Below are positions 1 through 64,000 of a stretch of 64,000 nt of DNA, piece by piece (positions within the stretch are counted from its first letter, which is position 1; every line of letters begins with the position of its first letter). Location of the stretch: assembly GCA_022799355.1 (NCBI GenBank), contig JAAWOG010000011.1:1-64000 (forward strand), written 5' to 3'. The notes below the pieces were generated by a model. The model was given only the letters and a program-made list of their open reading frames with translations, ran no database searches and was not told where the DNA came from. Source of the DNA: Lachnospiraceae bacterium. Lineage in GTDB: Bacteria > Bacillota > Clostridia > Lachnospirales > Lachnospiraceae. A program made the translations under genes and the position numbers.

Positions 1-62
1 ATGCTTAAGGAGCCCGTTAAAAAGCGTCGGCACTTAACGAGGTTCCTTACGAGTTTAGTGTC

Positions 63-114
63 CGCTACGCTGTTTCACAGGCTCTTGAAAAACAGAGCCT
101 GCGAAAGCGTGGCG
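63..114. repeat. Long imperfect hairpin in the left-edge non-coding region
   Basis: The first 200 bases hold no gene that I can support. A long stem-loop is visible. Its core AGGCTCT (79-85) pairs perfectly with AGAGCCT (94-100) around an 8-nt loop, and the stem continues outward through 63-78 and 101-114 with a single bulge and two wobble or mismatch positions. The region lies downstream of the minus-strand methyltransferase gene ending at 202, but no T-run follows the stem toward lower coordinates, so it is not a classical terminator. It may be part of a dispersed repeat cut by the window edge. Confidence 0.5.
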
Positions 115-201
115 ACGGAGCATTTTATGTTCCTCACGGTGTCCGGCAATCGTTAACTAAACGACATTGAAGTCCAATCTTAACGTTTTCTTTCTATTTT
201 A

Positions 202-990
202 TCACACGCCACCCGATCTCCTCTGTCTGGACGCCTCATAGACAAGCAGCGCCGCCGACACGGCTGCATTTAAGCTTTCCAGTCTGCCTTCCATCGGGAT
301 ACGGATACGCGCATCCGCCGCCTCCGCAGTCTCCTTGATCAGCCCATTCCCTTCGTTCCCGATCACAAAAGCACTGCCGCCCTGATAATCCATCTCATCA
401 TAGCAAACCGAACCTTCCAGATACGCCGCATACACTCTTACCTTCCGCTCCCGCAGAAATTCGATTTCCCGCCGCAGCTCCCCGCTTCGGTAAAAAGGTA
501 CGCGAAACAGGCTTCCCATGGTGGACCGCACCACCTTCGGCTGGTAGATATCCGCACAGTCACCGCTTAATATCACACCGGTAACCCCTGCTCCTTCCGC
601 TGTGCGGAGGATCGTCCCAAGGTTCCCCGGATCCTGAATATTTTCCAGAAGCAATAATAAAGGCGCTTCCCCAAGCAGTTCTTCTCTCCTGTAGTCCTGC
701 TGCGCGAGAACTGCCAGAATACCCTGAGGCGCTTTCGTATCCGACATTTTGCCGAACACCTGCTCCGTTACCTCCTCGTACCCGGTTTCGGCAAGCCTCT
801 CTCTCATACTCTCATCCGCATTTTTCAGAAAGCGTTCCGTCACATAGGTTTCTTTTATTAAGGAAACCGGCGCCTCCCAAAAGAGCCTGCCGCCTTCTAT
901 GACGAACAGACTCTCCTCCCGGCGCAGCCTTGCCTTCTGCTGCAGGGCTGCCACATGTTTTATTTTCTCATTTGAAGTGCTTGTGATCAT
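202..990 (-). CDS. TrmH/SpoU-family RNA 2'-O-methyltransferase
   Basis: A 262-residue protein of the SPOUT superfamily, which transfers a methyl group from S-adenosylmethionine to a ribose 2'-OH of rRNA or tRNA. The N-terminal part resembles the SpoU substrate-binding domain (RLFWEAPVSLIKETYVTERF). The C-terminal SpoU catalytic domain shows the three usual motifs: LENIQDPGNLGTILRTAEG near residues 114-132, a middle motif with VVRSTMGSLFRVPF, and IGNEGNGL followed by IPMEGRLESLNAAVSAALL, which form the trefoil-knot cofactor site. The start has GGGAG a short distance upstream and its ATGA overlaps the stop of the phosphofructokinase gene, so the two are probably translationally coupled. It resembles B. 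subtilis YsgA or E. coli RlmB relatives; the exact RNA target cannot be read from sequence. Confidence 0.9.
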   Translation of the reverse strand: MITSTSNEKIKHVAALQQKARLRREESLFVIEGGRLFWEAPVSLIKETYVTERFLKNADESMRERLAETGYEEVTEQVFGKMSDTKAPQGILAVLAQQDYRREELLGEAPLLLLLENIQDPGNLGTILRTAEGAGVTGVILSGDCADIYQPKVVRSTMGSLFRVPFYRSGELRREIEFLRERKVRVYAAYLEGSVCYDEMDYQGGSAFVIGNEGNGLIKETAEAADARIRIPMEGRLESLNAAVSAALLVYEASRQRRSGGV

Positions 991-1955
991 AATCTCCCAC
1001 TTACATCGTAAATATACTGCGGAATCTCTTTCTGCATCTGCAATGCTTCCTCAATATCAAAGTCCACATACTCTCCCTTCCGATAAGCCACAACCCTGTT
1101 GGACTTACCACTACAGAGAATATCCGTCGCATAGGCTCCCATGACGGAAGCATACACCCTGTCCTTACAGGTAGGAGAACCGCCTCTTTGCATGTAACCC
1201 AAGATCGTCGCCCTTGTCTCCATGCCCGTGGCTGCCTCTATTCTTCTTGCCATCGAGGTGGAATGGCCTATACCCTCCGCATTGATGATAATATGGTGGG
1301 TTTTGCCATGTTTTCTGTTATTGATGATATTATTGATGATGCGCTGCTCATTATAATCGTATTTTTCCGGTATCAGAATATCCTCCGCACCGTTGGCAAT
1401 ACCGCACCAGAGCGCGATATAGCCGGCATTTCTTCCCATTACTTCGATGATACTGCACCGCTCGTGGGAAGAGGAGGTATCTCTCACCTTATCGATCGCC
1501 TGCATTGCCGTATTGATCGCCGTATCAAAGCCGATCGTATATTCCGTACAGGCAATATCCAGATCGATCGTACCGGGCACTCCGATGGTATTGATTCCCT
1601 GACGCGAAAGCGCCTGCGCCCCGCGGTAGGAACCGTCTCCGCCGATCACCACCACGCCGTCAATCCCGTACTTTCTGCAGATCTCCGCCCCCTTTGCCTG
1701 CCCCTCTTCGTACTTAAACTCCGAGCAACGCGCAGTCCCCAGGATCGTACCGCCCCGCTGGATTGTATCCGACACGCTGGTCCTGTCCAGATCTATGATC
1801 TCTTCATTCAAAAGTCCCTGATAACCCTTCTTGATTCCCTTTACCTTTACACCGTTGCTGATCGCTTTTCTAACGACCGCACGGATCGCCGCATTCATCC
1901 CCGGCGCATCTCCGCCGCTTGTCAGAACGCCTATTGTTTTCATTTCTTTTGACAT
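987..1955 (-). CDS. pfkA: ATP-dependent 6-phosphofructokinase
   Basis: A 322-residue, normal-length PfkA that phosphorylates fructose 6-phosphate to the 1,6-bisphosphate, the committed step of glycolysis, in the cytoplasm. The nucleotide loop GVLTSGGDAPGMNAAIR is at residues 9-25. GGDGS (105-109) and PGTID (127-131) carry glycines at the positions equivalent to E. coli 104 and 124, which is the ATP-using rather than pyrophosphate-using signature. The catalytic aspartate is D131. The residue after it is leucine (TIDLD), where most bacterial enzymes have asparagine (TIDND). MGRNAGYIAL supplies substrate contacts. The chosen ATG has GGAGGG about 10 nt upstream. The methyltransferase gene overlaps its stop codon by 4 nt. 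About 130 bases separate it from dnaE, with no clear terminator. Confidence 0.95.
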   Translation of the reverse strand: MSKEMKTIGVLTSGGDAPGMNAAIRAVVRKAISNGVKVKGIKKGYQGLLNEEIIDLDRTSVSDTIQRGGTILGTARCSEFKYEEGQAKGAEICRKYGIDGVVVIGGDGSYRGAQALSRQGINTIGVPGTIDLDIACTEYTIGFDTAINTAMQAIDKVRDTSSSHERCSIIEVMGRNAGYIALWCGIANGAEDILIPEKYDYNEQRIINNIINNRKHGKTHHIIINAEGIGHSTSMARRIEAATGMETRATILGYMQRGGSPTCKDRVYASVMGAYATDILCSGKSNRVVAYRKGEYVDFDIEEALQMQKEIPQYIYDVSGRL

Positions 1956-2084
1956 ACGAATTTTCCCTCCGGCTCTCCTGCTTTTTTTCGGATAAAATTC
2001 ATCTTCCGCAACAGATTTATCATAATCTATTTTGGAGAATTTTTCAAGTACTCAATCCAATCTAAACCTCACTGTTATCCTGTT

Positions 2085-5000
2085 TTACCGCACTTTCACA
2101 TTCCCCTTCGAGAGCACCCCTTCCAGCGCCGTAAGCACCGTTTTATCCGCCCGCACATTTTTATTCGGCGGAAGCTTTTTCATCTGCTTTGTCTCTTCTA
2201 TATAATAGATAACCTGATCCGGTCCCTCGGAAGTATTCAGGATCTCCTCCACCTGCCCCTCCTTATCCCGGTATGCTGCCATAGTGTCAAATTTAAGCCA
2301 CAGCTTCTTTGGTATCTCATCAAACCCCTCTATTTTCTCACAGATCAGCTTGGCATCCTTCTCCTCCTCCGCCGAAACACGTCCGTAGATAAAGATCTTC
2401 TCCTCCTCTTTCAGCTTATCGGCGTATTTCTCATAGCTCTTCGGAAAAACGATAACCTCCACCGAACCAACCAAGTCCTCCAGCTTGATAAATGCCATCA
2501 CCTTGTTATCCTTCGTATATTTGATGGTCTTATCCGCCACCATGCCCCCGATCATGGCTCTGCTGCCATCCGTCACACCTGCCTCACCGGTCTCCTCCTG
2601 CAAAAAGAACTCCGCAGTACGCGCCGTGATATGCTTCTCCCAGATGTCCTGATACTCCTCCAGCGGATGCCCGCTGATATAAATGCCCAGCACCTCCTTC
2701 TCAAAGGAAAGCATCAGTTCCTTCGGATACTCTCCCACATCCGGCAGCTTTACGTCAAACTCCTCCTTCTGATCCTCCCCCACCAGATCAAAGAGCGACA
2801 TCTGTCCAGCCATATTGTTCTTTTTATCCTGCTGAATCCCCTCCATAATCCGGACGTAGACGCACATATACTGCTTTCTCGTCCCCCCCAGGGAATCAAA
2901 GGCGCCGGCTTTGATCAGGTTTTCCATCGCCTTCTTATTGACTTCTCCGGTCAGTCTCGTGATAAAATCTTTGATATTCGTGTAAGGACCTCTTGCCCTC
3001 CTCTCCTCCACAAGGGCATCGATGGCAGGCTTTCCGATGGAACGGATTGCAGTCAGCGCATAGCGGATACTGCCGTTTGAGACGGAAAACCCGGCTTCCC
3101 CCTCATTGATATCCGGCGACAGAATCCGAATCCCCATATTTCTGCACACCAGAATGTACTCCGCAACCTTCCCCGGATTGTTAATCACCGATGTCAAAAG
3201 GGCCGCCATAAATTCTACCGGATAATAATATTTCAGCCACGCCGTCTGATAAGCGACCACCGCATAACAGGCGGCATGGGACTTATTAAAGGCATACTTG
3301 GCAAAATCCGTCATATCCTCATAAATCTGTTTTGCCACCTGCTCGGAAATCCCTCTTGCCACACAGCCCGGCACATTTTCCTCCGCATTGCCATAAATAA
3401 AATTCTTCCGCTCCTGCTCCATCACATACTGCTTTTTCTTACTCATGGCACGGCGCACCAGATCGCTCCTGCCCAGCGTATAGCCGCCCAGGTCACGGAC
3501 AATCTGCATCACCTGTTCCTGGTACACGATACAGCCGTAGGTAGGGGCAAGGATCGGTTTCAGTTCCGGACAGGGATAACTCACTTCCCCCTCGCTGTTC
3601 TTTCCCTTGATATACTTGGGTATAAAGTCCATGGGACCGGGGCGGAACAGGGATATCCCGGCTATGATGTCCTCAAAATTCCGGGGCTTTAATTCCTTCA
3701 TAAAGTTCCGCATGCCGCCGCTTTCCAACTGGAACACGCCCTCCGTCTTTCCTGTGCCGATGGCCGCAAATACCTTATCGTCATTGTATTCCATATGATC
3801 CATATCCGGCACATCGCCGCCGTTTTCGGCGATCATCCGACAGGCATTCCGGATCACGCCCAGATTTCTGAGCCCCAGAAAGTCCATCTTCAGAAGCCCC
3901 AGCTCTTCTATCGTCGTCATCGTAAACTCCGTCACGATGGAACCGTCCTGGGCTCTGGCAAGGGGCACAAAATCCTCCGCAGGCTCCTTACAGATCACCA
4001 CCCCCGCCGCATGCATCGACATATTCCTGGGCAGTCCCTCCAGCCTTCTGCACATATCGATCAGGCGCTTTACCTCCTCATCGCTTTCATAGAGCTGCTT
4101 AAGTTCCGGGTTGATCGTCAGCGCCCTGTCGATCGTGATATTCAGCTCCCGTGGGATCAGTTTTGCGATGGAATCCACAAAGGCGTAGGGCTGCTCCATC
4201 ACTCGTCCCACGTCCCGGATTACAGCCTTTGCCGCCATGGTGCCGAAGGTCACGATCTGTACCACCCTGTCCTCGCCGTATTTATCCCGCACATAATCGA
4301 TCACATCCTGCCTTCCCTCATCCCCGAAGTCCACATCGATATCCGGCATGGATACCCGCTCCGGATTTAAGAAGCGCTCAAACAGAAGTCCGTATTTTAT
4401 AGGATCGATGTCCGTGATCCGAAGACAGTAGGAGACAATGCTGCCCGCTGCGGAGCCCCTGCCCGGCCCGACAGGAATGTCATGTTCTCTGGCATAATTG
4501 ATATAATCCCAGACAATCAGAAAATAGTCCACATAGCCCATATCCCGGATAACGCCCAGTTCATAGGAAAGCCGCTCTTTCAGCTCCTCCCCGCCCTCAG
4601 GATATCTCTCCTGCATCCCCTTCTCACAAAGATACTCCAGATAACTCAGGGACGTAAATCCATCCGGCACCTCATACTTCGGCAGTTTTGTTACCCCGAA
4701 CTCGATCTCCACATGACACCGGTCCGCTATCCGCTGGGTATTCTCCACCGCCTCCCAGGCATAGGGAAACAGTCCCTTCATCTCCTCCTCGCTCTTGACA
4801 TAATACTGGCCGCCCTCATAGCGCATCCTGTTCTCGTCCGAGAGTGTTTTTCCGGTCTGGATACACAGAAGGATATCATGGGGTTCCACATCCTCCGCAT
4901 AAGTATAATGTACGTCATTGGTACACACCAACGGGATATCCAGCTTTTTTGACATACCGATCAGCGCCGCATTTACCGTGGACTGCAGGGGAATGCCGTG

Positions 5001-5531
5001 ATCCTGCAGTTCCAGAAAATAGTTGCCCTTTCCAAAGCATTCCTCATATTTCAGCGCCGCCTTCTCCGCCTCCTCGATCATCCCCTTCTCGATATAGCGG
5101 GGCACCTCCCCGGCAAGACAGGCGGAAAGCGCAATGATCCCCTCATGAAACTCCCGCAGTAATTCCATATCCACCCTCGGCCTGTAGTAATACCCTTCCG
5201 TATGTCCGCGGCTCACGATCTTCATCAGATTCTCATACCCTTTATTGTTCTCCGCCAGAAGTACCAGATGGTAATACCTGTCATCGCCCCCGGATATTTC
5301 CCTGTCAAATCTGGAGTTCGGCGCCACATACACCTCGCACCCCAGGATCGGATTGATCCCCTCCTCCTTACAGGCGCGGTAAAAATCAATGACGCCGTAC
5401 ATTACACCATGGTCCGTAATAGCGGCGGAATCCATCCCCAGCTCCTTCACCCGTTTCACATATTCTTTTATCTTATTGGAACCGTCTAATAAACTGTACT
5501 CGGTGTGGACATGTAAATGGGTAAATGCCAT
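2085..5531 (-). CDS. dnaE: DNA polymerase III subunit alpha (DnaE)
   Basis: A 1148-residue replicative polymerase alpha subunit of the C-family DnaE type. It opens with the PHP domain (FTHLHVHTEYSLLDG, residues 3-17; further His/Asp clusters such as AITDHGVMYGV). The catalytic palm contains VGPGRGSAAGSIVSYCL and the acidic pair PDIDVDFGDEGR. The fingers contain YAFNKSHAACYAVVAYQTAWLKYYYP. A helix-hairpin-helix region and a C-terminal OB-fold (MIGGMVADKTIKYTKDNKVMAF) follow. Length and order match DnaE rather than PolC. The start is supported by GGAG 8 nt upstream and by the conserved N-terminus. Neighbours are metK upstream and pfkA downstream on the same strand. Confidence 0.97.
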   Translation of the reverse strand: MAFTHLHVHTEYSLLDGSNKIKEYVKRVKELGMDSAAITDHGVMYGVIDFYRACKEEGINPILGCEVYVAPNSRFDREISGGDDRYYHLVLLAENNKGYENLMKIVSRGHTEGYYYRPRVDMELLREFHEGIIALSACLAGEVPRYIEKGMIEEAEKAALKYEECFGKGNYFLELQDHGIPLQSTVNAALIGMSKKLDIPLVCTNDVHYTYAEDVEPHDILLCIQTGKTLSDENRMRYEGGQYYVKSEEEMKGLFPYAWEAVENTQRIADRCHVEIEFGVTKLPKYEVPDGFTSLSYLEYLCEKGMQERYPEGGEELKERLSYELGVIRDMGYVDYFLIVWDYINYAREHDIPVGPGRGSAAGSIVSYCLRITDIDPIKYGLLFERFLNPERVSMPDIDVDFGDEGRQDVIDYVRDKYGEDRVVQIVTFGTMAAKAVIRDVGRVMEQPYAFVDSIAKLIPRELNITIDRALTINPELKQLYESDEEVKRLIDMCRRLEGLPRNMSMHAAGVVICKEPAEDFVPLARAQDGSIVTEFTMTTIEELGLLKMDFLGLRNLGVIRNACRMIAENGGDVPDMDHMEYNDDKVFAAIGTGKTEGVFQLESGGMRNFMKELKPRNFEDIIAGISLFRPGPMDFIPKYIKGKNSEGEVSYPCPELKPILAPTYGCIVYQEQVMQIVRDLGGYTLGRSDLVRRAMSKKKQYVMEQERKNFIYGNAEENVPGCVARGISEQVAKQIYEDMTDFAKYAFNKSHAACYAVVAYQTAWLKYYYPVEFMAALLTSVINNPGKVAEYILVCRNMGIRILSPDINEGEAGFSVSNGSIRYALTAIRSIGKPAIDALVEERRARGPYTNIKDFITRLTGEVNKKAMENLIKAGAFDSLGGTRKQYMCVYVRIMEGIQQDKKNNMAGQMSLFDLVGEDQKEEFDVKLPDVGEYPKELMLSFEKEVLGIYISGHPLEEYQDIWEKHITARTAEFFLQEETGEAGVTDGSRAMIGGMVADKTIKYTKDNKVMAFIKLEDLVGSVEVIVFPKSYEKYADKLKEEEKIFIYGRVSAEEEKDAKLICEKIEGFDEIPKKLWLKFDTMAAYRDKEGQVEEILNTSEGPDQVIYYIEETKQMKKLPPNKNVRADKTVLTALEGVLSKGNVKVR

Positions 5532-5598
5532 GGCGTTTTCTCCTCTGTCAGCGAAAATCCGCTGAATCTTATCCTGTCAAAATAAAAAAGTTATCTAC

Positions 5599-5682
5599 CA
5601 AAAAGGGAGCCTGCCGCCCATCTCATCACGTTAAAGCTTCCGTTCGCCCTTAAACGCAACAAAATGGAACAAGCCGCTCCCT
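5599..5682 (-). terminator. Possible metK terminator with an extended loop
   Basis: Downstream of the metK stop, AGGGAGC and GCTCCCT (5604-5610 and 5676-5682) can pair. On the minus strand the second arm is followed by five T residues, as in an intrinsic terminator. The loop is unusually long (65 nt) and I see no strong internal stem, so this is a tentative call. Confidence 0.35.
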
Positions 5683-5687
5683 ATATT

Positions 5688-6887
<1,200 letters not shown>

Positions 6888-7063
6888 TTGTTTTTCCTCC
6901 TGAATATCTATGGGCTCCTGCCCACAATGCGGGATTCGCTCTGCGAACCCGAAACAATAGGTGATGAAAATTTCCCTTTGTATCTCTGTGCAATCGAGTC
7001 TCCACGCGCAGTGCGCATCCTCGCGGAGCGTTTTTATTTCATAAGACGCAATTTCCTATGAAA

Positions 7064-7091
7064 TAAAAAAACCGCTTCGACAATGAAGCGG
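7064..7091 (-). terminator. Riboswitch-controlled intrinsic terminator upstream of metK
   Basis: On the minus strand CCGCTTCATTGTCGAAGCGG (7072-7091) forms an 8-bp hairpin immediately followed by a seven-T tract. It lies about 25 nt after the SAM-I aptamer and 180 nt before the metK start, which is the expected position of the regulated terminator. Between here and the metK start a second hairpin, TTTCATA paired with TATGAAA, is also visible. Confidence 0.88.
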
Positions 7092-7114
7092 ACTCGGGTT
7101 AACTACCTCAAATC

Positions 7115-7216
7115 CTCTTATTGTTCGATCGTTCATTCGCTCAGGTTGGCACCTTCCGTTTAAGGGGTTGCCGTGGCTTCGCAGGTCCTATGTACCTCCA
7201 CCACTCTGAATAAGAG
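7115..7216 (-). promoter_or_regulatory. SAM-I (S-box) riboswitch aptamer
   Basis: Read on the minus strand, P1 is formed by CTCTTATT pairing with AATAAGAG (7209-7216 with 7115-7122). The interior shows the S-box hallmarks: AGAGTGGTGGAGG after P1, GCCACGGCAACC, then GGTGCCAACCTG, then GAGCGAATGAACGATCGAA. The order, spacing and P1 closure match the SAM-I class, which binds S-adenosylmethionine and promotes transcription termination. It precedes metK on the same strand, the canonical target. The rest of the 549-nt leader (6888-7436) holds the terminator, a hairpin and no gene. Confidence 0.95.
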
Positions 7217-7436
7217 AGATTCTCTGTGAAATTTTCCATATTGCTACGATATCATCTGCGGAGCGGTTTGTCAATGGGAAAATCTCTCTCCTGCTTTAAA
7301 ATAACAAAATAATCAGCCTATCCCCTCCCAATGTTCCATAAAAGAAACAATTCCCTATCCTCCTCCCTCTTTTCTCCTTCAAATTTTTATGCTATACTTA
7401 ACGTAATTAACTATTATCGAGAAAGGGGGGCGTTCC

Positions 7437-8810
7437 ATGAAAAAGCTTAAGGTAGATGAGCTGATTCCCGGAATGATCACAGCCGAAGACATTTACAATT
7501 ATAATGACCAGCTTATTCTCCCAAAAGGACTTGTTCTATCTGAAAAAGCCATTACAAAGCTTCAGTTTTACGCAGTCTATCATGTCCGTATAGAAGATGA
7601 AATGGCGACAACGGACGAAAGTATTCCGGAATCTTTTCCTGCCCCGGAAGAAATTCCTGCTGAAATTCCTCCTGAACCAACAATGGCGGAACTTCCTGCC
7701 GGAGATATACCTGCGCCTGCGATCGAAGAGATTCCTGTCGATATGATTCCCGAATCCGTAATAGAGGAAATCCCTGCCGAGATCGTTCCGGAACCCATAA
7801 CGGAGGAAATACCCGTTATCCCGGAGGCAGAGCCCGAAAAAGCAGGTCCCGGACGTGCGCCGAGGTTCTCTCCTATTACCGTAGTCCCGGCTTCTTCCTT
7901 ACCTGCGGGGGGCGGTGGTTTTTCTTTCCCAACCGTTTCTTACCGGGATAAAATGAAATCCAGTGAAGACTTCACCCAGTTTAAGCAGGCTTTCGAGGAG
8001 GAAGTGGAAGATTTTAAATCCAAGATCAACGAAGTCGTTTTAAAAAATGCTCCTCTGGATGTGGATATCCTTTTAGATGATGCTTTAAACCTCATTTCCC
8101 ATGGAAAAGGTTCTTTCAGCATCTTTGACATGCTCCACTCCATGCGGGAGAGCGATGATACGACCTATACCCATTGCCTCAATGTGGGGCTGTTCTGTAA
8201 TGTGTTTGCCGGATGGCTCAAGCTTTCCGAAGAAGAGACAAAACTTGCCACACTCTGCGGCCTTTTGCACGATGTGGGTAAATTAAAAATTCCCGATGAG
8301 CTTCTCAAAAAAACGGAAGTCTTCACGGAGGAAGACCGGATCGCCATCAAAGCCCACACCCGGGAAGGATATCTTCTTGTAAAGAATCTGGATATTGACA
8401 GTCATATCAAAAATGCCATCTTAACTCACCATGAAAGATGTGACGGCACCGGCTACCCCTTCGGGCTTTCCGGCTTCCGGATCGATCCCTATGCCAAGAT
8501 GGTTGCCATTGCCGATGTATATGATGCCATGACCTCCAATCGCGCTCATCGTAGCGCCATGTCGCCCATCCAGGCGATCGAAGTAATGCAGGCGGAGGGT
8601 ATCCAGAAATATGATGTGCGCTTTATTATGATTTTCCTGGAAAATGTTATGAATACTTTTATCGGCAATCGTGTTTTGCTCAGCACCGGGGAGAAGGGCG
8701 AAATCATCTTTATCAATAAAAACAATATCACCCGCCCTACCGTAAAATGCCAGAACCACTTTGTGGATCTGGATCAGGAAAAGGATATACAGATTGTTTC
8801 CATGTTATAG
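7437..8810 (+). CDS. HD-GYP domain protein with a Pro/Glu-rich linker
   Basis: A 457-residue cytoplasmic protein. Residues 1-55 resemble the N-terminal DUF3391-type domain often found before HD-GYP. Residues 63-135 are a low-complexity Pro/Glu/Ile linker with recurring EEIP and PE units. Residues 215-420 form an HD-GYP domain: the metal pair H278-D279 in GLLHDVGKLKIP, HHERCDGTGYPFGLSG at 331-346 with the GYP motif, and the trailing IADVYDAMTSNR. HD-GYP proteins of this type hydrolyse cyclic di-GMP or related cyclic dinucleotides; the substrate here is inferred. The start has a strong GAAAGGGGGG site. It is transcribed alone, divergent from metK and ending at a terminator shared with murA. Confidence 0.88.
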   Translation: MKKLKVDELIPGMITAEDIYNYNDQLILPKGLVLSEKAITKLQFYAVYHVRIEDEMATTDESIPESFPAPEEIPAEIPPEPTMAELPAGDIPAPAIEEIPVDMIPESVIEEIPAEIVPEPITEEIPVIPEAEPEKAGPGRAPRFSPITVVPASSLPAGGGGFSFPTVSYRDKMKSSEDFTQFKQAFEEEVEDFKSKINEVVLKNAPLDVDILLDDALNLISHGKGSFSIFDMLHSMRESDDTTYTHCLNVGLFCNVFAGWLKLSEEETKLATLCGLLHDVGKLKIPDELLKKTEVFTEEDRIAIKAHTREGYLLVKNLDIDSHIKNAILTHHERCDGTGYPFGLSGFRIDPYAKMVAIADVYDAMTSNRAHRSAMSPIQAIEVMQAEGIQKYDVRFIMIFLENVMNTFIGNRVLLSTGEKGEIIFINKNNITRPTVKCQNHFVDLDQEKDIQIVSML

Positions 8811-8833
8811 TCAATATCGTAATGAATACCGTC

Positions 8834-8864
8834 AAAAAACTCCGCTCTGTCAGCGGAGTTTTTT
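8834..8864. terminator. Bidirectional intrinsic terminator
   Basis: AACTCCGCT (8838-8846) pairs perfectly with AGCGGAGTT (8852-8860). The stem is preceded by an A-run and followed by a T-run, so it can terminate the HD-GYP gene from the left and murA from the right. Confidence 0.9.
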
Positions 8865-8873
8865 ATGATCTTC

Positions 8874-10166
8874 TCAACCTGTTTTCAATTTAAATTTCTG
8901 CAGCCCTCTCTCGGAGTCCACGCGTTCCATCACCGCACCGAGGCTCTGAAGTTTCAGATGAAAATCCTCATAGCCCCGTTCGATATATTTGATATCATCC
9001 ACGGTAGTGACACCTTCCGCCGCCAGCCCTGCGATTACCAGAGCCGCACCGGCACGCAGATCCGGCGCTGTAATCCCGGCACCGGTAAATTTCTCCACGC
9101 CATTGATAAAGGCGGTATTGCCTTCCACCTTAATATTCCCGCCCATACGTGTCATTTCATCCACATATTTAAAGCGGTTCTCAAAAATACTCTCCGTCAC
9201 AATGCTGGCGCCTCTTGCCAGTGCCAGTGTCACCACCATCTGAGGCTGCATATCCGTCGGAAAGCCCGGATAAGGCAGTGTCTTTACCTGGGTATGCGTC
9301 AGGGGCTTGCTTGCCACCACACGTACCGCATCGTCGGATTCTTCTACCTCACAGCCGATCTCCATCAGCTTTGCACTGATCGATTCTAAGTGCTTTGGTA
9401 TCACATTTTTAACCGTGATATCCCCCTTGGTTATCGCTGCTGCGAACATAAACGTCCCCGCTTCGATCTGATCCGGAATAATCGCATATTCCGTGCCGTG
9501 GAGCCGTCCCGTGCCCCGGATACGGATCACATCCGTCCCGGCGCCCTTAATATTGGCACCCATACTGTTCAAAAAGTTTGCCACGTCCACCACATGGGGT
9601 TCCTTCGCGGCATTTTCAATGATCGTCTGTCCTTCCGCCATCACCGCTGACATCATGACATTAATAGTTGCTCCCACCGAAACCACATCCATATAAATAT
9701 GGCTTCCAAAAAGCTTCTTAGCCTCGGTGATAATCAGTCCATGTTCAATTTTTACCGTTGCGCCCAACGCCTTCCAGCCTTTGATATGCTGGTCGATGGG
9801 CCTGCTGCCGATATTGCAGCCGCCCGGCAGCGCTACTTTCGCGCTTTTATATTTTCCGAGCAGTGCCCCTATCAGATAATAGGAAGCCCTGATCTTCTTT
9901 ACATAGTCATCTGCGATCACAAGATTGCAGATCCTTGAACCGTTTATTTTTACAGTATGCCTGTCAACTCTCTCTACAATAGCGCCAATACTCTCTATCG
10001 CCTGCAACAGGATATTGGTATCCCGCACATCAGGCATATTCTCTATCAAAACGGTCTCATCAGCCATGGTAGCCGCAGCCAGGATCGCAAGCGCGGCATT
10101 TTTCGCGCCGCCGATCTCCACTTCGCCCACCAGCGAATTTCCACCCTTAATCACATATTGTTCCAT
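8874..10166 (-). CDS. murA: UDP-N-acetylglucosamine 1-carboxyvinyltransferase (MurA)
   Basis: A 430-residue EPSP-synthase-fold enzyme that adds enolpyruvate from PEP to UDP-GlcNAc, the first committed step of peptidoglycan synthesis. GGAKNAALAILAA at residues 19-31 includes the substrate-contacting K22 and N23. LPGGCNIGSRPIDQH (113-127) holds the catalytic cysteine C117, the residue attacked by fosfomycin, so the enzyme is predicted to be fosfomycin-sensitive at the target level. GYPDLRAGAAL-type sequence appears as APDLRAGAALVIAG. Length is normal. GAGG lies 7-10 nt upstream of the start. The gene stands alone between two opposite or unrelated units and shares a terminator with the HD-GYP gene. 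Many clostridia carry two MurA paralogs; I cannot say which this is. Confidence 0.95.
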   Translation of the reverse strand: MEQYVIKGGNSLVGEVEIGGAKNAALAILAAATMADETVLIENMPDVRDTNILLQAIESIGAIVERVDRHTVKINGSRICNLVIADDYVKKIRASYYLIGALLGKYKSAKVALPGGCNIGSRPIDQHIKGWKALGATVKIEHGLIITEAKKLFGSHIYMDVVSVGATINVMMSAVMAEGQTIIENAAKEPHVVDVANFLNSMGANIKGAGTDVIRIRGTGRLHGTEYAIIPDQIEAGTFMFAAAITKGDITVKNVIPKHLESISAKLMEIGCEVEESDDAVRVVASKPLTHTQVKTLPYPGFPTDMQPQMVVTLALARGASIVTESIFENRFKYVDEMTRMGGNIKVEGNTAFINGVEKFTGAGITAPDLRAGAALVIAGLAAEGVTTVDDIKYIERGYEDFHLKLQSLGAVMERVDSERGLQKFKLKTG

Positions 10167-10262
10167 AAACTACCTCTGTCAGTTTAGCATCTTTGACTAG
10201 TTTACCACTTTTATCCCGATTTGTAAACTATAACTGCCCGGGCTTTGTCCGGATGGTATGAT

Positions 10263-11870
10263 CTAATTCAGATAGTTCAGCGGATTTACCGCACTTCCGC
10301 CTATGCGGATCTCAAAGTGAACGTGAGGCCCGGTGCTGACGCCAGTGTTCCCGGAGAGGGCGATCTTCTGTCCCTGGGAAACCTTCTGCCCGGAGGATAC
10401 CAGTACTTTGCTCAAATGCCCGTATCTCGTCTCCTTACCGTCGGGATGCTGGATATAGACAACATATCCGTAACCGCTGCCCCAGCCCGCCTTTGTGACG
10501 ACGCCGCCGCAGGACGCCATAACAGCCGTACCGGTGGGTGTTGCCCAGTCGATTCCTTTATGGTTCGTGCTGGCGCCTTTCTTCGGTGCCTTACGTCCGC
10601 CAAATCCTGAGGACATACGCCCTCCCGAAATCGGTTTGATATAGGTAGGCGGAATCTTTGTACCCCTCTCCACAATCTTGGGCACCGCCTCCATATCAAC
10701 ATCCTCTTTGATAATCTCCGTATTCGTCACGGTATCGTTCCGGTAGGAGACGATCGCCACCACCCTTCTGTGGCCCGCAGAAGGCTGCTGTCTGGTCACC
10801 TGCTCCGTCGTATACCAGTCATCGTTATCCACATAAATAATGTCGGAATCGTAATCTTCCTCATAGTACAACTCTTCCTGTCTCTCCACGGAAAGCTCCG
10901 GCTCCGGTACGGAAATGATCAGCTCATCGCCCACCCGGATCACGGAATTTTCATTCTCCAGCGTACCGTTCATAGCCACCACATCCTCGATGGACATATT
11001 GTGTTCTTCTGCGATTTCTCCCAGTGTATCGCCGGCTACCACTTCATATATTTTATTCGTCTCCTGATCTTTTGTGACTTCCTCAATAGCGGCTGCAAGC
11101 CCGGATAAATGGCTCTGCGGCATGTAGGATTCCACAATCTCTATCGTATCCCCGAAATTCATATGAATCAGGCCGCGGTTATACTCTGACAGATCCTTTT
11201 CTTCCTCAATCTGCACCGCCTCCACCGCATTCTGAAAAACGGCAAAAATACCGGAACTTAAGAGACTCGAAGCATCAGCTCTGGCCTTCTCCTCCTGCAG
11301 TTCCTCTTCCTTCGCCTCTATTTCACTGTAGACTCTCGTGGTCAGCACATTCAGTTCCCTGTCGGCATCCTGGATCATCTCCACGCCGTAGCTGTCGGTG
11401 GAATCATACTTGTTTACCGCCGCCTGCAAAAGCTGCTGCACTTCGTCCATGCTCGACAGATTCACCGTAAAATTATTGATCTTTACGGTGTAGGCCTGCT
11501 GCATGTCATCTTCCCGGCTTCCATCCATAACGCCCTGCATCATTTCCACCACATCTTCTTCTCTGCTGATCTCCCCAAACAGAACTTCCCTTCCTTCCAG
11601 AGCAAGTTCCGTTTTCAAAAACACCAGATCATCGCTTTCCTTTGCCACCTCATATCTGGCTTTTGTCATGCAGTTCTCGGCAGTCTCTTCATCCGCCACC
11701 TGCCCCACCAGCGTACCGTTTAAATAGACATCAAACATATTGTTCCCGGTATGTTCAAACAGCTTAAGACTGGGCAGTGTAACCGCTCCGAAAAACAGCA
11801 TCAGAACCGATGTCTTAAAAAAGGTATATTTTATTTTCCTGACCGAATTATTTCTCATGTTTTTTCTCAT
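10263..11870 (-). CDS. Envelope M23 peptidase with LysM and G5 domains
   Basis: A 535-residue exported or membrane-anchored cell-wall hydrolase. A single hydrophobic segment (residues 16-34) follows a basic N-terminus. Residues 45-260 are an extended region without a domain that I can name, with an acidic coiled-coil stretch near 183-200. A LysM domain occupies about 275-320 (YEVVAGDTLGEIAEEHN). A G5-like domain follows at about 327-404. The C-terminal LytM/M23 domain (about 413-535) has the zinc-binding H437 and D441 in NHKGID and H516/H518 in HVHFE, so it should be an active endopeptidase. A second ATG four codons in (11858) is an alternative start. It is divergent from the Y-family polymerase gene. 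It may act in cell division or sporulation; the sequence alone does not decide. Confidence 0.88.
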   Translation of the reverse strand: MRKNMRNNSVRKIKYTFFKTSVLMLFFGAVTLPSLKLFEHTGNNMFDVYLNGTLVGQVADEETAENCMTKARYEVAKESDDLVFLKTELALEGREVLFGEISREEDVVEMMQGVMDGSREDDMQQAYTVKINNFTVNLSSMDEVQQLLQAAVNKYDSTDSYGVEMIQDADRELNVLTTRVYSEIEAKEEELQEEKARADASSLLSSGIFAVFQNAVEAVQIEEEKDLSEYNRGLIHMNFGDTIEIVESYMPQSHLSGLAAAIEEVTKDQETNKIYEVVAGDTLGEIAEEHNMSIEDVVAMNGTLENENSVIRVGDELIISVPEPELSVERQEELYYEEDYDSDIIYVDNDDWYTTEQVTRQQPSAGHRRVVAIVSYRNDTVTNTEIIKEDVDMEAVPKIVERGTKIPPTYIKPISGGRMSSGFGGRKAPKKGASTNHKGIDWATPTGTAVMASCGGVVTKAGWGSGYGYVVYIQHPDGKETRYGHLSKVLVSSGQKVSQGQKIALSGNTGVSTGPHVHFEIRIGGSAVNPLNYLN

Positions 11871-12011
11871 TTCCCTGCGGCGCCCCGTGCAGATCCGCCC
11901 GCCGCCCGCTCATTTGTAACAATTTTGTAACAGTTTACATTTTAACAGCAATTCCCCGGGTTGTAAAGCTGATACTACATTTTTCCCCAAAACTGTGCTA
12001 CACTATTCCTT

Positions 12012-13208
12012 ATGGAACAGATCATTTTTCATATCGATGTAAACTCCGCTTTTTTAAGCTGGAGTGCTCTCGAAAAACTGAAAAACGGGGAAGAGATGGA
12101 TCTCCGCACCATTCCCTCCATCATAGGAGGCGACACCAGTACCCGCCACGGCGTAGTGCTCGCAAAGTCCATTCCCGCAAAGGCTTACGGCATCCGCACC
12201 GGCGAGCCCGTCAGTGATGCCCTGAAAAAATGTCCTTTTCTCGTATCCTGCCCTCCCGACCACAGGCTCTATCATGAGAAAAGCCGGCTTCTCATGGCGC
12301 ATCTTGCGGACATCTGCCCGGACATCGAGCAGGTCAGTGTGGATGAATGCTATATGGACTTTACCCCTGTTTCCGCTCATTATACAGATCCCCTGTCCGC
12401 CGCCTGTCAGATCAAGGACGGCATCCGGGAAACTTTTGGCTTTACCGTCAATATCGGTATCTCCGATAAAAAGGTGCTGGCAAAAATGGCTTCGGATTTC
12501 AGAAAACCGGACCTTGTACATACTCTCTACCACAATGAAATCGAGAAAAAGCTCTGGCATCTTCCTCTCTCTTCTTTATTTATGTGCGGAAGATCCAGTG
12601 TGGATACCCTGCATAACCTGGGGATACTCACCATCGGAGATCTTGCAAAAGCCGATCCCTTCATCATTACTTCCCATCTAAAGAGCCACGGAAAAATGCT
12701 CTGGGAATTTGCCAACGGTATCGATGATTCCCGTGTCCGTCCGATCCCGGCGGAGGCAAAAGGAATCGGTAACTCCACCACCCTCTCCAAAGATGCCCTG
12801 ACAATGGACGAGATCAGGAAATGCCTGCTTGCGCTCTCCGAGTCCGTAGCCTCCAGACTGCGCAGGGCTCATATGAAAGCCTCCATGGTCAGCGTTGAGA
12901 TCAAATATGCTTCCTTTCAGACCTCCTCCCATCAGGCAACTCTGCAGGCCGCCACAAACGACAGCGGCTGCATCTATCAGACCGCCTGCCATCTTGCCGC
13001 TGAACTCTGGAACGGCTCCCCCGTGCGGCTCCTTGGCATCCGCAGTTCCAGGCTGGAGGATGAGGATGCCCCGGTACAGCTCAGCCTCTTTGATCTGGGC
13101 ACGGAAAAACCGCTTACCGAAAAACAAAAGAGCCTCAATGAGGCTCTCGATAAGATCCGCTCCAAATACGGAAAAGATTCTATTGTACGGGGGACACTGC
13201 TGAAATGA
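12012..13208 (+). CDS. dinB: Y-family DNA polymerase (DNA polymerase IV-like)
   Basis: A 398-residue translesion polymerase of the DinB/Y family. The N-terminal IIFHIDVNSAFLSW carries the first catalytic aspartate. SVDECYMDF carries the second acidic cluster. A helix-hairpin-helix region and the little-finger domain follow (SVEIKYASFQTSSHQATL), and LSLFDL near the C-terminus resembles a beta-clamp-binding peptide. The conserved N-terminus fixes the start, but I see no Shine-Dalgarno sequence before it. A TACACT hexamer ends only 7 nt upstream, so the mRNA may be leaderless. No LexA-type SOS box could be identified. The gene ends one base before the convergent flavoprotein gene. Confidence 0.92.
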   Translation: MEQIIFHIDVNSAFLSWSALEKLKNGEEMDLRTIPSIIGGDTSTRHGVVLAKSIPAKAYGIRTGEPVSDALKKCPFLVSCPPDHRLYHEKSRLLMAHLADICPDIEQVSVDECYMDFTPVSAHYTDPLSAACQIKDGIRETFGFTVNIGISDKKVLAKMASDFRKPDLVHTLYHNEIEKKLWHLPLSSLFMCGRSSVDTLHNLGILTIGDLAKADPFIITSHLKSHGKMLWEFANGIDDSRVRPIPAEAKGIGNSTTLSKDALTMDEIRKCLLALSESVASRLRRAHMKASMVSVEIKYASFQTSSHQATLQAATNDSGCIYQTACHLAAELWNGSPVRLLGIRSSRLEDEDAPVQLSLFDLGTEKPLTEKQKSLNEALDKIRSKYGKDSIVRGTLLK

Positions 13209-13778
13209 TCAGCGGTGTTTCTTCTTTACACTGAATCCGAAGGTTCCCAGTTCCTTCCCAAGTGAAAAGTACGTCCCGTGGGAATATACGATCGGCTCCG
13301 CGTCCTCTAAATGAAACTTTCGGTTTTCATCCATATATGCTTCATCCACATGCACCGCAAGCACCTTAGCCTGATACATCACATGGGAGCCGAGATCATT
13401 TTTCTCCACCACCCTGCACTCCAGATTGACAGGGCTCTCTTTTATCATCGGCGCCTTTACCAGATCCGCCTTCTCCTTTGTTAAATGCATCTCTTTCCAC
13501 TTATCCGTATCCCTGCCGCTCCTTACACCGCAAAAATCCGTAGCGCGGGCAAGGGCTTTCGTCGTCAGGTTCACCACAAACTCCCCGGTCTCCTCTATCA
13601 TATGATAAGAATGTCTCTCCCGCCTGACAGAAATCGAGAGCATCGGCGGATCGGAACAGATCGTTCCCGTCCACGCAATCGTTATAATATTATCCTTTCC
13701 GGCACCATCCGCACAACTCACCATCACCACCGGCAGCGGATAGAGCATATTGCCCGGTTTCCATGTTATCTTTCCCAT
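13209..13778 (-). CDS. Flavin reductase-like (FMN-binding) protein
   Basis: A 189-residue protein of the flavin reductase/FMN-binding split-barrel family. MLYPLPVVMVSCADG, NIITIAWTGTICSDPPMLSISVR and the later VVNLTTKALARATDFCGVRSG are typical FMN-binding segments; related proteins often hold FMN and use NAD(P)H or act as flavin carriers. Length is normal. GGAG lies about 6 nt before the start. It overlaps no gene but is directly convergent with dinB (ends adjacent) and is followed upstream by the coiled-coil gene with a 21-nt gap, so the two may share a transcript. The physiological substrate is unknown. Confidence 0.85.
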   Translation of the reverse strand: MGKITWKPGNMLYPLPVVMVSCADGAGKDNIITIAWTGTICSDPPMLSISVRRERHSYHMIEETGEFVVNLTTKALARATDFCGVRSGRDTDKWKEMHLTKEKADLVKAPMIKESPVNLECRVVEKNDLGSHVMYQAKVLAVHVDEAYMDENRKFHLEDAEPIVYSHGTYFSLGKELGTFGFSVKKKHR

Positions 13779-13799
13779 AATAACTCCATTTTTTACTGT

Positions 13800-14570
13800 T
13801 TACAGATATCCGAGGAATTTCAGTACCTCGATCACCACATTCGCCGTCGCCGCGATAAAAGTCAGAAGCAGAAGGACCGTCATCATCGTGGAATTTCCTT
13901 TTTCCTTCAGCATGCCTTTCACACCCTCGGTGATCTCCTCCGTCTGTTTCGGCAATAAATTCTCCAAAGATGCCTGTACATTCCGATATACTTTTACTGC
14001 CTCTTTATGGGTAAAATCCTCCGAATTACCGCGCAGTTCGGTCAGCGATTTCTCCTGTGCCTTCATTGCTTCCCACAGGCGGGTATTTTGTTCCTCTGTC
14101 AGAACCTGCTGATCTTTCAGGATCTCCTGCATCTGACTTTTCTGCTCTTCCCCGGCCTCTTTTATCCGGCTCTTTAACCCTTCCAGACTCTCCGCCATCT
14201 GGCTTCCATACACTTCCAAAGCTGCCGGAATCTGATTTTTCTGTCTTTCCAGCACCTCCGTAAAGTCTTTTTTCAGATTATCCAGAAGGCTCTTTATCTC
14301 CTGCACGGATTCTTCCTGTTTCCGCTCCGTACCTTCATCCTTTTTCTGCACTTCTTCTATCTTTTGCAGACTCACCGCGAGAAATTCTTTTACCTCCTCG
14401 GAATTTTCCAACGTCTGCAGGTTACAGCGCCTTATCTCCTGTATTGCCAGCTCGTACTCCGTAAGACGTGACGCCATCCGATCTTTTTCTTCGGCTTCCG
14501 CCATGGCATTCGCCCTGATCATCTCCTGTGCATTTTTTCGCTGCGCGAATTTATCGATAAAGCCGTCCAT
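13800..14570 (-). CDS. Coiled-coil protein with a C-terminal membrane anchor
   Basis: A 256-residue protein that I do not recognise as a named family. It is dominated by charged Glu/Lys/Gln-rich heptad-like sequence from about residue 15 to 225, consistent with a long coiled coil, and ends in a hydrophobic helix (TVLLLLTFIAATANVVIEVL) only a few residues from the C-terminus. This predicts a tail-anchored membrane protein with the coil in the cytoplasm. GGAGGG lies 6 nt upstream of the start. It precedes the flavoprotein gene with a short gap. Related tail-anchored coiled-coil proteins occur in clostridia, but no function should be assigned. Confidence 0.75.
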   Translation of the reverse strand: MDGFIDKFAQRKNAQEMIRANAMAEAEEKDRMASRLTEYELAIQEIRRCNLQTLENSEEVKEFLAVSLQKIEEVQKKDEGTERKQEESVQEIKSLLDNLKKDFTEVLERQKNQIPAALEVYGSQMAESLEGLKSRIKEAGEEQKSQMQEILKDQQVLTEEQNTRLWEAMKAQEKSLTELRGNSEDFTHKEAVKVYRNVQASLENLLPKQTEEITEGVKGMLKEKGNSTMMTVLLLLTFIAATANVVIEVLKFLGYL

Positions 14571-14793
14571 GTATTTCCCTCCAATATAAATAGCCCATCC
14601 TGCTGTGAATACGAATTTCCGTAACAGTATAGCATTTTTTCAGAGGGTTGGCAATAATGGGACAATATCTTCGTGCCGACAAAGCAATTCGGTGATATTA
14701 CAGGTGCCGGCACCCGAGATATATCCACGTATTGTGCATTATGTATATGAAATCTTTTTATCGTTATTTTCATTTGGAAATATTTACCCATTA

Positions 14794-14836
14794 TTTACAA
14801 TTTATCCATAATTTGTTCATATTTAAGTTGTATACT
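14794..14836 (+). promoter_or_regulatory. Possible plus-strand promoter for a small transcription unit
   Basis: In the AT-rich stretch between the coiled-coil gene and the alarmone synthetase, TTTACA (14794-14799) is followed after 18 nt by CATATT, and a better -10-like TATACT lies at 14831-14836 without a good -35. Either could start transcription toward the small open reading frame at 14865 and the hairpin terminator at 15001. Confidence 0.4.
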
Positions 14837-14864
14837 TGGGACATATCGAGAAGGGAAATATGTA

Positions 14865-14990
14865 ATGAGCATCATTACACACATAGATAAATTTTTTCAT
14901 AATAGCCCGGGCGCCGAAAGGTGTTCGGGCACTCCTCATTTTGCGGAATGTTTTCTCACCCGTGCTGATGCCGCCTGCGCCGGCATCTAA
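14865..14990 (+). CDS. Candidate small ORF (41 aa) containing a GAAA-capped hairpin
   Basis: A 41-codon frame begins MSIITHIDKFFHN and ends ADAACAGI. AGAAGGG lies 9 nt upstream of the ATG, a convincing ribosome binding site; an ATG followed at once by TAA overlaps just before it. I recognise no family. Within it, GCCCGGGCGCC and GGTGTTCGGGC (14906-14930 region) form an 11-bp stem closed by a GAAA tetraloop, with wobble pairs that work only in the plus-strand RNA. A strong terminator follows 10 nt after the stop. The unit may therefore be a small protein gene, a small RNA, or both. Confidence 0.4.
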   Translation: MSIITHIDKFFHNSPGAERCSGTPHFAECFLTRADAACAGI

Positions 14991-15000
14991 CAGGCAGCCG

Positions 15001-15042
15001 GAAAATAAAAATCCTGCGGATTCCCGCAGGATTTTTATTTTC
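15001..15042. terminator. Strong bidirectional terminator
   Basis: A 19-bp perfect stem, GAAAATAAAAATCCTGCGG (15001-15019) with its complement at 15024-15042, has A/T-rich outer arms that act as U-tracts in both directions. It overlaps the stop codon of the minus-strand alarmone synthetase and closes the small plus-strand unit. Confidence 0.88.
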
Positions 15043-15730
15043 CGTTATACTTCTGCATCTCTTCGTTCAGCAATAACATCCGCGTATCCAACATAGATAC
15101 GATCTTTGAACATTCCACCAGATCATTTTTCAGATGCTCCGGCGCATTTCCCTCAAACTTATATTTCATCTTATGTTCCAGGCTTGCCCAGAAATCCATT
15201 GCCACAGTCCTGATCTGTATCTCCACCTTGGTATCCAGAATCCTGTCGGTGAGATACACGGGCACCGTCACGATCATATGATAGCTTTTATAACCGCTGC
15301 TCTTCGGTTTTACTATGTAATCTTTGACGGAAATAACTCTGATATCCTGCTGCGCCCGTATGATATCCGCAAGCCTGTAAATATCCGATGTAAAAGAACA
15401 GATAATCCTGACGCCCGCTATATCATTGACATACTTTACCATATTATCCAGCGTGGACTCATAACTGTGTTTCTTTAGCTTTTTTACAATGCTCTCCGAT
15501 GTTTTAATCCGGGATTTTATATGTTCTATCGGGTTATAACGATGTACATGCTGAAATTCTTCGTTTAAAATTTCCAGTTTCGTTTCAATCTGTTTCAATG
15601 CCGATGTATAAATGAGCATCAGCTCCGTCCAGTTATCCACATCATCCGGTCTTTCCAGTTCTATATCCATAATACTACCTGCCTTACCGCTTTTACCATT
15701 CTGGTGAAAAGCCCAATATAAGTATATCAT
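15035..15730 (-). CDS. GTP pyrophosphokinase-family small alarmone synthetase
   Basis: A RelA/SpoT synthetase-domain protein without hydrolase, TGS or ACT domains, so it belongs to the small alarmone synthetase group that makes (p)ppGpp from ATP and GTP or GDP. Recognisable segments are HIKSRIKTSESIVKKL, VNDIAGVRIICSFTSDIYRL, the PKSSGYKSYHMIV substrate loop and VEIQIRTVAMDFWASLEH. Three ATGs are possible: 15751 has no ribosome binding site, 15730 has GGAG about 9 nt upstream, and 15670 begins MDIELERPDD close to the usual family N-terminus. I give 15730 with low certainty. Its 3' end lies inside a strong terminator. The 321-nt gap upstream (15731-16051) holds only a terminator and AT-rich sequence. 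Confidence 0.88.
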   Translation of the reverse strand: MIYLYWAFHQNGKSGKAGSIMDIELERPDDVDNWTELMLIYTSALKQIETKLEILNEEFQHVHRYNPIEHIKSRIKTSESIVKKLKKHSYESTLDNMVKYVNDIAGVRIICSFTSDIYRLADIIRAQQDIRVISVKDYIVKPKSSGYKSYHMIVTVPVYLTDRILDTKVEIQIRTVAMDFWASLEHKMKYKFEGNAPEHLKNDLVECSKIVSMLDTRMLLLNEEMQKYNGK

Positions 15731-15901
15731 ATTTTTTTGCTCCGTGTGCATATTTTATAGAAATTTTCGTTTTATTTAATAGTTTTCGTCGGTTTTTACA
15801 AAGCGTTTCGACACACGCACCATATAATATATGCGGGCATTTCTCTTTTCAGAACGGTATGTAAAAAAATAAATTTTACCGGCTGACAACGGTGTAAAAA
15901 C

Positions 15902-15935
15902 AAAAAGGCCGGCTGAACATATCGCCGGTCTTTTT
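15902..15935. terminator. Intrinsic terminator after the binding-protein gene
   Basis: AAAAAGGCCGGC (15902-15913) pairs with GCCGGTCTTTTT (15924-15935) with one wobble; poly-A and poly-T arms make it usable in both directions. It closes the glycan-uptake locus on the minus strand. Confidence 0.82.
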
Positions 15936-16051
15936 GTTTTAAATTATTTCATATTATATTTTTGTTTCCTGTTTTCATCAGCGGGCATCCTTCCGATCAT
16001 AACACCGGACATATCAGCCCCGGATCTTACGGTCCGTTTCAGCAATGCCGC

Positions 16052-17431
16052 TTACTGTGCGTCCTGCACATCCTGCACCGTCTGCAGCTCCGTTGCCGGA
16101 TCTGCCCCGGCAGCCACATTCTGCATTGCGATCTGGATCGCCGTCTCCACTTCACTGTTGCTCAGTTTACGATTTCCCACCGCATTGCTCACATAGCTGT
16201 TCACTTCATCTATGGACTGCTGCTGCAGCTCGCCGTCCACCGTTCCCGTATAGGATATCTCCTTGGATACGGGCGCCCCCTGGAGTTTGTTCACCCAGTA
16301 CTGCTGTCCTTCGCCGTTTGCCATGTATTCCACAAACTTCATGGCCGCTTCTTTTTCCTTACAGTCTTTGTTGACAGCCATCATCACGTCAACGCCTGCC
16401 GTACCGCAGATCGTTCCGTCTTCCACAACGGAAGGAAATACACACATACCGATCACATCTTTATTGTTCGCAATCTCCGTTCCTTCGATCTCGCTGTTGG
16501 TCGGAGATGTGGGACCAAGGTGCCAGGAGCCTGTCAGGAAAAATATCGATTTTCTCGCAAAGAAATACTGGTCACGGGCGTCAGGATAGGTTGCAACGCC
16601 CAGAGCGCCTTCTTCAAAAATACCGTCGTTAAACATCTGCTGCCATGCGGTCATTGTGTCCACAAAACACTGATCCGTCCAGGGGCGTTCTCCTTTATCC
16701 GCCGCATAAACAGCGCCCTCCTCAAACTCATTGGAAAGCTGCACGAAAATATCGCTGTTGATCCAGTCGTCCGCTGCCCCGACTGCCACACAAACATAAC
16801 CCTTTTCTTTTGCCTTCGCCGCCGCGTCTTTCAGCTCTTCATATGTTTTCGGCACGCTCTCAATACCGCATTCATCCATCAATGTCTTGTTATACAGCAG
16901 ATCGGTCATGCCTGCCACCAGAAGGGGCATACCTACCACACTGCCGTCCTCTGTCGAACACTGTTCCACCGCATTCTCACTGATGATATCTGACCAGCCG
17001 CTCCAGTTCGCGTCCGCCAGCGCCCTCATCTCCTCCGCAAAGGGAGCATACTGTTCTTTCATCGGACCGGTCGTCAGCCCGAACAGGTCCGGACCTGTAC
17101 CGGATGCCATTGCCACCTGCAGCTTCTCAAAATAGTCATCCTGCTCCGTTCTCGTATAATCGATCTTAATGCCCGGATTTGCCTCCTCAAACGCTGCAAT
17201 CATCTCCTCCGACTGATCCGTCGTAGGGAGCCAGGACCAGAATGTCAAGGTCACTTCATCACCGCCTGCTTCTCCCTCTGCCGGCGCTTCCGCCTGCGTC
17301 TCACCGGTGCTTTCCCCGGCCGGTGCATCCGCCGCCCCATCCGATGCCGCATCGGAACCGCAGCCCGCAAGGCATCCTGCCATCATCATCGCCGCTGTCA
17401 TAACGGCAACTATCTTCTTAAAATTTTTCAT
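16052..17431 (-). CDS. Extracellular sugar-binding lipoprotein of a CUT1 ABC importer
   Basis: A 459-residue family-1 solute-binding protein. The N-terminus is a lipoprotein signal: MKNFKK, a hydrophobic stretch, then a lipobox ending at Cys (LAGCG), followed by a low-complexity Ala/Glu/Gly linker. The mature part shows VTLTFWSWLPTTD and EEANPGIKIDYTRTEQDD, typical of oligosaccharide-binding proteins. GGAGG lies about 9 nt upstream of the start. It is the last gene of the minus-strand locus yesM-yesN-permeases-GH43, but a promoter-like sequence of its own lies just upstream, which fits the usual need for excess binding protein. The substrate is probably the oligosaccharide acted on by the neighbouring GH43 enzyme. 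Confidence 0.92.
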   Translation of the reverse strand: MKNFKKIVAVMTAAMMMAGCLAGCGSDAASDGAADAPAGESTGETQAEAPAEGEAGGDEVTLTFWSWLPTTDQSEEMIAAFEEANPGIKIDYTRTEQDDYFEKLQVAMASGTGPDLFGLTTGPMKEQYAPFAEEMRALADANWSGWSDIISENAVEQCSTEDGSVVGMPLLVAGMTDLLYNKTLMDECGIESVPKTYEELKDAAAKAKEKGYVCVAVGAADDWINSDIFVQLSNEFEEGAVYAADKGERPWTDQCFVDTMTAWQQMFNDGIFEEGALGVATYPDARDQYFFARKSIFFLTGSWHLGPTSPTNSEIEGTEIANNKDVIGMCVFPSVVEDGTICGTAGVDVMMAVNKDCKEKEAAMKFVEYMANGEGQQYWVNKLQGAPVSKEISYTGTVDGELQQQSIDEVNSYVSNAVGNRKLSNSEVETAIQIAMQNVAAGADPATELQTVQDVQDAQ

Positions 17432-17529
17432 GATAAATTCCTCCTTCCATTTTATACCATCATCTTAGATGAATTTACACGGTCCGTTCACTCTAACTTT
17501 TTGCGCATTACCCGATTTTTTTGCTCTCC

Positions 17530-17557
17530 GTTATAATAGATATGGGCATTTTGTCAT
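17530..17557 (-). promoter_or_regulatory. Promoter-like sequence before the binding-protein gene
   Basis: On the minus strand ATGACA (17552-17557) and TATAAC (17530-17535) are separated by 16 nt, a fair sigma-A promoter. It sits in the 157-nt gap between the GH43 gene and the binding-protein gene, so the latter can probably be transcribed on its own. Confidence 0.5.
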
Positions 17558-17588
17558 ATACATATCCGATATTTACCGGTTTACCTCT

Positions 17589-19457
17589 TTACATCTCCGC
17601 GCGATAATACGCATATTCCTGCAACGCCAGCCCCTTTGCATCCAACGTAACCCGAGCCTGCCCTTTATGTGCCGCCGACATAACGGAAATACCTGACACG
17701 ATTGTCAGTTCCATATTCCCCTGCTCCACGGCTTTTCCGTCCGTCAGAAGATATACCATGTTATCACCCCTATACAGATAACATGTCATTTCATCTCCTT
17801 TCGCCGCCACACTGCAGAGTTTTTCTTCTCCCAGATACAGTTCCACGCTGCCCTCACTTTGCACCGTTCTCCATGTAAAGGACTCCGTACCGCTGCAAAT
17901 TTCCCTGCCTGCAAGATGAAGCCTGTCCCCAAAGCCCCTCAGTTCTCCATGTGTTATCTCCGCTGCCCCGAAGCCTTCCGGTTCTCCAATGGCATAGAAT
18001 TCCGACATAAGCAAAAGTTCTTCCCCATATAATTCCGCACCTTCCGCCGCTGCTGCGCTGTGTATCTTCAAAGGCGTAAAACAGCCGCCGGCTCCGATCT
18101 TCCCGTTCCTTCCTCCGCCCAAAATCTCCGCCTTAAACTCCATGCTTCTGTCCTCATCCAGCGTGATTCGGAAACGGTTTTTCTTTCTCTCCGCGCCAAT
18201 CAGATGGGGCACATCAAAACAGTATTCTTTCGGCAGGTCCATGCTGCAGATCTTTACCGAAATCCCCTTTCTGCAGCAGATCGCTCCTGCCTTCCGTATG
18301 CCGCTGTGCATCTCCAGCGCAATATAATTCTCGTCATCCTGATAATCCAGATACAGCATATATTTTGCGCCGGCATGGCATGATACCGCGCTGCACCAGA
18401 TCTCCGCCCTGTAAAACTCTCTTGCCTCCGTAAAAAATACTTTCTCCTCCGCCTGTATCTCCCTGTCCATAAAATATCCCGCTCCCGGTGCCGGCCTCTT
18501 TTCATAAGAAGGTCCGGGACAAAACATTCTGTCCTGAAAATACAGCAGCGGATCAATCCGCATATTCCGCTGTTCTACGCCCTGATGCAGTCCTTCCTCA
18601 ATATCCCGTCCGTGATATACAATCCAGTCCTCAAACAGATTCGGCGCCTTCGTCACCGTATTATGTCCGGTGCCCTCCACCACGTCATTCTTTTTCAGAA
18701 GCGGCATCCATGTATACGCATTGGGATATTTTTCCCACTCCATCTCCAACAGGTTTCTCTTTATTTCAGCGACGGCGGTTCCCACAAAATAATCCACATT
18801 CTCAAAGGCATTCGCCGAATACAGCATAAAACAGCGTCCTCCATGGAAAACCGGGCTTGCCCCCTCGATCGTATACCAGTCCCTGCCGTCCCCAAAACGG
18901 TTTTCTTCATACATCTCCTGAGGGAGCGAGGGCAATACCACAGCCTTCGGCTTCCCTGCAAATTCCTTTGGCGAAATCATCTTATCCACCAAAATACAGG
19001 TCCCTGTCATCTTTTTCTCCAGCCCCAGCCAGTCATTTACGGAATAGAACATATACAGTTCCCCGTCCCGCATCACCGGATGGGAATCAATACTGAACTT
19101 TTCAAAAAAAGTTTTCTGATACACAAAAGGCCCAAAGGGATCTTCCGAAACCGCCAGTTTTAAATGCTCCTCATGACAGTCCTTCTCTTCTATCGGTATA
19201 TTGGAATAATACATGTAAAACAAACCGTTTATATAGATCACCGACGGTGCCCAATAGCACTGATACTCCTTTTCTCGGATCGCGTACCCCCGGTAATCCC
19301 AGTGAACCATATCCTCCGATACGCTCACCTTTACCCCTGCCTCGTCCGTGGCATAGCAATAATACCTGCCGCACCACCGCATCACAAAAGGATCAGGATT
19401 TGTATGCCTCTTCCCATCCGAAAACGGAACCGGATTACAAAATTTTTCTCTCAACAT
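17589..19457 (-). CDS. Glycoside hydrolase family 43-like enzyme
   Basis: A 622-residue protein with no signal peptide, so probably intracellular. The N-terminal half is a five-bladed beta-propeller of the GH43 type. Three acidic residues sit where the family catalytic triad is expected: D22 in TNPDPF, D124 in FSIDSHPVMRDGELY and E198 in IEGASPVFHGG. Blade repeats such as YYCYATDE, FYMYYSN and CFMLYSAN are visible. The C-terminal half is beta-rich and probably an accessory sandwich domain. GH43 enzymes commonly act on arabinose or xylose linkages; the actual linkage here is not determined. GAGGAG precedes the start. It lies 24 nt after the permease gene and is likely co-transcribed, degrading imported oligosaccharides. 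Confidence 0.85.
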   Translation of the reverse strand: MLREKFCNPVPFSDGKRHTNPDPFVMRWCGRYYCYATDEAGVKVSVSEDMVHWDYRGYAIREKEYQCYWAPSVIYINGLFYMYYSNIPIEEKDCHEEHLKLAVSEDPFGPFVYQKTFFEKFSIDSHPVMRDGELYMFYSVNDWLGLEKKMTGTCILVDKMISPKEFAGKPKAVVLPSLPQEMYEENRFGDGRDWYTIEGASPVFHGGRCFMLYSANAFENVDYFVGTAVAEIKRNLLEMEWEKYPNAYTWMPLLKKNDVVEGTGHNTVTKAPNLFEDWIVYHGRDIEEGLHQGVEQRNMRIDPLLYFQDRMFCPGPSYEKRPAPGAGYFMDREIQAEEKVFFTEAREFYRAEIWCSAVSCHAGAKYMLYLDYQDDENYIALEMHSGIRKAGAICCRKGISVKICSMDLPKEYCFDVPHLIGAERKKNRFRITLDEDRSMEFKAEILGGGRNGKIGAGGCFTPLKIHSAAAAEGAELYGEELLLMSEFYAIGEPEGFGAAEITHGELRGFGDRLHLAGREICSGTESFTWRTVQSEGSVELYLGEEKLCSVAAKGDEMTCYLYRGDNMVYLLTDGKAVEQGNMELTIVSGISVMSAAHKGQARVTLDAKGLALQEYAYYRAEM

Positions 19458-19481
19458 ATCTGTTTCTCCTCACTTTCCATA

Positions 19482-20282
19482 TCATCCTTTGACTGATCCA
19501 GCCGTAATCCCGCTCACCAAAAACTTCTGGCTGACCAGATAGACAAGAATGGACGGCAGCGTCAAAAGCATCATAACCGCATAGATCCTTGCCACATCCG
19601 TAGGACTCTGGTATGTGCTGGACATAAAGTACTGCGCGGCCAGCGTTACCGTATAACGATCCTGCTCTCTCAGAACAAGCAGCGGCACCAGATAATCATT
19701 CCAGGAATAGATAAACGTGAGCACCAGCACATTGGCAATGATCGGCACACACAAAGGAATCATAAACTCATACCAGATCCGCATCGTAGAAGCACCGTCC
19801 ATCCTCGCGCTCTCTAACAGTTCATCCGGTATGGTATCAAAATAATTTTTGATCATAAGCAGCATCATCGGCGCATTAAATGCGATAAGCGGCATGATAA
19901 CACCGACATGCTTATCCAGAAATCCCAGTGACTTGATTGCCGCAAACAAAGGACTTGTCACCGCAGCCACCGGCACTGCCAGACAGGCAAGGATCATTCC
20001 ATATATGACCTTCTTTCCGATAAAATCCATCTTGGAAAACGCAAATGCCGCCAGAGTCGTGATCAGCGTCACCGCCAGAGCTGTCGTGATTGCTATGAAC
20101 ATACTGTTCCCAACCACGCGGAAATAGCTGATTTTCTCATAAGTCAGCACATATTTATAGTTATCCAGCCCGTTCAGATGAAAGGACTTGATCAGTGCGA
20201 CGCCTATCGGATACAGCCAGAGTACGCCGCATAAAATCAGAACAAAATAAGCTGCCGGAGCTCCCTTTTGATTTCTTTTCAT
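19482..20282 (-). CDS. Sugar ABC importer permease, MalG type
   Basis: A CUT1-family inner-membrane permease of about 266 residues with six predicted membrane helices. The cytoplasmic EAA loop appears as ESARMDGASTMRIWYEFMIP, which contacts the ATPase. I chose the ATG at 20282 (MKRNQKGAPAAY) over the upstream TTG at 20303 because AAGGAGG lies 9 nt before it. It starts four bases after the stop of the partner permease, so the two are coupled. No ATPase gene is found in this locus. Confidence 0.93.
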   Translation of the reverse strand: MKRNQKGAPAAYFVLILCGVLWLYPIGVALIKSFHLNGLDNYKYVLTYEKISYFRVVGNSMFIAITTALAVTLITTLAAFAFSKMDFIGKKVIYGMILACLAVPVAAVTSPLFAAIKSLGFLDKHVGVIMPLIAFNAPMMLLMIKNYFDTIPDELLESARMDGASTMRIWYEFMIPLCVPIIANVLVLTFIYSWNDYLVPLLVLREQDRYTVTLAAQYFMSSTYQSPTDVARIYAVMMLLTLPSILVYLVSQKFLVSGITAGSVKG

Positions 20283-20286
20283 CTCC

Positions 20287-21162
20287 CTAATCCTCCTTTC
20301 CAAGTTTCACCTGTAAAAATGACATGATCATGGCAATGATCAGGATCGAGACGCCGATTGCCGCGGCTTCCCCCGCCTTAAAATCCTTGAATGCCTTCTC
20401 ATACAGGTAGACGTTCATCACCGTGGAAGAACGTCCCGGTCCGCCGTTTGTGAGCAGTTTCACAATATCAAATGTTTTCAGGGAACCCACAATACCTAAA
20501 ATAATCAGCACATTGGTGGTTCCTTTTACCATGGGAAAGGTGACGGATGTTAGCGTCCTCCAGAATCCCGCCCCGTCGATCTTTGCCGCCTCGTACACAT
20601 CATCAGGCTGGCTCATCAGGCTGGCGTAATAGGTGATCATGGAAAACCCCATCCACTGAAAAATATTGACGATGATAACCGAAAGGAGCGCATATCTTTT
20701 ATCCCCCAGCCAGCTCACGGCAAACATGTCGAGATGCACCGCATGCAGGAACTGATTCAGCGCGCCGTTTGTAGGATCCATGATAATGCGGAAGATCGCG
20801 GTGATAATAGATGTGGCCATAGCGATCGGCATAAAATAGACCGCCTTGAACATATTGGAACCCGGCAGTTTTTTCTTAAGCAAAACAGCCAGAAAAAAAC
20901 CCACCGCCGCCTGCACAAAGACCGTGCCGAAGAAAAAAATGACATTGTTGGTGACCGCCTGCCAGAACGTGGCATCTTTAAATAGTTTAATATAATTTTT
21001 TAATCCCACAAAGTTCATTTCCGGCGACATGCCGTTCCAGTCGGTAAAACTTGTCATCACGGTCCGTATAATGCAGTAATATACGACCGCAAACGACAGA
21101 AGCATAAGTGGCAGTATATAAAGATATGCCGCCCAGTTGTTTTTCTTACCCAGTTTCTTCAT
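20287..21162 (-). CDS. Sugar ABC importer permease, MalF type
   Basis: The first permease of the CUT1 importer, about 291 residues from the start at 21162 (MKKLGKKNNWAAYLY) with GGAGG 7 nt upstream. Six membrane helices are predicted and the EAA loop reads YEAAKIDGAGFWRTLTSVTFP. A longer in-frame opening to 21207 would translate through a conserved CGGAACTG element and is rejected. It is the first gene after the response regulator, separated by a 316-nt gap filled by repeat elements that end directly against its ribosome binding site. Confidence 0.93.
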   Translation of the reverse strand: MKKLGKKNNWAAYLYILPLMLLSFAVVYYCIIRTVMTSFTDWNGMSPEMNFVGLKNYIKLFKDATFWQAVTNNVIFFFGTVFVQAAVGFFLAVLLKKKLPGSNMFKAVYFMPIAMATSIITAIFRIIMDPTNGALNQFLHAVHLDMFAVSWLGDKRYALLSVIIVNIFQWMGFSMITYYASLMSQPDDVYEAAKIDGAGFWRTLTSVTFPMVKGTTNVLIILGIVGSLKTFDIVKLLTNGGPGRSSTVMNVYLYEKAFKDFKAGEAAAIGVSILIIAMIMSFLQVKLGKED

Positions 21163-21178
21163 TACCTTTCCTCCATTC

Positions 21179-21278
21179 CAGTTCCGTAACTGCCCTTCAG
21201 ATACCATTCTGCGGCAGAGAAAATCCCGTCTGTTTTACAGCCGGTATTTCCTCTGGGGCATCTTTCGGGCAGTTACTG
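21179..21278 (-). repeat. CGGAACTG stem-loop element, copy A
   Basis: About 100 bp. Read on the minus strand: CAG, then arm TAACTGCCC (21267-21275), about 70 nt, then arm GGGCAGTTA (21187-21195), then CGGAA and CTG. CAG pairs with the final CTG, leaving CGGAA as a bulge. An inner stem pairs CAGAGGAAATACCG with CGGGATTTTCTCTG (12 of 14 positions). The element ends 6 nt before the GGAGG of the permease gene. Confidence 0.75.
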
Positions 21279-21283
21279 TTTTT

Positions 21284-21384
21284 CAGTTCCGCATCAGCCC
21301 TTCCAATACTCTTTATATGGCAGAGAAAATGCTGTCTGCTACGCTGCCATCATTTCCTCCGGAGCATTGTACGGGCTGATGCTG
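21284..21384 (-). repeat. CGGAACTG stem-loop element, copy B
   Basis: Tandem to copy A with a five-A linker on the minus strand. Same plan with a different stem: CATCAGCCC (21373-21381) pairs with GGGCTGATG (21292-21300), again followed by CGGAA and CTG. An inner stem with GGAGGAAATG and CATTTTCTCTG is retained. Confidence 0.75.
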
Positions 21385-21389
21385 TTTTC

Positions 21390-21413
21390 CAGTTCCGTAG
21401 CTGCCCGCAACTG
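21390..21413 (-). repeat. CGGAACTG element remnant
   Basis: Only the closing part survives: CAGTTGC, GGGCAGCTA and CGGAACTG in 24 bp. Its arm sequence differs from those of copies A and B. The rest of the gap to the yesN stop at 21479 is AT-rich and holds nothing that I can name. Confidence 0.55.
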
Positions 21414-21478
21414 TATTTTCTAAAATAATCATAAAATAATTTATATAGAAGAAAGATAATAAAATTTTGAGAAATACT

Positions 21479-23026
21479 CTAAATTTTTGCCGCGAATTCA
21501 CCGGGCTTCATGCCGGTGATCTCTTTAAAGACCTTGAAGAAATAATTGTAATTGCGAAAGCCCGAGTTCTCCACAACTTCCTTCATTGACAACTCTCCTC
21601 GGATCAGCAGGCTCTTTGCCCTGCTGATACGCCGTCTGTTTAAATATTCCACAAACCGCATCCCTGTCTCCTGCTTAAAGGCACGGCTCACATGGGTATA
21701 GCTGACGCCGAGCTCTAATGCACACATCTCCAGAGAAATATCCTCCTGATAGTTCTTTCCCACAAATTCCATCACCTGATTGATCAGCGGAGAATACCGG
21801 TATTTTTTCTTTTCCTCCAAAATCCTCTCACGGTTCATAAACTCCATAATGTCCTCACGCAGCAGCTCAAAGATCTCATATCCTTTCACCCGCTCCGTCA
21901 GTTTTTTACATTCAGCCATCTCCCCCGGGCACAGCAGCCGCATCATCTCCAGAGAATACTCCAGCACTTTTTTCTGCGGCAGCCTCTCTTTTTCCATAAA
22001 GTCAAAAAACTCATTCAACGTAGGCATCTCCGCCGCGCCCTGCTCCCTTTTTTCAAAGGCCATCTGTTTCCACAGCGCCGACGGAATCTCTCCCGTTCCG
22101 TATACCATCTTTCTGGCAAGAGGCAGAGAAATCAGCCTGTTTCCGCCCAGATACAGCTTGTCCTCCAGAATATCATCCATCTCCTCAGACTCCGAAAGAG
22201 CCTTCTCCAACTGCGTATGTACGATCCCTATCGCAATGGTCGATGTCAGATCCAGTATCCTGATAATCTGCTTCTGTAACCTTGTGGCCAGCTTTTTCAT
22301 GATATTCATCATATAGAGCGTACTGTTGACTTCCTGAAAACACAGCAGCACCAGCAGATGAAATTTTTTGGTCTGACAGATGATAAACGGATACTCCGTT
22401 CCCAGTATCTGTGCCAGAATGTCCATGATCGTACTGCATACATCCCGCCGAAATTCCTCCGGATTGATCCGCTCCGAAAACCGGTAATCCGGCGAGATCG
22501 CAAGAGACGCATAGTTGCCGCCTCCGAACTGTATCTTCTGTTCCCGGATCATCCTCTCTATGCCATCCCTTGTGTATTCCTCTCTGTCATAGATACAATA
22601 TCCGGTCCGCCTGCATGCCGCTTTTTCCGCCGGTACAATATGATATTTCTCCCGTACCTGTTCCAAAACCTGCAGGAGGCTTTCCTCCGTCAGTTCATGT
22701 TTCAGCAGATAATTTGCCGCCCCGTTCACGAGGCTCCCCCGCACATAGTCAAAGTTGTCGAAGCCGCTGATCACAATGACCGGCAGATACTCGTGGATAA
22801 CATGGATAATGCGCAGAAGGTCCACACCGTTCATCTCCGGCATCTGCATATCACAGAGCAAAATGTCTATTTCATTATACCGGAGCCAGTCCACCGCCGA
22901 TTTCCCGTCCGAGAAATCAGCCGCTACCTCATACCGTGTATTGTTCTGTATTAGTTTTTTGATCATATTCCTGCTGATCAGTTCATCGTCTATGATTGCC
23001 AGCTTAATCTTTTCCATCCCTCTCAC
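21479..23026 (-). CDS. AraC-type response regulator (YesN-like)
   Basis: A 515-residue cytoplasmic regulator. The receiver domain (residues 5-125) has the acidic pair in IIDDELISRN and the phosphoacceptor aspartate in ILLCDMQMPEMNG. A long middle region of about 280 residues resembles the linker found in YesN proteins. The C-terminal AraC domain (about 410-515) has two helix-turn-helix units: ISLEMCALELGVSYTHVSRAF and MKEVVENSGFRNYNYFFKVFK. The start is either GTG at 23026 or ATG at 23017; both overlap or abut the kinase stop, showing coupling. It probably activates the adjacent importer and GH43 genes in response to extracellular sugar sensed by the kinase. Confidence 0.92.
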   Translation of the reverse strand: MRGMEKIKLAIIDDELISRNMIKKLIQNNTRYEVAADFSDGKSAVDWLRYNEIDILLCDMQMPEMNGVDLLRIIHVIHEYLPVIVISGFDNFDYVRGSLVNGAANYLLKHELTEESLLQVLEQVREKYHIVPAEKAACRRTGYCIYDREEYTRDGIERMIREQKIQFGGGNYASLAISPDYRFSERINPEEFRRDVCSTIMDILAQILGTEYPFIICQTKKFHLLVLLCFQEVNSTLYMMNIMKKLATRLQKQIIRILDLTSTIAIGIVHTQLEKALSESEEMDDILEDKLYLGGNRLISLPLARKMVYGTGEIPSALWKQMAFEKREQGAAEMPTLNEFFDFMEKERLPQKKVLEYSLEMMRLLCPGEMAECKKLTERVKGYEIFELLREDIMEFMNRERILEEKKKYRYSPLINQVMEFVGKNYQEDISLEMCALELGVSYTHVSRAFKQETGMRFVEYLNRRRISRAKSLLIRGELSMKEVVENSGFRNYNYFFKVFKEITGMKPGEFAAKI

Positions 23027-24744
23027 CCGTCTTCTTCCCGTACGACCGGCAGCGTAAAGATCGCCCTTGTGTACTCTCCCACTTCGCTTTCATACCGCAA
23101 ACCGTATTCCTCCCCGAAAAACAGTCTGATCCGCTCCATCACATTAGGTATGCCGATGCCGTTAAAATGCTTCTGCCTTTCCGACTTTTCCTGCATGATC
23201 CGCCGGATCTGTTCCCCGGTCATCCCGTTTCCGTTATCCTCGATTGTCAGGATCAGCTTCTCCTCTTCTATGTAAGAACGTATCACGATCCTCTCCTGCT
23301 TGGAAAGGCTTCCCGCCAGACCGTGATTGATCGCATTTTCCAGAATCGGCTGCAGAATAAACCGCAGCACCAGCAGATTTTCGGTCTCCGGCGCAATATC
23401 CTTTTCCACTTCGCAGTCAAAGCTTCCGCCATACTCCACGATCCGCAGATAATTCTCCACATAGAGCAGTTCCTTTTTCAGGAGGATCATGTCCTCCTCC
23501 TGATGCATCACATTCTGCAGCATGGAATTTAAAGACTGTACCAGCGGCACGATATTATCCGCGTGCTGTATCTTCGCCATCCATGTCACGTTGTTTAAAA
23601 CATTGGACACAAAATGAGGATTGATCTGCGCCTCCAGAAAAGAGATTTCCACAAGCCGCTTTTCCTTCTCCTCCCTGGCTATCTTTTTCATCAGCGTATC
23701 GATGCGGGTTACCATATGATTGAATGTTTCTCCCATCTGGGCGATCTCATCTTTCCCCCGCACCCTGTATACCACATCCAGATTTCCGCCGGAAACCTGA
23801 TTCATACTGTCCCTCAGATTGGTGATCTCCAGCGTAATCCGGGATATCAGAAAAGCGATCGCAATGACCGAAGCCAAAATAATGACCACCATCAAAACGC
23901 CTGTCGCAAGCGTCGTCCTGTGCAGGCTTTCCAGATAAAAATCCGTCGGCAGCGCCATCGTAAAGGTCCACCCGATATCCGCCGCCTCAAATTTATTGTA
24001 AGTAAACCCTTTTTCCGGCTTTTCCACATCGATCAGTTCTTCCCCGCAGTTGGAAAAAATAAGGGACTGATTGCTGTTCACAACCTGAAAGTGACTTCCC
24101 TCCGGCAGATTCGCCGCAAAAATCTGCTCGATCACTCCGTAATCAAAATAGAGCACCGCATAGCCGATCACATTTCTGTTCTTATCCAGAATCCCCCGTA
24201 CCGCAGGCACTACATAATCGCTTGACAAAGTAGATTTTGCCTCTTCCGCATGGATCGGCTCCATCATAACCATCCTTGACTTTAACTGTTCCTGATCCAG
24301 CCGGCAGATCTCCTCATAGAGTTCCCGCTTATTCTGCGCAAAATGCCATGTGTCAAAGATACAGTTCTCATTTGCCACGATCGTAATGCCTACGATATAG
24401 TATTTATGCCCGTTCATACCGGCAATATAATCGACGATGGTTCTTCTGTTTTCCAGGTATTCCAGATTCCACTGACCGCTGTAACGCAAATCGCCGCCGT
24501 TTAATTTTTTGACAGGATTGATAATATTCTTCTCGTTTAACGACAACATTGTCAGCATATACGCCGTGTCCGTCAGCATATAATCAAAGGCGTGATAAGC
24601 ATCCCGCATCGTACTCTCCGAAATATCCGTCAGATACTGATCCGTCATCCGGCTGCTCGTATGATACCAGATTCCCGTGATCAAAATGCCGCTTGCCACC
24701 ACCACCGTCAGGATCACCAGGATCATCCTGTCTCTTATTTTCAT
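23023..24744 (-). CDS. Sensor histidine kinase (YesM-like)
   Basis: A 573-residue membrane kinase of the HPK7 (LytS/YesM) group from the ATG at 24744, which has AGGGAAAG upstream; a longer frame to 24762 lacks a ribosome binding site. Two membrane helices (about 6-25 and 282-302) bracket an extracellular sensor domain of about 255 residues, probably Cache-like. A HAMP linker (about 304-355) and a His_kinase domain follow. The phosphoacceptor H377 lies in QINPHFVSNVLNN; most relatives have INPHFLYNTLN, so two usually conserved residues differ. The HATPase domain shows ENAINHGLAG and DNGNGM. It is paired with the YesN-type regulator immediately downstream. Confidence 0.92.
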   Translation of the reverse strand: MKIRDRMILVILTVVVASGILITGIWYHTSSRMTDQYLTDISESTMRDAYHAFDYMLTDTAYMLTMLSLNEKNIINPVKKLNGGDLRYSGQWNLEYLENRRTIVDYIAGMNGHKYYIVGITIVANENCIFDTWHFAQNKRELYEEICRLDQEQLKSRMVMMEPIHAEEAKSTLSSDYVVPAVRGILDKNRNVIGYAVLYFDYGVIEQIFAANLPEGSHFQVVNSNQSLIFSNCGEELIDVEKPEKGFTYNKFEAADIGWTFTMALPTDFYLESLHRTTLATGVLMVVIILASVIAIAFLISRITLEITNLRDSMNQVSGGNLDVVYRVRGKDEIAQMGETFNHMVTRIDTLMKKIAREEKEKRLVEISFLEAQINPHFVSNVLNNVTWMAKIQHADNIVPLVQSLNSMLQNVMHQEEDMILLKKELLYVENYLRIVEYGGSFDCEVEKDIAPETENLLVLRFILQPILENAINHGLAGSLSKQERIVIRSYIEEEKLILTIEDNGNGMTGEQIRRIMQEKSERQKHFNGIGIPNVMERIRLFFGEEYGLRYESEVGEYTRAIFTLPVVREEDG

Positions 24745-24961
24745 ACCGCTTTCCCTTTGCATTATTTATAATTATATTTTATATACCTTTTATCAAAAAT
24801 GATATTCCCACATCATAAAGTATAGCATCAGGAAAGCAATAATTTTATATATAAATTTGAGTTATACTCAGTTTTTTTGCTCTCTGTTTCCAATCAGCAC
24901 GATATTTGCAAAGGATGAAACAACGTGTATATTTTTTGCCACTGTATATATGACACACAAC

Positions 24962-24999
24962 CGTTAACCAAATGACGTTGAGCAGGACTCTCAATGTCA
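24962..24999 (+). repeat. Hairpin and 20-bp motif upstream of a plus-strand gene
   Basis: TGACGTTGAG (24973-24982) and CTCAATGTCA (24990-24999) form a 10-bp stem with one G-U pair around a 7-nt loop, 34 nt before the next gene. The first 20 bases (24962-24981) match 17 of 20 positions of 151-170 near the left edge. No other clear element was seen in the 289-nt gap 24745-25033, which is AT-rich. Confidence 0.5.
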
Positions 25000-25033
25000 T
25001 AATTGTGAAAGCGAAAGAAAGGGGGAATTCATC

Positions 25034-25870
25034 ATGAAAAAGAAAAGACTGCTTATTTCACTGACATGCCTGACATTGATCGCGGGCATTGCCGCCTTCT
25101 TTGCTACAGGCAGGAACAAAAGACTATTTCCGGAAAAACCGTTTGAAGATCTGAGCGCATCCGACATAGCGCTGGCGACAGTACAGGTGACGCCGCCCGA
25201 TCAGACGATCAAGATTGTCGAGACGGACGAACTTGCCGCCCTCCTTAGAGATGTTGTCATCTATGAAAAGGATAATTCCTACAGAGAATACTGCGGGCAG
25301 GCAGCCATATTTTCCCTGACGATGACGGACGGCAGCCATACAAGGATCATGGCATACAACCCTTTCCTCGTGATCGACGACACAGGGTACAGAACCGGGG
25401 ACGCCCCCTGCGAGGCACTGAGTCAATATGCCAATGAACTGCTGCGTGACGAAAACTCCATCTTCATCTCCGAAGAGCCTCCCGCCCTGACCATCGTGAG
25501 CGATCAGACGGCTTACGGGGCACTGCGCGGCACTTACTCGTGGACGAAAAAGAATATCGACGGAACTGTCACATCGATGGAAACCGACAGCCTGCACCCG
25601 CTTGACTGCAAAAACCTGCTTCCCCTGCTTGAGACGACTGAGGCGACCGCAACGCTGAGATTTTCATGGGAACCCGACACCGTAAGTGTCCGATGTTGGA
25701 GCGACGGACACTGGGGAAACACCGCCGCCGGGAGCGAAGATGTGACGGTCAGCGAAAATGTGATGACTCTGAAACCGGGCGCCTGTATCTATGAGATAAC
25801 AGCCGTATGGGATACGAATAATGAATGCGGCGGAACAGTAAGCTATTCGGCATATCTGAAGACAATATAG
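25034..25870 (+). CDS. Secreted or membrane-anchored protein of unknown function
   Basis: A 278-residue protein with a basic N-terminus and a hydrophobic signal or anchor (LLISLTCLTLIAGIAAFFA); there is no lipobox cysteine at its end. The mature part has two beta-rich halves: about 45-150 with AFTMTDG-like strands and YNPFLVIDDTGYRTG, and about 160-278 with GTYSW and CWSDGHWGNTA. I do not recognise a named domain; similar proteins are commonly annotated as hypothetical in Firmicutes. GAAAGGGGG precedes the start. It stands alone on the plus strand, downstream of a hairpin. GC content looks higher than in the flanks. No function is assigned. Confidence 0.7.
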   Translation: MKKKRLLISLTCLTLIAGIAAFFATGRNKRLFPEKPFEDLSASDIALATVQVTPPDQTIKIVETDELAALLRDVVIYEKDNSYREYCGQAAIFSLTMTDGSHTRIMAYNPFLVIDDTGYRTGDAPCEALSQYANELLRDENSIFISEEPPALTIVSDQTAYGALRGTYSWTKKNIDGTVTSMETDSLHPLDCKNLLPLLETTEATATLRFSWEPDTVSVRCWSDGHWGNTAAGSEDVTVSENVMTLKPGACIYEITAVWDTNNECGGTVSYSAYLKTI

Positions 25871-26073
25871 CCGGTTCTCCCTCAAAAAGCGTATATGCAC
25901 AACTCGCAAAATCGCTTACAGAGCGATTTTACTCGCGGAATAGTGGTGGGCGAACAGTTACTCATCGGCTCAATGACTTTGGAATAATGCTTGCGCCTTT
26001 GTCATATTTCCTGTATAGTTGTATCGTAAAGTTTGTGATTTTACAATGAAATCATCAGGAAAGGAAGAACTCC

Positions 26074-26340
26074 ATGTTCAGACTCTGGGGGAAAATTTTC
26101 AGAGATAATCGTATGCTTCGGGATACCGTCGTGGAAAACGACGCCCCGGATACCAGAACACACAAAATATTTTCCGCGCTGGATGAGATCTGCTATGCAT
26201 TTGATCTGGGCAAGCCGATCTGGCTCGAATCCAATGTAGCGGAGTTTCAGCTCCATAGAAAGACCAGATTTTCACAGGATAATTTTGTGGAAGGTATTGA
26301 TTTTGATTATCTGGAGATTCATATTATTGAGGAAGATTAA
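26074..26340 (+). CDS. Small conserved-looking protein (88 aa), unknown
   Basis: An 88-residue acidic, soluble protein beginning MFRLWGKIFRDNRML and ending in EIHIIEED. No signal peptide or membrane helix is seen. A good AGGAAAGGAAG ribosome binding site lies about 7 nt upstream, which supports it as a real gene. It reads MLRDTVVENDAPDTRTHKI then SALDEICYAFDLGKPIWL, suggesting a compact alpha/beta domain. I recognise no family and assign no function. It is followed by a hairpin at 26379-26410. Confidence 0.7.
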   Translation: MFRLWGKIFRDNRMLRDTVVENDAPDTRTHKIFSALDEICYAFDLGKPIWLESNVAEFQLHRKTRFSQDNFVEGIDFDYLEIHIIEED

Positions 26341-26378
26341 AAAATACAGTTCTCCCATCTATTTTTTTCATTACCCGA

Positions 26379-26410
26379 CAGGGCGCCGTTCCATCCGGCA
26401 CGGCGCCCTG
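26379..26410. repeat. GC-rich 10-bp hairpin between convergent genes
   Basis: CAGGGCGCCG (26379-26388) pairs perfectly with CGGCGCCCTG (26401-26410). No T-run follows in either direction, so it is not a standard intrinsic terminator, though it sits where one is expected between the 88-aa gene and galE. Confidence 0.6.
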
Positions 26411-26514
26411 AACATACTTCGCTATACTTTCACGTTAACCTTTTACGCCGTCCTTACCGGCATACGAACCGATATTGATCTGCGCCGGTTCAGCCCTTTG
26501 GTTTCATTTCCACA

Positions 26515-27531
26515 TCAATCCTCATACCCGTTCGGATTATTGCTCTGCCATCTCCAGGAATCCTCGCACATCTCTCTGATTCCTCTTTCCGCTACCCAGC
26601 CAAGTTCTTCCTTCGCTTTCGCCGCATCCGCATAGCAGGTTGCGATATCACCGGCACGGCGTGGCTTTATCTGATAGGGGATCTTCACGCCGTTTGCCGC
26701 CTCAAAGTTTTTCACGATATCCAGCACGGAATATCCCTGTCCCGTTCCCAGGTTATAAACGCAGAGCCCTGCTTTCTCCTCAATCTTTTTCAGCGCCTTT
26801 ACATGCCCGATTGCCAGATCCACCACATGGATATAGTCTCTTACGCCGGTACCGTCCGGTGTGTCATAGTCGTCGCCGAAAATCCCCAGCTCTTTTAACT
26901 TTCCTACCGCCACCTGCGTTACATAGGGCATCAGATTATTGGGGATGCCGTTGGGATTCTCACCCATGGTCCCGCTCTTATGGGCTCCTATGGGATTAAA
27001 GTAACGAAGCAGGATCACATTCCACTCCGGATCTGCTTTTTGCATATCCGTCAAAATCTGCTCCAGCATGGATTTTGTCCAGCCGTAGGGATTGGTGCAC
27101 TGCCCCTTCGGACATTCCTCGGTGATCGGAATAAACGCCGGTTCTCCATAAACCGTTGCAGAGGAAGAAAAGATAATATTTTTGCAGTGATGTTTTCTCA
27201 TCACATCCACCAGTGTCAAGGTGCCCGCGATATTGTTCTCATAGTATTCCCAGGGCTTTTGTACGGATTCCCCTACCGCTTTGAGTCCCGCAAAGTGAAT
27301 ACAGGATTCCGGAGCCTCCTTCTCGAAAATCTCCTCCAGCGCATCCCTGTCCAGAATATCCGCCTTATAAAATTTAACCGGTTTTCCGGTGATAGCTTCC
27401 ACCCTCTTTAACGACTTCTCGCTGGAATTGGAGAGATTATCTACCACCACCACATCATAACCTGCATTCTGCAGTTCTACTACCGTATGGCTGCCGATAT
27501 ATCCGGCACCTCCTGTTACTAAAATAGCCAT
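26515..27531 (-). CDS. galE: UDP-glucose 4-epimerase
   Basis: A 338-residue short-chain dehydrogenase-type epimerase that interconverts UDP-glucose and UDP-galactose with bound NAD. The Rossmann glycine motif is [11 protein letters not shown] (residues 5-15). SSSATVYG carries the catalytic serine/threonine region and [12 protein letters not shown] the YxxxK motif. [15 protein letters not shown] and the C-terminal GYSVLDIV are family-typical. GGAGG lies close upstream of the start. It lies downstream of a UDPGP-type uridylyltransferase on the same strand, together providing UDP-sugar interconversion, useful with the alpha-galactosidase at 59.7 kb. Confidence 0.96.
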
Positions 27532-27649
27532 CTTTTTCCTCCTGTTTCTGTTTTCCCCTGTTCATGTACACCGGCTTTAGTCGAAGCCGCCTGTCGCATT
27601 GATAACATCTTTTCGCTTGACAGGGATTCTGCTGCCTTCCGTTCCATCT

Positions 27650-28876
27650 TTATAAAACAATTCCGTTCTTCCGGCACAACTCTCTTGCCGTCTCCACGGA
27701 ATCCACACCGGTCATATTTTTAATCGGCGCAAACTCATAGTTCCTGTCCACCTCATAAGGAAGACAGCTGTCCATCATATGCACCATGTCGAGCACAAGC
27801 GTTTCGTATTTATAACCGTTTGGCTTATCCGGCTTTACAAAATTTCCGTTCTCATCCATATGCGGAATTTTCTTTTCCACGATATGCAGTGGGAGCTTCT
27901 CTGAGATCGTCTTTTCCAATGCCTTCACCTGAAACAGATAGTTCAGGATCGCACCAAAATAATAAGCAGGCTCCCCCTTCTCATTTTTAGCATTCATCAA
28001 CTCGTCTGTCAGATCATAGTACTCTACGATAGACGGCCTGCCGTCCTCCAAACACATGACTCCCACCTTTTCATCCGGCGCATTCTTCTTTACCACCTTT
28101 GCGCCGCAGGAACAGCCTCTCGCTATCACCGCACCGACAAAACAGGGATCTGCCATTCTCTGCAGTACATTGTCTACAGCGAACACATTCAGCCATTCAA
28201 TCCCCCTGTTTTTGACGATCTCCAAAATCCTGCCGTTCGCCATAGAGGAAAACCAGCCGCCATTTCCGTTGGGGGAATTGGCGATCTTATCCGGCCGCTC
28301 CATATATACCTTTCCCGTATAATCGGTAGCCGGTGCCATTTCCTGCCGGAAAAAATGGATATACCCGGGATCGTAGCCAAAATAATCATGCTCCGCTAAA
28401 AATGCAACCGTCCGTTCATGATTTTTATCGCTGGTCATGATAAACAGATGTATCCATGCGGAAGCCCTCCGCACAACATCCAGCAGATTGGAAATAATCC
28501 GCTCGAAAATATAGACCGGTTTTGTGACACCAATGTCATACATTCCCTTCGGTTCCTCAAAACCAAGCCTTGTTCCCATGCCCCCTGCGAGGAGCACCGT
28601 CCCCACCTGCCCCTGTCTGATAGCGCGGTAACCCAGATCCTCAAACCAGGAGCGGCTTTTTTCTATCTCCGATATCTCCATCGCCGCAAGGGGCGTAATC
28701 ACCCCCTTCTTCATCAGTTCTTCTCTCTTCTCCAGATAAGAGAGCACTGAAAAGTCCGTGAGTGCAATATCATCCAGCAGGCTGACACGCTGCTTCTCAG
28801 ACAAAGAATCAAAATGCTCCAGCACATGGAGCTGGCCTGCCGCTTCCAGTTTTTTATACGCCTCCTGGTACGTCAT
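27650..28876 (-). CDS. UDPGP-family UTP:sugar-1-phosphate uridylyltransferase
   Basis: A 408-residue nucleotidyltransferase of the eukaryote-like UDPGP/UAP family, which forms UDP-GlcNAc, UDP-GalNAc or UDP-glucose from the sugar 1-phosphate and UTP. The signature is LLAGGMGTRLGFEEPKGMYDI, with the UTP-binding glycines and lysine. FIMTSDKNHE, PNGNGGWF and the later VLDMVHMMDSCLP follow the family order. This differs from the bacterial GlmU and GalU types. The start overlaps the HPt stop by 4 nt (ATGA), with AAGGAG 10 nt upstream. GalE lies 118 nt downstream. Preferred sugar cannot be told from sequence. Confidence 0.9.
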   Translation of the reverse strand: MTYQEAYKKLEAAGQLHVLEHFDSLSEKQRVSLLDDIALTDFSVLSYLEKREELMKKGVITPLAAMEISEIEKSRSWFEDLGYRAIRQGQVGTVLLAGGMGTRLGFEEPKGMYDIGVTKPVYIFERIISNLLDVVRRASAWIHLFIMTSDKNHERTVAFLAEHDYFGYDPGYIHFFRQEMAPATDYTGKVYMERPDKIANSPNGNGGWFSSMANGRILEIVKNRGIEWLNVFAVDNVLQRMADPCFVGAVIARGCSCGAKVVKKNAPDEKVGVMCLEDGRPSIVEYYDLTDELMNAKNEKGEPAYYFGAILNYLFQVKALEKTISEKLPLHIVEKKIPHMDENGNFVKPDKPNGYKYETLVLDMVHMMDSCLPYEVDRNYEFAPIKNMTGVDSVETARELCRKNGIVL

Positions 28877-29235
28877 TCTCCGTATACTCCTTTTATCGCC
28901 CCGATCACTTCCTCATAAGCTTTTGTCACTTCGGCCATCATCGCCGCCGCCGTATCAAATTCTTTCCCCCGCAGATGGTCAGTCTGCCTGTTGACCAGAT
29001 CATGGAGCTTTGCCAGCGCAAGATTTCCGGTGACGCCTTTTAATGTGTGGGCCTGGGTAAAAGCTTTATCACAATCTTTTTCCTCTATCGCTTTCACCAG
29101 ATCATTGTAGCTGCCATCCACCACAAATTTTTTCAAAAACCGCTCCAGAAGCTTCTCATTATTCATAAAACGCTGCATCGCTTCCTCCACATTAACACCG
29201 CCCGCTTCCAGTTTCTGCTTTTCATCTGCCGTCAT
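28873..29235 (-). CDS. Histidine phosphotransfer (HPt) domain protein
   Basis: A 120-residue stand-alone HPt four-helix protein. The phosphoacceptor histidine lies in QAHTLKGVTGNLALAKL, and VNVEEAMQRFMNNEKLLERFL forms the first helices. It should relay phosphate between a hybrid kinase and a response regulator, neither of which is adjacent. Its stop overlaps the start of the uridylyltransferase gene, so the two are coupled although their functions seem unrelated. No ribosome binding site problem was noted. Confidence 0.88.
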   Translation of the reverse strand: MTADEKQKLEAGGVNVEEAMQRFMNNEKLLERFLKKFVVDGSYNDLVKAIEEKDCDKAFTQAHTLKGVTGNLALAKLHDLVNRQTDHLRGKEFDTAAAMMAEVTKAYEEVIGAIKGVYGE

Positions 29236-29449
29236 ATTACCTGCTCCTTTGCATACACTTTTTGTCTGTTGCCTGTATCCTGTGTTGTCTTTTTCCCATC
29301 ATACCATAATTTGTATCAGTCCTCAAGCAAAAATACCCGCAAATCCCGCCCCGCTCTTTTCATCATTATCACTTTTAAAAAATAGCAATTTTTCTCAGAC
29401 ATATTTTTTCTTAAACACCACATACTGAACTGTGTAAGGAGGTGTGAAT

Positions 29450-29635
29450 ATGGCTAATTTATCAGAATTGGAGCTTCAGAATCTGAGACATTTGATCGGC
29501 GGCTACGATACAACAAAGTGTAAGATGCAGGACTATGCATCCAACACGCAGGACCCCCAGCTTCGGCAGTTCTTCGAGCAGGGCGCAAAAGGCGCACAGC
29601 AGAATAAAGAGCAGCTTATGCAGTTTTTAAGTTAG
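29450..29635 (+). CDS. Small CotF-like coat protein, N-terminal type
   Basis: A 61-residue protein starting at the ATG at 29450 with AAGGAGG 7 nt upstream; the GTG at 29444 is inside the spacing of that site. The sequence LSELELQNLRHLIGGYDT and QDPQLRQFFEQGAKGAQQN resembles the helical ferritin-like half of small CotF-related spore coat proteins. It lies 22 nt before a second similar small gene. The assignment is by resemblance and context, and fits a spore-forming host. Confidence 0.65.
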   Translation: MANLSELELQNLRHLIGGYDTTKCKMQDYASNTQDPQLRQFFEQGAKGAQQNKEQLMQFLS

Positions 29636-29657
29636 TATAATCAAAAGGAGGTGCTTT

Positions 29658-29915
29658 ATGCAGGACAAGACTATGGTAAATGATACCCTGACAGGTATTA
29701 ACGGCGAACTTGTACGATTTGGCGAAATGATTCCCCAGACCGAAAACAAAGAATTGAAGCAGACTCTGAAACAGTTCAGAAATGCCTGTGAGCAGTCACA
29801 GGAAGAGCTGTATCAGCTTGCCCGTGAACGTTCTTTCTATGTTCCCGCCGCAAAAGCAGATGCGGAAGATGTAAAACATGTACGCAGTCTCTTCTGTGGG
29901 TGCGGAATGAAGTAA
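29658..29915 (+). CDS. Small CotF-like spore coat protein
   Basis: An 85-residue helical protein: TMVNDTLTGINGELVRFGEM, then ELKQTLKQFRNACEQSQEEL, then a short C-terminal tail with LFCGCGMK. The pattern resembles CotF/YhcQ-type coat proteins. AAAGGAGG lies 7 nt upstream. It pairs with the preceding 61-residue gene and is followed by a strong terminator. The two Cys residues near the C-terminus could cross-link in the coat, which is an inference. Confidence 0.65.
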   Translation: MQDKTMVNDTLTGINGELVRFGEMIPQTENKELKQTLKQFRNACEQSQEELYQLARERSFYVPAAKADAEDVKHVRSLFCGCGMK

Positions 29916-29923
29916 AAACCGCT

Positions 29924-29955
29924 AAAAAGGCACACTCCAATGAAAGTGTGCCTTT
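29924..29955. terminator. Intrinsic terminator between convergent operons
   Basis: AAAGGCACACT (29926-29936) pairs with AGTGTGCCTTT (29945-29955). On the minus strand the stem is followed by a five-T run, closing the ten-gene sugar operon; on the plus strand it can end the coat-protein pair. Confidence 0.88.
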
Positions 29956-29964
29956 GAAATTTTC

Positions 29965-31140
29965 TCAAATCATCAGTCGGTAGATCGCTTTCACATCCTC
30001 TTCCTTCAAGGATACAAAGCCGCCGATTTGTCCTTCCCTTCCGTTTCCGTAGCAGGCCGTATGCGCCATCCTTTCGATATCCTCTTCCTTTGCGCCAAGT
30101 TCCGCAAAATTCCCCGGCATACCAATAGAACCAAGGAACCGCCGAAGCGCCTCTATACCGGCTTTTGCCGTCACCTCAGGATGCGCAAAGTCCATGGGAC
30201 AGCCCCATACGCGGCTGGCAAGCTGCGCAAAACGCATCACATCGTGATTCATGGTATAGGTCATCCAAGCCGGAAATACCACTGCCAGCCCTGCGCCGTG
30301 GGCACAGTCATATATGGCGGAAAGCTCGTGCTCCATATCATGGCTCGCCCAGTCCTGCACACGTCCTACGCCGCAGCAGTCATTGTGCGCCATCATACCT
30401 GCCCACATGATATTCGCCCTCGCCTGATAATGATCCGGATCTTCTATCACCTTCGGCGCCTCATGGATCATCGTGGATAACAGCCCCTCGATCACGCGGT
30501 CCGTCACTTCCACATCCTGTGTATTTGTAAAATAGCGCTCAAACAAATGCGCCATGATATCTGTAACACCGCAGGCTGTCTGATAGGCAGGCAGCGTCTG
30601 CGTCAGTGCGGGATTCAAAATCGAAAATGCCGGACGAAGCGCCTCACCGTGACCGCCCCGCTTAAGCATCCCTTCCTCCTTTGTGATTACGGAATCCGGG
30701 CTGCCCTCACTGCCTGCCGCCGCTATGGTCAAAACGGTTCCGATCGGAAGCGCCTTCTCCACCATTTTTCCCTGATAATAATCCCAGAAATCTCCGTCAT
30801 ACAGCGTTCCTGCGGCAATTGCCTTTGAGGAATCGATGCTGCTGCCGCCGCCCACCGCCAGCACAAAGTCCACCTTTTCCTTCCGACAGAGCTCAATTCC
30901 TTCATATACCAGGCCGCTCCTGGGATTTGGCTTTACACCGCCCAGCTCTACGTAAGAAATGCCTTCCGCTTCCAGAGACGCTTTCACCCTGTCAAGGAGC
31001 CCTGAGCGCACCACGCTTCCCCCGCCGTAATGAATCAGCACCCTGCTTCCGCCAAAGCGCTTCACATATTTTCCGGTATTGTTCTCCTCCTCTTTTCCAA
31101 ATACAAAGTAGGTTGGGCTGTAAAAAGTAAAGTTTTCCAT
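29965..31140 (-). CDS. Iron-containing alcohol dehydrogenase
   Basis: A 391-residue group III (iron-dependent) alcohol dehydrogenase similar to clostridial butanol dehydrogenases. The NAD(P)-binding part has AVGGGSSIDSSKAIAAG. Metal ligands are seen in TDIMAHLFERYF (Asp and His), in WASHDMEHEL and in YDCAHGAGLAVVFPAW. GAGAGG lies upstream of the start. It is the last gene of the operon that begins with the FGGY kinase, after the ROK kinase with a 76-nt gap. It could reduce an aldehyde from sugar breakdown or regenerate NAD; the substrate is not determined. Confidence 0.92.
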   Translation of the reverse strand: MENFTFYSPTYFVFGKEEENNTGKYVKRFGGSRVLIHYGGGSVVRSGLLDRVKASLEAEGISYVELGGVKPNPRSGLVYEGIELCRKEKVDFVLAVGGGSSIDSSKAIAAGTLYDGDFWDYYQGKMVEKALPIGTVLTIAAAGSEGSPDSVITKEEGMLKRGGHGEALRPAFSILNPALTQTLPAYQTACGVTDIMAHLFERYFTNTQDVEVTDRVIEGLLSTMIHEAPKVIEDPDHYQARANIMWAGMMAHNDCCGVGRVQDWASHDMEHELSAIYDCAHGAGLAVVFPAWMTYTMNHDVMRFAQLASRVWGCPMDFAHPEVTAKAGIEALRRFLGSIGMPGNFAELGAKEEDIERMAHTACYGNGREGQIGGFVSLKEEDVKAIYRLMI

Positions 31141-31216
31141 GTAATATCCTCTCTTTCTTTTTTCTTAGCACTGTTTATTTTTCAGATTGCCACCGACTCC
31201 CATGCTATTTCGCATC

Positions 31217-32152
31217 CTACGACAGCATCCGTATTCCGTCCGCATCATCCGACATCCGCTCCATCCCATAAATCCCCGCGCCAATCACACTCTTCATGCC
31301 GCCATCTTCCACAAAATGCAGCTTCAGAGCCTGCTCCGGATAAGGTTTTCTTGTATGTCTGCGAATCATTTCCTCAAGAAGGTCTAAGGGAAAATCTCTC
31401 ATATTGGGAACACCGCCGCCTATCAGGATGTAATCGGGATTTAGAATATTAATTTCCGTCGCCACCGTTATCGCCATCCTGTCCACAAAATCCCGCAGAA
31501 GACTCTCACTGCCATGTCTCGTAAAAATATCTTCAATCCGCGTATCCGTATAGACTTCCCGGCACAGTTTCGCCAGATACTTTCCTCCCGCAATGCTCTC
31601 CATACAGCCCACATTGCCGCAGCCGCAGATCTCCCGGCTGCCGGGCACCGGAATATGCCCCAGTTCCCCTGCAACACCATCCCTGCCGATAAGCGGCTTT
31701 CCATCGATGCAGATCACATTGCCGATCCCCGTCCCAAAGTAGCAGCCGATCAGAATCCCTTTCTTTGGAATGCCGAGCTGTCGCAAGTCATAGTGCAGCG
31801 TCATACAGACATCCCTGTCAATAAAGACAGGGACGCCAAAATATTTACTCAGATACTCCACCACCGGAAGATTCTCCATATAACTGACATTGGGCGCCTG
31901 CAGTACCACCGTGCGTTCCCTGTTTAATGTCGCCGGAAAACCGATGGAAAATGTTTTGACTTTTCCGGTCAATCTCTCTTCTTCCAGATACAATCTCAGA
32001 TAGTCTTTCAAATCTTCCAGAGGGTTCCCGGAACGGAATATCTCCGTTACCTTCACCTTTCGGAAAACATGTACAAAGCAATCCGCATCTATGGAGCCGA
32101 TCCTGAAATGTGTACCGCCTATATCAACACCGACTATATAATTTTCCTGCAT
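31217..32152 (-). CDS. ROK-family sugar kinase
   Basis: A ROK protein of about 311 residues from the ATG at 32152 (MQENYIVGVDIGG). A longer frame to 32230 exists but adds non-conserved sequence and overlaps the previous gene. The ATP motif is GVDIGGTHFRIGSID. CGCGNVGCMESIAGG holds the CxCGxxGCxE zinc site typical of ROK kinases. GTGIGNVICIDGKPL and GELGHIPV complete the signature. There is no helix-turn-helix domain, so this is a kinase rather than a regulator. In E. coli a ROK kinase (AlsK) serves the D-allose pathway, and this operon also has an RbsABC-type importer and a ketose 3-epimerase, so a similar role is plausible. Confidence 0.88.
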   Translation of the reverse strand: MQENYIVGVDIGGTHFRIGSIDADCFVHVFRKVKVTEIFRSGNPLEDLKDYLRLYLEEERLTGKVKTFSIGFPATLNRERTVVLQAPNVSYMENLPVVEYLSKYFGVPVFIDRDVCMTLHYDLRQLGIPKKGILIGCYFGTGIGNVICIDGKPLIGRDGVAGELGHIPVPGSREICGCGNVGCMESIAGGKYLAKLCREVYTDTRIEDIFTRHGSESLLRDFVDRMAITVATEINILNPDYILIGGGVPNMRDFPLDLLEEMIRRHTRKPYPEQALKLHFVEDGGMKSVIGAGIYGMERMSDDADGIRMLS

Positions 32153-32207
32153 ATCCGTTTCTATCTCCTGCCCGTTTCCATATGGCAAATACGTCCGAAA
32201 TGCCCTC

Positions 32208-33239
32208 TCATGCTCCACATAAGCCTCCATGAGACTTCGCAGCTTCCGTCGCCTCCTCCAAAACTTCCAGCACCCAGATCACTTCCTCATCCTTTATGCA
32301 TTTTTCGTCACCCTGTTCGATTGCTGCCACCAGATTGTCGTATACCCTCTCATAATGCGCGCATCCAACCGGTACCTTCTCCTCTGTCTTTACCCCGTTT
32401 TCATCCACATAGACGAGAGTGCCCCATCTGTCCTCGGGCGCGGGCGCAGTATTTATGATATGGCGTCCCACCACCTTCTTTTTCCCCGAATTATGCACCA
32501 CCGGCGGCAGCGTCAGGCTCCCCTTTGTCCCATGCACCGTAAATCTGGGGTAATCGATCATCACACACATACTGGTGTTTACCGTTGCTTTCGCGTTTCC
32601 GTAATAAAACTCCAGATCATAATAATCATCCGCTTTCCCCGGATGATGGATGCTGCGCACATCAAAATGCGTTTTATCCGGCATGCCGAAAATACTGATC
32701 ACCTGATCGATGGTATGTACCGCAAGGTTATACAGCGTACCGAAATAATCATACCAGCCATTCTCCCTGAAATAATCATAATGGCTCTCGAATTTCACCA
32801 TATCTCCCAGTTTTCCGCCTGCGAGCACTTCCTTCACGGCAAGCACATCCGCATCAAACCGCCGGTTCTGATTTGGCATACAGATCAGCCCCTTCTCCTT
32901 TGCAAGTTCAAAAACTTCCCGTGCCTCCTTCGCCGTCGGCGCAAAAGGCTTTTCGATCAGCGCATGTTTTCCGGCCTGCAAAATCTGTTTCGCATAGGAA
33001 ACATGGAAAGCATCCGGAGAACACACCACCACAAGATTCACTTCGCCATCACGCAGCACCTGATTCAAATCAGCCGTGAAAATAATCTCAGGATAAAACG
33101 CCTCATACGCCGCATTCTGCGCGATATCCTGTTCCCGGCGGTATACATATTTTACTTTGATATCCTCTCTGTTTTCCATATAGGGGATGTGGTATTCCCT
33201 GGCGCTGACGCCGAATCCAATGTAAGCAACTGTAAGCAT
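32208..33239 (-). CDS. Gfo/Idh/MocA-family oxidoreductase (second copy)
   Basis: A 343-residue NAD(P)-dependent sugar or polyol dehydrogenase. The N-terminal Rossmann fold begins VAYIGFGVSAREYHIPYM. EKPFAPTAKEAREVFELA is the EKP motif with the catalytic lysine. NQNRRFDADVLAVKEV and AVHTIDQVISIFG contribute to the substrate domain. GGAGAGGGAG precedes the start. It overlaps only the alternative longer start of the ROK gene. Together with its neighbour it suggests an oxidation-reduction route on a sugar ring or side chain. The two paralogs are only distantly similar, so they probably act on different intermediates. Confidence 0.92.
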   Translation of the reverse strand: MLTVAYIGFGVSAREYHIPYMENREDIKVKYVYRREQDIAQNAAYEAFYPEIIFTADLNQVLRDGEVNLVVVCSPDAFHVSYAKQILQAGKHALIEKPFAPTAKEAREVFELAKEKGLICMPNQNRRFDADVLAVKEVLAGGKLGDMVKFESHYDYFRENGWYDYFGTLYNLAVHTIDQVISIFGMPDKTHFDVRSIHHPGKADDYYDLEFYYGNAKATVNTSMCVMIDYPRFTVHGTKGSLTLPPVVHNSGKKKVVGRHIINTAPAPEDRWGTLVYVDENGVKTEEKVPVGCAHYERVYDNLVAAIEQGDEKCIKDEEVIWVLEVLEEATEAAKSHGGLCGA

Positions 33240-33294
33240 CTCCCTCTCCTTTTATCCTTTCATTCGATATATGATATGTATCACATAAAGCTTC

Positions 33295-34281
33295 TTACTC
33301 CCCGGGGAAAACGATCCCCGCTTCCGCCCGCATTGCCTCTATGGTTCCGATCACATCCCGGGTAACCTCAAGCCCCTTTCGTATCGTCTCATGGTTCTCA
33401 TCCAACAGAAATTTCGTCATACGCCGTACCTCATAAAACCACCTGTCCGGATTTTCCTGCAGATCATAAGAAACATCGCTCTCCTTTGTGACAAGTCTTA
33501 CACTGTCAAGGCCGTTCGGACCGCCTTCTATATAAAGATACCCTTTTTCTCCCTGAATCTGCACACAGTTCTCGCCCCAGGTATCCTTCGCTCCGGTACA
33601 TTCACTGACGAAATCAGCATACTGCAAAATTGCAATGCCCGAAGTATCCACACCGGTACCGCACATATTCGGATAATACACAGCCTTTTTTGGCTTTCCA
33701 AACAGCGCCACATTCAGATACACATTATAGTAACCGATATCCTGCAGACACCCGCCCGCAAATTCAGGGCTGAACACATTCGTTACCTCCCCTGCAAGCA
33801 GCTTATCATATCGGCTGGAATACTGACTGTAAGAGCACATAACAAGACGTACTCTTCCGATCTCGGGAAGCTTCTCTTTTATAATATCCAGGTTCGGCAA
33901 AAAAGCCGTTGGCGTCGCATCCACTAAAACAAGCTGCTTTTCCTCCGCCAGCGCAATCAGTTCATCCACCTGTTCTTTCTTTGGACACATGGGCTTTTCG
34001 CAGATCACATTCTTCCCATGCCCAAGCACCGCCTTCACCTGCTCATAGTGCAGGTTATTGGGGGATGCCACATAGACAAAGTTTACCTCTTCATCGGACA
34101 AAAAAGCCTCCATATCCGTATATACTTTTTTTGCACCATACTTCCGCGCAAGTTCCCTGCCCTTTTCCTCCGATCTGGAGTAGACAGCCTCTAAAGAAAT
34201 ACCGTCAGTAACCTGCACGCCGTCCAAAATAGAATGCACGATAGCGCCGGAACCAATCGTGCCGAGTTTGATCCGCTTCAT
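33295..34281 (-). CDS. Gfo/Idh/MocA-family oxidoreductase (first copy)
   Basis: A dehydrogenase of about 328 residues from the ATG at 34281 (MKRIKLGTIGSGAIV), which has GGAGG 8 nt upstream; the longer frame to 34332 lacks support. KLGTIGSGAIVHSIL is the NAD(P) motif. ASPNNLHYEQVKAVL and CEKPMCPKKEQVDELIALA carry the EKP lysine. GGCLQDIGYYNVYL is a typical substrate-domain helix. It follows the VOC gene by about 180 nt, in which I see no terminator. Substrate unknown; membership of the LacI-controlled operon is inferred from strand and spacing. Confidence 0.92.
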   Translation of the reverse strand: MKRIKLGTIGSGAIVHSILDGVQVTDGISLEAVYSRSEEKGRELARKYGAKKVYTDMEAFLSDEEVNFVYVASPNNLHYEQVKAVLGHGKNVICEKPMCPKKEQVDELIALAEEKQLVLVDATPTAFLPNLDIIKEKLPEIGRVRLVMCSYSQYSSRYDKLLAGEVTNVFSPEFAGGCLQDIGYYNVYLNVALFGKPKKAVYYPNMCGTGVDTSGIAILQYADFVSECTGAKDTWGENCVQIQGEKGYLYIEGGPNGLDSVRLVTKESDVSYDLQENPDRWFYEVRRMTKFLLDENHETIRKGLEVTRDVIGTIEAMRAEAGIVFPGE

Positions 34282-34462
34282 AATACGCCTCCATTTCCTG
34301 TTATCCGCAGCATTTATCAGAATATCCGCCATTTTTCACACAGCACTTCTCCCGCACATACTGCCCATCACCTGTTTTATTATTCTATCACAAAAATCCG
34401 GCTTTCATCAAGACGGTTCGCCGGCCAAGTACAGATAATATTTTTTCCTCAGTCAATCTCTG

Positions 34463-34852
34463 TCACAACGTCTGGTAAATCTCCAGATGTTCCCCGTCCG
34501 GTCCGCGAAAAGCCTGATATTTAACGCCCCTGTCAAATACAAGATTGTCAAAATAAATATCCGATTCAAAAACAATACCGGATGCTGCCAGTTTTTCGCT
34601 TACCTCCTCTATATTTCCCACTTCCATTGCGATGTGATCAAACAATCCGTCCCTCCTGTCCATCCATGTCTTATGCTGGATCAGTTCTATGATCAGATTT
34701 CCGCTTTTCATAAAAGCCATTTTATTGTCTTCAAGAGATACAAACTCGCAGACCTTCTCAAAGCCCAGTACCTCCGAATAAAAATGTTTGGAGCGTTCCA
34801 AATCCTTAATATACAGCCCCACATGCGCTATGCCTTTTACCTCTATTCCCAT
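34463..34852 (-). CDS. VOC-family (glyoxalase-like) protein
   Basis: A 129-residue vicinal-oxygen-chelate protein starting at 34852 (MGIEVKGIAHVGLYI) with GGAG upstream. The longer frame to 34993 translates a terminator-like hairpin and is rejected. The fold repeat is visible: AHVGLYIKDLERSKHFYSEV, then FDHIAMEVGNIEEVSEKL, ending GPDGEHLEIYQ. The first His, FDHIA and the last Glu are in metal-ligand positions, so it may be an active epimerase, lyase or glyoxalase. A partly terminating hairpin separates it from the epimerase gene. Its place in a ketose operon suggests handling of an intermediate or of a toxic dicarbonyl. Confidence 0.85.
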   Translation of the reverse strand: MGIEVKGIAHVGLYIKDLERSKHFYSEVLGFEKVCEFVSLEDNKMAFMKSGNLIIELIQHKTWMDRRDGLFDHIAMEVGNIEEVSEKLAASGIVFESDIYFDNLVFDRGVKYQAFRGPDGEHLEIYQTL

Positions 34853-34882
34853 ATGATCTCCTATTCCGGTTCCGCGTTCCTG

Positions 34883-34906
34883 AAAACAGGCGCCCGGAGG
34901 CGCCTG
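34883..34906 (-). terminator. Short terminator-like hairpin inside the sugar operon
   Basis: CAGGCGCC (34887-34894) and GGCGCCTG (34899-34906) form an 8-bp GC-rich stem with a 4-nt loop. On the minus strand four T residues follow. It lies between the epimerase stop and the VOC start and could attenuate distal operon genes. Confidence 0.6.
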
Positions 34907-34937
34907 CTTTTCGATTCCGCGTCCTGTATCCTGAAAA

Positions 34938-35813
34938 TTATATTCCAAATACATGGCGTACAAATTCCAACGCCCCTTTTGCCTCTTTATCAAGAATCTC
35001 TTCCGTTATGTCAGGAAGCAGATCTCTCCAGACCTTGATCTCCGAACCAATGGTACCTCCGGTCATTACGAAGGGTTCCATTACTGCCGCGCCCTGATAG
35101 TTGATATCTCTCAACGCCTGCCCGATCTCCTGCCAGGGCATGCTTCCCTTCCCCGGTACACGCCGGTTCTGCTCTCCCAGATGCAAATGCCCCAGCTTGT
35201 CGCCCGCCAGACGGATTGCCGCTGCCATGTTGTCCTCCTCAATATTCATATGGAAGGTATCCAGCATAACCTTCACATGGGAACTTCCCACGGCATCAAT
35301 AAACTGCAGCGCCTCCCTGCAGGTATTCATCATATATCCCTCGTAACGGTTGAGCACCTCCATCCCCAGCGTCACATCACAGCTTTCTGCTACCTTCGAC
35401 AGCTTTCTCATATTTTCGATGGCGCGCTCCGTATCTTTCTCCTTATCCATCGGCATCGCCGGATCTAAAGGCCAGTAGGAATAAAGTCCTCCTCCCAACA
35501 CTTTGATATCCATCATTTCCAGCTTCGGCAATACCATCTCAAAAAACGCCATCGCCTTCTTTACCACCTCAAGATCGGCGGAGCAAAGATTCTGCTCCTT
35601 CGTAGGCCCATATCCGGCCGTCAGAATAATACCATTGTCATCCGCGCATTTTTTCAGATCACGGATCTTTTCATCTGTCGCATAGTGCCTTGTCAGCGCC
35701 GCACAGGAAATCTCCAGTACATCAAATCCCAGCTTTTTCACCTTCGGAATATAATATTCATAGTCCGCGGACCACTCATGCGTCCAATATGCATTATAGA
35801 TACCATATAACAT
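34938..35813 (-). CDS. D-tagatose/D-allulose (psicose) 3-epimerase family
   Basis: A 291-residue TIM-barrel enzyme strongly resembling the Agrobacterium D-tagatose/D-psicose 3-epimerase, which inverts C3 of free ketohexoses. The four metal ligands fall at the same numbers as I recall for that enzyme: E152 (EVLNR), D185 (LDTFHMN), H211 (HLHLGEQNRR) and E246 (VMEPFVMTGG). Other active-site residues E158, H188 and R217 are also present, as are LGGGLYSYWPLD and GKGSMPWQEIG. The start MLYGIYNAYW has AAGGAG upstream. It follows the permease gene of an RbsABC-type importer and is co-directed with FGGY and ROK kinases. The likely role is to convert an imported rare ketose to one that central metabolism can use. 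Confidence 0.9.
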   Translation of the reverse strand: MLYGIYNAYWTHEWSADYEYYIPKVKKLGFDVLEISCAALTRHYATDEKIRDLKKCADDNGIILTAGYGPTKEQNLCSADLEVVKKAMAFFEMVLPKLEMMDIKVLGGGLYSYWPLDPAMPMDKEKDTERAIENMRKLSKVAESCDVTLGMEVLNRYEGYMMNTCREALQFIDAVGSSHVKVMLDTFHMNIEEDNMAAAIRLAGDKLGHLHLGEQNRRVPGKGSMPWQEIGQALRDINYQGAAVMEPFVMTGGTIGSEIKVWRDLLPDITEEILDKEAKGALEFVRHVFGI

Positions 35814-35896
35814 GCCTTTTCTCTCCTTTAACCTTTCTGTTTCAAACTCTCTCCCGCCGATGCCTCACTTCCGCCTGCACCGGCAAAAAATACCGT

Positions 35897-36874
35897 TTAC
35901 TTATTGCTGCTCGCGCCAAAGAACCTGTCCAGCGTTACCGCCATAATAATCAGCGCCCCCATTGCCATCTGCTGGTAGTAAGAAGACAGCCCCACCATGT
36001 TCAGGCCGTTGTTGATTGTTCCTATGATGATACCGCCGATTACCACCTTCCAGACCGTTCCCTGTCCGCCGAAGAAAGACGTACCGCCAATAATAACTGC
36101 CGCTATCGCATAAGTTTCAAATCCCGTACCCGCATTAGGCTCCGCAGAGGAAAGCCTCGCAATATTTACCATCCCTGCCAGAGAAGCACAGATACCGGAA
36201 ATGATAAAGCAGATCAACTGATGCGTGTTTGTGGTGATACCTGCAAAATATGCGGACTGTGGGTTTCCGCCCAATGCATATATGTTCCGCCCTGCTTTTG
36301 TTTTTGTGGTAAAGAAGATTACCAGAGCCGCCACGATCAGTGCAATAATGATCGGCATCGGAATCACACCGCCAATCTTCCCGCCCACAAACCTGGTAAA
36401 TCCTGTGGAAATACCGGATACGGAGCGCGCTTCGCTCAGTATATAAGTCAGTCCCCTGAAAATAGACTGGGAACCCAGCGTAATGATAAACGGCGGAAGC
36501 TTTGTAATATTGATCAGCGCGCCGTTAATCGCTCCGACCAGACCGCCAAACAGAAAGATTCCCACCAGCACGGCTGCCGCCGGATGCCACCCTGCCACCA
36601 TCAGTTTAGCGCACACCACGCCCGAGAGCGCCATCACCGAACTGACAGAAAGGTCGATGCCGCCCAATATTATGGCAAAAAATTCCCCGCAGGCAAGCAG
36701 TATGTAAATGGAACTCTGCTCAATTATCTTCACATAGTTCGGTACATTGGCAAACGCCGACGGTTTCAGCACACTGAATACGAGCAGCATAAGGATCAGA
36801 ATTGCCACCGTACTGTAAGAATTCCAGTAATCATTAAAAGATTTTTTTGTTTTTAAATTAGCATTTTTACCCAT
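35897..36874 (-). CDS. RbsC-type sugar ABC permease
   Basis: A 325-residue CUT2-family membrane permease with eight to ten predicted helices. It has SVSSVMALSGVVCAKLMVAG and GGTSFFGGQGTVWKVVIGGI, the latter close to the family loop that contacts the ATPase. The start at 36874 has GGAG 6 nt upstream. It lies 34 nt after the ATPase gene, as usual for rbsABC-like sets. Substrate is inferred to be a ketose or pentose from the epimerase and kinases nearby. Confidence 0.93.
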   Translation of the reverse strand: MGKNANLKTKKSFNDYWNSYSTVAILILMLLVFSVLKPSAFANVPNYVKIIEQSSIYILLACGEFFAIILGGIDLSVSSVMALSGVVCAKLMVAGWHPAAAVLVGIFLFGGLVGAINGALINITKLPPFIITLGSQSIFRGLTYILSEARSVSGISTGFTRFVGGKIGGVIPMPIIIALIVAALVIFFTTKTKAGRNIYALGGNPQSAYFAGITTNTHQLICFIISGICASLAGMVNIARLSSAEPNAGTGFETYAIAAVIIGGTSFFGGQGTVWKVVIGGIIIGTINNGLNMVGLSSYYQQMAMGALIIMAVTLDRFFGASSNK

Positions 36875-36908
36875 CTCTATCTCCTATTCCGGTTATATCT
36901 CTAAAAGG

Positions 36909-38426
36909 TCACGCCATTGTTGCCACACGCACGAGTTCTTCCTCTGTGGCGCTTGCGTTGTCAAATTCGCCTCTGTTCTCCCCATTGTTCATCACAATGA
37001 TCCTGTCGCAGGTAGAGAGAAGCTCCGGCATCTCGGAAGATACTACCAACACTCCTTTTCCCTGCTCCGCCAGCCTGCGCATCAGTTTATAAATTTCCGA
37101 TTTTGTTCCCACATCGATACCCTTTGTGGGTTCATCAAAAATGATCAGCTCCGGGTTCGATGCCATCCATCTCCCCAGTATGACTTTCTGCTGGTTTCCA
37201 CCGGAAAGTTCCGTGATGATCTGGGACAGAGACGCGCACTTGACCTGCATCGCCTCCTCCTGCTCCCTGGCGACTGCCTGTTCCTCCTTCTCGTGGATAA
37301 TACCTGTAAGGCCGTTCAGCTTTGCCTCCTTTAATCCCTTTGCCTGCACCAGATTCTGTTTAATGGAATGGTACGGGGAGAAACCGGTCTCACGCCTGTT
37401 TTCCGTGACAAGGACAATTCCTTCTTTGACCGCCTGATAAGTACTCTTTATACTGAGCTTTTTCCCGTAGAGATACATCTCGCCGGACTTTATCGCCCTG
37501 GCACCGAAAATTGCCTCCATCAGTTCCGTCCGCCCTGCTCCCACCAGACCGGAAAAGCCCAATATCTCTCCTTTTTTCAACTGAAAACTTACATTCCTCA
37601 CCCTGTTATCTTTTCTGGTGATATTTCTTGCCTCAAAAATAATCTCATTACCGTAATCTTTATTCGGATCTTTCAAATGAGTTCCTTTGATCTCGCGCCC
37701 TACCATCAGCTTCACCAGTCTGTCCTCATCCATTTCCGAGATAGGATAAGTTCCGATGTAAGCGCCGTCTTTTAAGATCGTCACACGATCTCCAACCGTC
37801 AGTACCTCATCTAACTTGTGAGAGATAAATACGATTCCTTTTCCCTGCTTTTTCAGATTCTCAATAATCTGATACAGATGGTTTATTTCCTCTGTGGTAA
37901 GCGATGTAGTAGGCTCATCCATGATGATGACTTTGGCGTCAAACGCAACCGCCTTTGCGATTTCCACCATCTGTTTTTCGGAGATGGAAAGCTGCCCCAC
38001 CGGCACATTCGGTTTTCTGTCAAGCCCGATCTCCTTTAATACTTCCTCCGTCCTCTTTTTCATCGCGGCATTATCTACCACCGAAACTCCCGCCACTTTT
38101 TTTGTCAGAAGTTTCCCCACGAAAATATTTTCCTGGATACTGATCTCATTGATCACACTCAGTTCCTGATAAATAATGCTGATACCGTTTTCCTGGGATA
38201 TCTTCGGCGTAAATCTCGGAAATTCCTTTCCGCCCGCAACCATTATGCCTTCCGTCGGCTCATATGCTCCGCTCAGCATTTTCATCAGCGTAGACTTTCC
38301 GGCTCCGTTCTCTCCCAGAAGAATATGGACCTCCCCGGGGCGTACATCAAAATTGACGCCTTTCAACGCAGTGACACCGGGGAATTTCTTTGTGATATTT
38401 CTCATTTCAACTAAACTGTTCATCAT
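36909..38426 (-). CDS. RbsA-type sugar ABC ATPase (tandem nucleotide-binding domains)
   Basis: A CUT2 ATPase of about 505 residues with two nucleotide-binding domains. The first has the Walker A GENGAGKST, signature LSISEKQ and Walker B IIMDEPT. The second has the degenerate GLVGAGRTE loop, signature ELSGGNQQK and LIIFDEPTKGID. The asymmetric second Walker A is normal for RbsA relatives. I chose the ATG at 38426 with AAGG 8 nt upstream; the annotated-length frame would begin with GTG at 38456. The 108-nt gap after rbsB-like holds a GC-rich hairpin. Confidence 0.93.
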   Translation of the reverse strand: MMNSLVEMRNITKKFPGVTALKGVNFDVRPGEVHILLGENGAGKSTLMKMLSGAYEPTEGIMVAGGKEFPRFTPKISQENGISIIYQELSVINEISIQENIFVGKLLTKKVAGVSVVDNAAMKKRTEEVLKEIGLDRKPNVPVGQLSISEKQMVEIAKAVAFDAKVIIMDEPTTSLTTEEINHLYQIIENLKKQGKGIVFISHKLDEVLTVGDRVTILKDGAYIGTYPISEMDEDRLVKLMVGREIKGTHLKDPNKDYGNEIIFEARNITRKDNRVRNVSFQLKKGEILGFSGLVGAGRTELMEAIFGARAIKSGEMYLYGKKLSIKSTYQAVKEGIVLVTENRRETGFSPYHSIKQNLVQAKGLKEAKLNGLTGIIHEKEEQAVAREQEEAMQVKCASLSQIITELSGGNQQKVILGRWMASNPELIIFDEPTKGIDVGTKSEIYKLMRRLAEQGKGVLVVSSEMPELLSTCDRIIVMNNGENRGEFDNASATEEELVRVATMA

Positions 38427-38470
38427 CTCCACTACCTTTTCACAAGCTCTGTTCACGGTTTTTCGTTATC

Positions 38471-38510
38471 CGGCGGCACCCTGCCTTTTTCAGTTCATAA
38501 AGTGCCGCCG
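38471..38510 (-). repeat. Hairpin between the binding-protein and ATPase genes
   Basis: CGGCGGCAC (38471-38479) pairs perfectly with GTGCCGCCG (38502-38510), a 9-bp stem. No T-run follows on the minus strand, so it is more likely an mRNA-stabilising or partly terminating structure that raises binding-protein yield relative to the ATPase. Confidence 0.6.
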
Positions 38511-38534
38511 TATCTTGCTTACCTGTCTGTTTTA

Positions 38535-39578
38535 TTAATTTTCATCCTTTGTGATCAGGATAGGATCTACATACTCTTCAATGATAGCAACGTCACCCGG
38601 TTTTTCTCCGTTTTGATGTGCCTTAACGAGCAGTTCCAGAGACCTTGCCGCCACACCCGCGGGATCCTGCGCTACTGTCGCAGTCAGATTTCCTGCTTTT
38701 ACGGATTCGATCGCATCACTGTTTCCGTCAGTACCTACCACAATAATATCCTTTCCGGCGTTCTGTACCGCTTCCTGTGCCCCCATTGCCATGGTATCAT
38801 TACAACAGTAGATTGCTTTCAGATTTTCATTTTTGCTGATCAGGTTGGTCGCCAGATCATACGCTTTTGTCTTATCCCAGTCCGCCGGCTGGCTGTCTAC
38901 AATGACAAGCCCGGCCGCCTCAAAAGCCGCCTGGCAACCCGCTTTTCTCTTTTCACCGGAAGTTGCTCCCGCCTTTCCTTCGATAATAGCCACCTCGTCT
39001 CCGGAGGAAAGGAGAGATGCGATATATTCGCCCGCGGTCTTACCCACAAACTCGTTATCCGTTGTGACAAAGCTTACCAGATGGCCGCCTGCTGCCGTCA
39101 GGTTTTCGTCATTTACCCTCTCGTCAATATTTGCCACCAGATAGCCCTTCTCATTTGCTTCCACAATGGTATTTACCAAATTGGAATCGGACAGCGGAGC
39201 CACCGCAAAGCCCGCATATTCCCCGGACTGTATCATTGTCTCAAAGACATTCATCTGGCCTTCCACATCATCCTCCGAGTTTGCCGCCAGAACTTCCACT
39301 TCCACACCAAGTTCCGCTGCTTTCTCCTCTGCGCCCTTCTGAGCTGACTGCCAGAATTCGGAGCTCAACGTCTTTAATACGACACCATATTTTTCTCCGC
39401 CTGCCGCTGCTTCCTCCGCCGCTTCTTCGGCACCGTCTCCATCCCCGGCTTCCGTTGTCTCCGTTTCCGCCGAAGGTGTTGTCTCCGCCGCCGTATCCTC
39501 CGCGGAACTGCCGCAGCCCGCAAGCAACGCCGCCGTCATTGCCATTGTCAGTAACACTGTAACCATTTTCTTCTTCAT
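38535..39578 (-). CDS. RbsB-type sugar-binding lipoprotein
   Basis: A 347-residue periplasmic-binding-type-1 lipoprotein. The signal ends at the lipobox LLAGCGSS, followed by an acidic Thr/Glu/Ala linker to about residue 55. The mature domain begins YGVVLKTLSSEFWQSAQKGAEEKAAEL-like sequence and contains AIYCCNDTMAMGAQEAV and IVVGTDGNSDAI, typical of ribose/allose-type binding proteins. GGAGG lies upstream. It follows the FGGY kinase by 37 nt, opening the transporter part of the operon. The ligand is a monosaccharide; which one is not decided. Confidence 0.93.
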   Translation of the reverse strand: MKKKMVTVLLTMAMTAALLAGCGSSAEDTAAETTPSAETETTEAGDGDGAEEAAEEAAAGGEKYGVVLKTLSSEFWQSAQKGAEEKAAELGVEVEVLAANSEDDVEGQMNVFETMIQSGEYAGFAVAPLSDSNLVNTIVEANEKGYLVANIDERVNDENLTAAGGHLVSFVTTDNEFVGKTAGEYIASLLSSGDEVAIIEGKAGATSGEKRKAGCQAAFEAAGLVIVDSQPADWDKTKAYDLATNLISKNENLKAIYCCNDTMAMGAQEAVQNAGKDIIVVGTDGNSDAIESVKAGNLTATVAQDPAGVAARSLELLVKAHQNGEKPGDVAIIEEYVDPILITKDEN

Positions 39579-39615
39579 TTTTGTTCCTCCTGCTTTTGCA
39601 TTATTTTTTTATTTC

Positions 39616-40956
39616 TCACAGGAGACCGACAGCTTCTTTCAGTGTCAGTTCTCCTGATGCGATCATACCTGAAACCGCCGCACCGTATGCAGCTTCCTCC
39701 TCATGCTCCGCCATCTGCAGCTTCATATGGAACTTTCTGCTTATCACTTCCTGCAGATAATGATTTCTCCTTACTCCGTTGCCGGATGCAATGATCCTGC
39801 TTTTAGATAAGTGAAGCCCTTTTTCTATCCTGTTGTACATCTTATAAAGCTCCGCCGTCATCCCTTCCAACACGCCCTCCATGAGCGCCCTCGGCATAAA
39901 ATTCTCTGTCCCGATATTTTTGATGGAGCCTCTTTTTCCCGGTTTCTCTCTGGTGCCGGAAAAGGCGGTATTTACTTTCAGCTTCTCTGTAACGGCCCCC
40001 TGTTCCAAAATCTTTTCCATCACACCGTAATGGTCAATGCCTTTTACTCCCAGCGCCTCCGTGTAACTTCTGAAAAAACGCTCAAGGGCCGCATAAGCTC
40101 TGCCTCCGCAAAGGGAAGATCCCGCCAGAAGATACGTATCCCCCACAAAAGGCCTCGCCTCGATACCCTTTGCTTCAAAATACTCTCCTGAGAGTACGGA
40201 TATCTGTCCTCCTGTCCCCACGTTTACCAGAATAGAATCCGCCGCATCCTCCACCGATCCCAAAAAGCTTGCCTGGTTATCGCCGATAGCCGCACTTACC
40301 GGAATGCCTCTGTATGTACCAATACGGTCAAAGCTTTCCGTTACTTCCGGAAGTATCCCCGTATCCGCCCCCGCCTTTTTCAGTATATCCTCCAAAAAGA
40401 CGCCTTTTTTTACATCATACAGCCCCAGGCTCGCCGCATTACTGCTATGTACAAGCGGTGTTTTCCGTCCCGTCAACCGCATTCCAAGATAATCCATGAT
40501 CGTACATATTTTAGCCGCGCCCTCCGGCACAATCCCTTTTCCACAGTTATAAAGATGCGTCACCAGCCCATATCCCGAGGAAACCTTTATACCAAATTCT
40601 TTTTCTAATATTTCGCAGACGCTTTTATCGTCCTTTAAGGGTGTATTTCCCCTGCCGTCCTGCCAGGTATAAAGAGGACTGATATGCTTTCCGTTTTTAT
40701 CCAGGTATACAATGCCGTGCATCTGTCCGGTTAATCCGATCACGAAAATATCCTGATACTCCTCCAGTATCTCATCCAGCAATTTAAACACTTTCTTGAG
40801 AATAACGTCCGGATTCTGAATCTTTTCCCACTCCGGTCCCGACCGTATAAAACTCTCATTTGCGATGGTATAGGCTCTTTCAATCTTCCGCCCTTTCATC
40901 TCTACGATCACCGCACTGATCGTTGTCGTTCCGATATCAAGTCCCAGTGCTCTCAT
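39616..40956 (-). CDS. FGGY-family ketose kinase (first copy)
   Basis: A 446-residue FGGY carbohydrate kinase, first gene of the LacI-controlled operon. GLDIGTTTISAVIVE is the phosphate-1 loop, LTGQMHGIVYLDKNG and PLYTWQDGRGN form the sugar site, and IGDNQASFLGS carries the catalytic aspartate region. LVNVGTGGQISVL and ASGNGVRRNHYLQ are the C-terminal ATP motifs. The TWQDGR segment recalls sedoheptulokinase/xylulokinase relatives rather than glycerol kinase. GGGAGG precedes the start. A promoter with two operator palindromes lies 30-85 nt upstream. A paralog lies at 42485-43867. Substrate probably a ketose. Confidence 0.9.
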   Translation of the reverse strand: MRALGLDIGTTTISAVIVEMKGRKIERAYTIANESFIRSGPEWEKIQNPDVILKKVFKLLDEILEEYQDIFVIGLTGQMHGIVYLDKNGKHISPLYTWQDGRGNTPLKDDKSVCEILEKEFGIKVSSGYGLVTHLYNCGKGIVPEGAAKICTIMDYLGMRLTGRKTPLVHSSNAASLGLYDVKKGVFLEDILKKAGADTGILPEVTESFDRIGTYRGIPVSAAIGDNQASFLGSVEDAADSILVNVGTGGQISVLSGEYFEAKGIEARPFVGDTYLLAGSSLCGGRAYAALERFFRSYTEALGVKGIDHYGVMEKILEQGAVTEKLKVNTAFSGTREKPGKRGSIKNIGTENFMPRALMEGVLEGMTAELYKMYNRIEKGLHLSKSRIIASGNGVRRNHYLQEVISRKFHMKLQMAEHEEEAAYGAAVSGMIASGELTLKEAVGLL

Positions 40957-40984
40957 ACCACTTTTCCTCCCTTCTTTTTAAGTT

Positions 40985-41000
40985 GAGTAATCGGTTACTC
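40985..41000. promoter_or_regulatory. LacI-family operator O1
   Basis: GAGTAATCGGTTACTC is a near-perfect 16-bp palindrome with the central CG typical of LacI-family sites. It lies 29 nt upstream of the kinase start, downstream of the presumed -10. Confidence 0.82.
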
Positions 41001-41005
41001 TTATG

Positions 41006-41040
41006 AGTATAGAGTAACCGATTACTCAGCATTGTGTCAA
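41006..41040 (-). promoter_or_regulatory. Promoter elements of the ketose operon
   Basis: On the minus strand a perfect TTGACA (41035-41040) and a TATACT (41006-41011) flank operator O2. Their spacing of 23 nt is too long for one standard promoter, so either a different hexamer is used with one of them or the promoter needs help. The remaining part of the 308-nt gap to lacI holds only the lacI terminator. Confidence 0.5.
41012..41027. promoter_or_regulatory. LacI-family operator O2
   Basis: GAGTAACCGATTACTC is the exact reverse complement of O1, 27 bp away centre to centre. It lies between the TTGACA and TATACT hexamers, so repressor binding would block RNA polymerase. Confidence 0.82.
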
Positions 41041-41132
41041 CATATTTTTTACCAAGCAATTCATTTTTATATATTATGTACGAAATTATCTTTTCGTTTT
41101 TGTGCTAAATACACAACACCCATGATACAAAA

Positions 41133-41167
41133 CGCGGCATGATCCGTCTTTCACAAATCATACCGCG
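41133..41167 (-). terminator. lacI-gene terminator
   Basis: CGCGGTATGA (41158-41167 on the minus strand) pairs with TCATGCCGCG (41133-41142) over 10 bp with one wobble, followed by TTTTG. It ends the regulator gene before the operon promoter. Confidence 0.75.
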
Positions 41168-41264
41168 GTAATCTTATCAAACATATTAAAAAACTCTGAC
41201 CACTATTTCTCACAGTGACAATAGTTTCTTTTCCCGTCCGGCAGCCGTATCATAGCCGCAAATA

Positions 41265-42263
41265 TTATACCGTCTCCCTCTCAACCAGCTCCATACTCAA
41301 AATATAAGTCCTCTTTTCCTGATCTCCCCTCATCATCTTGATAATGGAGCCTGCCGCCAGGCTCCCGAGCTTTAAATAATCCTGCCTGACTGTGGTGAGT
41401 GCCGGAGTGACTCTCGCACTCAAGGGTATATCATCTATTCCGATCACCGATACCTCCTTTGGCACTTCCACCCCCTGTTCGTGAAAATACTGCAGGCCTC
41501 CGATCGCCAGAATATCCGAAGAGTAAAAAATACCATCCACCCGTTCTCCGCTCTCCCAGATTTCCCTTGAGATCTGATAACCCTGCTCCATCCCGACAGT
41601 CTCCACCTTATAAACCAGCCTGTCGGAAAAAACGATTCCATTGTCATGAAGCGCCTGCCTGTAACCATGCAGCCGCCTTTCCTGCGTCGCTATCGTTTTT
41701 GCGTGCAGAACGGCCGCAATATTTTTCCTGCCCGCCTTTATCAGTCTTTCCGCCGCAAGATAGCCGCCCTGATAATTATCACAGCCGATAAAACAAGAAC
41801 CCTGCTCCTCCTCTGCAAACGCCGGTTTCCTGTCCACATAGACAGCCGGAATATCCCTGATCGGCTCTATCTTCTGATCTCCGCTGACATAAATGATCCC
41901 GCCTACCCGCATGGCCCGGAGCATCTCAATATACTGTTTCTCCAGTTCCACACTTTCATTTGTGTCGCAGATAATCGCCATATAGCCCTGTTTCAAAAGA
42001 TCTATCTCTATCTCCCTCGCTATATGGGCAAAGAATTCCTGCGTAATATCAGGTATGATCACACCTACCACCTGCGCCTTGTCCACTCTCAGGCTCCTTG
42101 CCAGCTCGTTCGGACGGTAGTTATACTTTTCAATGACTTCCCGGACACGTTTTTCCGTCTCCTTGGAAAACCTTCCGTTTTGATTGATCACTCTTGATAC
42201 CGTGGCTACGGAAGTCCCTGCCAGCCTTGCAACTTCTTTAATTGATAGATTTTCGCTCTTCAT
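41265..42263 (-). CDS. LacI-family transcriptional regulator
   Basis: A 332-residue regulator. The N-terminal helix-turn-helix reads SIKEVARLAGTSVATVSRVI, followed by the hinge helix RPNELARSLR. The remainder is a periplasmic-binding-like effector domain (VGVIIPDITQEFFAHIAREI, FIGCDNYQGGYLAAERL, VIGIDDIPLSARVTPALTTV). It should bind sugar or a sugar phosphate and repress by steric blocking. It lies upstream of, and in the same direction as, the ketose operon, with its own promoter. One operator copy covers its own ribosome binding site, predicting autorepression, and two copies lie at the operon promoter. Confidence 0.93.
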   Translation of the reverse strand: MKSENLSIKEVARLAGTSVATVSRVINQNGRFSKETEKRVREVIEKYNYRPNELARSLRVDKAQVVGVIIPDITQEFFAHIAREIEIDLLKQGYMAIICDTNESVELEKQYIEMLRAMRVGGIIYVSGDQKIEPIRDIPAVYVDRKPAFAEEEQGSCFIGCDNYQGGYLAAERLIKAGRKNIAAVLHAKTIATQERRLHGYRQALHDNGIVFSDRLVYKVETVGMEQGYQISREIWESGERVDGIFYSSDILAIGGLQYFHEQGVEVPKEVSVIGIDDIPLSARVTPALTTVRQDYLKLGSLAAGSIIKMMRGDQEKRTYILSMELVERETV

Positions 42264-42267
42264 ATCT

Positions 42268-42283
42268 GGGTAACCCTTTACTC
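42268..42283. promoter_or_regulatory. LacI-family operator O3 (autoregulatory)
   Basis: GGGTAACCCTTTACTC matches O2 at 13 of 16 positions. It lies between the -10 element and the start codon of the regulator gene and includes its ribosome binding site (AAAGGG on the minus strand). Confidence 0.72.
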
Positions 42284-42295
42284 ATTTTCCCTTTT

Positions 42296-42325
42296 ATTCT
42301 AGCACAATTTCATAAATTGTGACAA
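42296..42325 (-). promoter_or_regulatory. Promoter of the lacI-type gene
   Basis: TTGTCA (42320-42325) and TAGAAT (42296-42301) are 18 nt apart. The spacer is largely a 7-bp palindrome, ACAATTT and AAATTGT around CAT (42304-42320), which could be a site for another regulator. Confidence 0.62.
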
Positions 42326-42418
42326 CTTTATTTTTGACAGGAGTTGACTGTGCGGTAACAATTCAGCCGAAAGGTTGAACTGTTACACTGTGCCGGATAT
42401 CGGTTTATCAAGAATAAA

Positions 42419-42442
42419 AGCGCAGGATATCGCACCCGCGCT
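42419..42442 (-). terminator. Terminator after the second FGGY kinase
   Basis: On the minus strand AGCGCGGG (42435-42442) pairs with CCTGCGCT (42419-42426), an 8-bp stem with one wobble, followed by TTTATT. It separates the second kinase from the lacI promoter. Confidence 0.68.
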
Positions 42443-42484
42443 CTTCAATAACACCGCATTTTTCTATGAGAAACATACCCCTAA

Positions 42485-43867
42485 TCAAATCCCCGCCGCT
42501 TCCTTCAGCGTCAGTTCCCCGGCAGCGATCATCCCGGAAACCGCAGCGCCATATGCCGCCTCCTCGTTCCGTTTCGCAAGTTCCAGGCTCATGCCGAACT
42601 TCTCGCTCATCATCCTCTGCAGATAAACATTTTTCCGGATACCATTGCCGGAAGCAACCATTCTGCTTTTGGGAGATGCCAAACCCTTCCCTATTTTTTC
42701 ATACATTTTACAGAGTTCTTTCGCCATGCCGTCAAGCACGCCTTTGACCAATGCCTGCGGCGTAAAATTTTCAGTGCCGATGTTTTTGATGGAACCCCTC
42801 TTTTCCGGTTTCTCCCTTGTGCCGGAAAATGTGGTGTTTACTTTCAGTTCTTCGCCGGCCTTCTTTTCACCAAGAAGCTTTGCCATCACCGCATAGTGAT
42901 CCACACCGCTGATTCCCGCCGCTTCCGCATAACTTCTGAAAAAACCTTCCAGCAGCGCATACGCCCTGCCGCCGCAGAGAGAGGAACCCACAAGCAGATA
43001 ATGCCCCGCCGCAAAAGGCCTTGCCTCAATCCCCTTGGCCGTAAAATATGTATCCGACAGCACCGAAATCTGCCCGCCTGTTCCCATATTCACTAAGATG
43101 GAATCAGATGCATTCTCCACAGATCCCAGAAAACTCGCCTGATTATCACCGATTGCCACACTCACCGGAATCCCGCGGCAGGTGCCAATCACCGTAAATT
43201 CTTCCGTCACCTCCGGCAGGATCACGGGATCGGCACCTGCCGTCCGCAATACCTCCTCCATAAAACAGCCTTCTTTGGCATCATACAGTCCCAGACTTGC
43301 CGCATTGCTGCTGTGCATAAGCGGCGTCTTTCTCCCCGTCAAACGCATTCCCAGATAGTCCATGATCGTACACACCCTGGCCGCCCCCTCAGGCACAAGA
43401 TTCTTCCGGCTGTTATAAAGATGTGTGATCAATCCATATCCGGTATAGGCTTTCACGCCATAATCCTCCTCCAGAATCTCGCAGATACTTCTTTCCCCTT
43501 CGGCCGAAAATTCCTCCGGCTGAATTTCTTCTGATGAAATGCCTCCCAATGGAATATTCCCCCTGCCGTCCTGCCAGGTATAGAGCGGGCCGATATGTTT
43601 TCCGTTCTCGTCCAGATAGACAATCCCATGCATCTGCCCGGTCAGCCCGATCGTATGAATATCCTGATAGTTCTCAAAAATCTCATCCAAAAGCTGAAAT
43701 ACCTTCCGCATAATGATTTCCGGCTCCTGAATCTTCTCCCACGGCAGATCCGTCCCTATAAAGCTGTCATTTGAAATAGTATATGCCTTTTCAATCTCTC
43801 TTTCATCCGTCTTTACCACCACCGCACTGATCGTTGTTGTTCCGATATCAAGTCCTAATGCCCTCAT
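42485..43867 (-). CDS. FGGY-family ketose kinase (second copy)
   Basis: A 460-residue paralog of the kinase at 39616-40956; they share the first eleven residues and long identical blocks such as LTGQMHGIVYLD, TWQDGRGN and SSNAASLGLYD. This copy carries a 13-16 residue acidic insertion after GNIPL. All ATP and catalytic motifs are intact, so both are probably active. AAAGGGGGCGG precedes the start. It follows the C-S lyase gene by 38 nt and ends at its own terminator, so it is transcribed apart from the LacI-controlled operon. I see no copy of the operator palindrome before it. Confidence 0.9.
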   Translation of the reverse strand: MRALGLDIGTTTISAVVVKTDEREIEKAYTISNDSFIGTDLPWEKIQEPEIIMRKVFQLLDEIFENYQDIHTIGLTGQMHGIVYLDENGKHIGPLYTWQDGRGNIPLGGISSEEIQPEEFSAEGERSICEILEEDYGVKAYTGYGLITHLYNSRKNLVPEGAARVCTIMDYLGMRLTGRKTPLMHSSNAASLGLYDAKEGCFMEEVLRTAGADPVILPEVTEEFTVIGTCRGIPVSVAIGDNQASFLGSVENASDSILVNMGTGGQISVLSDTYFTAKGIEARPFAAGHYLLVGSSLCGGRAYALLEGFFRSYAEAAGISGVDHYAVMAKLLGEKKAGEELKVNTTFSGTREKPEKRGSIKNIGTENFTPQALVKGVLDGMAKELCKMYEKIGKGLASPKSRMVASGNGIRKNVYLQRMMSEKFGMSLELAKRNEEAAYGAAVSGMIAAGELTLKEAAGI

Positions 43868-43905
43868 TTGCCGCCCCCTTTATGTTTTATTGTACTACTT
43901 TATAA

Positions 43906-45072
43906 TCAAAGTTCTTTCCCATAGGCTTCTGCCCCTTCGGCAAGCCGCCTTAGTCCATCCTCCAGAATACTCCGTGGGCAGGCCGCGTTCACCCGCAGAA
44001 AGCCTTCCCCGCTTTTCCCGTACAGTTCTCCCTTCGACACAAACAATCCGGTCTTATCCCGCAGATATGCCGCAAATCCCGCACCGCCGCTTCGCAGCCC
44101 TCTGCAGTCCAGCCACATCAGATATGTCGCCTCGGTATAAACCGCCTTTATCCCCAAAATTCCCTCCAGATATTTTTTCGTATACTCTTTATTTCCCTGT
44201 ATATACTCCCGTAGTTCATCCAGCCATGCCCCGCCTTCCGTATATGCCGCAATCGCCGCATCCACGGCAAAGCAGTTCGGTCCCGACACCTCATCCGTGT
44301 TCATTCCCCGCCGCACCTTATGACGAAGGACAGGATTGGGAACTGCCACTGCCGCACTCTGCAAACCCGCCAGATTGAATGTCTTGGTGGGCGCCATACA
44401 GATAATACAGTTATCCCTGCACTCCCCAGAAACAGAGGCAAACGGAACATAACTGCATCCCGGGCTTGTCAGATCGCAGTGGATCTCGTCAGAAACTACA
44501 ATCACATGATATTTTCTGCACAGTTCCCCAACTTTTGCCAGTTCCTCCCTGCTCCAGATCCTCCCCACCGGATTATGGGGATTACATAAAATCATCAATG
44601 TCGTCTCCGGATCGGCAAGTTTTTCTTCCAGATCCTCAAAATCCATCTCATAGGTTTCCCCATCATATTTCAGAGGATTCTCCAGTATATTTCTGCCGTT
44701 ATCGACAACAGACTGAAAAAACATATTGTAAACCGGCGGCTGGATCAACACCTTTTCTCCCGGTGTGGTCAGCTTCCGCACAATACTGGAAAGCGCCGGA
44801 ACGATTCCCGTGCAGAAAATCAGCCAGTCCTCTTCCATCGCAAAATCATACCGCTTCTTCCACCAGTTTACATAACTTTCATTCCATGCCTTCGGAATCA
44901 CGCTGTACCCGAATATCCCATGCGCCGCCCGTCTCTCAATCGCCTGACGGATCTCAGGCGCCGCCTGGAAATCCATGTCCGCCACCCACATCGGAAGCTC
45001 TTCTTCTCCCACATCCCATTTCAGGGAACCCGTGCCCCTGCGGTTTATCTGTGTGTCAAAATCATATTTCAT
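43906..45072 (-). CDS. MalY/PatB-family PLP-dependent C-S lyase or aminotransferase
   Basis: A 388-residue fold-type I pyridoxal-phosphate enzyme from the ATG at 45072 (MKYDFDTQINRRGTGS). The N-terminal YDFDTQINRRGTGSLKWD is the usual opening of MalY/PatB proteins, which act as cystathionine beta-lyases. LCNPHNPVGRIWSREEL is the substrate/cofactor loop, VVSDEIHCDL the Asp that binds the pyridine, and APTKTFNLAGLQ holds the Schiff-base lysine. A longer frame to 45099 lacks a ribosome binding site; the chosen start has GGAAAGGGG about 12 nt upstream, somewhat far. It may feed homocysteine to the methionine synthase at 56-59 kb. Confidence 0.88.
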   Translation of the reverse strand: MKYDFDTQINRRGTGSLKWDVGEEELPMWVADMDFQAAPEIRQAIERRAAHGIFGYSVIPKAWNESYVNWWKKRYDFAMEEDWLIFCTGIVPALSSIVRKLTTPGEKVLIQPPVYNMFFQSVVDNGRNILENPLKYDGETYEMDFEDLEEKLADPETTLMILCNPHNPVGRIWSREELAKVGELCRKYHVIVVSDEIHCDLTSPGCSYVPFASVSGECRDNCIICMAPTKTFNLAGLQSAAVAVPNPVLRHKVRRGMNTDEVSGPNCFAVDAAIAAYTEGGAWLDELREYIQGNKEYTKKYLEGILGIKAVYTEATYLMWLDCRGLRSGGAGFAAYLRDKTGLFVSKGELYGKSGEGFLRVNAACPRSILEDGLRRLAEGAEAYGKEL

Positions 45073-45193
45073 GAAACTATCAATCCCCTTTCCTTCCATA
45101 TATCATCTATTTTCTGGCTTTCTTTATCTGCAGACCTCTGTTTGCTGTTTTATAGCTCCCCGTAAGCTACATTACATTTGTCTCAGATACTCA

Positions 45194-46306
45194 CTAAACA
45201 GTTTTATCAAGCCGCCTGTCAGCATCCTCCTTTGTCAATTCCATCACCACCGCCATAAACGGAATGGCAAACAGCATACCGATAATGCCAAAAAGCTTCC
45301 CCCCAATCAGTGCCGCAACCAGGGTATAAAAAGGCGGAAGTCCCACGGATTTCCCCACAACCTTCGGATAAATAAACTGATTTTCCACAAACTGAACTAC
45401 CAGGTAAACGACAGCACAGCGAACTACCAGCCCCGGATCATAAATCATGGTCAGAAAAATACTGACCGCACAGGAGATAAACCCTCCGATATACGGAATG
45501 ATTGCACATACCGCAGTCAGCACGCCAACCAGACTGCCATAGGGCAGCCGGAAGATCAGAAATGCCACAAACACCAGTATCCCAAGGATCACCGCCTCAC
45601 AGCACTGACCGGAAAGGAAATTTGCAAAAGACTGATAAAACATCCGGCTAAACCGCAAAACATTTTCCGCCCATGACGGCTTTAAATAAGCACGCACCAG
45701 TTTATTCGCATGTCTGCACACTCTCTCTTTATCGAGCGCCATATAAATAGAAATAATGATCGCAAACGCCGCGGTGATCACAATACTTACCGTGGAGGAG
45801 AGCGCGGTCACCACATTGGAAAACAAAGTATCCGCCCCCTGGGTAATCCCCTCCATCATCTGATCAAAATTAATATCCGAAAACAACTCCTCTATCCATT
45901 CGGCATTTATCTGATGTGCATCCAGAAATGCGATCCACTGCGGAATATCACGCTCAATCTGTGTGTACAGGCTCTTGGAAGAGCGCATAATCTCCGGCAT
46001 GAGCAAAGTCAAAACCAGCACCAGCACAGCCAGAATACTGATAACCGTTATAAAAAAACTTGCCATATGGATCATGTTCTCCGTAGGCTTCCTCTTCATT
46101 TTACCGCCAATTCCCTTAAGACGCTTTTCCACTCCGTTCATCGGTACATTGATAAAAAGTGCCAAAATGCCTCCCGCAAGAAGCGGAAGCGCAAGTTCAA
46201 ATATTCCTCCCAAAGCTTTTAAAACAACCGAAAAATTCATCAGCGCCGCAAACAGAGTAACGCCTGCCGCTGTTACAAATAGATATTGTTTTGTTCCGTT
46301 TTCCAT
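45194..46306 (-). CDS. AI-2E family transporter
   Basis: A 370-residue membrane protein of the AI-2E/TqsA/PerM superfamily with about eight predicted helices. The C-terminal region has GSLVGVLTAVCAIIPYIGGF, the family hallmark, and QFVENQFIYPKVVGKSVGLPP. Members export autoinducer-2 or act as Na+/H+ antiporters; the specific role is not predictable. AAGGACGG precedes the start. Downstream on the same strand lies the C-S lyase gene after 121 nt. Confidence 0.9.
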   Translation of the reverse strand: MENGTKQYLFVTAAGVTLFAALMNFSVVLKALGGIFELALPLLAGGILALFINVPMNGVEKRLKGIGGKMKRKPTENMIHMASFFITVISILAVLVLVLTLLMPEIMRSSKSLYTQIERDIPQWIAFLDAHQINAEWIEELFSDINFDQMMEGITQGADTLFSNVVTALSSTVSIVITAAFAIIISIYMALDKERVCRHANKLVRAYLKPSWAENVLRFSRMFYQSFANFLSGQCCEAVILGILVFVAFLIFRLPYGSLVGVLTAVCAIIPYIGGFISCAVSIFLTMIYDPGLVVRCAVVYLVVQFVENQFIYPKVVGKSVGLPPFYTLVAALIGGKLFGIIGMLFAIPFMAVVMELTKEDADRRLDKTV

Positions 46307-46439
46307 ATATACCGTCCTTTCTTCTTTCTTGATAGTAATATATTTCCATGGCGTTCGTCAACATAATTAAAATTTTCCGGCTTCCATAAAAACCAGCGCT
46401 GAAGCAACGTCTATCACAGCCCTTTTTTTCAAACACAGA

Positions 46440-46489
46440 AAAAGCCGACACCGTCTGCGCTAATTTTGACGCAGAAGCTATCAGCTTTT
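46440..46489 (-). terminator. Terminator after lactate dehydrogenase
   Basis: On the minus strand AAAAGCTGA pairs with TCGGCTTTT (46481-46489 with 46440-46448), and an inner CTGCG/CGCAG stem continues it. A T-run follows. It closes the ldh gene. Confidence 0.72.
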
Positions 46490-46526
46490 ATGAGCGTTTT
46501 CGGTATATCATTGTGCAAGGCTTTTC

Positions 46527-47504
46527 CTAAAACCCTTCCTGCTTCTGAATCTCCTTCAGCACCTGCGCCGAATTCCAGAGTTTTTTCTGTTCCTCCTCAT
46601 CAAGCGACACCGGAACCACATGCTCCACGCCGTTTTCTCCCACAATGGCAGGCATCGAGAGCACCACATCCGTCAGCCCATACTCCCCATGCATCATACT
46701 CGAGATCGGCAGCACAGACTTCTCATCCCGCACAATCACCTCGCAGATCCGCTTTACAGCCATGGCAATCCCGTAATATGTCGCCTGCTTGCGTTCGATA
46801 ATTTCATAGGCGCTGTTTTTCACTCTGTCGGCAATCTCATCCATGGTTTCCTTCAGCAGCTTATTGCTGTCGATATCACTTCTGATCTTACAGAAATCCT
46901 TCAGCGGAACACCTGAGACATTGGCACTGCTCCACGCCGCAATCTCACTGTCTCCATGCTCGCCTACGATAAACGCATGGACACCTCTGCTGTCCACCTC
47001 CAACAGTTCGCCCATCTCATACTTTAACCGGGCGGTATCCAGCACGGTCCCGGAACCGATCACCCTGTTCTCCGGCAACCCGCTGATCTTCAGTGCCGCA
47101 TAGGTTAAAATATCCACCGGGTTTGCCACCATCAGAATAATACCGGTTTTATTGTACTTTGTTACCTCCGGCATGATATGTCTTAAAATACCGATGTTTT
47201 TGTGCACCAGATCAAGCCTTGTCTCTCCGGGCTTCTGATTGGCGCCGGCCGTGATGATCACGATCGCCGCATCAGCGATATCCTCATACTCTCCCGCCCA
47301 TATTTTCATCGGACGGGCATAGAGAATGCCATGGCCGATATCCAGCGCTTCTCCCTCCGCCTTCTTTTTATCCACATCGATCAAAACCATCTCGGAAAAC
47401 AGCCCGCTCTGCATCAGGGCAAAGGCTATTGTCGAGCCCACAAACCCGCATCCGATCACTGCCACCTTCCTGCTGTCCACATAATGTACCTGATTTTTCA
47501 TATT
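46527..47504 (-). CDS. ldh: L-lactate dehydrogenase
   Basis: A 325-residue NAD-dependent lactate dehydrogenase from the ATG at 47504 (MKNQVHYVDSRKVAVIG), with GAGGAAG upstream. VAVIGCGFVGSTIA is the NAD motif. AGANQKPGETRLDL has Gln at the specificity position, where malate dehydrogenases have Arg, and the catalytic Arg. GEHGDSEIAAWS carries the catalytic histidine. It regenerates NAD in fermentation. The ribosome binding site is supplied by the end of a repeated element just upstream, so expression might respond to that structure. Confidence 0.95.
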   Translation of the reverse strand, partial: NMKNQVHYVDSRKVAVIGCGFVGSTIAFALMQSGLFSEMVLIDVDKKKAEGEALDIGHGILYARPMKIWAGEYEDIADAAIVIITAGANQKPGETRLDLVHKNIGILRHIMPEVTKYNKTGIILMVANPVDILTYAALKISGLPENRVIGSGTVLDTARLKYEMGELLEVDSRGVHAFIVGEHGDSEIAAWSSANVSGVPLKDFCKIRSDIDSNKLLKETMDEIADRVKNSAYEIIERKQATYYGIAMAVKRICEVIVRDEKSVLPISSMMHGEYGLTDVVLSMPAIVGENGVEHVVPVSLDEEEQKKLWNSAQVLKEIQKQEGF

Positions 47505-47507
47505 CTT

Positions 47508-47590
47508 CCTCATTTCTGCGTTGCTTTGTTACACAAAGCCATAATATGGCTTACGAGTTTGTGACAAGCAACGCGCAGGCACAAATCTCG
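47508..47590. repeat. 83-bp structured repeat, copy 1
   Basis: First of two tandem copies, 79 of 83 positions identical. AAGCCATA and TATGGCTT (47536-47543, 47545-47552) form the centre, and GCGTTGC with GCAACGC an outer stem, so it can fold as a long hairpin. On the minus strand its last bases AATGAGG form the ribosome binding site of ldh. Confidence 0.8.
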
Positions 47591-47591
47591 C

Positions 47592-47615
47592 GATTGAAAA
47601 TTTTAATTTTCAATC
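47592..47615. repeat. 24-bp AT-rich palindrome between the two repeats
   Basis: GATTGAAAATT and AATTTTCAATC (11-bp arms, 2-nt centre) occupy the spacer between the 83-bp repeats. It may be part of the same element or a protein-binding site. Confidence 0.7.
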
Positions 47616-47618
47616 TAA

Positions 47619-47701
47619 CCTCATTTCTGCGTTGCTTTATTACGCAAAGCCATAATATGGCTTACGAGTTTGTGTCAGGCAACGCGCAGGCACAAATCTC
47701 G
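47619..47701. repeat. 83-bp structured repeat, copy 2
   Basis: Second copy, 111 bp from the first. Two of the four differences from copy 1 fall in the outer stem and change a Watson-Crick pair to a G-U pair when read on the plus strand. Confidence 0.8.
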
Positions 47702-47754
47702 TTTCCCGCTTCCTTCAGATTATAGTATAACTCATTTCGGTGTAAGAAATTCTT

Positions 47755-48528
47755 TTATTTTAAATATTTCCGAACAAGCTGCTTATGAATCGCGGGATTT
47801 GCGCAGACCACACTGCTCTTCATCTCATTTTTCAGTTCATTCCCCTCAAAATCCGTGGCTTTGCCGCCCGCCTCCGCCACCAGAAGCCTTCCCGCCGCAT
47901 AGTCCCAGATACTTAACTTTCTCTCAAAAAATCCGTCGATCCTGCCCGCCGCCGTCTCCGCCATATCGATCGCAGCGGAACCGCTCCTGCGGATATCCTG
48001 GGAATCCATGAATACCCGGTAGATCTTCCGGAAACTCTCCTCCCCAAACTTCTCTTTCTCATAGGGCGCGGTTCCAAAGGCAAACATACACTCTTCCATC
48101 GCCTCCGCCCCGCTGACATGTATCTGTTTTCCGTTTAAAAAGGCTCCCTTCCCTTTTTCCGCATAAAACAACTCCTCCGTATAGGGCTGGTAAACTATGC
48201 CGAGTACCGTATCCCCATTTTCCATCAGTGCCAGGGAAATACTGCTTCTTCTGTAGTCATGGATCAGATTCGTCGTGCCGTCCACCGGATCAAGCACCCA
48301 GACCAGACCGGTGAAATCGATATCCTCATTGTTCTTCTCCTCCCCCAAAAACTGGATTTGGGGATACTTCTCCTCCAGCGCCTTCCAGATAAAGTTCTGC
48401 ACCTGTTTATCCACTTCCGTCACATAGTCCGAGGCGCCCTTTCTTGTAATATGCTCCGCTGCCTCCCTGTTTTTCAGAAAATTACCCGCTTCCAGAATAA
48501 TCGCTTTTACCTGTTCAAATTCTGCCAT
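47755..48528 (-). CDS. Inositol monophosphatase family protein (SuhB-like)
   Basis: A 257-residue metal-dependent sugar phosphatase of the IMPase family. The motifs are FLGEEKNNEDID (GEE), VWVLDPVDGTTNLIHDY (DPIDGT), and RSGSAAIDMAETAAGRIDGFFE followed by SIWDYAAGRLLVAEAGG (WDxAAG). All metal ligands are present. GGAGG precedes the start. Members hydrolyse inositol phosphate, fructose bisphosphate or PAP; which one applies cannot be told. It lies upstream of the ldh repeat region on the same strand. Confidence 0.92.
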   Translation of the reverse strand: MAEFEQVKAIILEAGNFLKNREAAEHITRKGASDYVTEVDKQVQNFIWKALEEKYPQIQFLGEEKNNEDIDFTGLVWVLDPVDGTTNLIHDYRRSSISLALMENGDTVLGIVYQPYTEELFYAEKGKGAFLNGKQIHVSGAEAMEECMFAFGTAPYEKEKFGEESFRKIYRVFMDSQDIRRSGSAAIDMAETAAGRIDGFFERKLSIWDYAAGRLLVAEAGGKATDFEGNELKNEMKSSVVCANPAIHKQLVRKYLK

Positions 48529-48626
48529 GTTGTTCCTCCTGTTCCGTATCCATATACTTCGTTTTGCCCGGAAAAATCAAATACTATACGCATCCTCTCC
48601 ATATGTACCGCGAAAACGCACATTGT

Positions 48627-48932
48627 TCACAAAAACAATTCCGCCGCATACACCACCACACATGCCCCGATCGCCACCCGGAACAGATTCCCGTCTATAT
48701 AGGCGATCACCAGCGCCGCCGCAAAGCCCGCCCATGCCGTAATCCGGCTTCCCGTAGCGCTCAGGATAGCCGGAAATGTCATAACCGCGAGCGTCACATA
48801 GGGCACATAATATAAGAAAGAACGGATAAAGGGACTTTTGATATCCTTCCGGATCAGCGTCATGGGCAGGGCCCGGATCGCATATAAAGTAACCGCTGCC
48901 ACAATCAGATAAAGATATACATTTTGTATCAT
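48627..48932 (-). CDS. azlD: AzlD-type branched-chain amino acid exporter subunit
   Basis: A 101-residue membrane protein from the ATG at 48932 (MIQNVYLYLIVAAVT), whose ATGA overlaps the azlC stop and which has GGAGGGAG upstream. Three or four short hydrophobic helices and the ALPMTLI plus YVPYVTLAVMTFPA segments match AzlD. With AzlC it exports branched-chain amino acids or their analogues. The longer frame to 48974 is rejected. Confidence 0.88.
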   Translation of the reverse strand: MIQNVYLYLIVAAVTLYAIRALPMTLIRKDIKSPFIRSFLYYVPYVTLAVMTFPAILSATGSRITAWAGFAAALVIAYIDGNLFRVAIGACVVVYAAELFL

Positions 48933-49708
48933 TTCTCTTCTCCCTCCGCCTCTTCCCGCACCGGAAACTTCCATGCCGCAAATCCGGCAATCACGACCGT
49001 CAGAATTATAATCTTAAAGCCTTCCGAAATCTCCCTGACGCCCGGCAGCACGGAAAACAGATAACTTGCCAGCATGGAGAGCACAACAATACCGCAGATA
49101 ATCCTGCTCTTTTTAGCAGGCGGAATAATGATTGCAATAAACATTCCGTACAGCGCAACTCCCAGCGCCCTCCCTATCCTGTCCGGCAGAGCGGTCCCAA
49201 GGAGCGCTCCCAGAAAAGTCCCTATGGTCCATCCCGGTCCCGCCACCGTGGCGGCGCCGTAATTGTAAAAAGGATTCAGCCTTCCTTCCACCGCCGAAGC
49301 AATCCCAAATATCTCATCCGTGATATACTGAGACACTATCATCCTGTGCCCTGCTCCCATCTCCGCTCCCGCCTTCTGGGACAGCGCGCAGGACATCAAC
49401 AGATACCGCAGGTTGACGATCAGCGTTGTCATGACCATCTCCGTATATCCCGTCCCCGAGGCTATCACGGTCATCGCCGCATACTGCCCTGCCGAGGCGT
49501 GCAAAAGCATGGAAGAGACTGCCGCCTGCACCGGCGTCATCCCAATATTTTTTGCCGTTATTCCGAGGGTAAACGCGACCGCAAAATACCCCATCGCAAT
49601 AGGAATGCCGTCCTTAAGTCCCTTTTTATACCAGAATCCGTTTCCTGTTTGTACTTCACCATTCATTGCTTTACTTTTTATCCCTTTTCGTCCCCGTTCT
49701 TCTGTCAC
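48929..49708 (-). CDS. azlC: AzlC-type branched-chain amino acid exporter subunit
   Basis: A membrane protein of 245-259 residues of the AzlC family. GIPIAMGYFAVAFTLGITAKNIG and the later DEIFGIA are family hallmarks; seven or eight helices are predicted. The start is uncertain: GTG at 49708 has no clear ribosome binding site and ATG at 49666 (MNGEVQTGNGFWYKK) has AAAAGGG somewhat far upstream. It forms a translationally coupled pair with azlD. Confidence 0.88.
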   Translation of the reverse strand: MTEERGRKGIKSKAMNGEVQTGNGFWYKKGLKDGIPIAMGYFAVAFTLGITAKNIGMTPVQAAVSSMLLHASAGQYAAMTVIASGTGYTEMVMTTLIVNLRYLLMSCALSQKAGAEMGAGHRMIVSQYITDEIFGIASAVEGRLNPFYNYGAATVAGPGWTIGTFLGALLGTALPDRIGRALGVALYGMFIAIIIPPAKKSRIICGIVVLSMLASYLFSVLPGVREISEGFKIIILTVVIAGFAAWKFPVREEAEGEEK

Positions 49709-49739
49709 CCGTATCTGGCCATCTTATGGTCCCTCTTTA

Positions 49740-51104
49740 TCAGGAAGCTTCGCTCTCCCGTACCCTGCCGCTGTGAATCCTCTCCCATTTCCCCGTGCGG
49801 TATTCCGCAAGAGAAATCAGATAGTTCGCAATCCATCCGATGGGTACCACGATCCAGACCACTTCCACACCGAACCTCGGCGCAAAGATCATGGACGCAA
49901 ATACCCGGATTCCCAGATTTACCATATTTGCCACCGTAAACATCGCCATATCGCCGGCGCCCCGCAAAAGCCCGTCCGTGATCATCTTAATCCCGACAAA
50001 TACAAAAAACCAGCCGATAAACCGCAGATAACCAACTCCGGTCTGATAAGCTGCCGCAGAGGCATCCTCCCCCAAAAACAGCAGCACAAGAGGATGACAG
50101 CTAAGTTCCACGATCAGACAAAGGATCACCGCAAAAACCGCCACGATCCCATATCCCGTATGATACCCCTGTTTTACCCTCTCCATCTTTCCTGCTCCGA
50201 TATTCTGCGCCGTATAAGAACTCATCACATTTCCCATTGCCGACATGGGGACGATACAGATGCTCTCCACCCGCATCGTAGCCGAAAATCCCGCCAATAC
50301 CTGAGCGCCGAAGCTGTTGACCACCGACTGCACCAGCATCATCCCGATAGATATCGTGGACTGCTGTAATATGGAAGGAAGCGCCACCCTGGCCATCAGT
50401 GAAAACTCCACCTTATCAAAAAACGGCAGCTTTTCCTCCACTTTATAATTCCCCAACTCCCGCAGCAATATCATAAAGGAAAGTACCGCTGAGATCCCCT
50501 GCGCGATCAGCGTCGCCCACGCCACACCGGATACCCCCATCATCAGATTTTTCACAAAGAAAATATCCAGTACGATATTAAACAGCGAAGAAAAGATCAG
50601 CAGATAAAGCGGAATCTGGGAACGCCCCAGCGCATTAAACATGGCTGACAATATATTATACATAAATAAGAACGGCAGCCCCAGAAAATAGATATTCAGA
50701 TAGATCGTGGCATCCCCCAGCACGTCAGAGGGCGTATTCAGCGCTATCATGATCTGCTTTCCAAGCAAAAGCCCCACGCCGCCCAGCACAACGCTGGTCA
50801 CAAGAAACACCGTCAGCGCCGTGCGGATGGACAGCATCATCTTCCGATAGTCCCTTGCCCCAAAATACCTGCTTGTGATCACGGACGCTCCCACGCCGCC
50901 GCCGATGGCGATGGAAATAAACACGGTAGTCAGCGCGTAAGACGCTCCTACCGCCGCCAGCGCATTTTCACTGACAAACCTTCCTACCACAATGGAATCC
51001 ACCATCGTATAAAACTGTTGGAATAAATTGCCGATGATCATCGGCATCGCAAACAAAAGAAGCGCCTTCCAGGGCTTTTCCGTGATCAGATATTCCTTTT
51101 TCAT
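49740..51104 (-). CDS. MATE-family efflux transporter
   Basis: A 454-residue multidrug and toxin extrusion protein from the ATG at 51104 (MKKEYLITEKPWKAL), with GGAG 9 nt upstream. Twelve predicted helices in two similar halves; MIIGNLFQQFYTMVDSIVVGRF is the usual first-helix signature and VNSFGAQVLAGFSATMRVESI opens the second half. It exports cationic compounds in exchange for Na+ or H+. It is divergent from the LytTR regulator gene. Confidence 0.93.
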   Translation of the reverse strand: MKKEYLITEKPWKALLLFAMPMIIGNLFQQFYTMVDSIVVGRFVSENALAAVGASYALTTVFISIAIGGGVGASVITSRYFGARDYRKMMLSIRTALTVFLVTSVVLGGVGLLLGKQIMIALNTPSDVLGDATIYLNIYFLGLPFLFMYNILSAMFNALGRSQIPLYLLIFSSLFNIVLDIFFVKNLMMGVSGVAWATLIAQGISAVLSFMILLRELGNYKVEEKLPFFDKVEFSLMARVALPSILQQSTISIGMMLVQSVVNSFGAQVLAGFSATMRVESICIVPMSAMGNVMSSYTAQNIGAGKMERVKQGYHTGYGIVAVFAVILCLIVELSCHPLVLLFLGEDASAAAYQTGVGYLRFIGWFFVFVGIKMITDGLLRGAGDMAMFTVANMVNLGIRVFASMIFAPRFGVEVVWIVVPIGWIANYLISLAEYRTGKWERIHSGRVRESEAS

Positions 51105-51301
51105 AACATGCCGCTCCTTTCCGCCCGCACAGACAGGCATCCTCTCTTCCCTATATATGGCCGGTATACTTTTTTCTGAAACTGCATCTTCTCTATTTTA
51201 TACTCACAGGCAAAAAAAGGCAATGCTGTTTTTTACGCGCTCTCAACTGTTCTTTTATCTGACCTCTTATCCCCTCCCATCTACCTCTTGCGCAAAAACT
51301 G

Positions 51302-51329
51302 TTTACAGTTCTCTTTTTTCCGATATACT
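51302..51329 (+). promoter_or_regulatory. Promoter of the LytTR-LiaF pair
   Basis: TTTACA (51302-51307) and TATACT (51324-51329) are 16 nt apart, upstream of the LytTR gene by about 95 nt. The rest of the 322-nt divergent gap with the MATE gene shows no other clear element. Confidence 0.62.
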
Positions 51330-51426
51330 GAAAGTAAGACCGGAAAGGACCGCAGAAGAACGTATCTCCTGCAAAACACAACAGCCACCAGACATCCATA
51401 CACAACAATACGGCCGGGGAATCGCT

Positions 51427-51891
51427 ATGAAAGTAAAGATAGAAATAGAAGAAGGACTGCCGGAAGATGAAGTCATTATCCGCTGCGCCCGTCTGAATGA
51501 TGACATCATCACCCTGCAAAATCATATATCAAGACTGAGCAACGGAAAACGCCATCTGGCACTGCGCGGCGGGGAGACAGACTATTATATCCCGATCGGA
51601 GAAATCTATTTCTTTGAGACAGAAGGGCGTGAAATACGCGCCCATACCGCGGATAAACTATTTATCTGTCCTTACAAACTCTATGAACTCGAAGAACTTC
51701 TGCCGGGTAACTTTATGAGGATATCCAAATCCTCCATCGCCAATCTGGACCGCATCTACTCCATCACCAGAAACCTGACCGCTTCCAGTATCGTGGAATT
51801 TACAGGAAGTTCTAAACGGGCAATGGTCAGCAGGATATATTACAAAGCGCTGGCGGAGCGGCTCCGGGAACGAAAACTGGAACCCGGATAA
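51427..51891 (+). CDS. LytTR-family DNA-binding regulator
   Basis: A 154-residue stand-alone LytTR protein without a receiver domain. The start at 51427 (MKVKIEIEEGLPEDEVIIR) has GGGGA 7 nt upstream; the longer frame to 51028 is antisense to the MATE gene and rejected. The LytTR core is seen in GGETDYYIPIGEIYFFETEGR, LYELEELLPGNFMRISKSSIANLDRI and the C-terminal SRIYYKALAERLRE. It precedes a LiaF-like membrane protein by 90 nt, a common arrangement in Firmicutes where the regulator controls its neighbour. The signal is unknown. Confidence 0.88.
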   Translation: MKVKIEIEEGLPEDEVIIRCARLNDDIITLQNHISRLSNGKRHLALRGGETDYYIPIGEIYFFETEGREIRAHTADKLFICPYKLYELEELLPGNFMRISKSSIANLDRIYSITRNLTASSIVEFTGSSKRAMVSRIYYKALAERLRERKLEPG

Positions 51892-51981
51892 ATACGATCC
51901 GTAAGCAGACAATCATAAAGCAAAAAGAAACCGTGCAAAATCCGCACGGGAAAACAGCCAAAACAAAAGGAGGCATGCAGC

Positions 51982-52704
51982 ATGAAAAAAAAGCAGTATA
52001 AAAAAATATTCTGGGGTGTCCTGTTCCTGTTGGGCGCGATCGCCCTGTTACTCGGCAGATTTGGATATCTGGAAGGGCTGAACTTCTGGTCCGTTTTCTT
52101 TTCCATCGTCCTGTTCGGACTTTTAGCGGATGGTATTCTTGGCAGGTCCTTCGGACAGATCCTGTTCTCTCTGGCATGCCTGATCATCCTCAATGATGAA
52201 CTACTGCATCTGGAAATGATCACTCCCTGGCCCGTACTGGGCGCCGCCCTGCTCGGCACCATCGGGCTGAATATCCTCTTTCCAAAGCGTTGGAAATATA
52301 AAAATCACCCGGTACCCCCCTATCCCCAAAATGGCTGCCGTCCCGGGAAAAAGGAGGAGGAAATCCTGAGCGGGGAGGAAATCCGTTATGAAGCCTCCTT
52401 TGGATACGCCGTAAAATATGTTGTGGGCAGCAATATAAGCCGGATATTCCTGGAAAGTTCTTTCGGCAATCTGGAAGTATACTTCACTGACGCTTCGCTG
52501 AAAGATAACACGGCACACGCTCTCGTAGAATGCTCCTTCGGCAATCTGGAACTTTATGTCCCTGCCGACTGGAACGTTGTGATCAATGTAGGGCAGGCTT
52601 TCGGCCGCGTAGAAGAATCCGGCTACGGAAACCCTTCTGGTGTAAATACGCTCTATCTGGAAGGGGAAGTATCTTTCGGACATGTGGAGGTCCATCACAT
52701 CTGA
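51982..52704 (+). CDS. LiaF-like membrane protein
   Basis: A 240-residue protein with four predicted membrane helices in residues 8-115 (LiaI/LiaF-like transmembrane region) and a soluble C-terminal domain. That domain shows five repeats of a short SFG unit (EASFGYAV, ESSFGNLEVY, ECSFGNLELY, GQAFGRVEE, EVSFGHVEVH), a likely right-handed beta-helix as in the LiaF C-terminal domain. Relatives modulate cell-envelope stress signalling. AAAGGAGG precedes the start. It follows the LytTR gene and ends at a strong terminator. Confidence 0.85.
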   Translation: MKKKQYKKIFWGVLFLLGAIALLLGRFGYLEGLNFWSVFFSIVLFGLLADGILGRSFGQILFSLACLIILNDELLHLEMITPWPVLGAALLGTIGLNILFPKRWKYKNHPVPPYPQNGCRPGKKEEEILSGEEIRYEASFGYAVKYVVGSNISRIFLESSFGNLEVYFTDASLKDNTAHALVECSFGNLELYVPADWNVVINVGQAFGRVEESGYGNPSGVNTLYLEGEVSFGHVEVHHI

Positions 52705-52716
52705 GCACCGCTCCTT

Positions 52717-52760
52717 CTTACAAAACAGGCGGAGGCGCCGCCGTCCGCCTGTTTTGTAAG
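52717..52760. terminator. Strong 17-bp terminator hairpin
   Basis: CTTACAAAACAGGCGGA (52717-52733) pairs perfectly with 52744-52760. Its outer arms are A/T-rich in both senses. It separates the LiaF-like gene from the convergent toxin-like gene. Confidence 0.82.
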
Positions 52761-52788
52761 ACACCATACCGGTACCGGCCCTGGTCTA

Positions 52789-53382
52789 TCAGTTCAACTT
52801 TCTTTTTATCATATTATCAATACCCGTCAAAGCCTTTATATCTTCCAAATACCAATCAGGACACTCATCAAAATAAATTTCTTCTTTGCGTTTTTTTAAT
52901 ATTCGAAATGGTTCATTGCCTGAATTATCATAAATATGACACACATCACAAATTTTTACAAGTTCTTTTACAATCTCCAATGCCCTGTCATATCTTTCAA
53001 TTATTTTTTCTTCCGGCACATCATGTCCTCCCGCCTCTACTCTGCTTCTGACACGCCATACATTTATCATTGGATCTGCCGTCAATATATAATAACAACG
53101 GATAAAATAGCCTTTCTCTCTTGCTTTCTTTAACAGTTTCAAATTCCTCTCTGTTGATAATACGGTTTCAAAACAAAACTCACTCATCTGTTCAACATGA
53201 TCTTCCCGCTGTTTCTCCGCTAATTGCGCCGCTTCCATATCTGAACATTTTAAATTTTTTTTAATCTCATCTGCATTTATATAATCCACAGGCGGCTTTA
53301 ACAATTCAGTAAAAGTGCTCTTACCTGAACCGTTCGGTCCGGCAAACACAACAACCTCAGGCTTTTTTTCCGACACGCTCAC
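52789..53382 (-). CDS. Zeta-toxin-like P-loop kinase
   Basis: A 197-residue P-loop protein with the Walker A motif FAGPNGSGKSTF at its N-terminus, followed by VDYINADEIKKN and ETVLSTERNLKLLKKAREKGY, the order seen in zeta-type toxins that phosphorylate UDP-N-acetylglucosamine. RVRSRVEAGGHDVPEEKIIERY is the typical zeta central motif. The start overlaps the upstream small gene by 26 nt. The pair is AT-rich relative to its neighbours and may be acquired. It could instead be a housekeeping kinase of the same fold. Confidence 0.82.
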   Translation of the reverse strand: MSVSEKKPEVVVFAGPNGSGKSTFTELLKPPVDYINADEIKKNLKCSDMEAAQLAEKQREDHVEQMSEFCFETVLSTERNLKLLKKAREKGYFIRCYYILTADPMINVWRVRSRVEAGGHDVPEEKIIERYDRALEIVKELVKICDVCHIYDNSGNEPFRILKKRKEEIYFDECPDWYLEDIKALTGIDNMIKRKLN

Positions 53383-53578
53383 TGTACCGTCCTTTCCTTA
53401 TTTTTTTAGCCACTTCTATCCGGGTGCCATCACTGTTCTCCTGATATATAGCCTGCGTTTCTCTGTCATATACAACAATGGGAATATCCAATGCTTTTTT
53501 CTTTTCCAAATCGATCTTAATCGCTGCTCTGGCACGCTTCACAACATTTTCATCCGAAATATATTCTTCTCTTTTCAT
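53357..53578 (-). CDS. Small partner of the zeta-like toxin (putative antitoxin)
   Basis: A 73-residue basic protein from the ATG at 53578 (MKREEYISDENVVKRARAA) with AAAGG about 10 nt upstream; alternatives begin at 53587 and 53632. The sequence IPIVVYDRETQAIYQENSDGTR is followed by a Lys/Arg-rich tail KKIRKGRYSER. It overlaps the toxin-like gene by 26 nt and is translated first, the usual order of an antitoxin. It does not look like the classical epsilon antitoxin. The function is inferred from position. Confidence 0.65.
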   Translation of the reverse strand: MKREEYISDENVVKRARAAIKIDLEKKKALDIPIVVYDRETQAIYQENSDGTRIEVAKKIRKGRYSERVGKKA

Positions 53579-53764
53579 TATTTCCATACCTTTCCGGATT
53601 CTTTTACAAACTGCTTCTGATTTTCCACTCATCCTTATCAGAACCATTCTGAAACATCCATTTTTTATTATAATATCAAAACTTATATTAGTTGACCTGG
53701 GATGCCATCGACGAAACTGCATATTTGGTCCCCAAAAGCTGAATATCCCCTTGCTTTTCAGCTT

Positions 53765-56293
53765 TTATCTCTTATACGCCACAGCCCCCTCATATCGATT
53801 CGAGCGCCATATGATATCCACCAGTCTGCTGATACACGCCTTCAGGTCCTCTTTCTTCAAAGTCCCTTCCGCCAGCTCCTTCTCCAGATTCTCCCTGTCG
53901 CAGACTGCCCCGGGCATCACCAGATCATTTCCCGCACGCATACAGCCGGAAGCCGTGCAGTCCTCTCCCTGCTCGGTCGTTGTCCAGTCCGTCATGATCA
54001 TTCCCGCAAATCCCCACTCCGAACGGATCACATCCGTACAGATATCATGGTGATTTGCCACATGCACGCCGTTCAGCAGATTATAACTGGTCATAATGGA
54101 CATGGGCTGTGATTCCTTTACCGCGATCTCGAACCCTTTCAGATAAATCTCGCGCAGCGCCCGCTCGGAAACGATGCTGTCCGAACCCATCCTGTTGTCC
54201 TCCTGGTTATTGCAGGTAAGATGCTTGATCGTAGTACCACAGCCCGGCACGGACTGTACGCCGTCTGTCACAGCCGCCGCCATTTTTCCCGAGAGCAGCG
54301 GATCTTCCGCGTAATACTCAAAATTTCTGCCGCACAGAGGATTCCTGTGGATGTTCATGCCCGGCGCCAGCCAAAGCGTAACCCCGAACTCTTCCATCTC
54401 TCCGCCGACCATCCGCCCGATCCTGCGGAGCAGACCGCAGTCCCAGCTCTGGGCAAGCAGCGTTCCCACCGGCATCGCCGTACAGTACTGATAATATCGT
54501 TCCCCGGGTTCCTCCTCCATATCCCCACAGAATATACCGCCTTCCAGGGCAAAAGAAGAAGGCTTCGGCAGAATCTTTCCATTCTCCACATTGTAATGCT
54601 TCATCAGCCTGAGTCCTGCCGGTCCGTCCGCAAGCACAATGGGAGCCAGCCCTTTATCCAGGGCACAGCCGCTTGTCTCCCCCGCGGAACCGGGCACGGA
54701 TATACCTGCCGCCCCCAGATTTCCTCCCTCGCCCTGCTCTCTCTCCATTGTATCTCCGCCGGCAAGGGCGATCAACTGTTCCGTAGTCAGGGTATCCACA
54801 AACGCCGCCGCTTCCTCTGTAGTAAAATCCTTATTTTCCCGATAAATAATCTCCTTTTCGACAATATTCGGACATATTTCCAAAACCGGCAGCCCCTTTT
54901 CGCGCACAACCCCGGCAAGTTTTTCAAGCTTTCCCCGCATCCTCCCCGCAGGCTGCTTTAACTCAGCCAGTTCCTTCCGAAGTGGCGCAATATGTTTTGT
55001 TCTTATCAAAACAATATCCTCAGACAGCACTGCGACAGATACCGGAACAGCCGATGACAGGGAATTTCCAAGCCAGAACGTATACTCTCCCTCCTCCAGC
55101 ATCCAACCGGGTAATTCTTCACAATAGGAAGAAAGCCTCTCCAAGGGAATCTCCATCTCAATTTCCTGACTTTCCCCCGGCGCGAGCAGATCTGACTTTT
55201 CAAAGCCTGCCAACCTCCGGTACTCCTTCTCCATCTTCCCTGCGGGCGGCGTGACATAAAGCTCCGCCACTTCCCGTCCGCCGTAAACCTCTCCCGTATT
55301 GGTTACTTTTACGACAAAGCGTAAACTTTTCTTTTCATCCTCCCACTTCACAGACACAAAATCCATACGAAAATCCGTATAGGATAAACCGAAGCCAAAG
55401 CCATACCTCACCGACACATCAAACGTATCAAAATATCGGTAACCGACATAGATCCCCTCCTGATAAAACTCCTGTTCCACATCTCCGTTATTGCCGGAAA
55501 ATGTGGCACTATTCGGGTAATCTTCATATTGACGGGCCCAGCTCCCGGTGAGTTTTCCGGAAGGCGGCACCGCACCGCCAACCACATCCGCAAAAGCATT
55601 TCCGCCCTCCATACCGGGCTGTACAATATAGAGCAATGCCTCAATATTCGGGTGCTCATCCAGAAAAGAGAGGTCAACCGGACCTCCGGTATTAATCACA
55701 ACTGCCACATGGGCATAATTTGCGCAGATATCGGATAACTGCCGCATCTCTTCCCCCGTCAGCCTGTAATCACCCTCGCCGCTGCTTCTGTCTTTCCCTT
55801 CTCCCGCCACACGGCTCAGGATATAAAAAGCAACTTCCGCTTCCGTCTTATCTACCGGTCCCCCGGCAGGCATCATAAATGGAGTTGTACTGTAGATCTG
55901 AAAAAATTCCGGCATTCCCTCCATGGACGCCGCTCTCTCCAGAATATCATCCCTCCATGCGCCTCTCGCCTCTCTATAACAGTTATCAAAATCCCTGATC
56001 CAATTCTCATTGGTGATCTGAAAGCCTGCATTTTTCATCCCCTGATAGATACTGACGCTCTCCCGCTCATTGACATCCCCGGAACCTGTGCCGCCTTTTA
56101 TTGTTTTAGATGCGCCCACGCCGTAAAGCGCCACCTTTGTCCCTTTTTTCAGAGGAAGCAGATGATTTTCATTTTTCAGCAGCACCATTCCCTCTGCTGC
56201 CGCCCTTCTTGCCAGCGCCCGGTTTTTTATCTCCCGCTCCGATATTTCAGGTGATCTTGTCCCTGTCAATTGTCTCTGTTTCATATTTCTCAT
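53765..56293 (-). CDS. Glycoside hydrolase family 3 beta-glucosidase, domain-permuted
   Basis: An 842-residue intracellular GH3 enzyme with domain order swapped relative to most members. The N-terminal part (about 20-290) is the usual C-terminal alpha/beta sandwich (AAAEGMVLLKNENHLLPL, GTGSGDVNE, VVINTGGPVDLSFLDEHPN, GYRYFDTFDVSVRYGFGFGLSYTDF). A fibronectin-like domain follows (about 300-410). The C-terminal part (about 490-842) is the TIM barrel with KHLTCNNQEDNRMGSD, SEWGFAGMIMTDW and nucleophile D769. The same permuted order is known from rumen Ruminococcus and Butyrivibrio beta-glucosidases. GGAG lies 11 nt upstream. A CGGAACTG element abuts the ribosome binding site. Confidence 0.9.
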   Translation of the reverse strand: MRNMKQRQLTGTRSPEISEREIKNRALARRAAAEGMVLLKNENHLLPLKKGTKVALYGVGASKTIKGGTGSGDVNERESVSIYQGMKNAGFQITNENWIRDFDNCYREARGAWRDDILERAASMEGMPEFFQIYSTTPFMMPAGGPVDKTEAEVAFYILSRVAGEGKDRSSGEGDYRLTGEEMRQLSDICANYAHVAVVINTGGPVDLSFLDEHPNIEALLYIVQPGMEGGNAFADVVGGAVPPSGKLTGSWARQYEDYPNSATFSGNNGDVEQEFYQEGIYVGYRYFDTFDVSVRYGFGFGLSYTDFRMDFVSVKWEDEKKSLRFVVKVTNTGEVYGGREVAELYVTPPAGKMEKEYRRLAGFEKSDLLAPGESQEIEMEIPLERLSSYCEELPGWMLEEGEYTFWLGNSLSSAVPVSVAVLSEDIVLIRTKHIAPLRKELAELKQPAGRMRGKLEKLAGVVREKGLPVLEICPNIVEKEIIYRENKDFTTEEAAAFVDTLTTEQLIALAGGDTMEREQGEGGNLGAAGISVPGSAGETSGCALDKGLAPIVLADGPAGLRLMKHYNVENGKILPKPSSFALEGGIFCGDMEEEPGERYYQYCTAMPVGTLLAQSWDCGLLRRIGRMVGGEMEEFGVTLWLAPGMNIHRNPLCGRNFEYYAEDPLLSGKMAAAVTDGVQSVPGCGTTIKHLTCNNQEDNRMGSDSIVSERALREIYLKGFEIAVKESQPMSIMTSYNLLNGVHVANHHDICTDVIRSEWGFAGMIMTDWTTTEQGEDCTASGCMRAGNDLVMPGAVCDRENLEKELAEGTLKKEDLKACISRLVDIIWRSNRYEGAVAYKR

Positions 56294-56312
56294 TTCTAAA
56301 AAGTCTCCATTT

Positions 56313-56409
56313 CAGTTCCGCATGAGCCTCCACAGCACACATTACCGAGGAGAATTTCCAGCTGCATTTGCATCTGTAAATCCTCCTGTGCGCTTCTCGG
56401 CTCATGCTG
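56313..56409 (-). repeat. CGGAACTG stem-loop element, copy D
   Basis: Same plan as at 21.2 kb with a third stem: CATGAGCC (56399-56406 complement) pairs with GGCTCATG (56321-56328 complement), then CGGAA and CTG. An inner AGGAGGATTT/AAATTCTCCT stem is retained. It ends 5 nt before the GGAG of the GH3 gene. Confidence 0.75.
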
Positions 56410-56413
56410 TTTC

Positions 56414-56424
56414 CAGTTCCGCAT
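56414..56424 (-). repeat. CGGAACTG element remnant
   Basis: GATGCGGAACTG, separated from copy D by GAAA on the minus strand, lies 10 nt after the metH stop. It matches the closing end of the element, as at 21390-21413. Confidence 0.5.
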
Positions 56425-56433
56425 CTATTTATA

Positions 56434-58788
56434 TTATCCTAACACTTCCTTCGCGATATCCGCCGATGCTTTTGCATCTTTGGCATAATAATCCGCACCA
56501 ATCTCCATCGCATAGCTTTCCGTCAGCACCGCCCCTCCTACAAAAATCTTACAGGGGTGCCCGCTCTTTCTGAGTGCCTCTATCGTTTTCCGCATGGAAG
56601 AGACGGTCGTGGTCATCAGGGCGGAAAGTCCCACCAGAAAAACCCTCTCTCTTAAAACCGTCTCCACCACAGTATTTACCGGAACATCCCGCCCCAGATC
56701 AATCACCTGATAACCATAGTTCTCCAGCACCACCCGGACAATATTTTTTCCGATATCATGAATATCGCCTTCCACGGTCGCCATCACAATCTTTCCTTTG
56801 GAGAGATTCTCTCCGCCTCTGCCTGCTATTCTTGTCTTGATCAGATCAAAGCCTGCGCAGGCAGCATTTGCGGCATTGATAAGCTGAGGCAGGAAAATCT
56901 GCTGCTTCTCATACTTTTCCCCCACGATATCCAGAGCAGGAATCAGCTTTTGGTTGATCACATCCAACTCAGACATGGTTTCCAGATACTGCTCCGTCAG
57001 GTTTGCCACCTCCTGTTTCAGCCCTTTTAAAACCGCTTTTTCAATGCTCATCTCAGCGGGTGAGGCTGTAGCAGGCAGCGTCTTTTCCGAAACGGCTCCC
57101 GCAAACCGCTCAATATATGCCGCACAATCCATATCTTCGCCAAAGAGGGCGCGATGAGAAAAGACCATATCCATGATCTCTTTCTGATTGGGATTGACTA
57201 TCGGAAAATCCAGCCCGCAGCACATCGCCTGCATCAGAAAGCCCGCCGTGATATGAATCCGTTCCGGCAGTCCAAAGGAAATGTTGCTGACTCCAAGCAC
57301 GCAGTGCAGTCCCATCTTTTCATGAATATACCGTACCGCCTTAAGCGTCTCCTTCGCCTGACTTTGCTGTGCGGATATGGTCAGCGTCAGCGCATCTATC
57401 AGCACATCCTCACGGGCTATGCCATAACGCTCCGCCGCCGCTAAAATCCGCTCAGCAATTTCGATTCTTGCCTCCGCAGTTTCGGGAATGCCGCCTTTGT
57501 CCATCGTCAGTCCCACCACTGCCGCACCATATTTTTTCACAATGGGCAATACTTTTTCCAGTACCTCCTGCTCCCCGTTTACGGAATTCACGATAGCCCG
57601 TCCGTTACAGACGCGAAGCCCTGCTTCGATGGCTTCCGGATCGGAAGAGTCAATCTGCAACGGCAGTGTCACAACGCTCTGCACCGCTTTGACCACCCTT
57701 GTCATCATCTCCGCTTCCCGTATGCCGGGCAGTCCCACATTGATATCCAGAATATCGGCGCCCGCATCTGCCTGTTCGATGGCCCTCTCCATGATATAAT
57801 TCATGTCTCCGTCCCGCAGCGCCTGCTGAAATCTCTTCTTTCCCGTGGGATTGATCCGCTCCCCGATCACGCGAACCCCGCCGAACTGTGCCACCTGCCC
57901 TGCCGAACAGACTCCCCGGAACAATTTCCTCTCTTTCACATCTTCTGCTTCCGGCACCGCCTGGACACTCCCATTTGCCAGCGCCCTGATAAAATCCGGA
58001 TTCGTCCCACAGCAGCCGCCGAAAATGGACGCCCCGAGTTTCGGAAATTCCGCCATATGCCGTCCGAATTCCTCCGCCCCCATACTGTACTCCCCGGTGG
58101 CGGGATCAGGCATACCCGCATTGGGCTTTACGATAACAGGCAGATCCGTCCACCGCCTCAGTTCCTCCACCAGCGGCGCCAGTTCCTTCGGTCCCAGGGA
58201 ACAGTTGATCCCCAGCGCATCCACACCGAGTCCCGTCAGCGTCAGCGCCATAGCCGCCACCGTCGTCCCCGTAAAGGTTCTTCCGGAAGCCTCGAAACTC
58301 ATGGTTGTCCAGACGGGAAGGTCACTGTTTTCCTTCGCCGCAAGCACCGCCGCCCTTACCTCATACAAATCGGTCATCGTCTCAAATATAATAAGATCCA
58401 CACCGCAGGCGGCTCCCGCTCTCACAACCTGCGCATATATCTCATACGCCTTCTCAAAAGAGAGCATTCCGAGAGGTTCTAAGAGTTCTCCGATTGGGCC
58501 CACATCCAGCGCCACCTTTGCCTTTCCTCCGGCAGCCCTTCTCGCCGTGGCGACATTCGCAGAAACAACTTCCTCCACCGTATAGCCGGTCCCCTCCAGT
58601 TTATGGGCGTTGGTACCAAAGGTATTGGCATACAGCACCTGGCTGCCCGCCTCCACATAACTGCGCTGAACACGCTCTACCACATCCGGGTGCTTTAATC
58701 CGAACAGATCAGGGCGCTCTCCCAGCCCAAGCCCCGCTGCCTGCAGCATGGTACCCATACCTCCGTCCAATATGATCCTATCTCTCAT
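56434..58788 (-). CDS. metH: Cobalamin-dependent methionine synthase lacking the reactivation domain
   Basis: A 784-residue protein with three of the four MetH modules. The homocysteine-binding barrel (1-290) has zinc ligands C196 (GINCSLG) and C259/C260 (GGCCGTNP). The pterin-binding barrel (about 300-560) starts GERINPTGKKRFQQAL. The cobalamin cap and domain (about 580-784) have GDIHDIGKNIV with the cobalt-ligand H677. The C-terminal S-adenosylmethionine/reductase domain is missing and is encoded by the overlapping upstream gene. It remethylates homocysteine to methionine. AAGGGAG precedes the start. It overlaps the activation gene by 11 nt. Confidence 0.95.
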   Translation of the reverse strand: MRDRIILDGGMGTMLQAAGLGLGERPDLFGLKHPDVVERVQRSYVEAGSQVLYANTFGTNAHKLEGTGYTVEEVVSANVATARRAAGGKAKVALDVGPIGELLEPLGMLSFEKAYEIYAQVVRAGAACGVDLIIFETMTDLYEVRAAVLAAKENSDLPVWTTMSFEASGRTFTGTTVAAMALTLTGLGVDALGINCSLGPKELAPLVEELRRWTDLPVIVKPNAGMPDPATGEYSMGAEEFGRHMAEFPKLGASIFGGCCGTNPDFIRALANGSVQAVPEAEDVKERKLFRGVCSAGQVAQFGGVRVIGERINPTGKKRFQQALRDGDMNYIMERAIEQADAGADILDINVGLPGIREAEMMTRVVKAVQSVVTLPLQIDSSDPEAIEAGLRVCNGRAIVNSVNGEQEVLEKVLPIVKKYGAAVVGLTMDKGGIPETAEARIEIAERILAAAERYGIAREDVLIDALTLTISAQQSQAKETLKAVRYIHEKMGLHCVLGVSNISFGLPERIHITAGFLMQAMCCGLDFPIVNPNQKEIMDMVFSHRALFGEDMDCAAYIERFAGAVSEKTLPATASPAEMSIEKAVLKGLKQEVANLTEQYLETMSELDVINQKLIPALDIVGEKYEKQQIFLPQLINAANAACAGFDLIKTRIAGRGGENLSKGKIVMATVEGDIHDIGKNIVRVVLENYGYQVIDLGRDVPVNTVVETVLRERVFLVGLSALMTTTVSSMRKTIEALRKSGHPCKIFVGGAVLTESYAMEIGADYYAKDAKASADIAKEVLG

Positions 58789-59458
58789 GACAATTTCTCC
58801 CTTCTTTCCGATACATACAATTGCGAAACAGGCTACAGCTCTCGCATCCCCTCTTTCGCAATACCTTCCGGGTATTGGAAATCCCCAAAATCGCCGTCAC
58901 GGATTTCCCCGGTATCATCAACATAGAGGCGCTCAGTGAAAGACCTATCTTCCGCTCCGTATCCAGCGCCGCACACAACTGTTTCTGCGTAGAAATCGGC
59001 AGATCCCCATATCCCGGACTGAACCGGTCCGTCAGATATAATCCCTCCGCCTCTACCTCAGCGCGGAGGTCCTCCTCAAAATGATCCGCCACATTCTCAA
59101 TCGCCGTGCTGGCGCAGGCATCCATAATCACCGCATCCGCCATATTGCTCACGCTGTTCCTTGCCAGCAGCCGATCGATTCCCTGTCCAAGCGTAACCGC
59201 CATCAGCACTGCCTCATGACACCCCAAAAGAAGACTTTGAATATCTTCCCCCTCCAACCGCAACGCGGAAAAAAGCGGGCTGTCAATCGGAATCCTCCGC
59301 CAGATCAGCCTCGGCTGTGCGGCTGCCATCACTTCCTCCTGACAGCGCTCTATCTGTTCTTTGAGCTGCACGGGGATCTCCTGCCCGCGATATCCCAGAT
59401 ATAACAATATTTCATTTTCATTTAGTTTGGTCAGTCTCGCCTGCATATTCTCTTCCAT
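58778..59458 (-). CDS. Methionine synthase reactivation-domain protein
   Basis: A protein of about 226 residues from the ATG at 59458 (MEENMQARLTKLNEN), matching the AdoMet-binding activation domain of MetH as a separate polypeptide. DRFSPGYGDLPISTQKQLCAAL is the hallmark (RxSPGYG) and LSASMLMIPGKSVTAILGIS follows. The C-terminus is Cys-rich (CESCSLFRNCMYRK), which may bind a metal cluster. It overlaps metH by 11 nt, so the two are coupled and form the complete enzyme. Split MetH is common in Firmicutes. Confidence 0.9.
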   Translation of the reverse strand: MEENMQARLTKLNENEILLYLGYRGQEIPVQLKEQIERCQEEVMAAAQPRLIWRRIPIDSPLFSALRLEGEDIQSLLLGCHEAVLMAVTLGQGIDRLLARNSVSNMADAVIMDACASTAIENVADHFEEDLRAEVEAEGLYLTDRFSPGYGDLPISTQKQLCAALDTERKIGLSLSASMLMIPGKSVTAILGISNTRKVLRKRGCESCSLFRNCMYRKEGRNCHER

Positions 59459-59591
59459 CCTGCAATACCCTATCCTGAAATCACTCCTGATCCTGCCGGT
59501 CACCGCTCCCTCCGAATATCTTTATGCCATTCTACCACAAACCGTTATCCCCAATCAACCTCCCTCCCTTTTCTTTTGCTCCATGTCAAGG

Positions 59592-59632
59592 CAAACAAAA
59601 AGACAGGCAGATCCGGTTAAGAAATCTGCCTG
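59592..59632 (-). terminator. Terminator after alpha-galactosidase
   Basis: CAGGCAGAT and ATCTGCCTG (59624-59632 and 59604-59612) form a 9-bp stem, followed on the minus strand by TCTTTTTG. A second 9-bp hairpin, AGGACAAAG with CTTTGTCCT (59635-59669), lies between it and the stop. Confidence 0.85.
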
Positions 59633-59686
59633 CCAGGACAAAGTTTCTGCATTGCAAACGCTTTGTCCTATTTATAAGGATAAAAG

Positions 59687-61876
59687 TTATAAAGTGGATA
59701 ACCTCTTTAAATGGATCTGCACAGCCATATCATCGCCCTTTATTTCCGGGAGAAGAATCCCTCCCGCCATCAGCGTCTTCCCCGAGTAGATACTCTCTTC
59801 GCCTGTCACCCGGTACTTTGCCTCCTCCGAAAGTCCGGCAAGCCGGAGCCTTCTCCTGAGTGCGTTGGGCTGTGCCCGATATACTACGCCCTGTACCAGA
59901 ACCTCCGAACTGTCTTCTGACACAAACTCCCAGAATGACATACCGCTTTCTCTTGGATCACACAGTCTGTAGTACAGTCCGTTATAGATCAGATTCTGAT
60001 ACTTTTTATATGATTTTACCTGTTCCGAAACTTCTTTCTTTTCCTCTTCATCCAGTTTGTTCAAGTCCAGTTCATAACCGAAACTTCCCGCCATTGCCAC
60101 CGTTCCTCTTGTCCGAATGGACGTCACCCTGCCTGTCTGATGATTCGGTACCGCAGAGACATGGGAGCCCACCGTGGAAACCGGATAAAAGAAACTTGTG
60201 CCGTACTGGATCACAGTCCTCTCATGGGCATCCGTATCATCACTGCACCAGATTTGAGGGCAGTAATACAGCATCCCCGCATCAAATCTTCCGCCGCCGC
60301 CGCAGCAGCCCTCAAACAAAATATCCGGAAACTCATTCGTCAATCGCTCAAGCAGTTCATAAAGCCCTAAGATATATCTGTGCGGAAGCTCAAGCTGGCG
60401 CTTTTTTGTGAGCGTGGGCGAATACCAGTCGCATATGCTCCGGTTTACATCCCACTTCACATATTCGATATGATTCTCCCGCAGTATCTTGCTGATGATC
60501 TGATAAATATATTCAACTACTTCTTTATTTGCCATATCAAGTGCAAGCTGATATCTGCTCCGCATCGGCGCCCTGCCCGGTATACGGATCGCCCATTCCG
60601 GATGAGAACGGTACAGTTCACTGTCCTCCGAGACCATCTCCGGCTCCATCCAGATCCCGAACTTCATGCCGAGATTATTGATCCGCTCAATCAGCCCGCT
60701 AAGGCCCCCCTGCAGCTTCTTCTCATTGACAACCCAGTCTCCGAGCCCGGAAATATCGGAATCCCGCTTTCCAAACCAGCCGTCATCCAGCACCATCATA
60801 TCAATGCCGAGTTCTGATGCCTGTTTTGCAATCTCTTCTATCTTTGCCGCATTAAAATCAAAGTAAGTCGCTTCCCAGTTGTTGATCAGCACGGGCCTTT
60901 CGGAAAGCTTGTATTTGCCTCTGCACACATTGTTCCGAATCACATGATGAAAGCGGCGGGACAATTCCGTAAACCCGTTCTCCGAACAGGACAGGATTAC
61001 TTCCGGTGCGTAAAAACTATCTCCCTCCTCAAGGTGCCACGCAAAAGTATCCGGATGAATCCCCATCACAAGCCTTATCTGATCAAGCTGGTCTCTCTCG
61101 ATCTGCGTCTGAAACCCGCCGCTGTACATCAGAGCCGCCCCGACACAAAATCCGCTTTTTTCCGATGCGCCCTTTTCACACAGAAGCACCGTGGGATTCT
61201 GCTGGTGGCTGGACATGCCTCTTCCGCTGCTGCTCTCCTGGATGCCGTGAATCAGCGCCGCCCGCTCTGTCTGTCTCTCCTTTGTATGTCTGCCATGGAA
61301 ATGAATCCACTCCCAGTCGCCGTAGGGAATATCCATACACAGACTGTGTACTCTGTTTATGATCACAGGCGTCTTTCCCTGATTCTGCACAACAACACTT
61401 CTTGTGATCACGTCCTCTTTTTCCAGCACGCCGTATTTTAAAGTTACTTTAACGTCCGTCGCCGTGTCTTTTAAAACAATTTCGAGCGTCTCCGCCTCAT
61501 CCTTCGCCGCATATACTGCCGGCAGTCCGGGAATCTGATATTTCCCTTTTAAAATATGATATTCCTGAAAACGAAGATCCAGCGCGCAGCTTCCGTTCTC
61601 ATGGGTGACGGAGATTGCCGGAATCCTGAAATCTCCCACGCCGCCGGAAGCATATTCTAAAGGCAGCGTATCCAGAGAATATGTTCTCCGGTTTTCCGCC
61701 TCATATATATTTCCCGAAAAACCCACATCCGGATAATCCAGAAGATAATCCATCACGCAGTCTGTCTTACCGCCGTACCATAAATGATTTAATACCCCGA
61801 AATCGTCTACCTTCATCTGGTAAAGGGTATTAGCTGTCTCAACATGAAATACGCCATGTTCTACCGTAATTGCCAT
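59687..61876 (-). CDS. Alpha-galactosidase, glycoside hydrolase family 36
   Basis: A 729-residue GH36 enzyme from the ATG at 61876 (MAITVEHGVFHVETAN), with GGAGGG 10 nt upstream; no signal peptide. The N-terminal beta-supersandwich is followed by a TIM barrel with VLDDGWFGKRD, GIWMEPEMVS, the nucleophile D476 in YVKWDVNRS, and the acid/base D546 in CSDDTDAHER. These positions match the known GH36 Geobacillus enzyme closely. GCCGGGGRFDAG is also typical. It hydrolyses alpha-1,6-galactosides such as melibiose and raffinose. The importer genes upstream on the same strand probably bring in the substrate. Confidence 0.95.
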   Translation of the reverse strand: MAITVEHGVFHVETANTLYQMKVDDFGVLNHLWYGGKTDCVMDYLLDYPDVGFSGNIYEAENRRTYSLDTLPLEYASGGVGDFRIPAISVTHENGSCALDLRFQEYHILKGKYQIPGLPAVYAAKDEAETLEIVLKDTATDVKVTLKYGVLEKEDVITRSVVVQNQGKTPVIINRVHSLCMDIPYGDWEWIHFHGRHTKERQTERAALIHGIQESSSGRGMSSHQQNPTVLLCEKGASEKSGFCVGAALMYSGGFQTQIERDQLDQIRLVMGIHPDTFAWHLEEGDSFYAPEVILSCSENGFTELSRRFHHVIRNNVCRGKYKLSERPVLINNWEATYFDFNAAKIEEIAKQASELGIDMMVLDDGWFGKRDSDISGLGDWVVNEKKLQGGLSGLIERINNLGMKFGIWMEPEMVSEDSELYRSHPEWAIRIPGRAPMRSRYQLALDMANKEVVEYIYQIISKILRENHIEYVKWDVNRSICDWYSPTLTKKRQLELPHRYILGLYELLERLTNEFPDILFEGCCGGGGRFDAGMLYYCPQIWCSDDTDAHERTVIQYGTSFFYPVSTVGSHVSAVPNHQTGRVTSIRTRGTVAMAGSFGYELDLNKLDEEEKKEVSEQVKSYKKYQNLIYNGLYYRLCDPRESGMSFWEFVSEDSSEVLVQGVVYRAQPNALRRRLRLAGLSEEAKYRVTGEESIYSGKTLMAGGILLPEIKGDDMAVQIHLKRLSTL

Positions 61877-61920
61877 ATCAAAACTTCCCTCCACTGTCTG
61901 TCTCTATTTCTATTGGAGCC

Positions 61921-61950
61921 GATATTCCGGCTGTTTCCAACCGAAATATC
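61921..61950 (-). repeat. Palindromic hairpin in the alpha-galactosidase leader
   Basis: GATATTTCGG pairs with CCGGAATATC over 10 bp with one wobble on the minus strand, between the promoter and the start codon. It could be an operator or a leader hairpin. Confidence 0.6.
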
Positions 61951-61968
61951 AGCATCTGAGTAATTATC

Positions 61969-61995
61969 ATTATAGCATATTTTTCCAATTTGCAA
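61969..61995 (-). promoter_or_regulatory. Promoter of the alpha-galactosidase gene
   Basis: On the minus strand TGCTATAAT is a consensus extended -10 (TATAAT at 61969-61974). TTGCAA lies 15 nt upstream. The gene can therefore be expressed apart from the importer. Confidence 0.72.
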
Positions 61996-62072
61996 CCGGC
62001 AGATATCAGAAAGCTCAGGTTTATTCTCAGCCGCTGTCCATACATGTCGCAGGATGCGCTCTGTCTTTGCTG

Positions 62073-62912
62073 TTAACCCTTGACCGCACCGTTTGCCACA
62101 CCGTTTAAGATCTGCTTCTGACATACGATATAGAACAGCAGAATCGGAATCAGTGCCAGGATATAGGATGCAAATGCCAGGTTGTAGTTTGTGCCGAACT
62201 GCGTCTGGAAATTAAGCTGTGCCAGAGGCAGTGTGTTAATGCCCGTACCGGACATGATAACAAGGGGTGTCATAACGTCGTTCCAAGTACCCAGCGCTGT
62301 CAGGATCGCCACCGTTGCATGCATCGGCGACATCATCGGGAAAATCACCTTCCAGTAAGTAGTCCATGTGGTCGCGCCGTCTATATACGCCGCCTCCTCC
62401 AACGCTAACGGTATATTTTTTAAATAACCCGTATAAAGCATCACATTCATCGGCATATAGAATACTACGTACAGCAGGATAACGCCGAGTCTGTTGCCAA
62501 GTCCCATCTGCGCCGTCTGTTTTACCAAAGGCATCATCAGGATCGCAAAAGGTACGAACATACCGCTTACAATGTAGAAATAGATAAACTTAAAGCTTTT
62601 TCTCTCCGACATACCTCTTCCGATCGCATAACCCGCAACGGAATGAATGACGATCGCAATGACGATTGTCGCCACCGTAATCAGAAGGCTGTTTCCCAAA
62701 GAGCGCCAGAAGTCAGTCACTTCCATCGCCTGCCTGAAATTCTCAAAGCTCCATGTTGACGGGAATGCCAGCGCACCTGCCACATCGTTTGTCATTTCGC
62801 TGGGCTGCTTGAAAGCTATGATAAATGCCATATATAAGGGAAAGAATACGGTTATGGTGCCTAAGATCAGAACGAACGTCAGCACCCAGTTTGTTCTTTT
62901 TTCTTCCTTCAT
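62073..62912 (-). CDS. Sugar ABC importer permease, MalG type
   Basis: A 279-residue CUT1 permease with six predicted helices. The EAA loop reads EEAAYIDGATTWTTYWKVIFP. The start codon overlaps the partner permease stop by one base (position 62912), showing coupling. It precedes the alpha-galactosidase gene by about 196 nt, which contains a separate promoter. Confidence 0.94.
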   Translation of the reverse strand: MKEEKRTNWVLTFVLILGTITVFFPLYMAFIIAFKQPSEMTNDVAGALAFPSTWSFENFRQAMEVTDFWRSLGNSLLITVATIVIAIVIHSVAGYAIGRGMSERKSFKFIYFYIVSGMFVPFAILMMPLVKQTAQMGLGNRLGVILLYVVFYMPMNVMLYTGYLKNIPLALEEAAYIDGATTWTTYWKVIFPMMSPMHATVAILTALGTWNDVMTPLVIMSGTGINTLPLAQLNFQTQFGTNYNLAFASYILALIPILLFYIVCQKQILNGVANGAVKG

Positions 62913-63787
62913 TATAACTGTTCCTCCTTCTTATTCATTACCGTCAACTGGAATACGGTTATTCCCACTATTACAAAGAAGAATAATACTGCGTTTGCGC
63001 TCTGGAAACCAAACTGTCCGCCATCCATACCGTTTCTGTAGATCAGGTAGGAAATGGACTCGGTACTCTGTGCAGGGCCGCCCTTTGTTAAGGACATGAT
63101 CTGGTCGAATACCATCAGGAGGTTTTTCGTGCTGAGTACAAGGTTGATCGTCAGGAAAGGAACTACCAGCGGCAGCGTCACTTTCCAGAATTCCTGCCAT
63201 TTTGTCGCGCCGTCCAGATTACTTGCCTCATATACATCCTCAGGCACCGTCTGAAGGCCGGATATGTAGATAATGGTGTTTGTTGCCACCGCCTGCCATA
63301 CACCGACAATCAAAACGCCGATCCATGCATATTTTTCACTTGCCAGAATACTGTTCTGAATCCATCCGATATTCAGCGCGTTGCCTACCGCCGGAACGAT
63401 GTAGGTAAAGAAGAAGCTGAAGATATAACCGATTACGAGCCCCCCCAGTATGTTCGGTACAAAGTAGATGCCTCTGAGCGCACTTTTAAAGCGGATGCGG
63501 TTATTCAGCCCAAGCGCCATGATCAGGCTCAGCACATTGACGAGCACCGTGCCCACCAGCGCATATTTAAAGGTAAACAGATAACTCTTGCCTACTCTGA
63601 GATCCGTAAACAGATCCTTGTAGTTTCTGAATCCTACATAGTCATAATCACCATAACCGCGGTAATTGGTAAAGCTGTACATAAATCCCTTCAACATGGG
63701 CAGTGTATTAAATGTGAAGAACAATAAAACTACCGGTATTGTAATTGCCCAGAATGTTTTTTCCCGGGTGGTCATTTTACTTTTCAT
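62912..63787 (-). CDS. Sugar ABC importer permease, MalF type
   Basis: The partner CUT1 permease, 291 residues from the ATG at 63787 (MKSKMTTREKTFWAIT) with GGAAAAGG 7 nt upstream. Six helices predicted; the EAA loop reads YEASNLDGATKWQEFWKVTLP. It lies 27 nt after the binding-protein gene. No ATPase gene is seen in the visible part of the locus. Confidence 0.93.
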   Translation of the reverse strand: MKSKMTTREKTFWAITIPVVLLFFTFNTLPMLKGFMYSFTNYRGYGDYDYVGFRNYKDLFTDLRVGKSYLFTFKYALVGTVLVNVLSLIMALGLNNRIRFKSALRGIYFVPNILGGLVIGYIFSFFFTYIVPAVGNALNIGWIQNSILASEKYAWIGVLIVGVWQAVATNTIIYISGLQTVPEDVYEASNLDGATKWQEFWKVTLPLVVPFLTINLVLSTKNLLMVFDQIMSLTKGGPAQSTESISYLIYRNGMDGGQFGFQSANAVLFFFVIVGITVFQLTVMNKKEEQL

Positions 63788-63814
63788 GGCAAAACCTTTT
63801 CCTTTCATTATTTT

Positions 63815-64000
63815 TTAGTGTTCTTTCTGATACTGCTGTACTTTCCAGATCAGGTCTCTGTTATATCTGATCCAGTCCGAATCAAACCGTGCCAGGAAAG
63901 TATCTACCGCATTGTCGCTCTCATCCAGCAGGAACGTCTGGATCATAGCATCCACGCTCATCTCGCTGGGATAATGGTGATCCTGATAGTCCGTCATTCT
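63815..64000 (-). CDS. Sugar-binding protein of the alpha-galactoside importer, partial
   Basis: Only the C-terminal 62 codons are in the window; the frame stays open to the right edge. The visible sequence (MIQTFLLDESDNAVDTFLARFD, WIRYNRDLIWKVQQYQKEH) fits the C-terminal helices of a family-1 extracellular solute-binding protein. Its place before two CUT1 permeases supports this. Confidence 0.75.
   Translation of the reverse strand, partial: RMTDYQDHHYPSEMSVDAMIQTFLLDESDNAVDTFLARFDSDWIRYNRDLIWKVQQYQKEH

Follow-up and report, generated by a model that had tools for sequence, protein, structure and literature searches.

The tandem repeats at positions 21179-21413 of the window, the whole stretch of 64,000 nucleotides analysed here, raise the question of what kind of element they represent and how they came to lie directly upstream of a gene. 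The answer that we consider probable is a non-autonomous mobile element of about 100 bp which inserts just 5' of Shine-Dalgarno (SD) sequences and, carried along in the transcript, forms a hairpin whose structure is under selection.

The region carries two tandem full copies and a remnant on the minus strand, each full copy extending over about 100 nt (Table 1). An earlier note had described these, together with a further copy and remnant at 56313-56424, and a covariance model recovered precisely three full copies from the window, with E-values of 4e-19 to 9e-17, these three belonging to the 15 copies that built the model. All window copies begin with CAG, end with CGGAACTG and form one long hairpin each, and the shared ends and the copy-specific, exactly complementary arms claimed in that note are all present. 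Copies c2 and c1 are joined by AAAAA, and the remnant is joined to c2 by GAAAA. When folded as minus-strand RNA, the three full copies gave z-scores of -8.0, -6.2 and -6.7 and energies of -45.6 to -47.6 kcal/mol, and folding of the plus strand was weaker by about 10 kcal/mol. The motif CAGTTCCG has 9 occurrences in the window, where 1.6 would be expected; a loose pattern search for CAG near CAGTTCCG yielded mostly unrelated matches. The second remnant, at 56414-56424, sits just past a gene resembling methionine synthase (56434-58788).

Table 1. Element copies, remnants and adjoining features in the window (SD, Shine-Dalgarno sequence; P1, outer stem).
Feature	Positions	Strand	Motifs	Basis or remark
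Full copy c1, 100 nt	21179-21278	minus	P1 arms TAACTGCCC/GGGCAGTTA; 3' tail CGGAACTG at 21186-21179	Sequence, fold, covariance-model match
Linker and SD	21178-21175; 21174-21170	minus	GAAT; GGAGG	Abuts c1 tail; pattern common to other copies
Gene 3' of c1, sugar ABC transporter permease-like	20287-21162	minus	Start ATG 21162-21160	Open reading frame; putative identity
Full copy c2, 101 nt	21284-21384	minus	P1 arms CATCAGCCC/GGGCTGATG	
5'-truncated remnant (stub)	21390-21413	minus	GGGCAGCTA-CGGAACTG	Covariance model, 13 bits
Full copy c3, 97 nt	56313-56409	minus	P1 arms CATGAGCC/GGCTCATG	
Region downstream of c3	56291-56312	minus	AAAT linker; SD GGAG 56308-56305; start ATG 56293-56291	
Gene 3' of c3, glycoside hydrolase family 3-like	53765-56293	minus		Putative name
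Stub, tail of 5'-truncated copy	56414-56424	minus	CGGAACTGGAAA	Upstream of c3
Solo scar without hairpin	34861-34874	minus	CGGAACCGGAATAG, then GAGATCATATG	Start ATG 34852-34850

A BLAST search with the tandem revealed many dispersed relatives in the window genome, and the covariance model, whose 15 copies all derive from that genome, found 57 copies at E <= 0.01 in its 3.79 Mb. Copies are 97-107 nt long, too short to hold a transposase. Six of eight congeners carry 12-67 copies and the other two, which are drafts about 85% complete, have none; a genome of another genus, G021, gave 105 matches. Within the family the element was present in six of 298 genera, sampled at about one genome per genus, and the carriers, from mouse gut, represent at least six genera of Lachnospiraceae and include Acetatifactor muris. 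At least 117 stretches from named genomes contain a 20-nt signature, among them one from Acetatifactor muris DSM 23669, and all of the stretches inspected belong to Lachnospiraceae or gut clostridia or bacteria. Plasmid and phage collections gave no DNA match at blastn sensitivity with an array of three near-identical copies as query, and on this basis a plasmid- or phage-borne origin was rejected.

The earlier note had not recognised the element as a named RNA family, and the Rfam comparison agreed: there was no gathering match at the window element, with only chance-level matches at 21000-21500, and nothing at E <= 0.5 at four further loci. The window's sole gathering match to Rfam lies elsewhere, at 7115-7216 on the minus strand, and is a SAM riboswitch (RF00162, 74 bits). 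No known repeat was matched in the Rfam, plasmid and phage searches. A literature search for the literal sequences CGGAACTG and CAGTTCCG found no match, although the element may figure as an unnamed entry in the tables of microbiome RNA surveys such as PMC8040213.

A subtype of the element, 102-103 nt long and with another inner stem (GGGAGAAAATTGAAGCTG...CAGATTCAAATTTGCTCCC) occurs at L104 (6652-7081), L089, L101, L160 and L196, once as four near-identical tandem copies 5' of a Nif3/YqfO-like gene. There is also a second repeat module, ACCGAGCTGAAAGCGAGGGATACGARCAAAAAGCGRAGCGTTTGYGAGT, which separates GAATAG from the SD or one element tail from another; it was seen at L341 (window genome, C32, about 6960-7170, plus strand), L145, L164, L192 and L196. 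In C32 this module forms three tandem 72-nt units with CGGAACYGGAATAG, and tail-less variants of it lie directly past stop codons in C102, C79, C18 and at C32:335.

The placement of the element is highly regular. It was evaluated at 160 places in genomes that had been searched by structure, context not being used in the search. At 152 of these the 45 nt on the 3' side include a start codon that opens a reading frame, usually after 13-19 nt, and at 123 an SD starts 4-5 nt past CGGAACTG, the commonest linker and SD being GAAT-AGGAGG; outward from the opposite end, an SD and start were found at none of the 160. Copies from four further genera show the same SD arrangement. The copies are intergenic, whereas placement inside coding sequence had been named in the earlier note as an observation that would refute its reading. 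The downstream genes in the window genome, as named from their sequences, include transketolase and pyrB-, purC-, nusA-, infB-, clpX-, era-, gatB-, dnaG- and secD-like genes, together with PTS and ABC transporters, glycosidases and others, and their apparent functions are unrelated. As the SD preference is known from surviving copies, targeting is inseparable from selection against other insertions.

Two functional candidates were rejected. A pathway-specific riboswitch or leader does not fit housekeeping, transport and metabolic genes which share no pathway, and a switch acting by SD occlusion does not fit a predicted SD unpaired probability that is essentially unchanged by the element (0.62 with it and 0.59 without).

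Maintenance of the fold is evident from covariation, which was tested statistically. Among 71 distinct copies the 34 pairs of the fold, distributed over P1, P2 and P3/P4, have 95.0% of their cells paired, and changes on both sides occur at 31 of the 34 pairs. None of 500 shuffles attained any of five covariation measures, and in a control where the partners were slid pairing fell to 30-45%. Positions in P1 show two to four Watson-Crick types each with pairing retained, so that complementarity persists across many genomic copies; with close variants included, nearly all of 205 copies have CAG and CGGAACTG at their ends. Compensatory changes also distinguish orthologous copies: at purine nucleoside phosphorylase-like orthologues G005 carries TAAGTGTCC/GGACACTTA and G002 TAAGTGCCC/GGGCACTTA, and at infB the P2 stem reads either GGTATC/GATACC or GGCATC/GATGCC.

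The strand on which the structure is maintained had been deduced in the earlier note from A-C mismatches on the plus strand that become U-G on the minus strand, which encodes the downstream genes, and the larger sample bears this out. In coding-strand reading the non-Watson-Crick cells of P1 comprise 46 G-U and 16 A-C; this excess is suggestive, the copies not being independent, and it is small when the window genome is taken by itself. In 196 of 199 copies RNA of the coding strand is more stable than that of the other strand; the mean difference is 7.35 kcal/mol compared with 3.95 in composition-matched shuffles, or 3.4 beyond composition. The structure is maintained, with a bias towards the RNA strand. 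Regarding details of the fold, an anti-SD within P3 was rejected because the P3 stem covaries freely, GGAGG/CCUCC being present in some copies and absent from most. Pairing of CAG with a CUG of the tail is likewise unsupported, the tail having CTG, CTA or CTT while CAG is constant.

These data bear on the possibility of a neutral repeat, the arms of which are kept perfect by quasi-palindrome correction, through template switching in replication, with no selection on RNA. Arms that are often perfect and differ between copies are what such correction would leave, and the tandem arrays and deletions are marks of slippage-prone DNA. We nevertheless find this explanation extremely improbable, given the coding-strand preponderance of G-U over A-C, the folding of that strand beyond what composition predicts, the covariation in internal helices and the compensatory changes at orthologous sites; moreover, it leaves dispersal to SDs unaccounted for.

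Comparison of equivalent sites provided evidence for mobility. At nusA the site is empty in G004, G005 and G008, where it reads TTTTAAATCAGGAGGAAAGATCA-ATG, with the boundary between TTTTAAATC and AGGAGG-ATG, and it is filled directly 5' of AGGAGG in the window genome, G002, G006 and G007, by elements with differing arms. Upstream of a VWA-domain-like gene G004 carries a single AGAGGTATTTA, whereas the filled site in G006 consists of AGAGGTATTTA-GT, the element (CAG...CGGAACTGGAAT) and a second AGAGGTATTTA, amounting to an 11-bp target duplication. The upstream gene ends within this 11-mer, which also contains the SD for the gene that follows. It is the one target duplication that has been checked against an empty site, and most places show none, possibly owing to decay of the unused copy. 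An exact 27-nt repeat holding the upstream gene end and the SD flanks a copy in G007, as judged from the filled site, and an imperfect repeat of about 27 nt flanks one copy in the window genome. Of 44 places whose left flank is clear of any old repeat, five have flank repeats scoring at least 10, against 0.57 expected with swapped flanks; of these five, two come from a single gene sampled in two species, and another probably reflects shared start-codon sequence.

In addition, copies 93-95% identical occur at unrelated loci within one genome. Hairpin-less scars of the form CGG(A/T)AC(T/C)GGAAT precede the SD of infB in G004 and G008 and are found solo at six places in the window genome, the scar at 34861-34874 of the window being of the same type, and mini-hairpins of 25-65 nt retain P1 and have lost the inside. 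At the VWA-like locus of the window genome (L098, C73 at about 12112) the stop codon of the upstream gene lies inside a mini-hairpin (CACGGCATCTGA), and therefore insertion supplies the end of that gene. Taken from sequence comparison, the empty sites, dispersed near-identical copies, scars and single verified target duplication make the element appear mobile. The structured RNA proposed in the earlier note is supported, but the note had not anticipated a dispersed element of high copy number in place of a local leader, the fixed SD distance or the marks of mobility. It would have counted a mobile repeat against its reading only where structure was not conserved, and 'structured RNA' and 'mobile repeat' both hold for this element.

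As to what moves it, a DNA-level hairpin transposable element of the REP or IS200-IS605 type, mobilised by an HUH (Y1) transposase acting on the single-stranded hairpin and with RNA irrelevant, is in our judgement very improbable. A hairpin with a short conserved foot tag, high copy number and intergenic position is certainly REP-like, and Y1 transposases are present in seven of ten carrier genomes tested besides the window genome. However, four carriers lack PF01797, namely the window genome (98% complete), G004, G021 and G312, and Y1/RAYT is therefore not the general mover; G021, without Y1, yet has about 100 element matches. The tag is CGGAACTG and not GTAG or CGTC, and the size differs from that of REPs (PMC3733652). 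The coding-strand excess of G-U over A-C is at odds with irrelevance of the RNA. Target duplications are, to our knowledge, not expected of IS200/IS605. Genome G005 has 13 Y1 transposase matches against none in the window genome, probably reflecting an IS200/IS605-type expansion unrelated to the element. Counting against the mobile reading itself, no mobilising enzyme, the one searched for being Y1 (PF01797), and no autonomous relative were found, and the duplication lengths, 11 and about 27, differ more widely than those that a DDE transposase normally leaves.

Orthologous genes are often filled in several species, yet the arms and inner stems of their elements are unrelated; insertion may have recurred, gene conversion may have replaced copies, or divergence may have been fast. 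Between species in which 74% of third positions in same-amino-acid codons agree, the element at a PduL-like gene keeps 95-96% identity, and this suggests a host function, or selection for the element, at least there. The conserved copy also favours the view that we are dealing with a host cis-regulatory or mRNA-processing element, useful to the genes that acquire it, which sets translation or stability of the downstream cistron, either because a global RNA-binding protein or ribonuclease recognises the hairpin or because 5'-to-3' decay is blocked. The constant SD distance and gene orientation, the strong RNA-level covariation and the conserved single-stranded tail accord with such a role. We think this explanation unlikely, since the targets are functionally incoherent, the element is present or absent at the same gene among close relatives with clean empty sites, two congeners (drafts about 85% complete) lack it, only six of the 298 sampled genera are positive and SD accessibility is predicted to be unchanged.

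Most copies are preceded upstream by the 3' end of another copy, truncated at its 5' side. For 78 of 80 such stubs the homology to the adjacent full copy ends 0-28 nt above the tail, the very short homologies being indistinguishable from chance, and for the remaining two it reaches 31 nt and 61 nt. Stubs share the arm sequence of the neighbouring copy, for example at L043, L081, L103 and L184. Random decay of full copies should spread stub lengths up to about 90 nt. The observed limit falls at the base of the inner hairpin, which fits a polymerase stopping there, and a deletion process acting on hairpins is also possible.

A bacterial analogue of a SINE would bring several of these features together. 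The hairpin would be transcribed with host mRNA, a reverse transcriptase working in trans would recognise its RNA 3' end CGGAACUGGAAU, and cDNA would be primed at nicks adjoining SDs, with end-to-end template jumping giving rise to tandem arrays and a 5'-truncated last copy. Such a process would explain why the copies share one orientation and have their 3' end fixed at the SD, and would account for the A-rich junctions, the variable target duplications, the selection on coding-strand RNA and the stubs that stop before the inner hairpin. We consider it distinctly unlikely all the same.

For the preferred reading, a mobile element landing at SDs, the following course is proposed. A unit of about CAG...CGGAACTGGAAT would insert in a single orientation immediately 5' of an SD, and insertion may duplicate target DNA that contains the SD, with the result that the upstream gene retains its end and the downstream ribosome-binding site stays functional at its usual distance from the start. 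The element would then be carried in mRNA, intergenically or in the 5' UTR, as a long stacked hairpin P1-P2-P3-P4, transcription being implied by its position between genes or 5' of SDs, and the tail GGAACUGGAAU would form an 11-nt link from the hairpin base to the SD. Local multiplication may produce the tandem arrays, and shrinkage the mini-hairpins or hairpin-less CGGAACTG scars. We infer a trans-acting factor that moves the element by recognising the hairpin base (CAG plus CGGAACUGGAAU). Landing at SDs would constitute a safe-haven strategy, insertion being tolerated, we suppose, because the duplicated SD preserves spacing and accessibility. Retention of the structure may serve recognition, either of the RNA or of that strand as single-stranded DNA, and may also be favoured because the structure leaves the SD unburied.

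If confirmed, this would be a case of a DNA parasite that persists in a compact genome by picking a harmless intergenic spot for target-copying insertion, and a mobile RNA would have reshaped the 5' mRNA context of dozens of genes per genome, some of them essential. The element would also constitute a new RNA family for annotation. Close relatives with empty and filled alleles of the same gene allow direct tests of what it does to translation, mRNA decay and operon uncoupling. We know of no other bacterial small repeat that occurs almost exclusively at ribosome-binding sites and has a covarying RNA fold.

Several families of small bacterial repeats invite comparison. The bcr elements (bcr1-bcr18) of Bacillus cereus often lie in UTRs or between operon genes, and some have a conserved secondary structure (PMC3446304). 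Like these, and like BOX and RUP of Streptococcus pneumoniae (PMC3049150), the element is small, multi-copy, intergenic, non-coding, hairpin-forming and patchily distributed, and it shares the character of a structured intergenic repeat with known stem-loop repeat families (PMC2267715). MITEs are defined by terminal inverted repeats (TIRs), a base-paired structure and target duplications (PMC3049150). In size and copy number, at 97-107 nt, about 57 copies and no coding capacity, the element conforms to this class, and its CAG...CTG ends with the P1 arms, leaving GGAA unpaired on the 3' side, correspond to TIRs; arms that covary, with no fixed TIR sequence, are atypical. Unlike MITEs, bcr, BOX and RUP, it is strictly oriented directly 5' of the SD, has duplicated SD-containing target DNA at the one site compared with an empty one, has stems that covary in nearly every copy and has no known parent transposon. 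One review of prokaryotic MITEs contains neither the term 'ribosome binding' nor the term 'upstream of the start'.

REPs are GTAG- or CGTC-tagged palindromes forming hairpins with a foot tag, compensatory stems and high copy number (PMC3733652). The element likewise has a hairpin with a short conserved tag at one foot, compensatory stems and many copies, but it is about 100 nt long against 20-40 nt for REPs, is tagged by CAG/CGGAACTG, lies upstream of SDs whereas REPs are mainly downstream of genes, and occurs in several carriers that lack RAYT/Y1. A parallel in placement is offered by the TAACTGA repeats of Beggiatoaceae, Cyanobacteria and Bacteroidetes, which, as described (PMC4679880), are heptamer direct repeats found patchily a few nucleotides upstream of the start codons of unrelated genes, canonical ribosome-binding sites being rare beside them. 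Our element resembles what is described there in its patchy distribution and its proximity to start codons of functionally unrelated genes, and differs from it in being a 100-nt covarying hairpin at which a canonical SD is nearly always kept. What is new here is the combination of strict SD placement with a covarying RNA structure, in an element that corresponds in part to the definition of a MITE.
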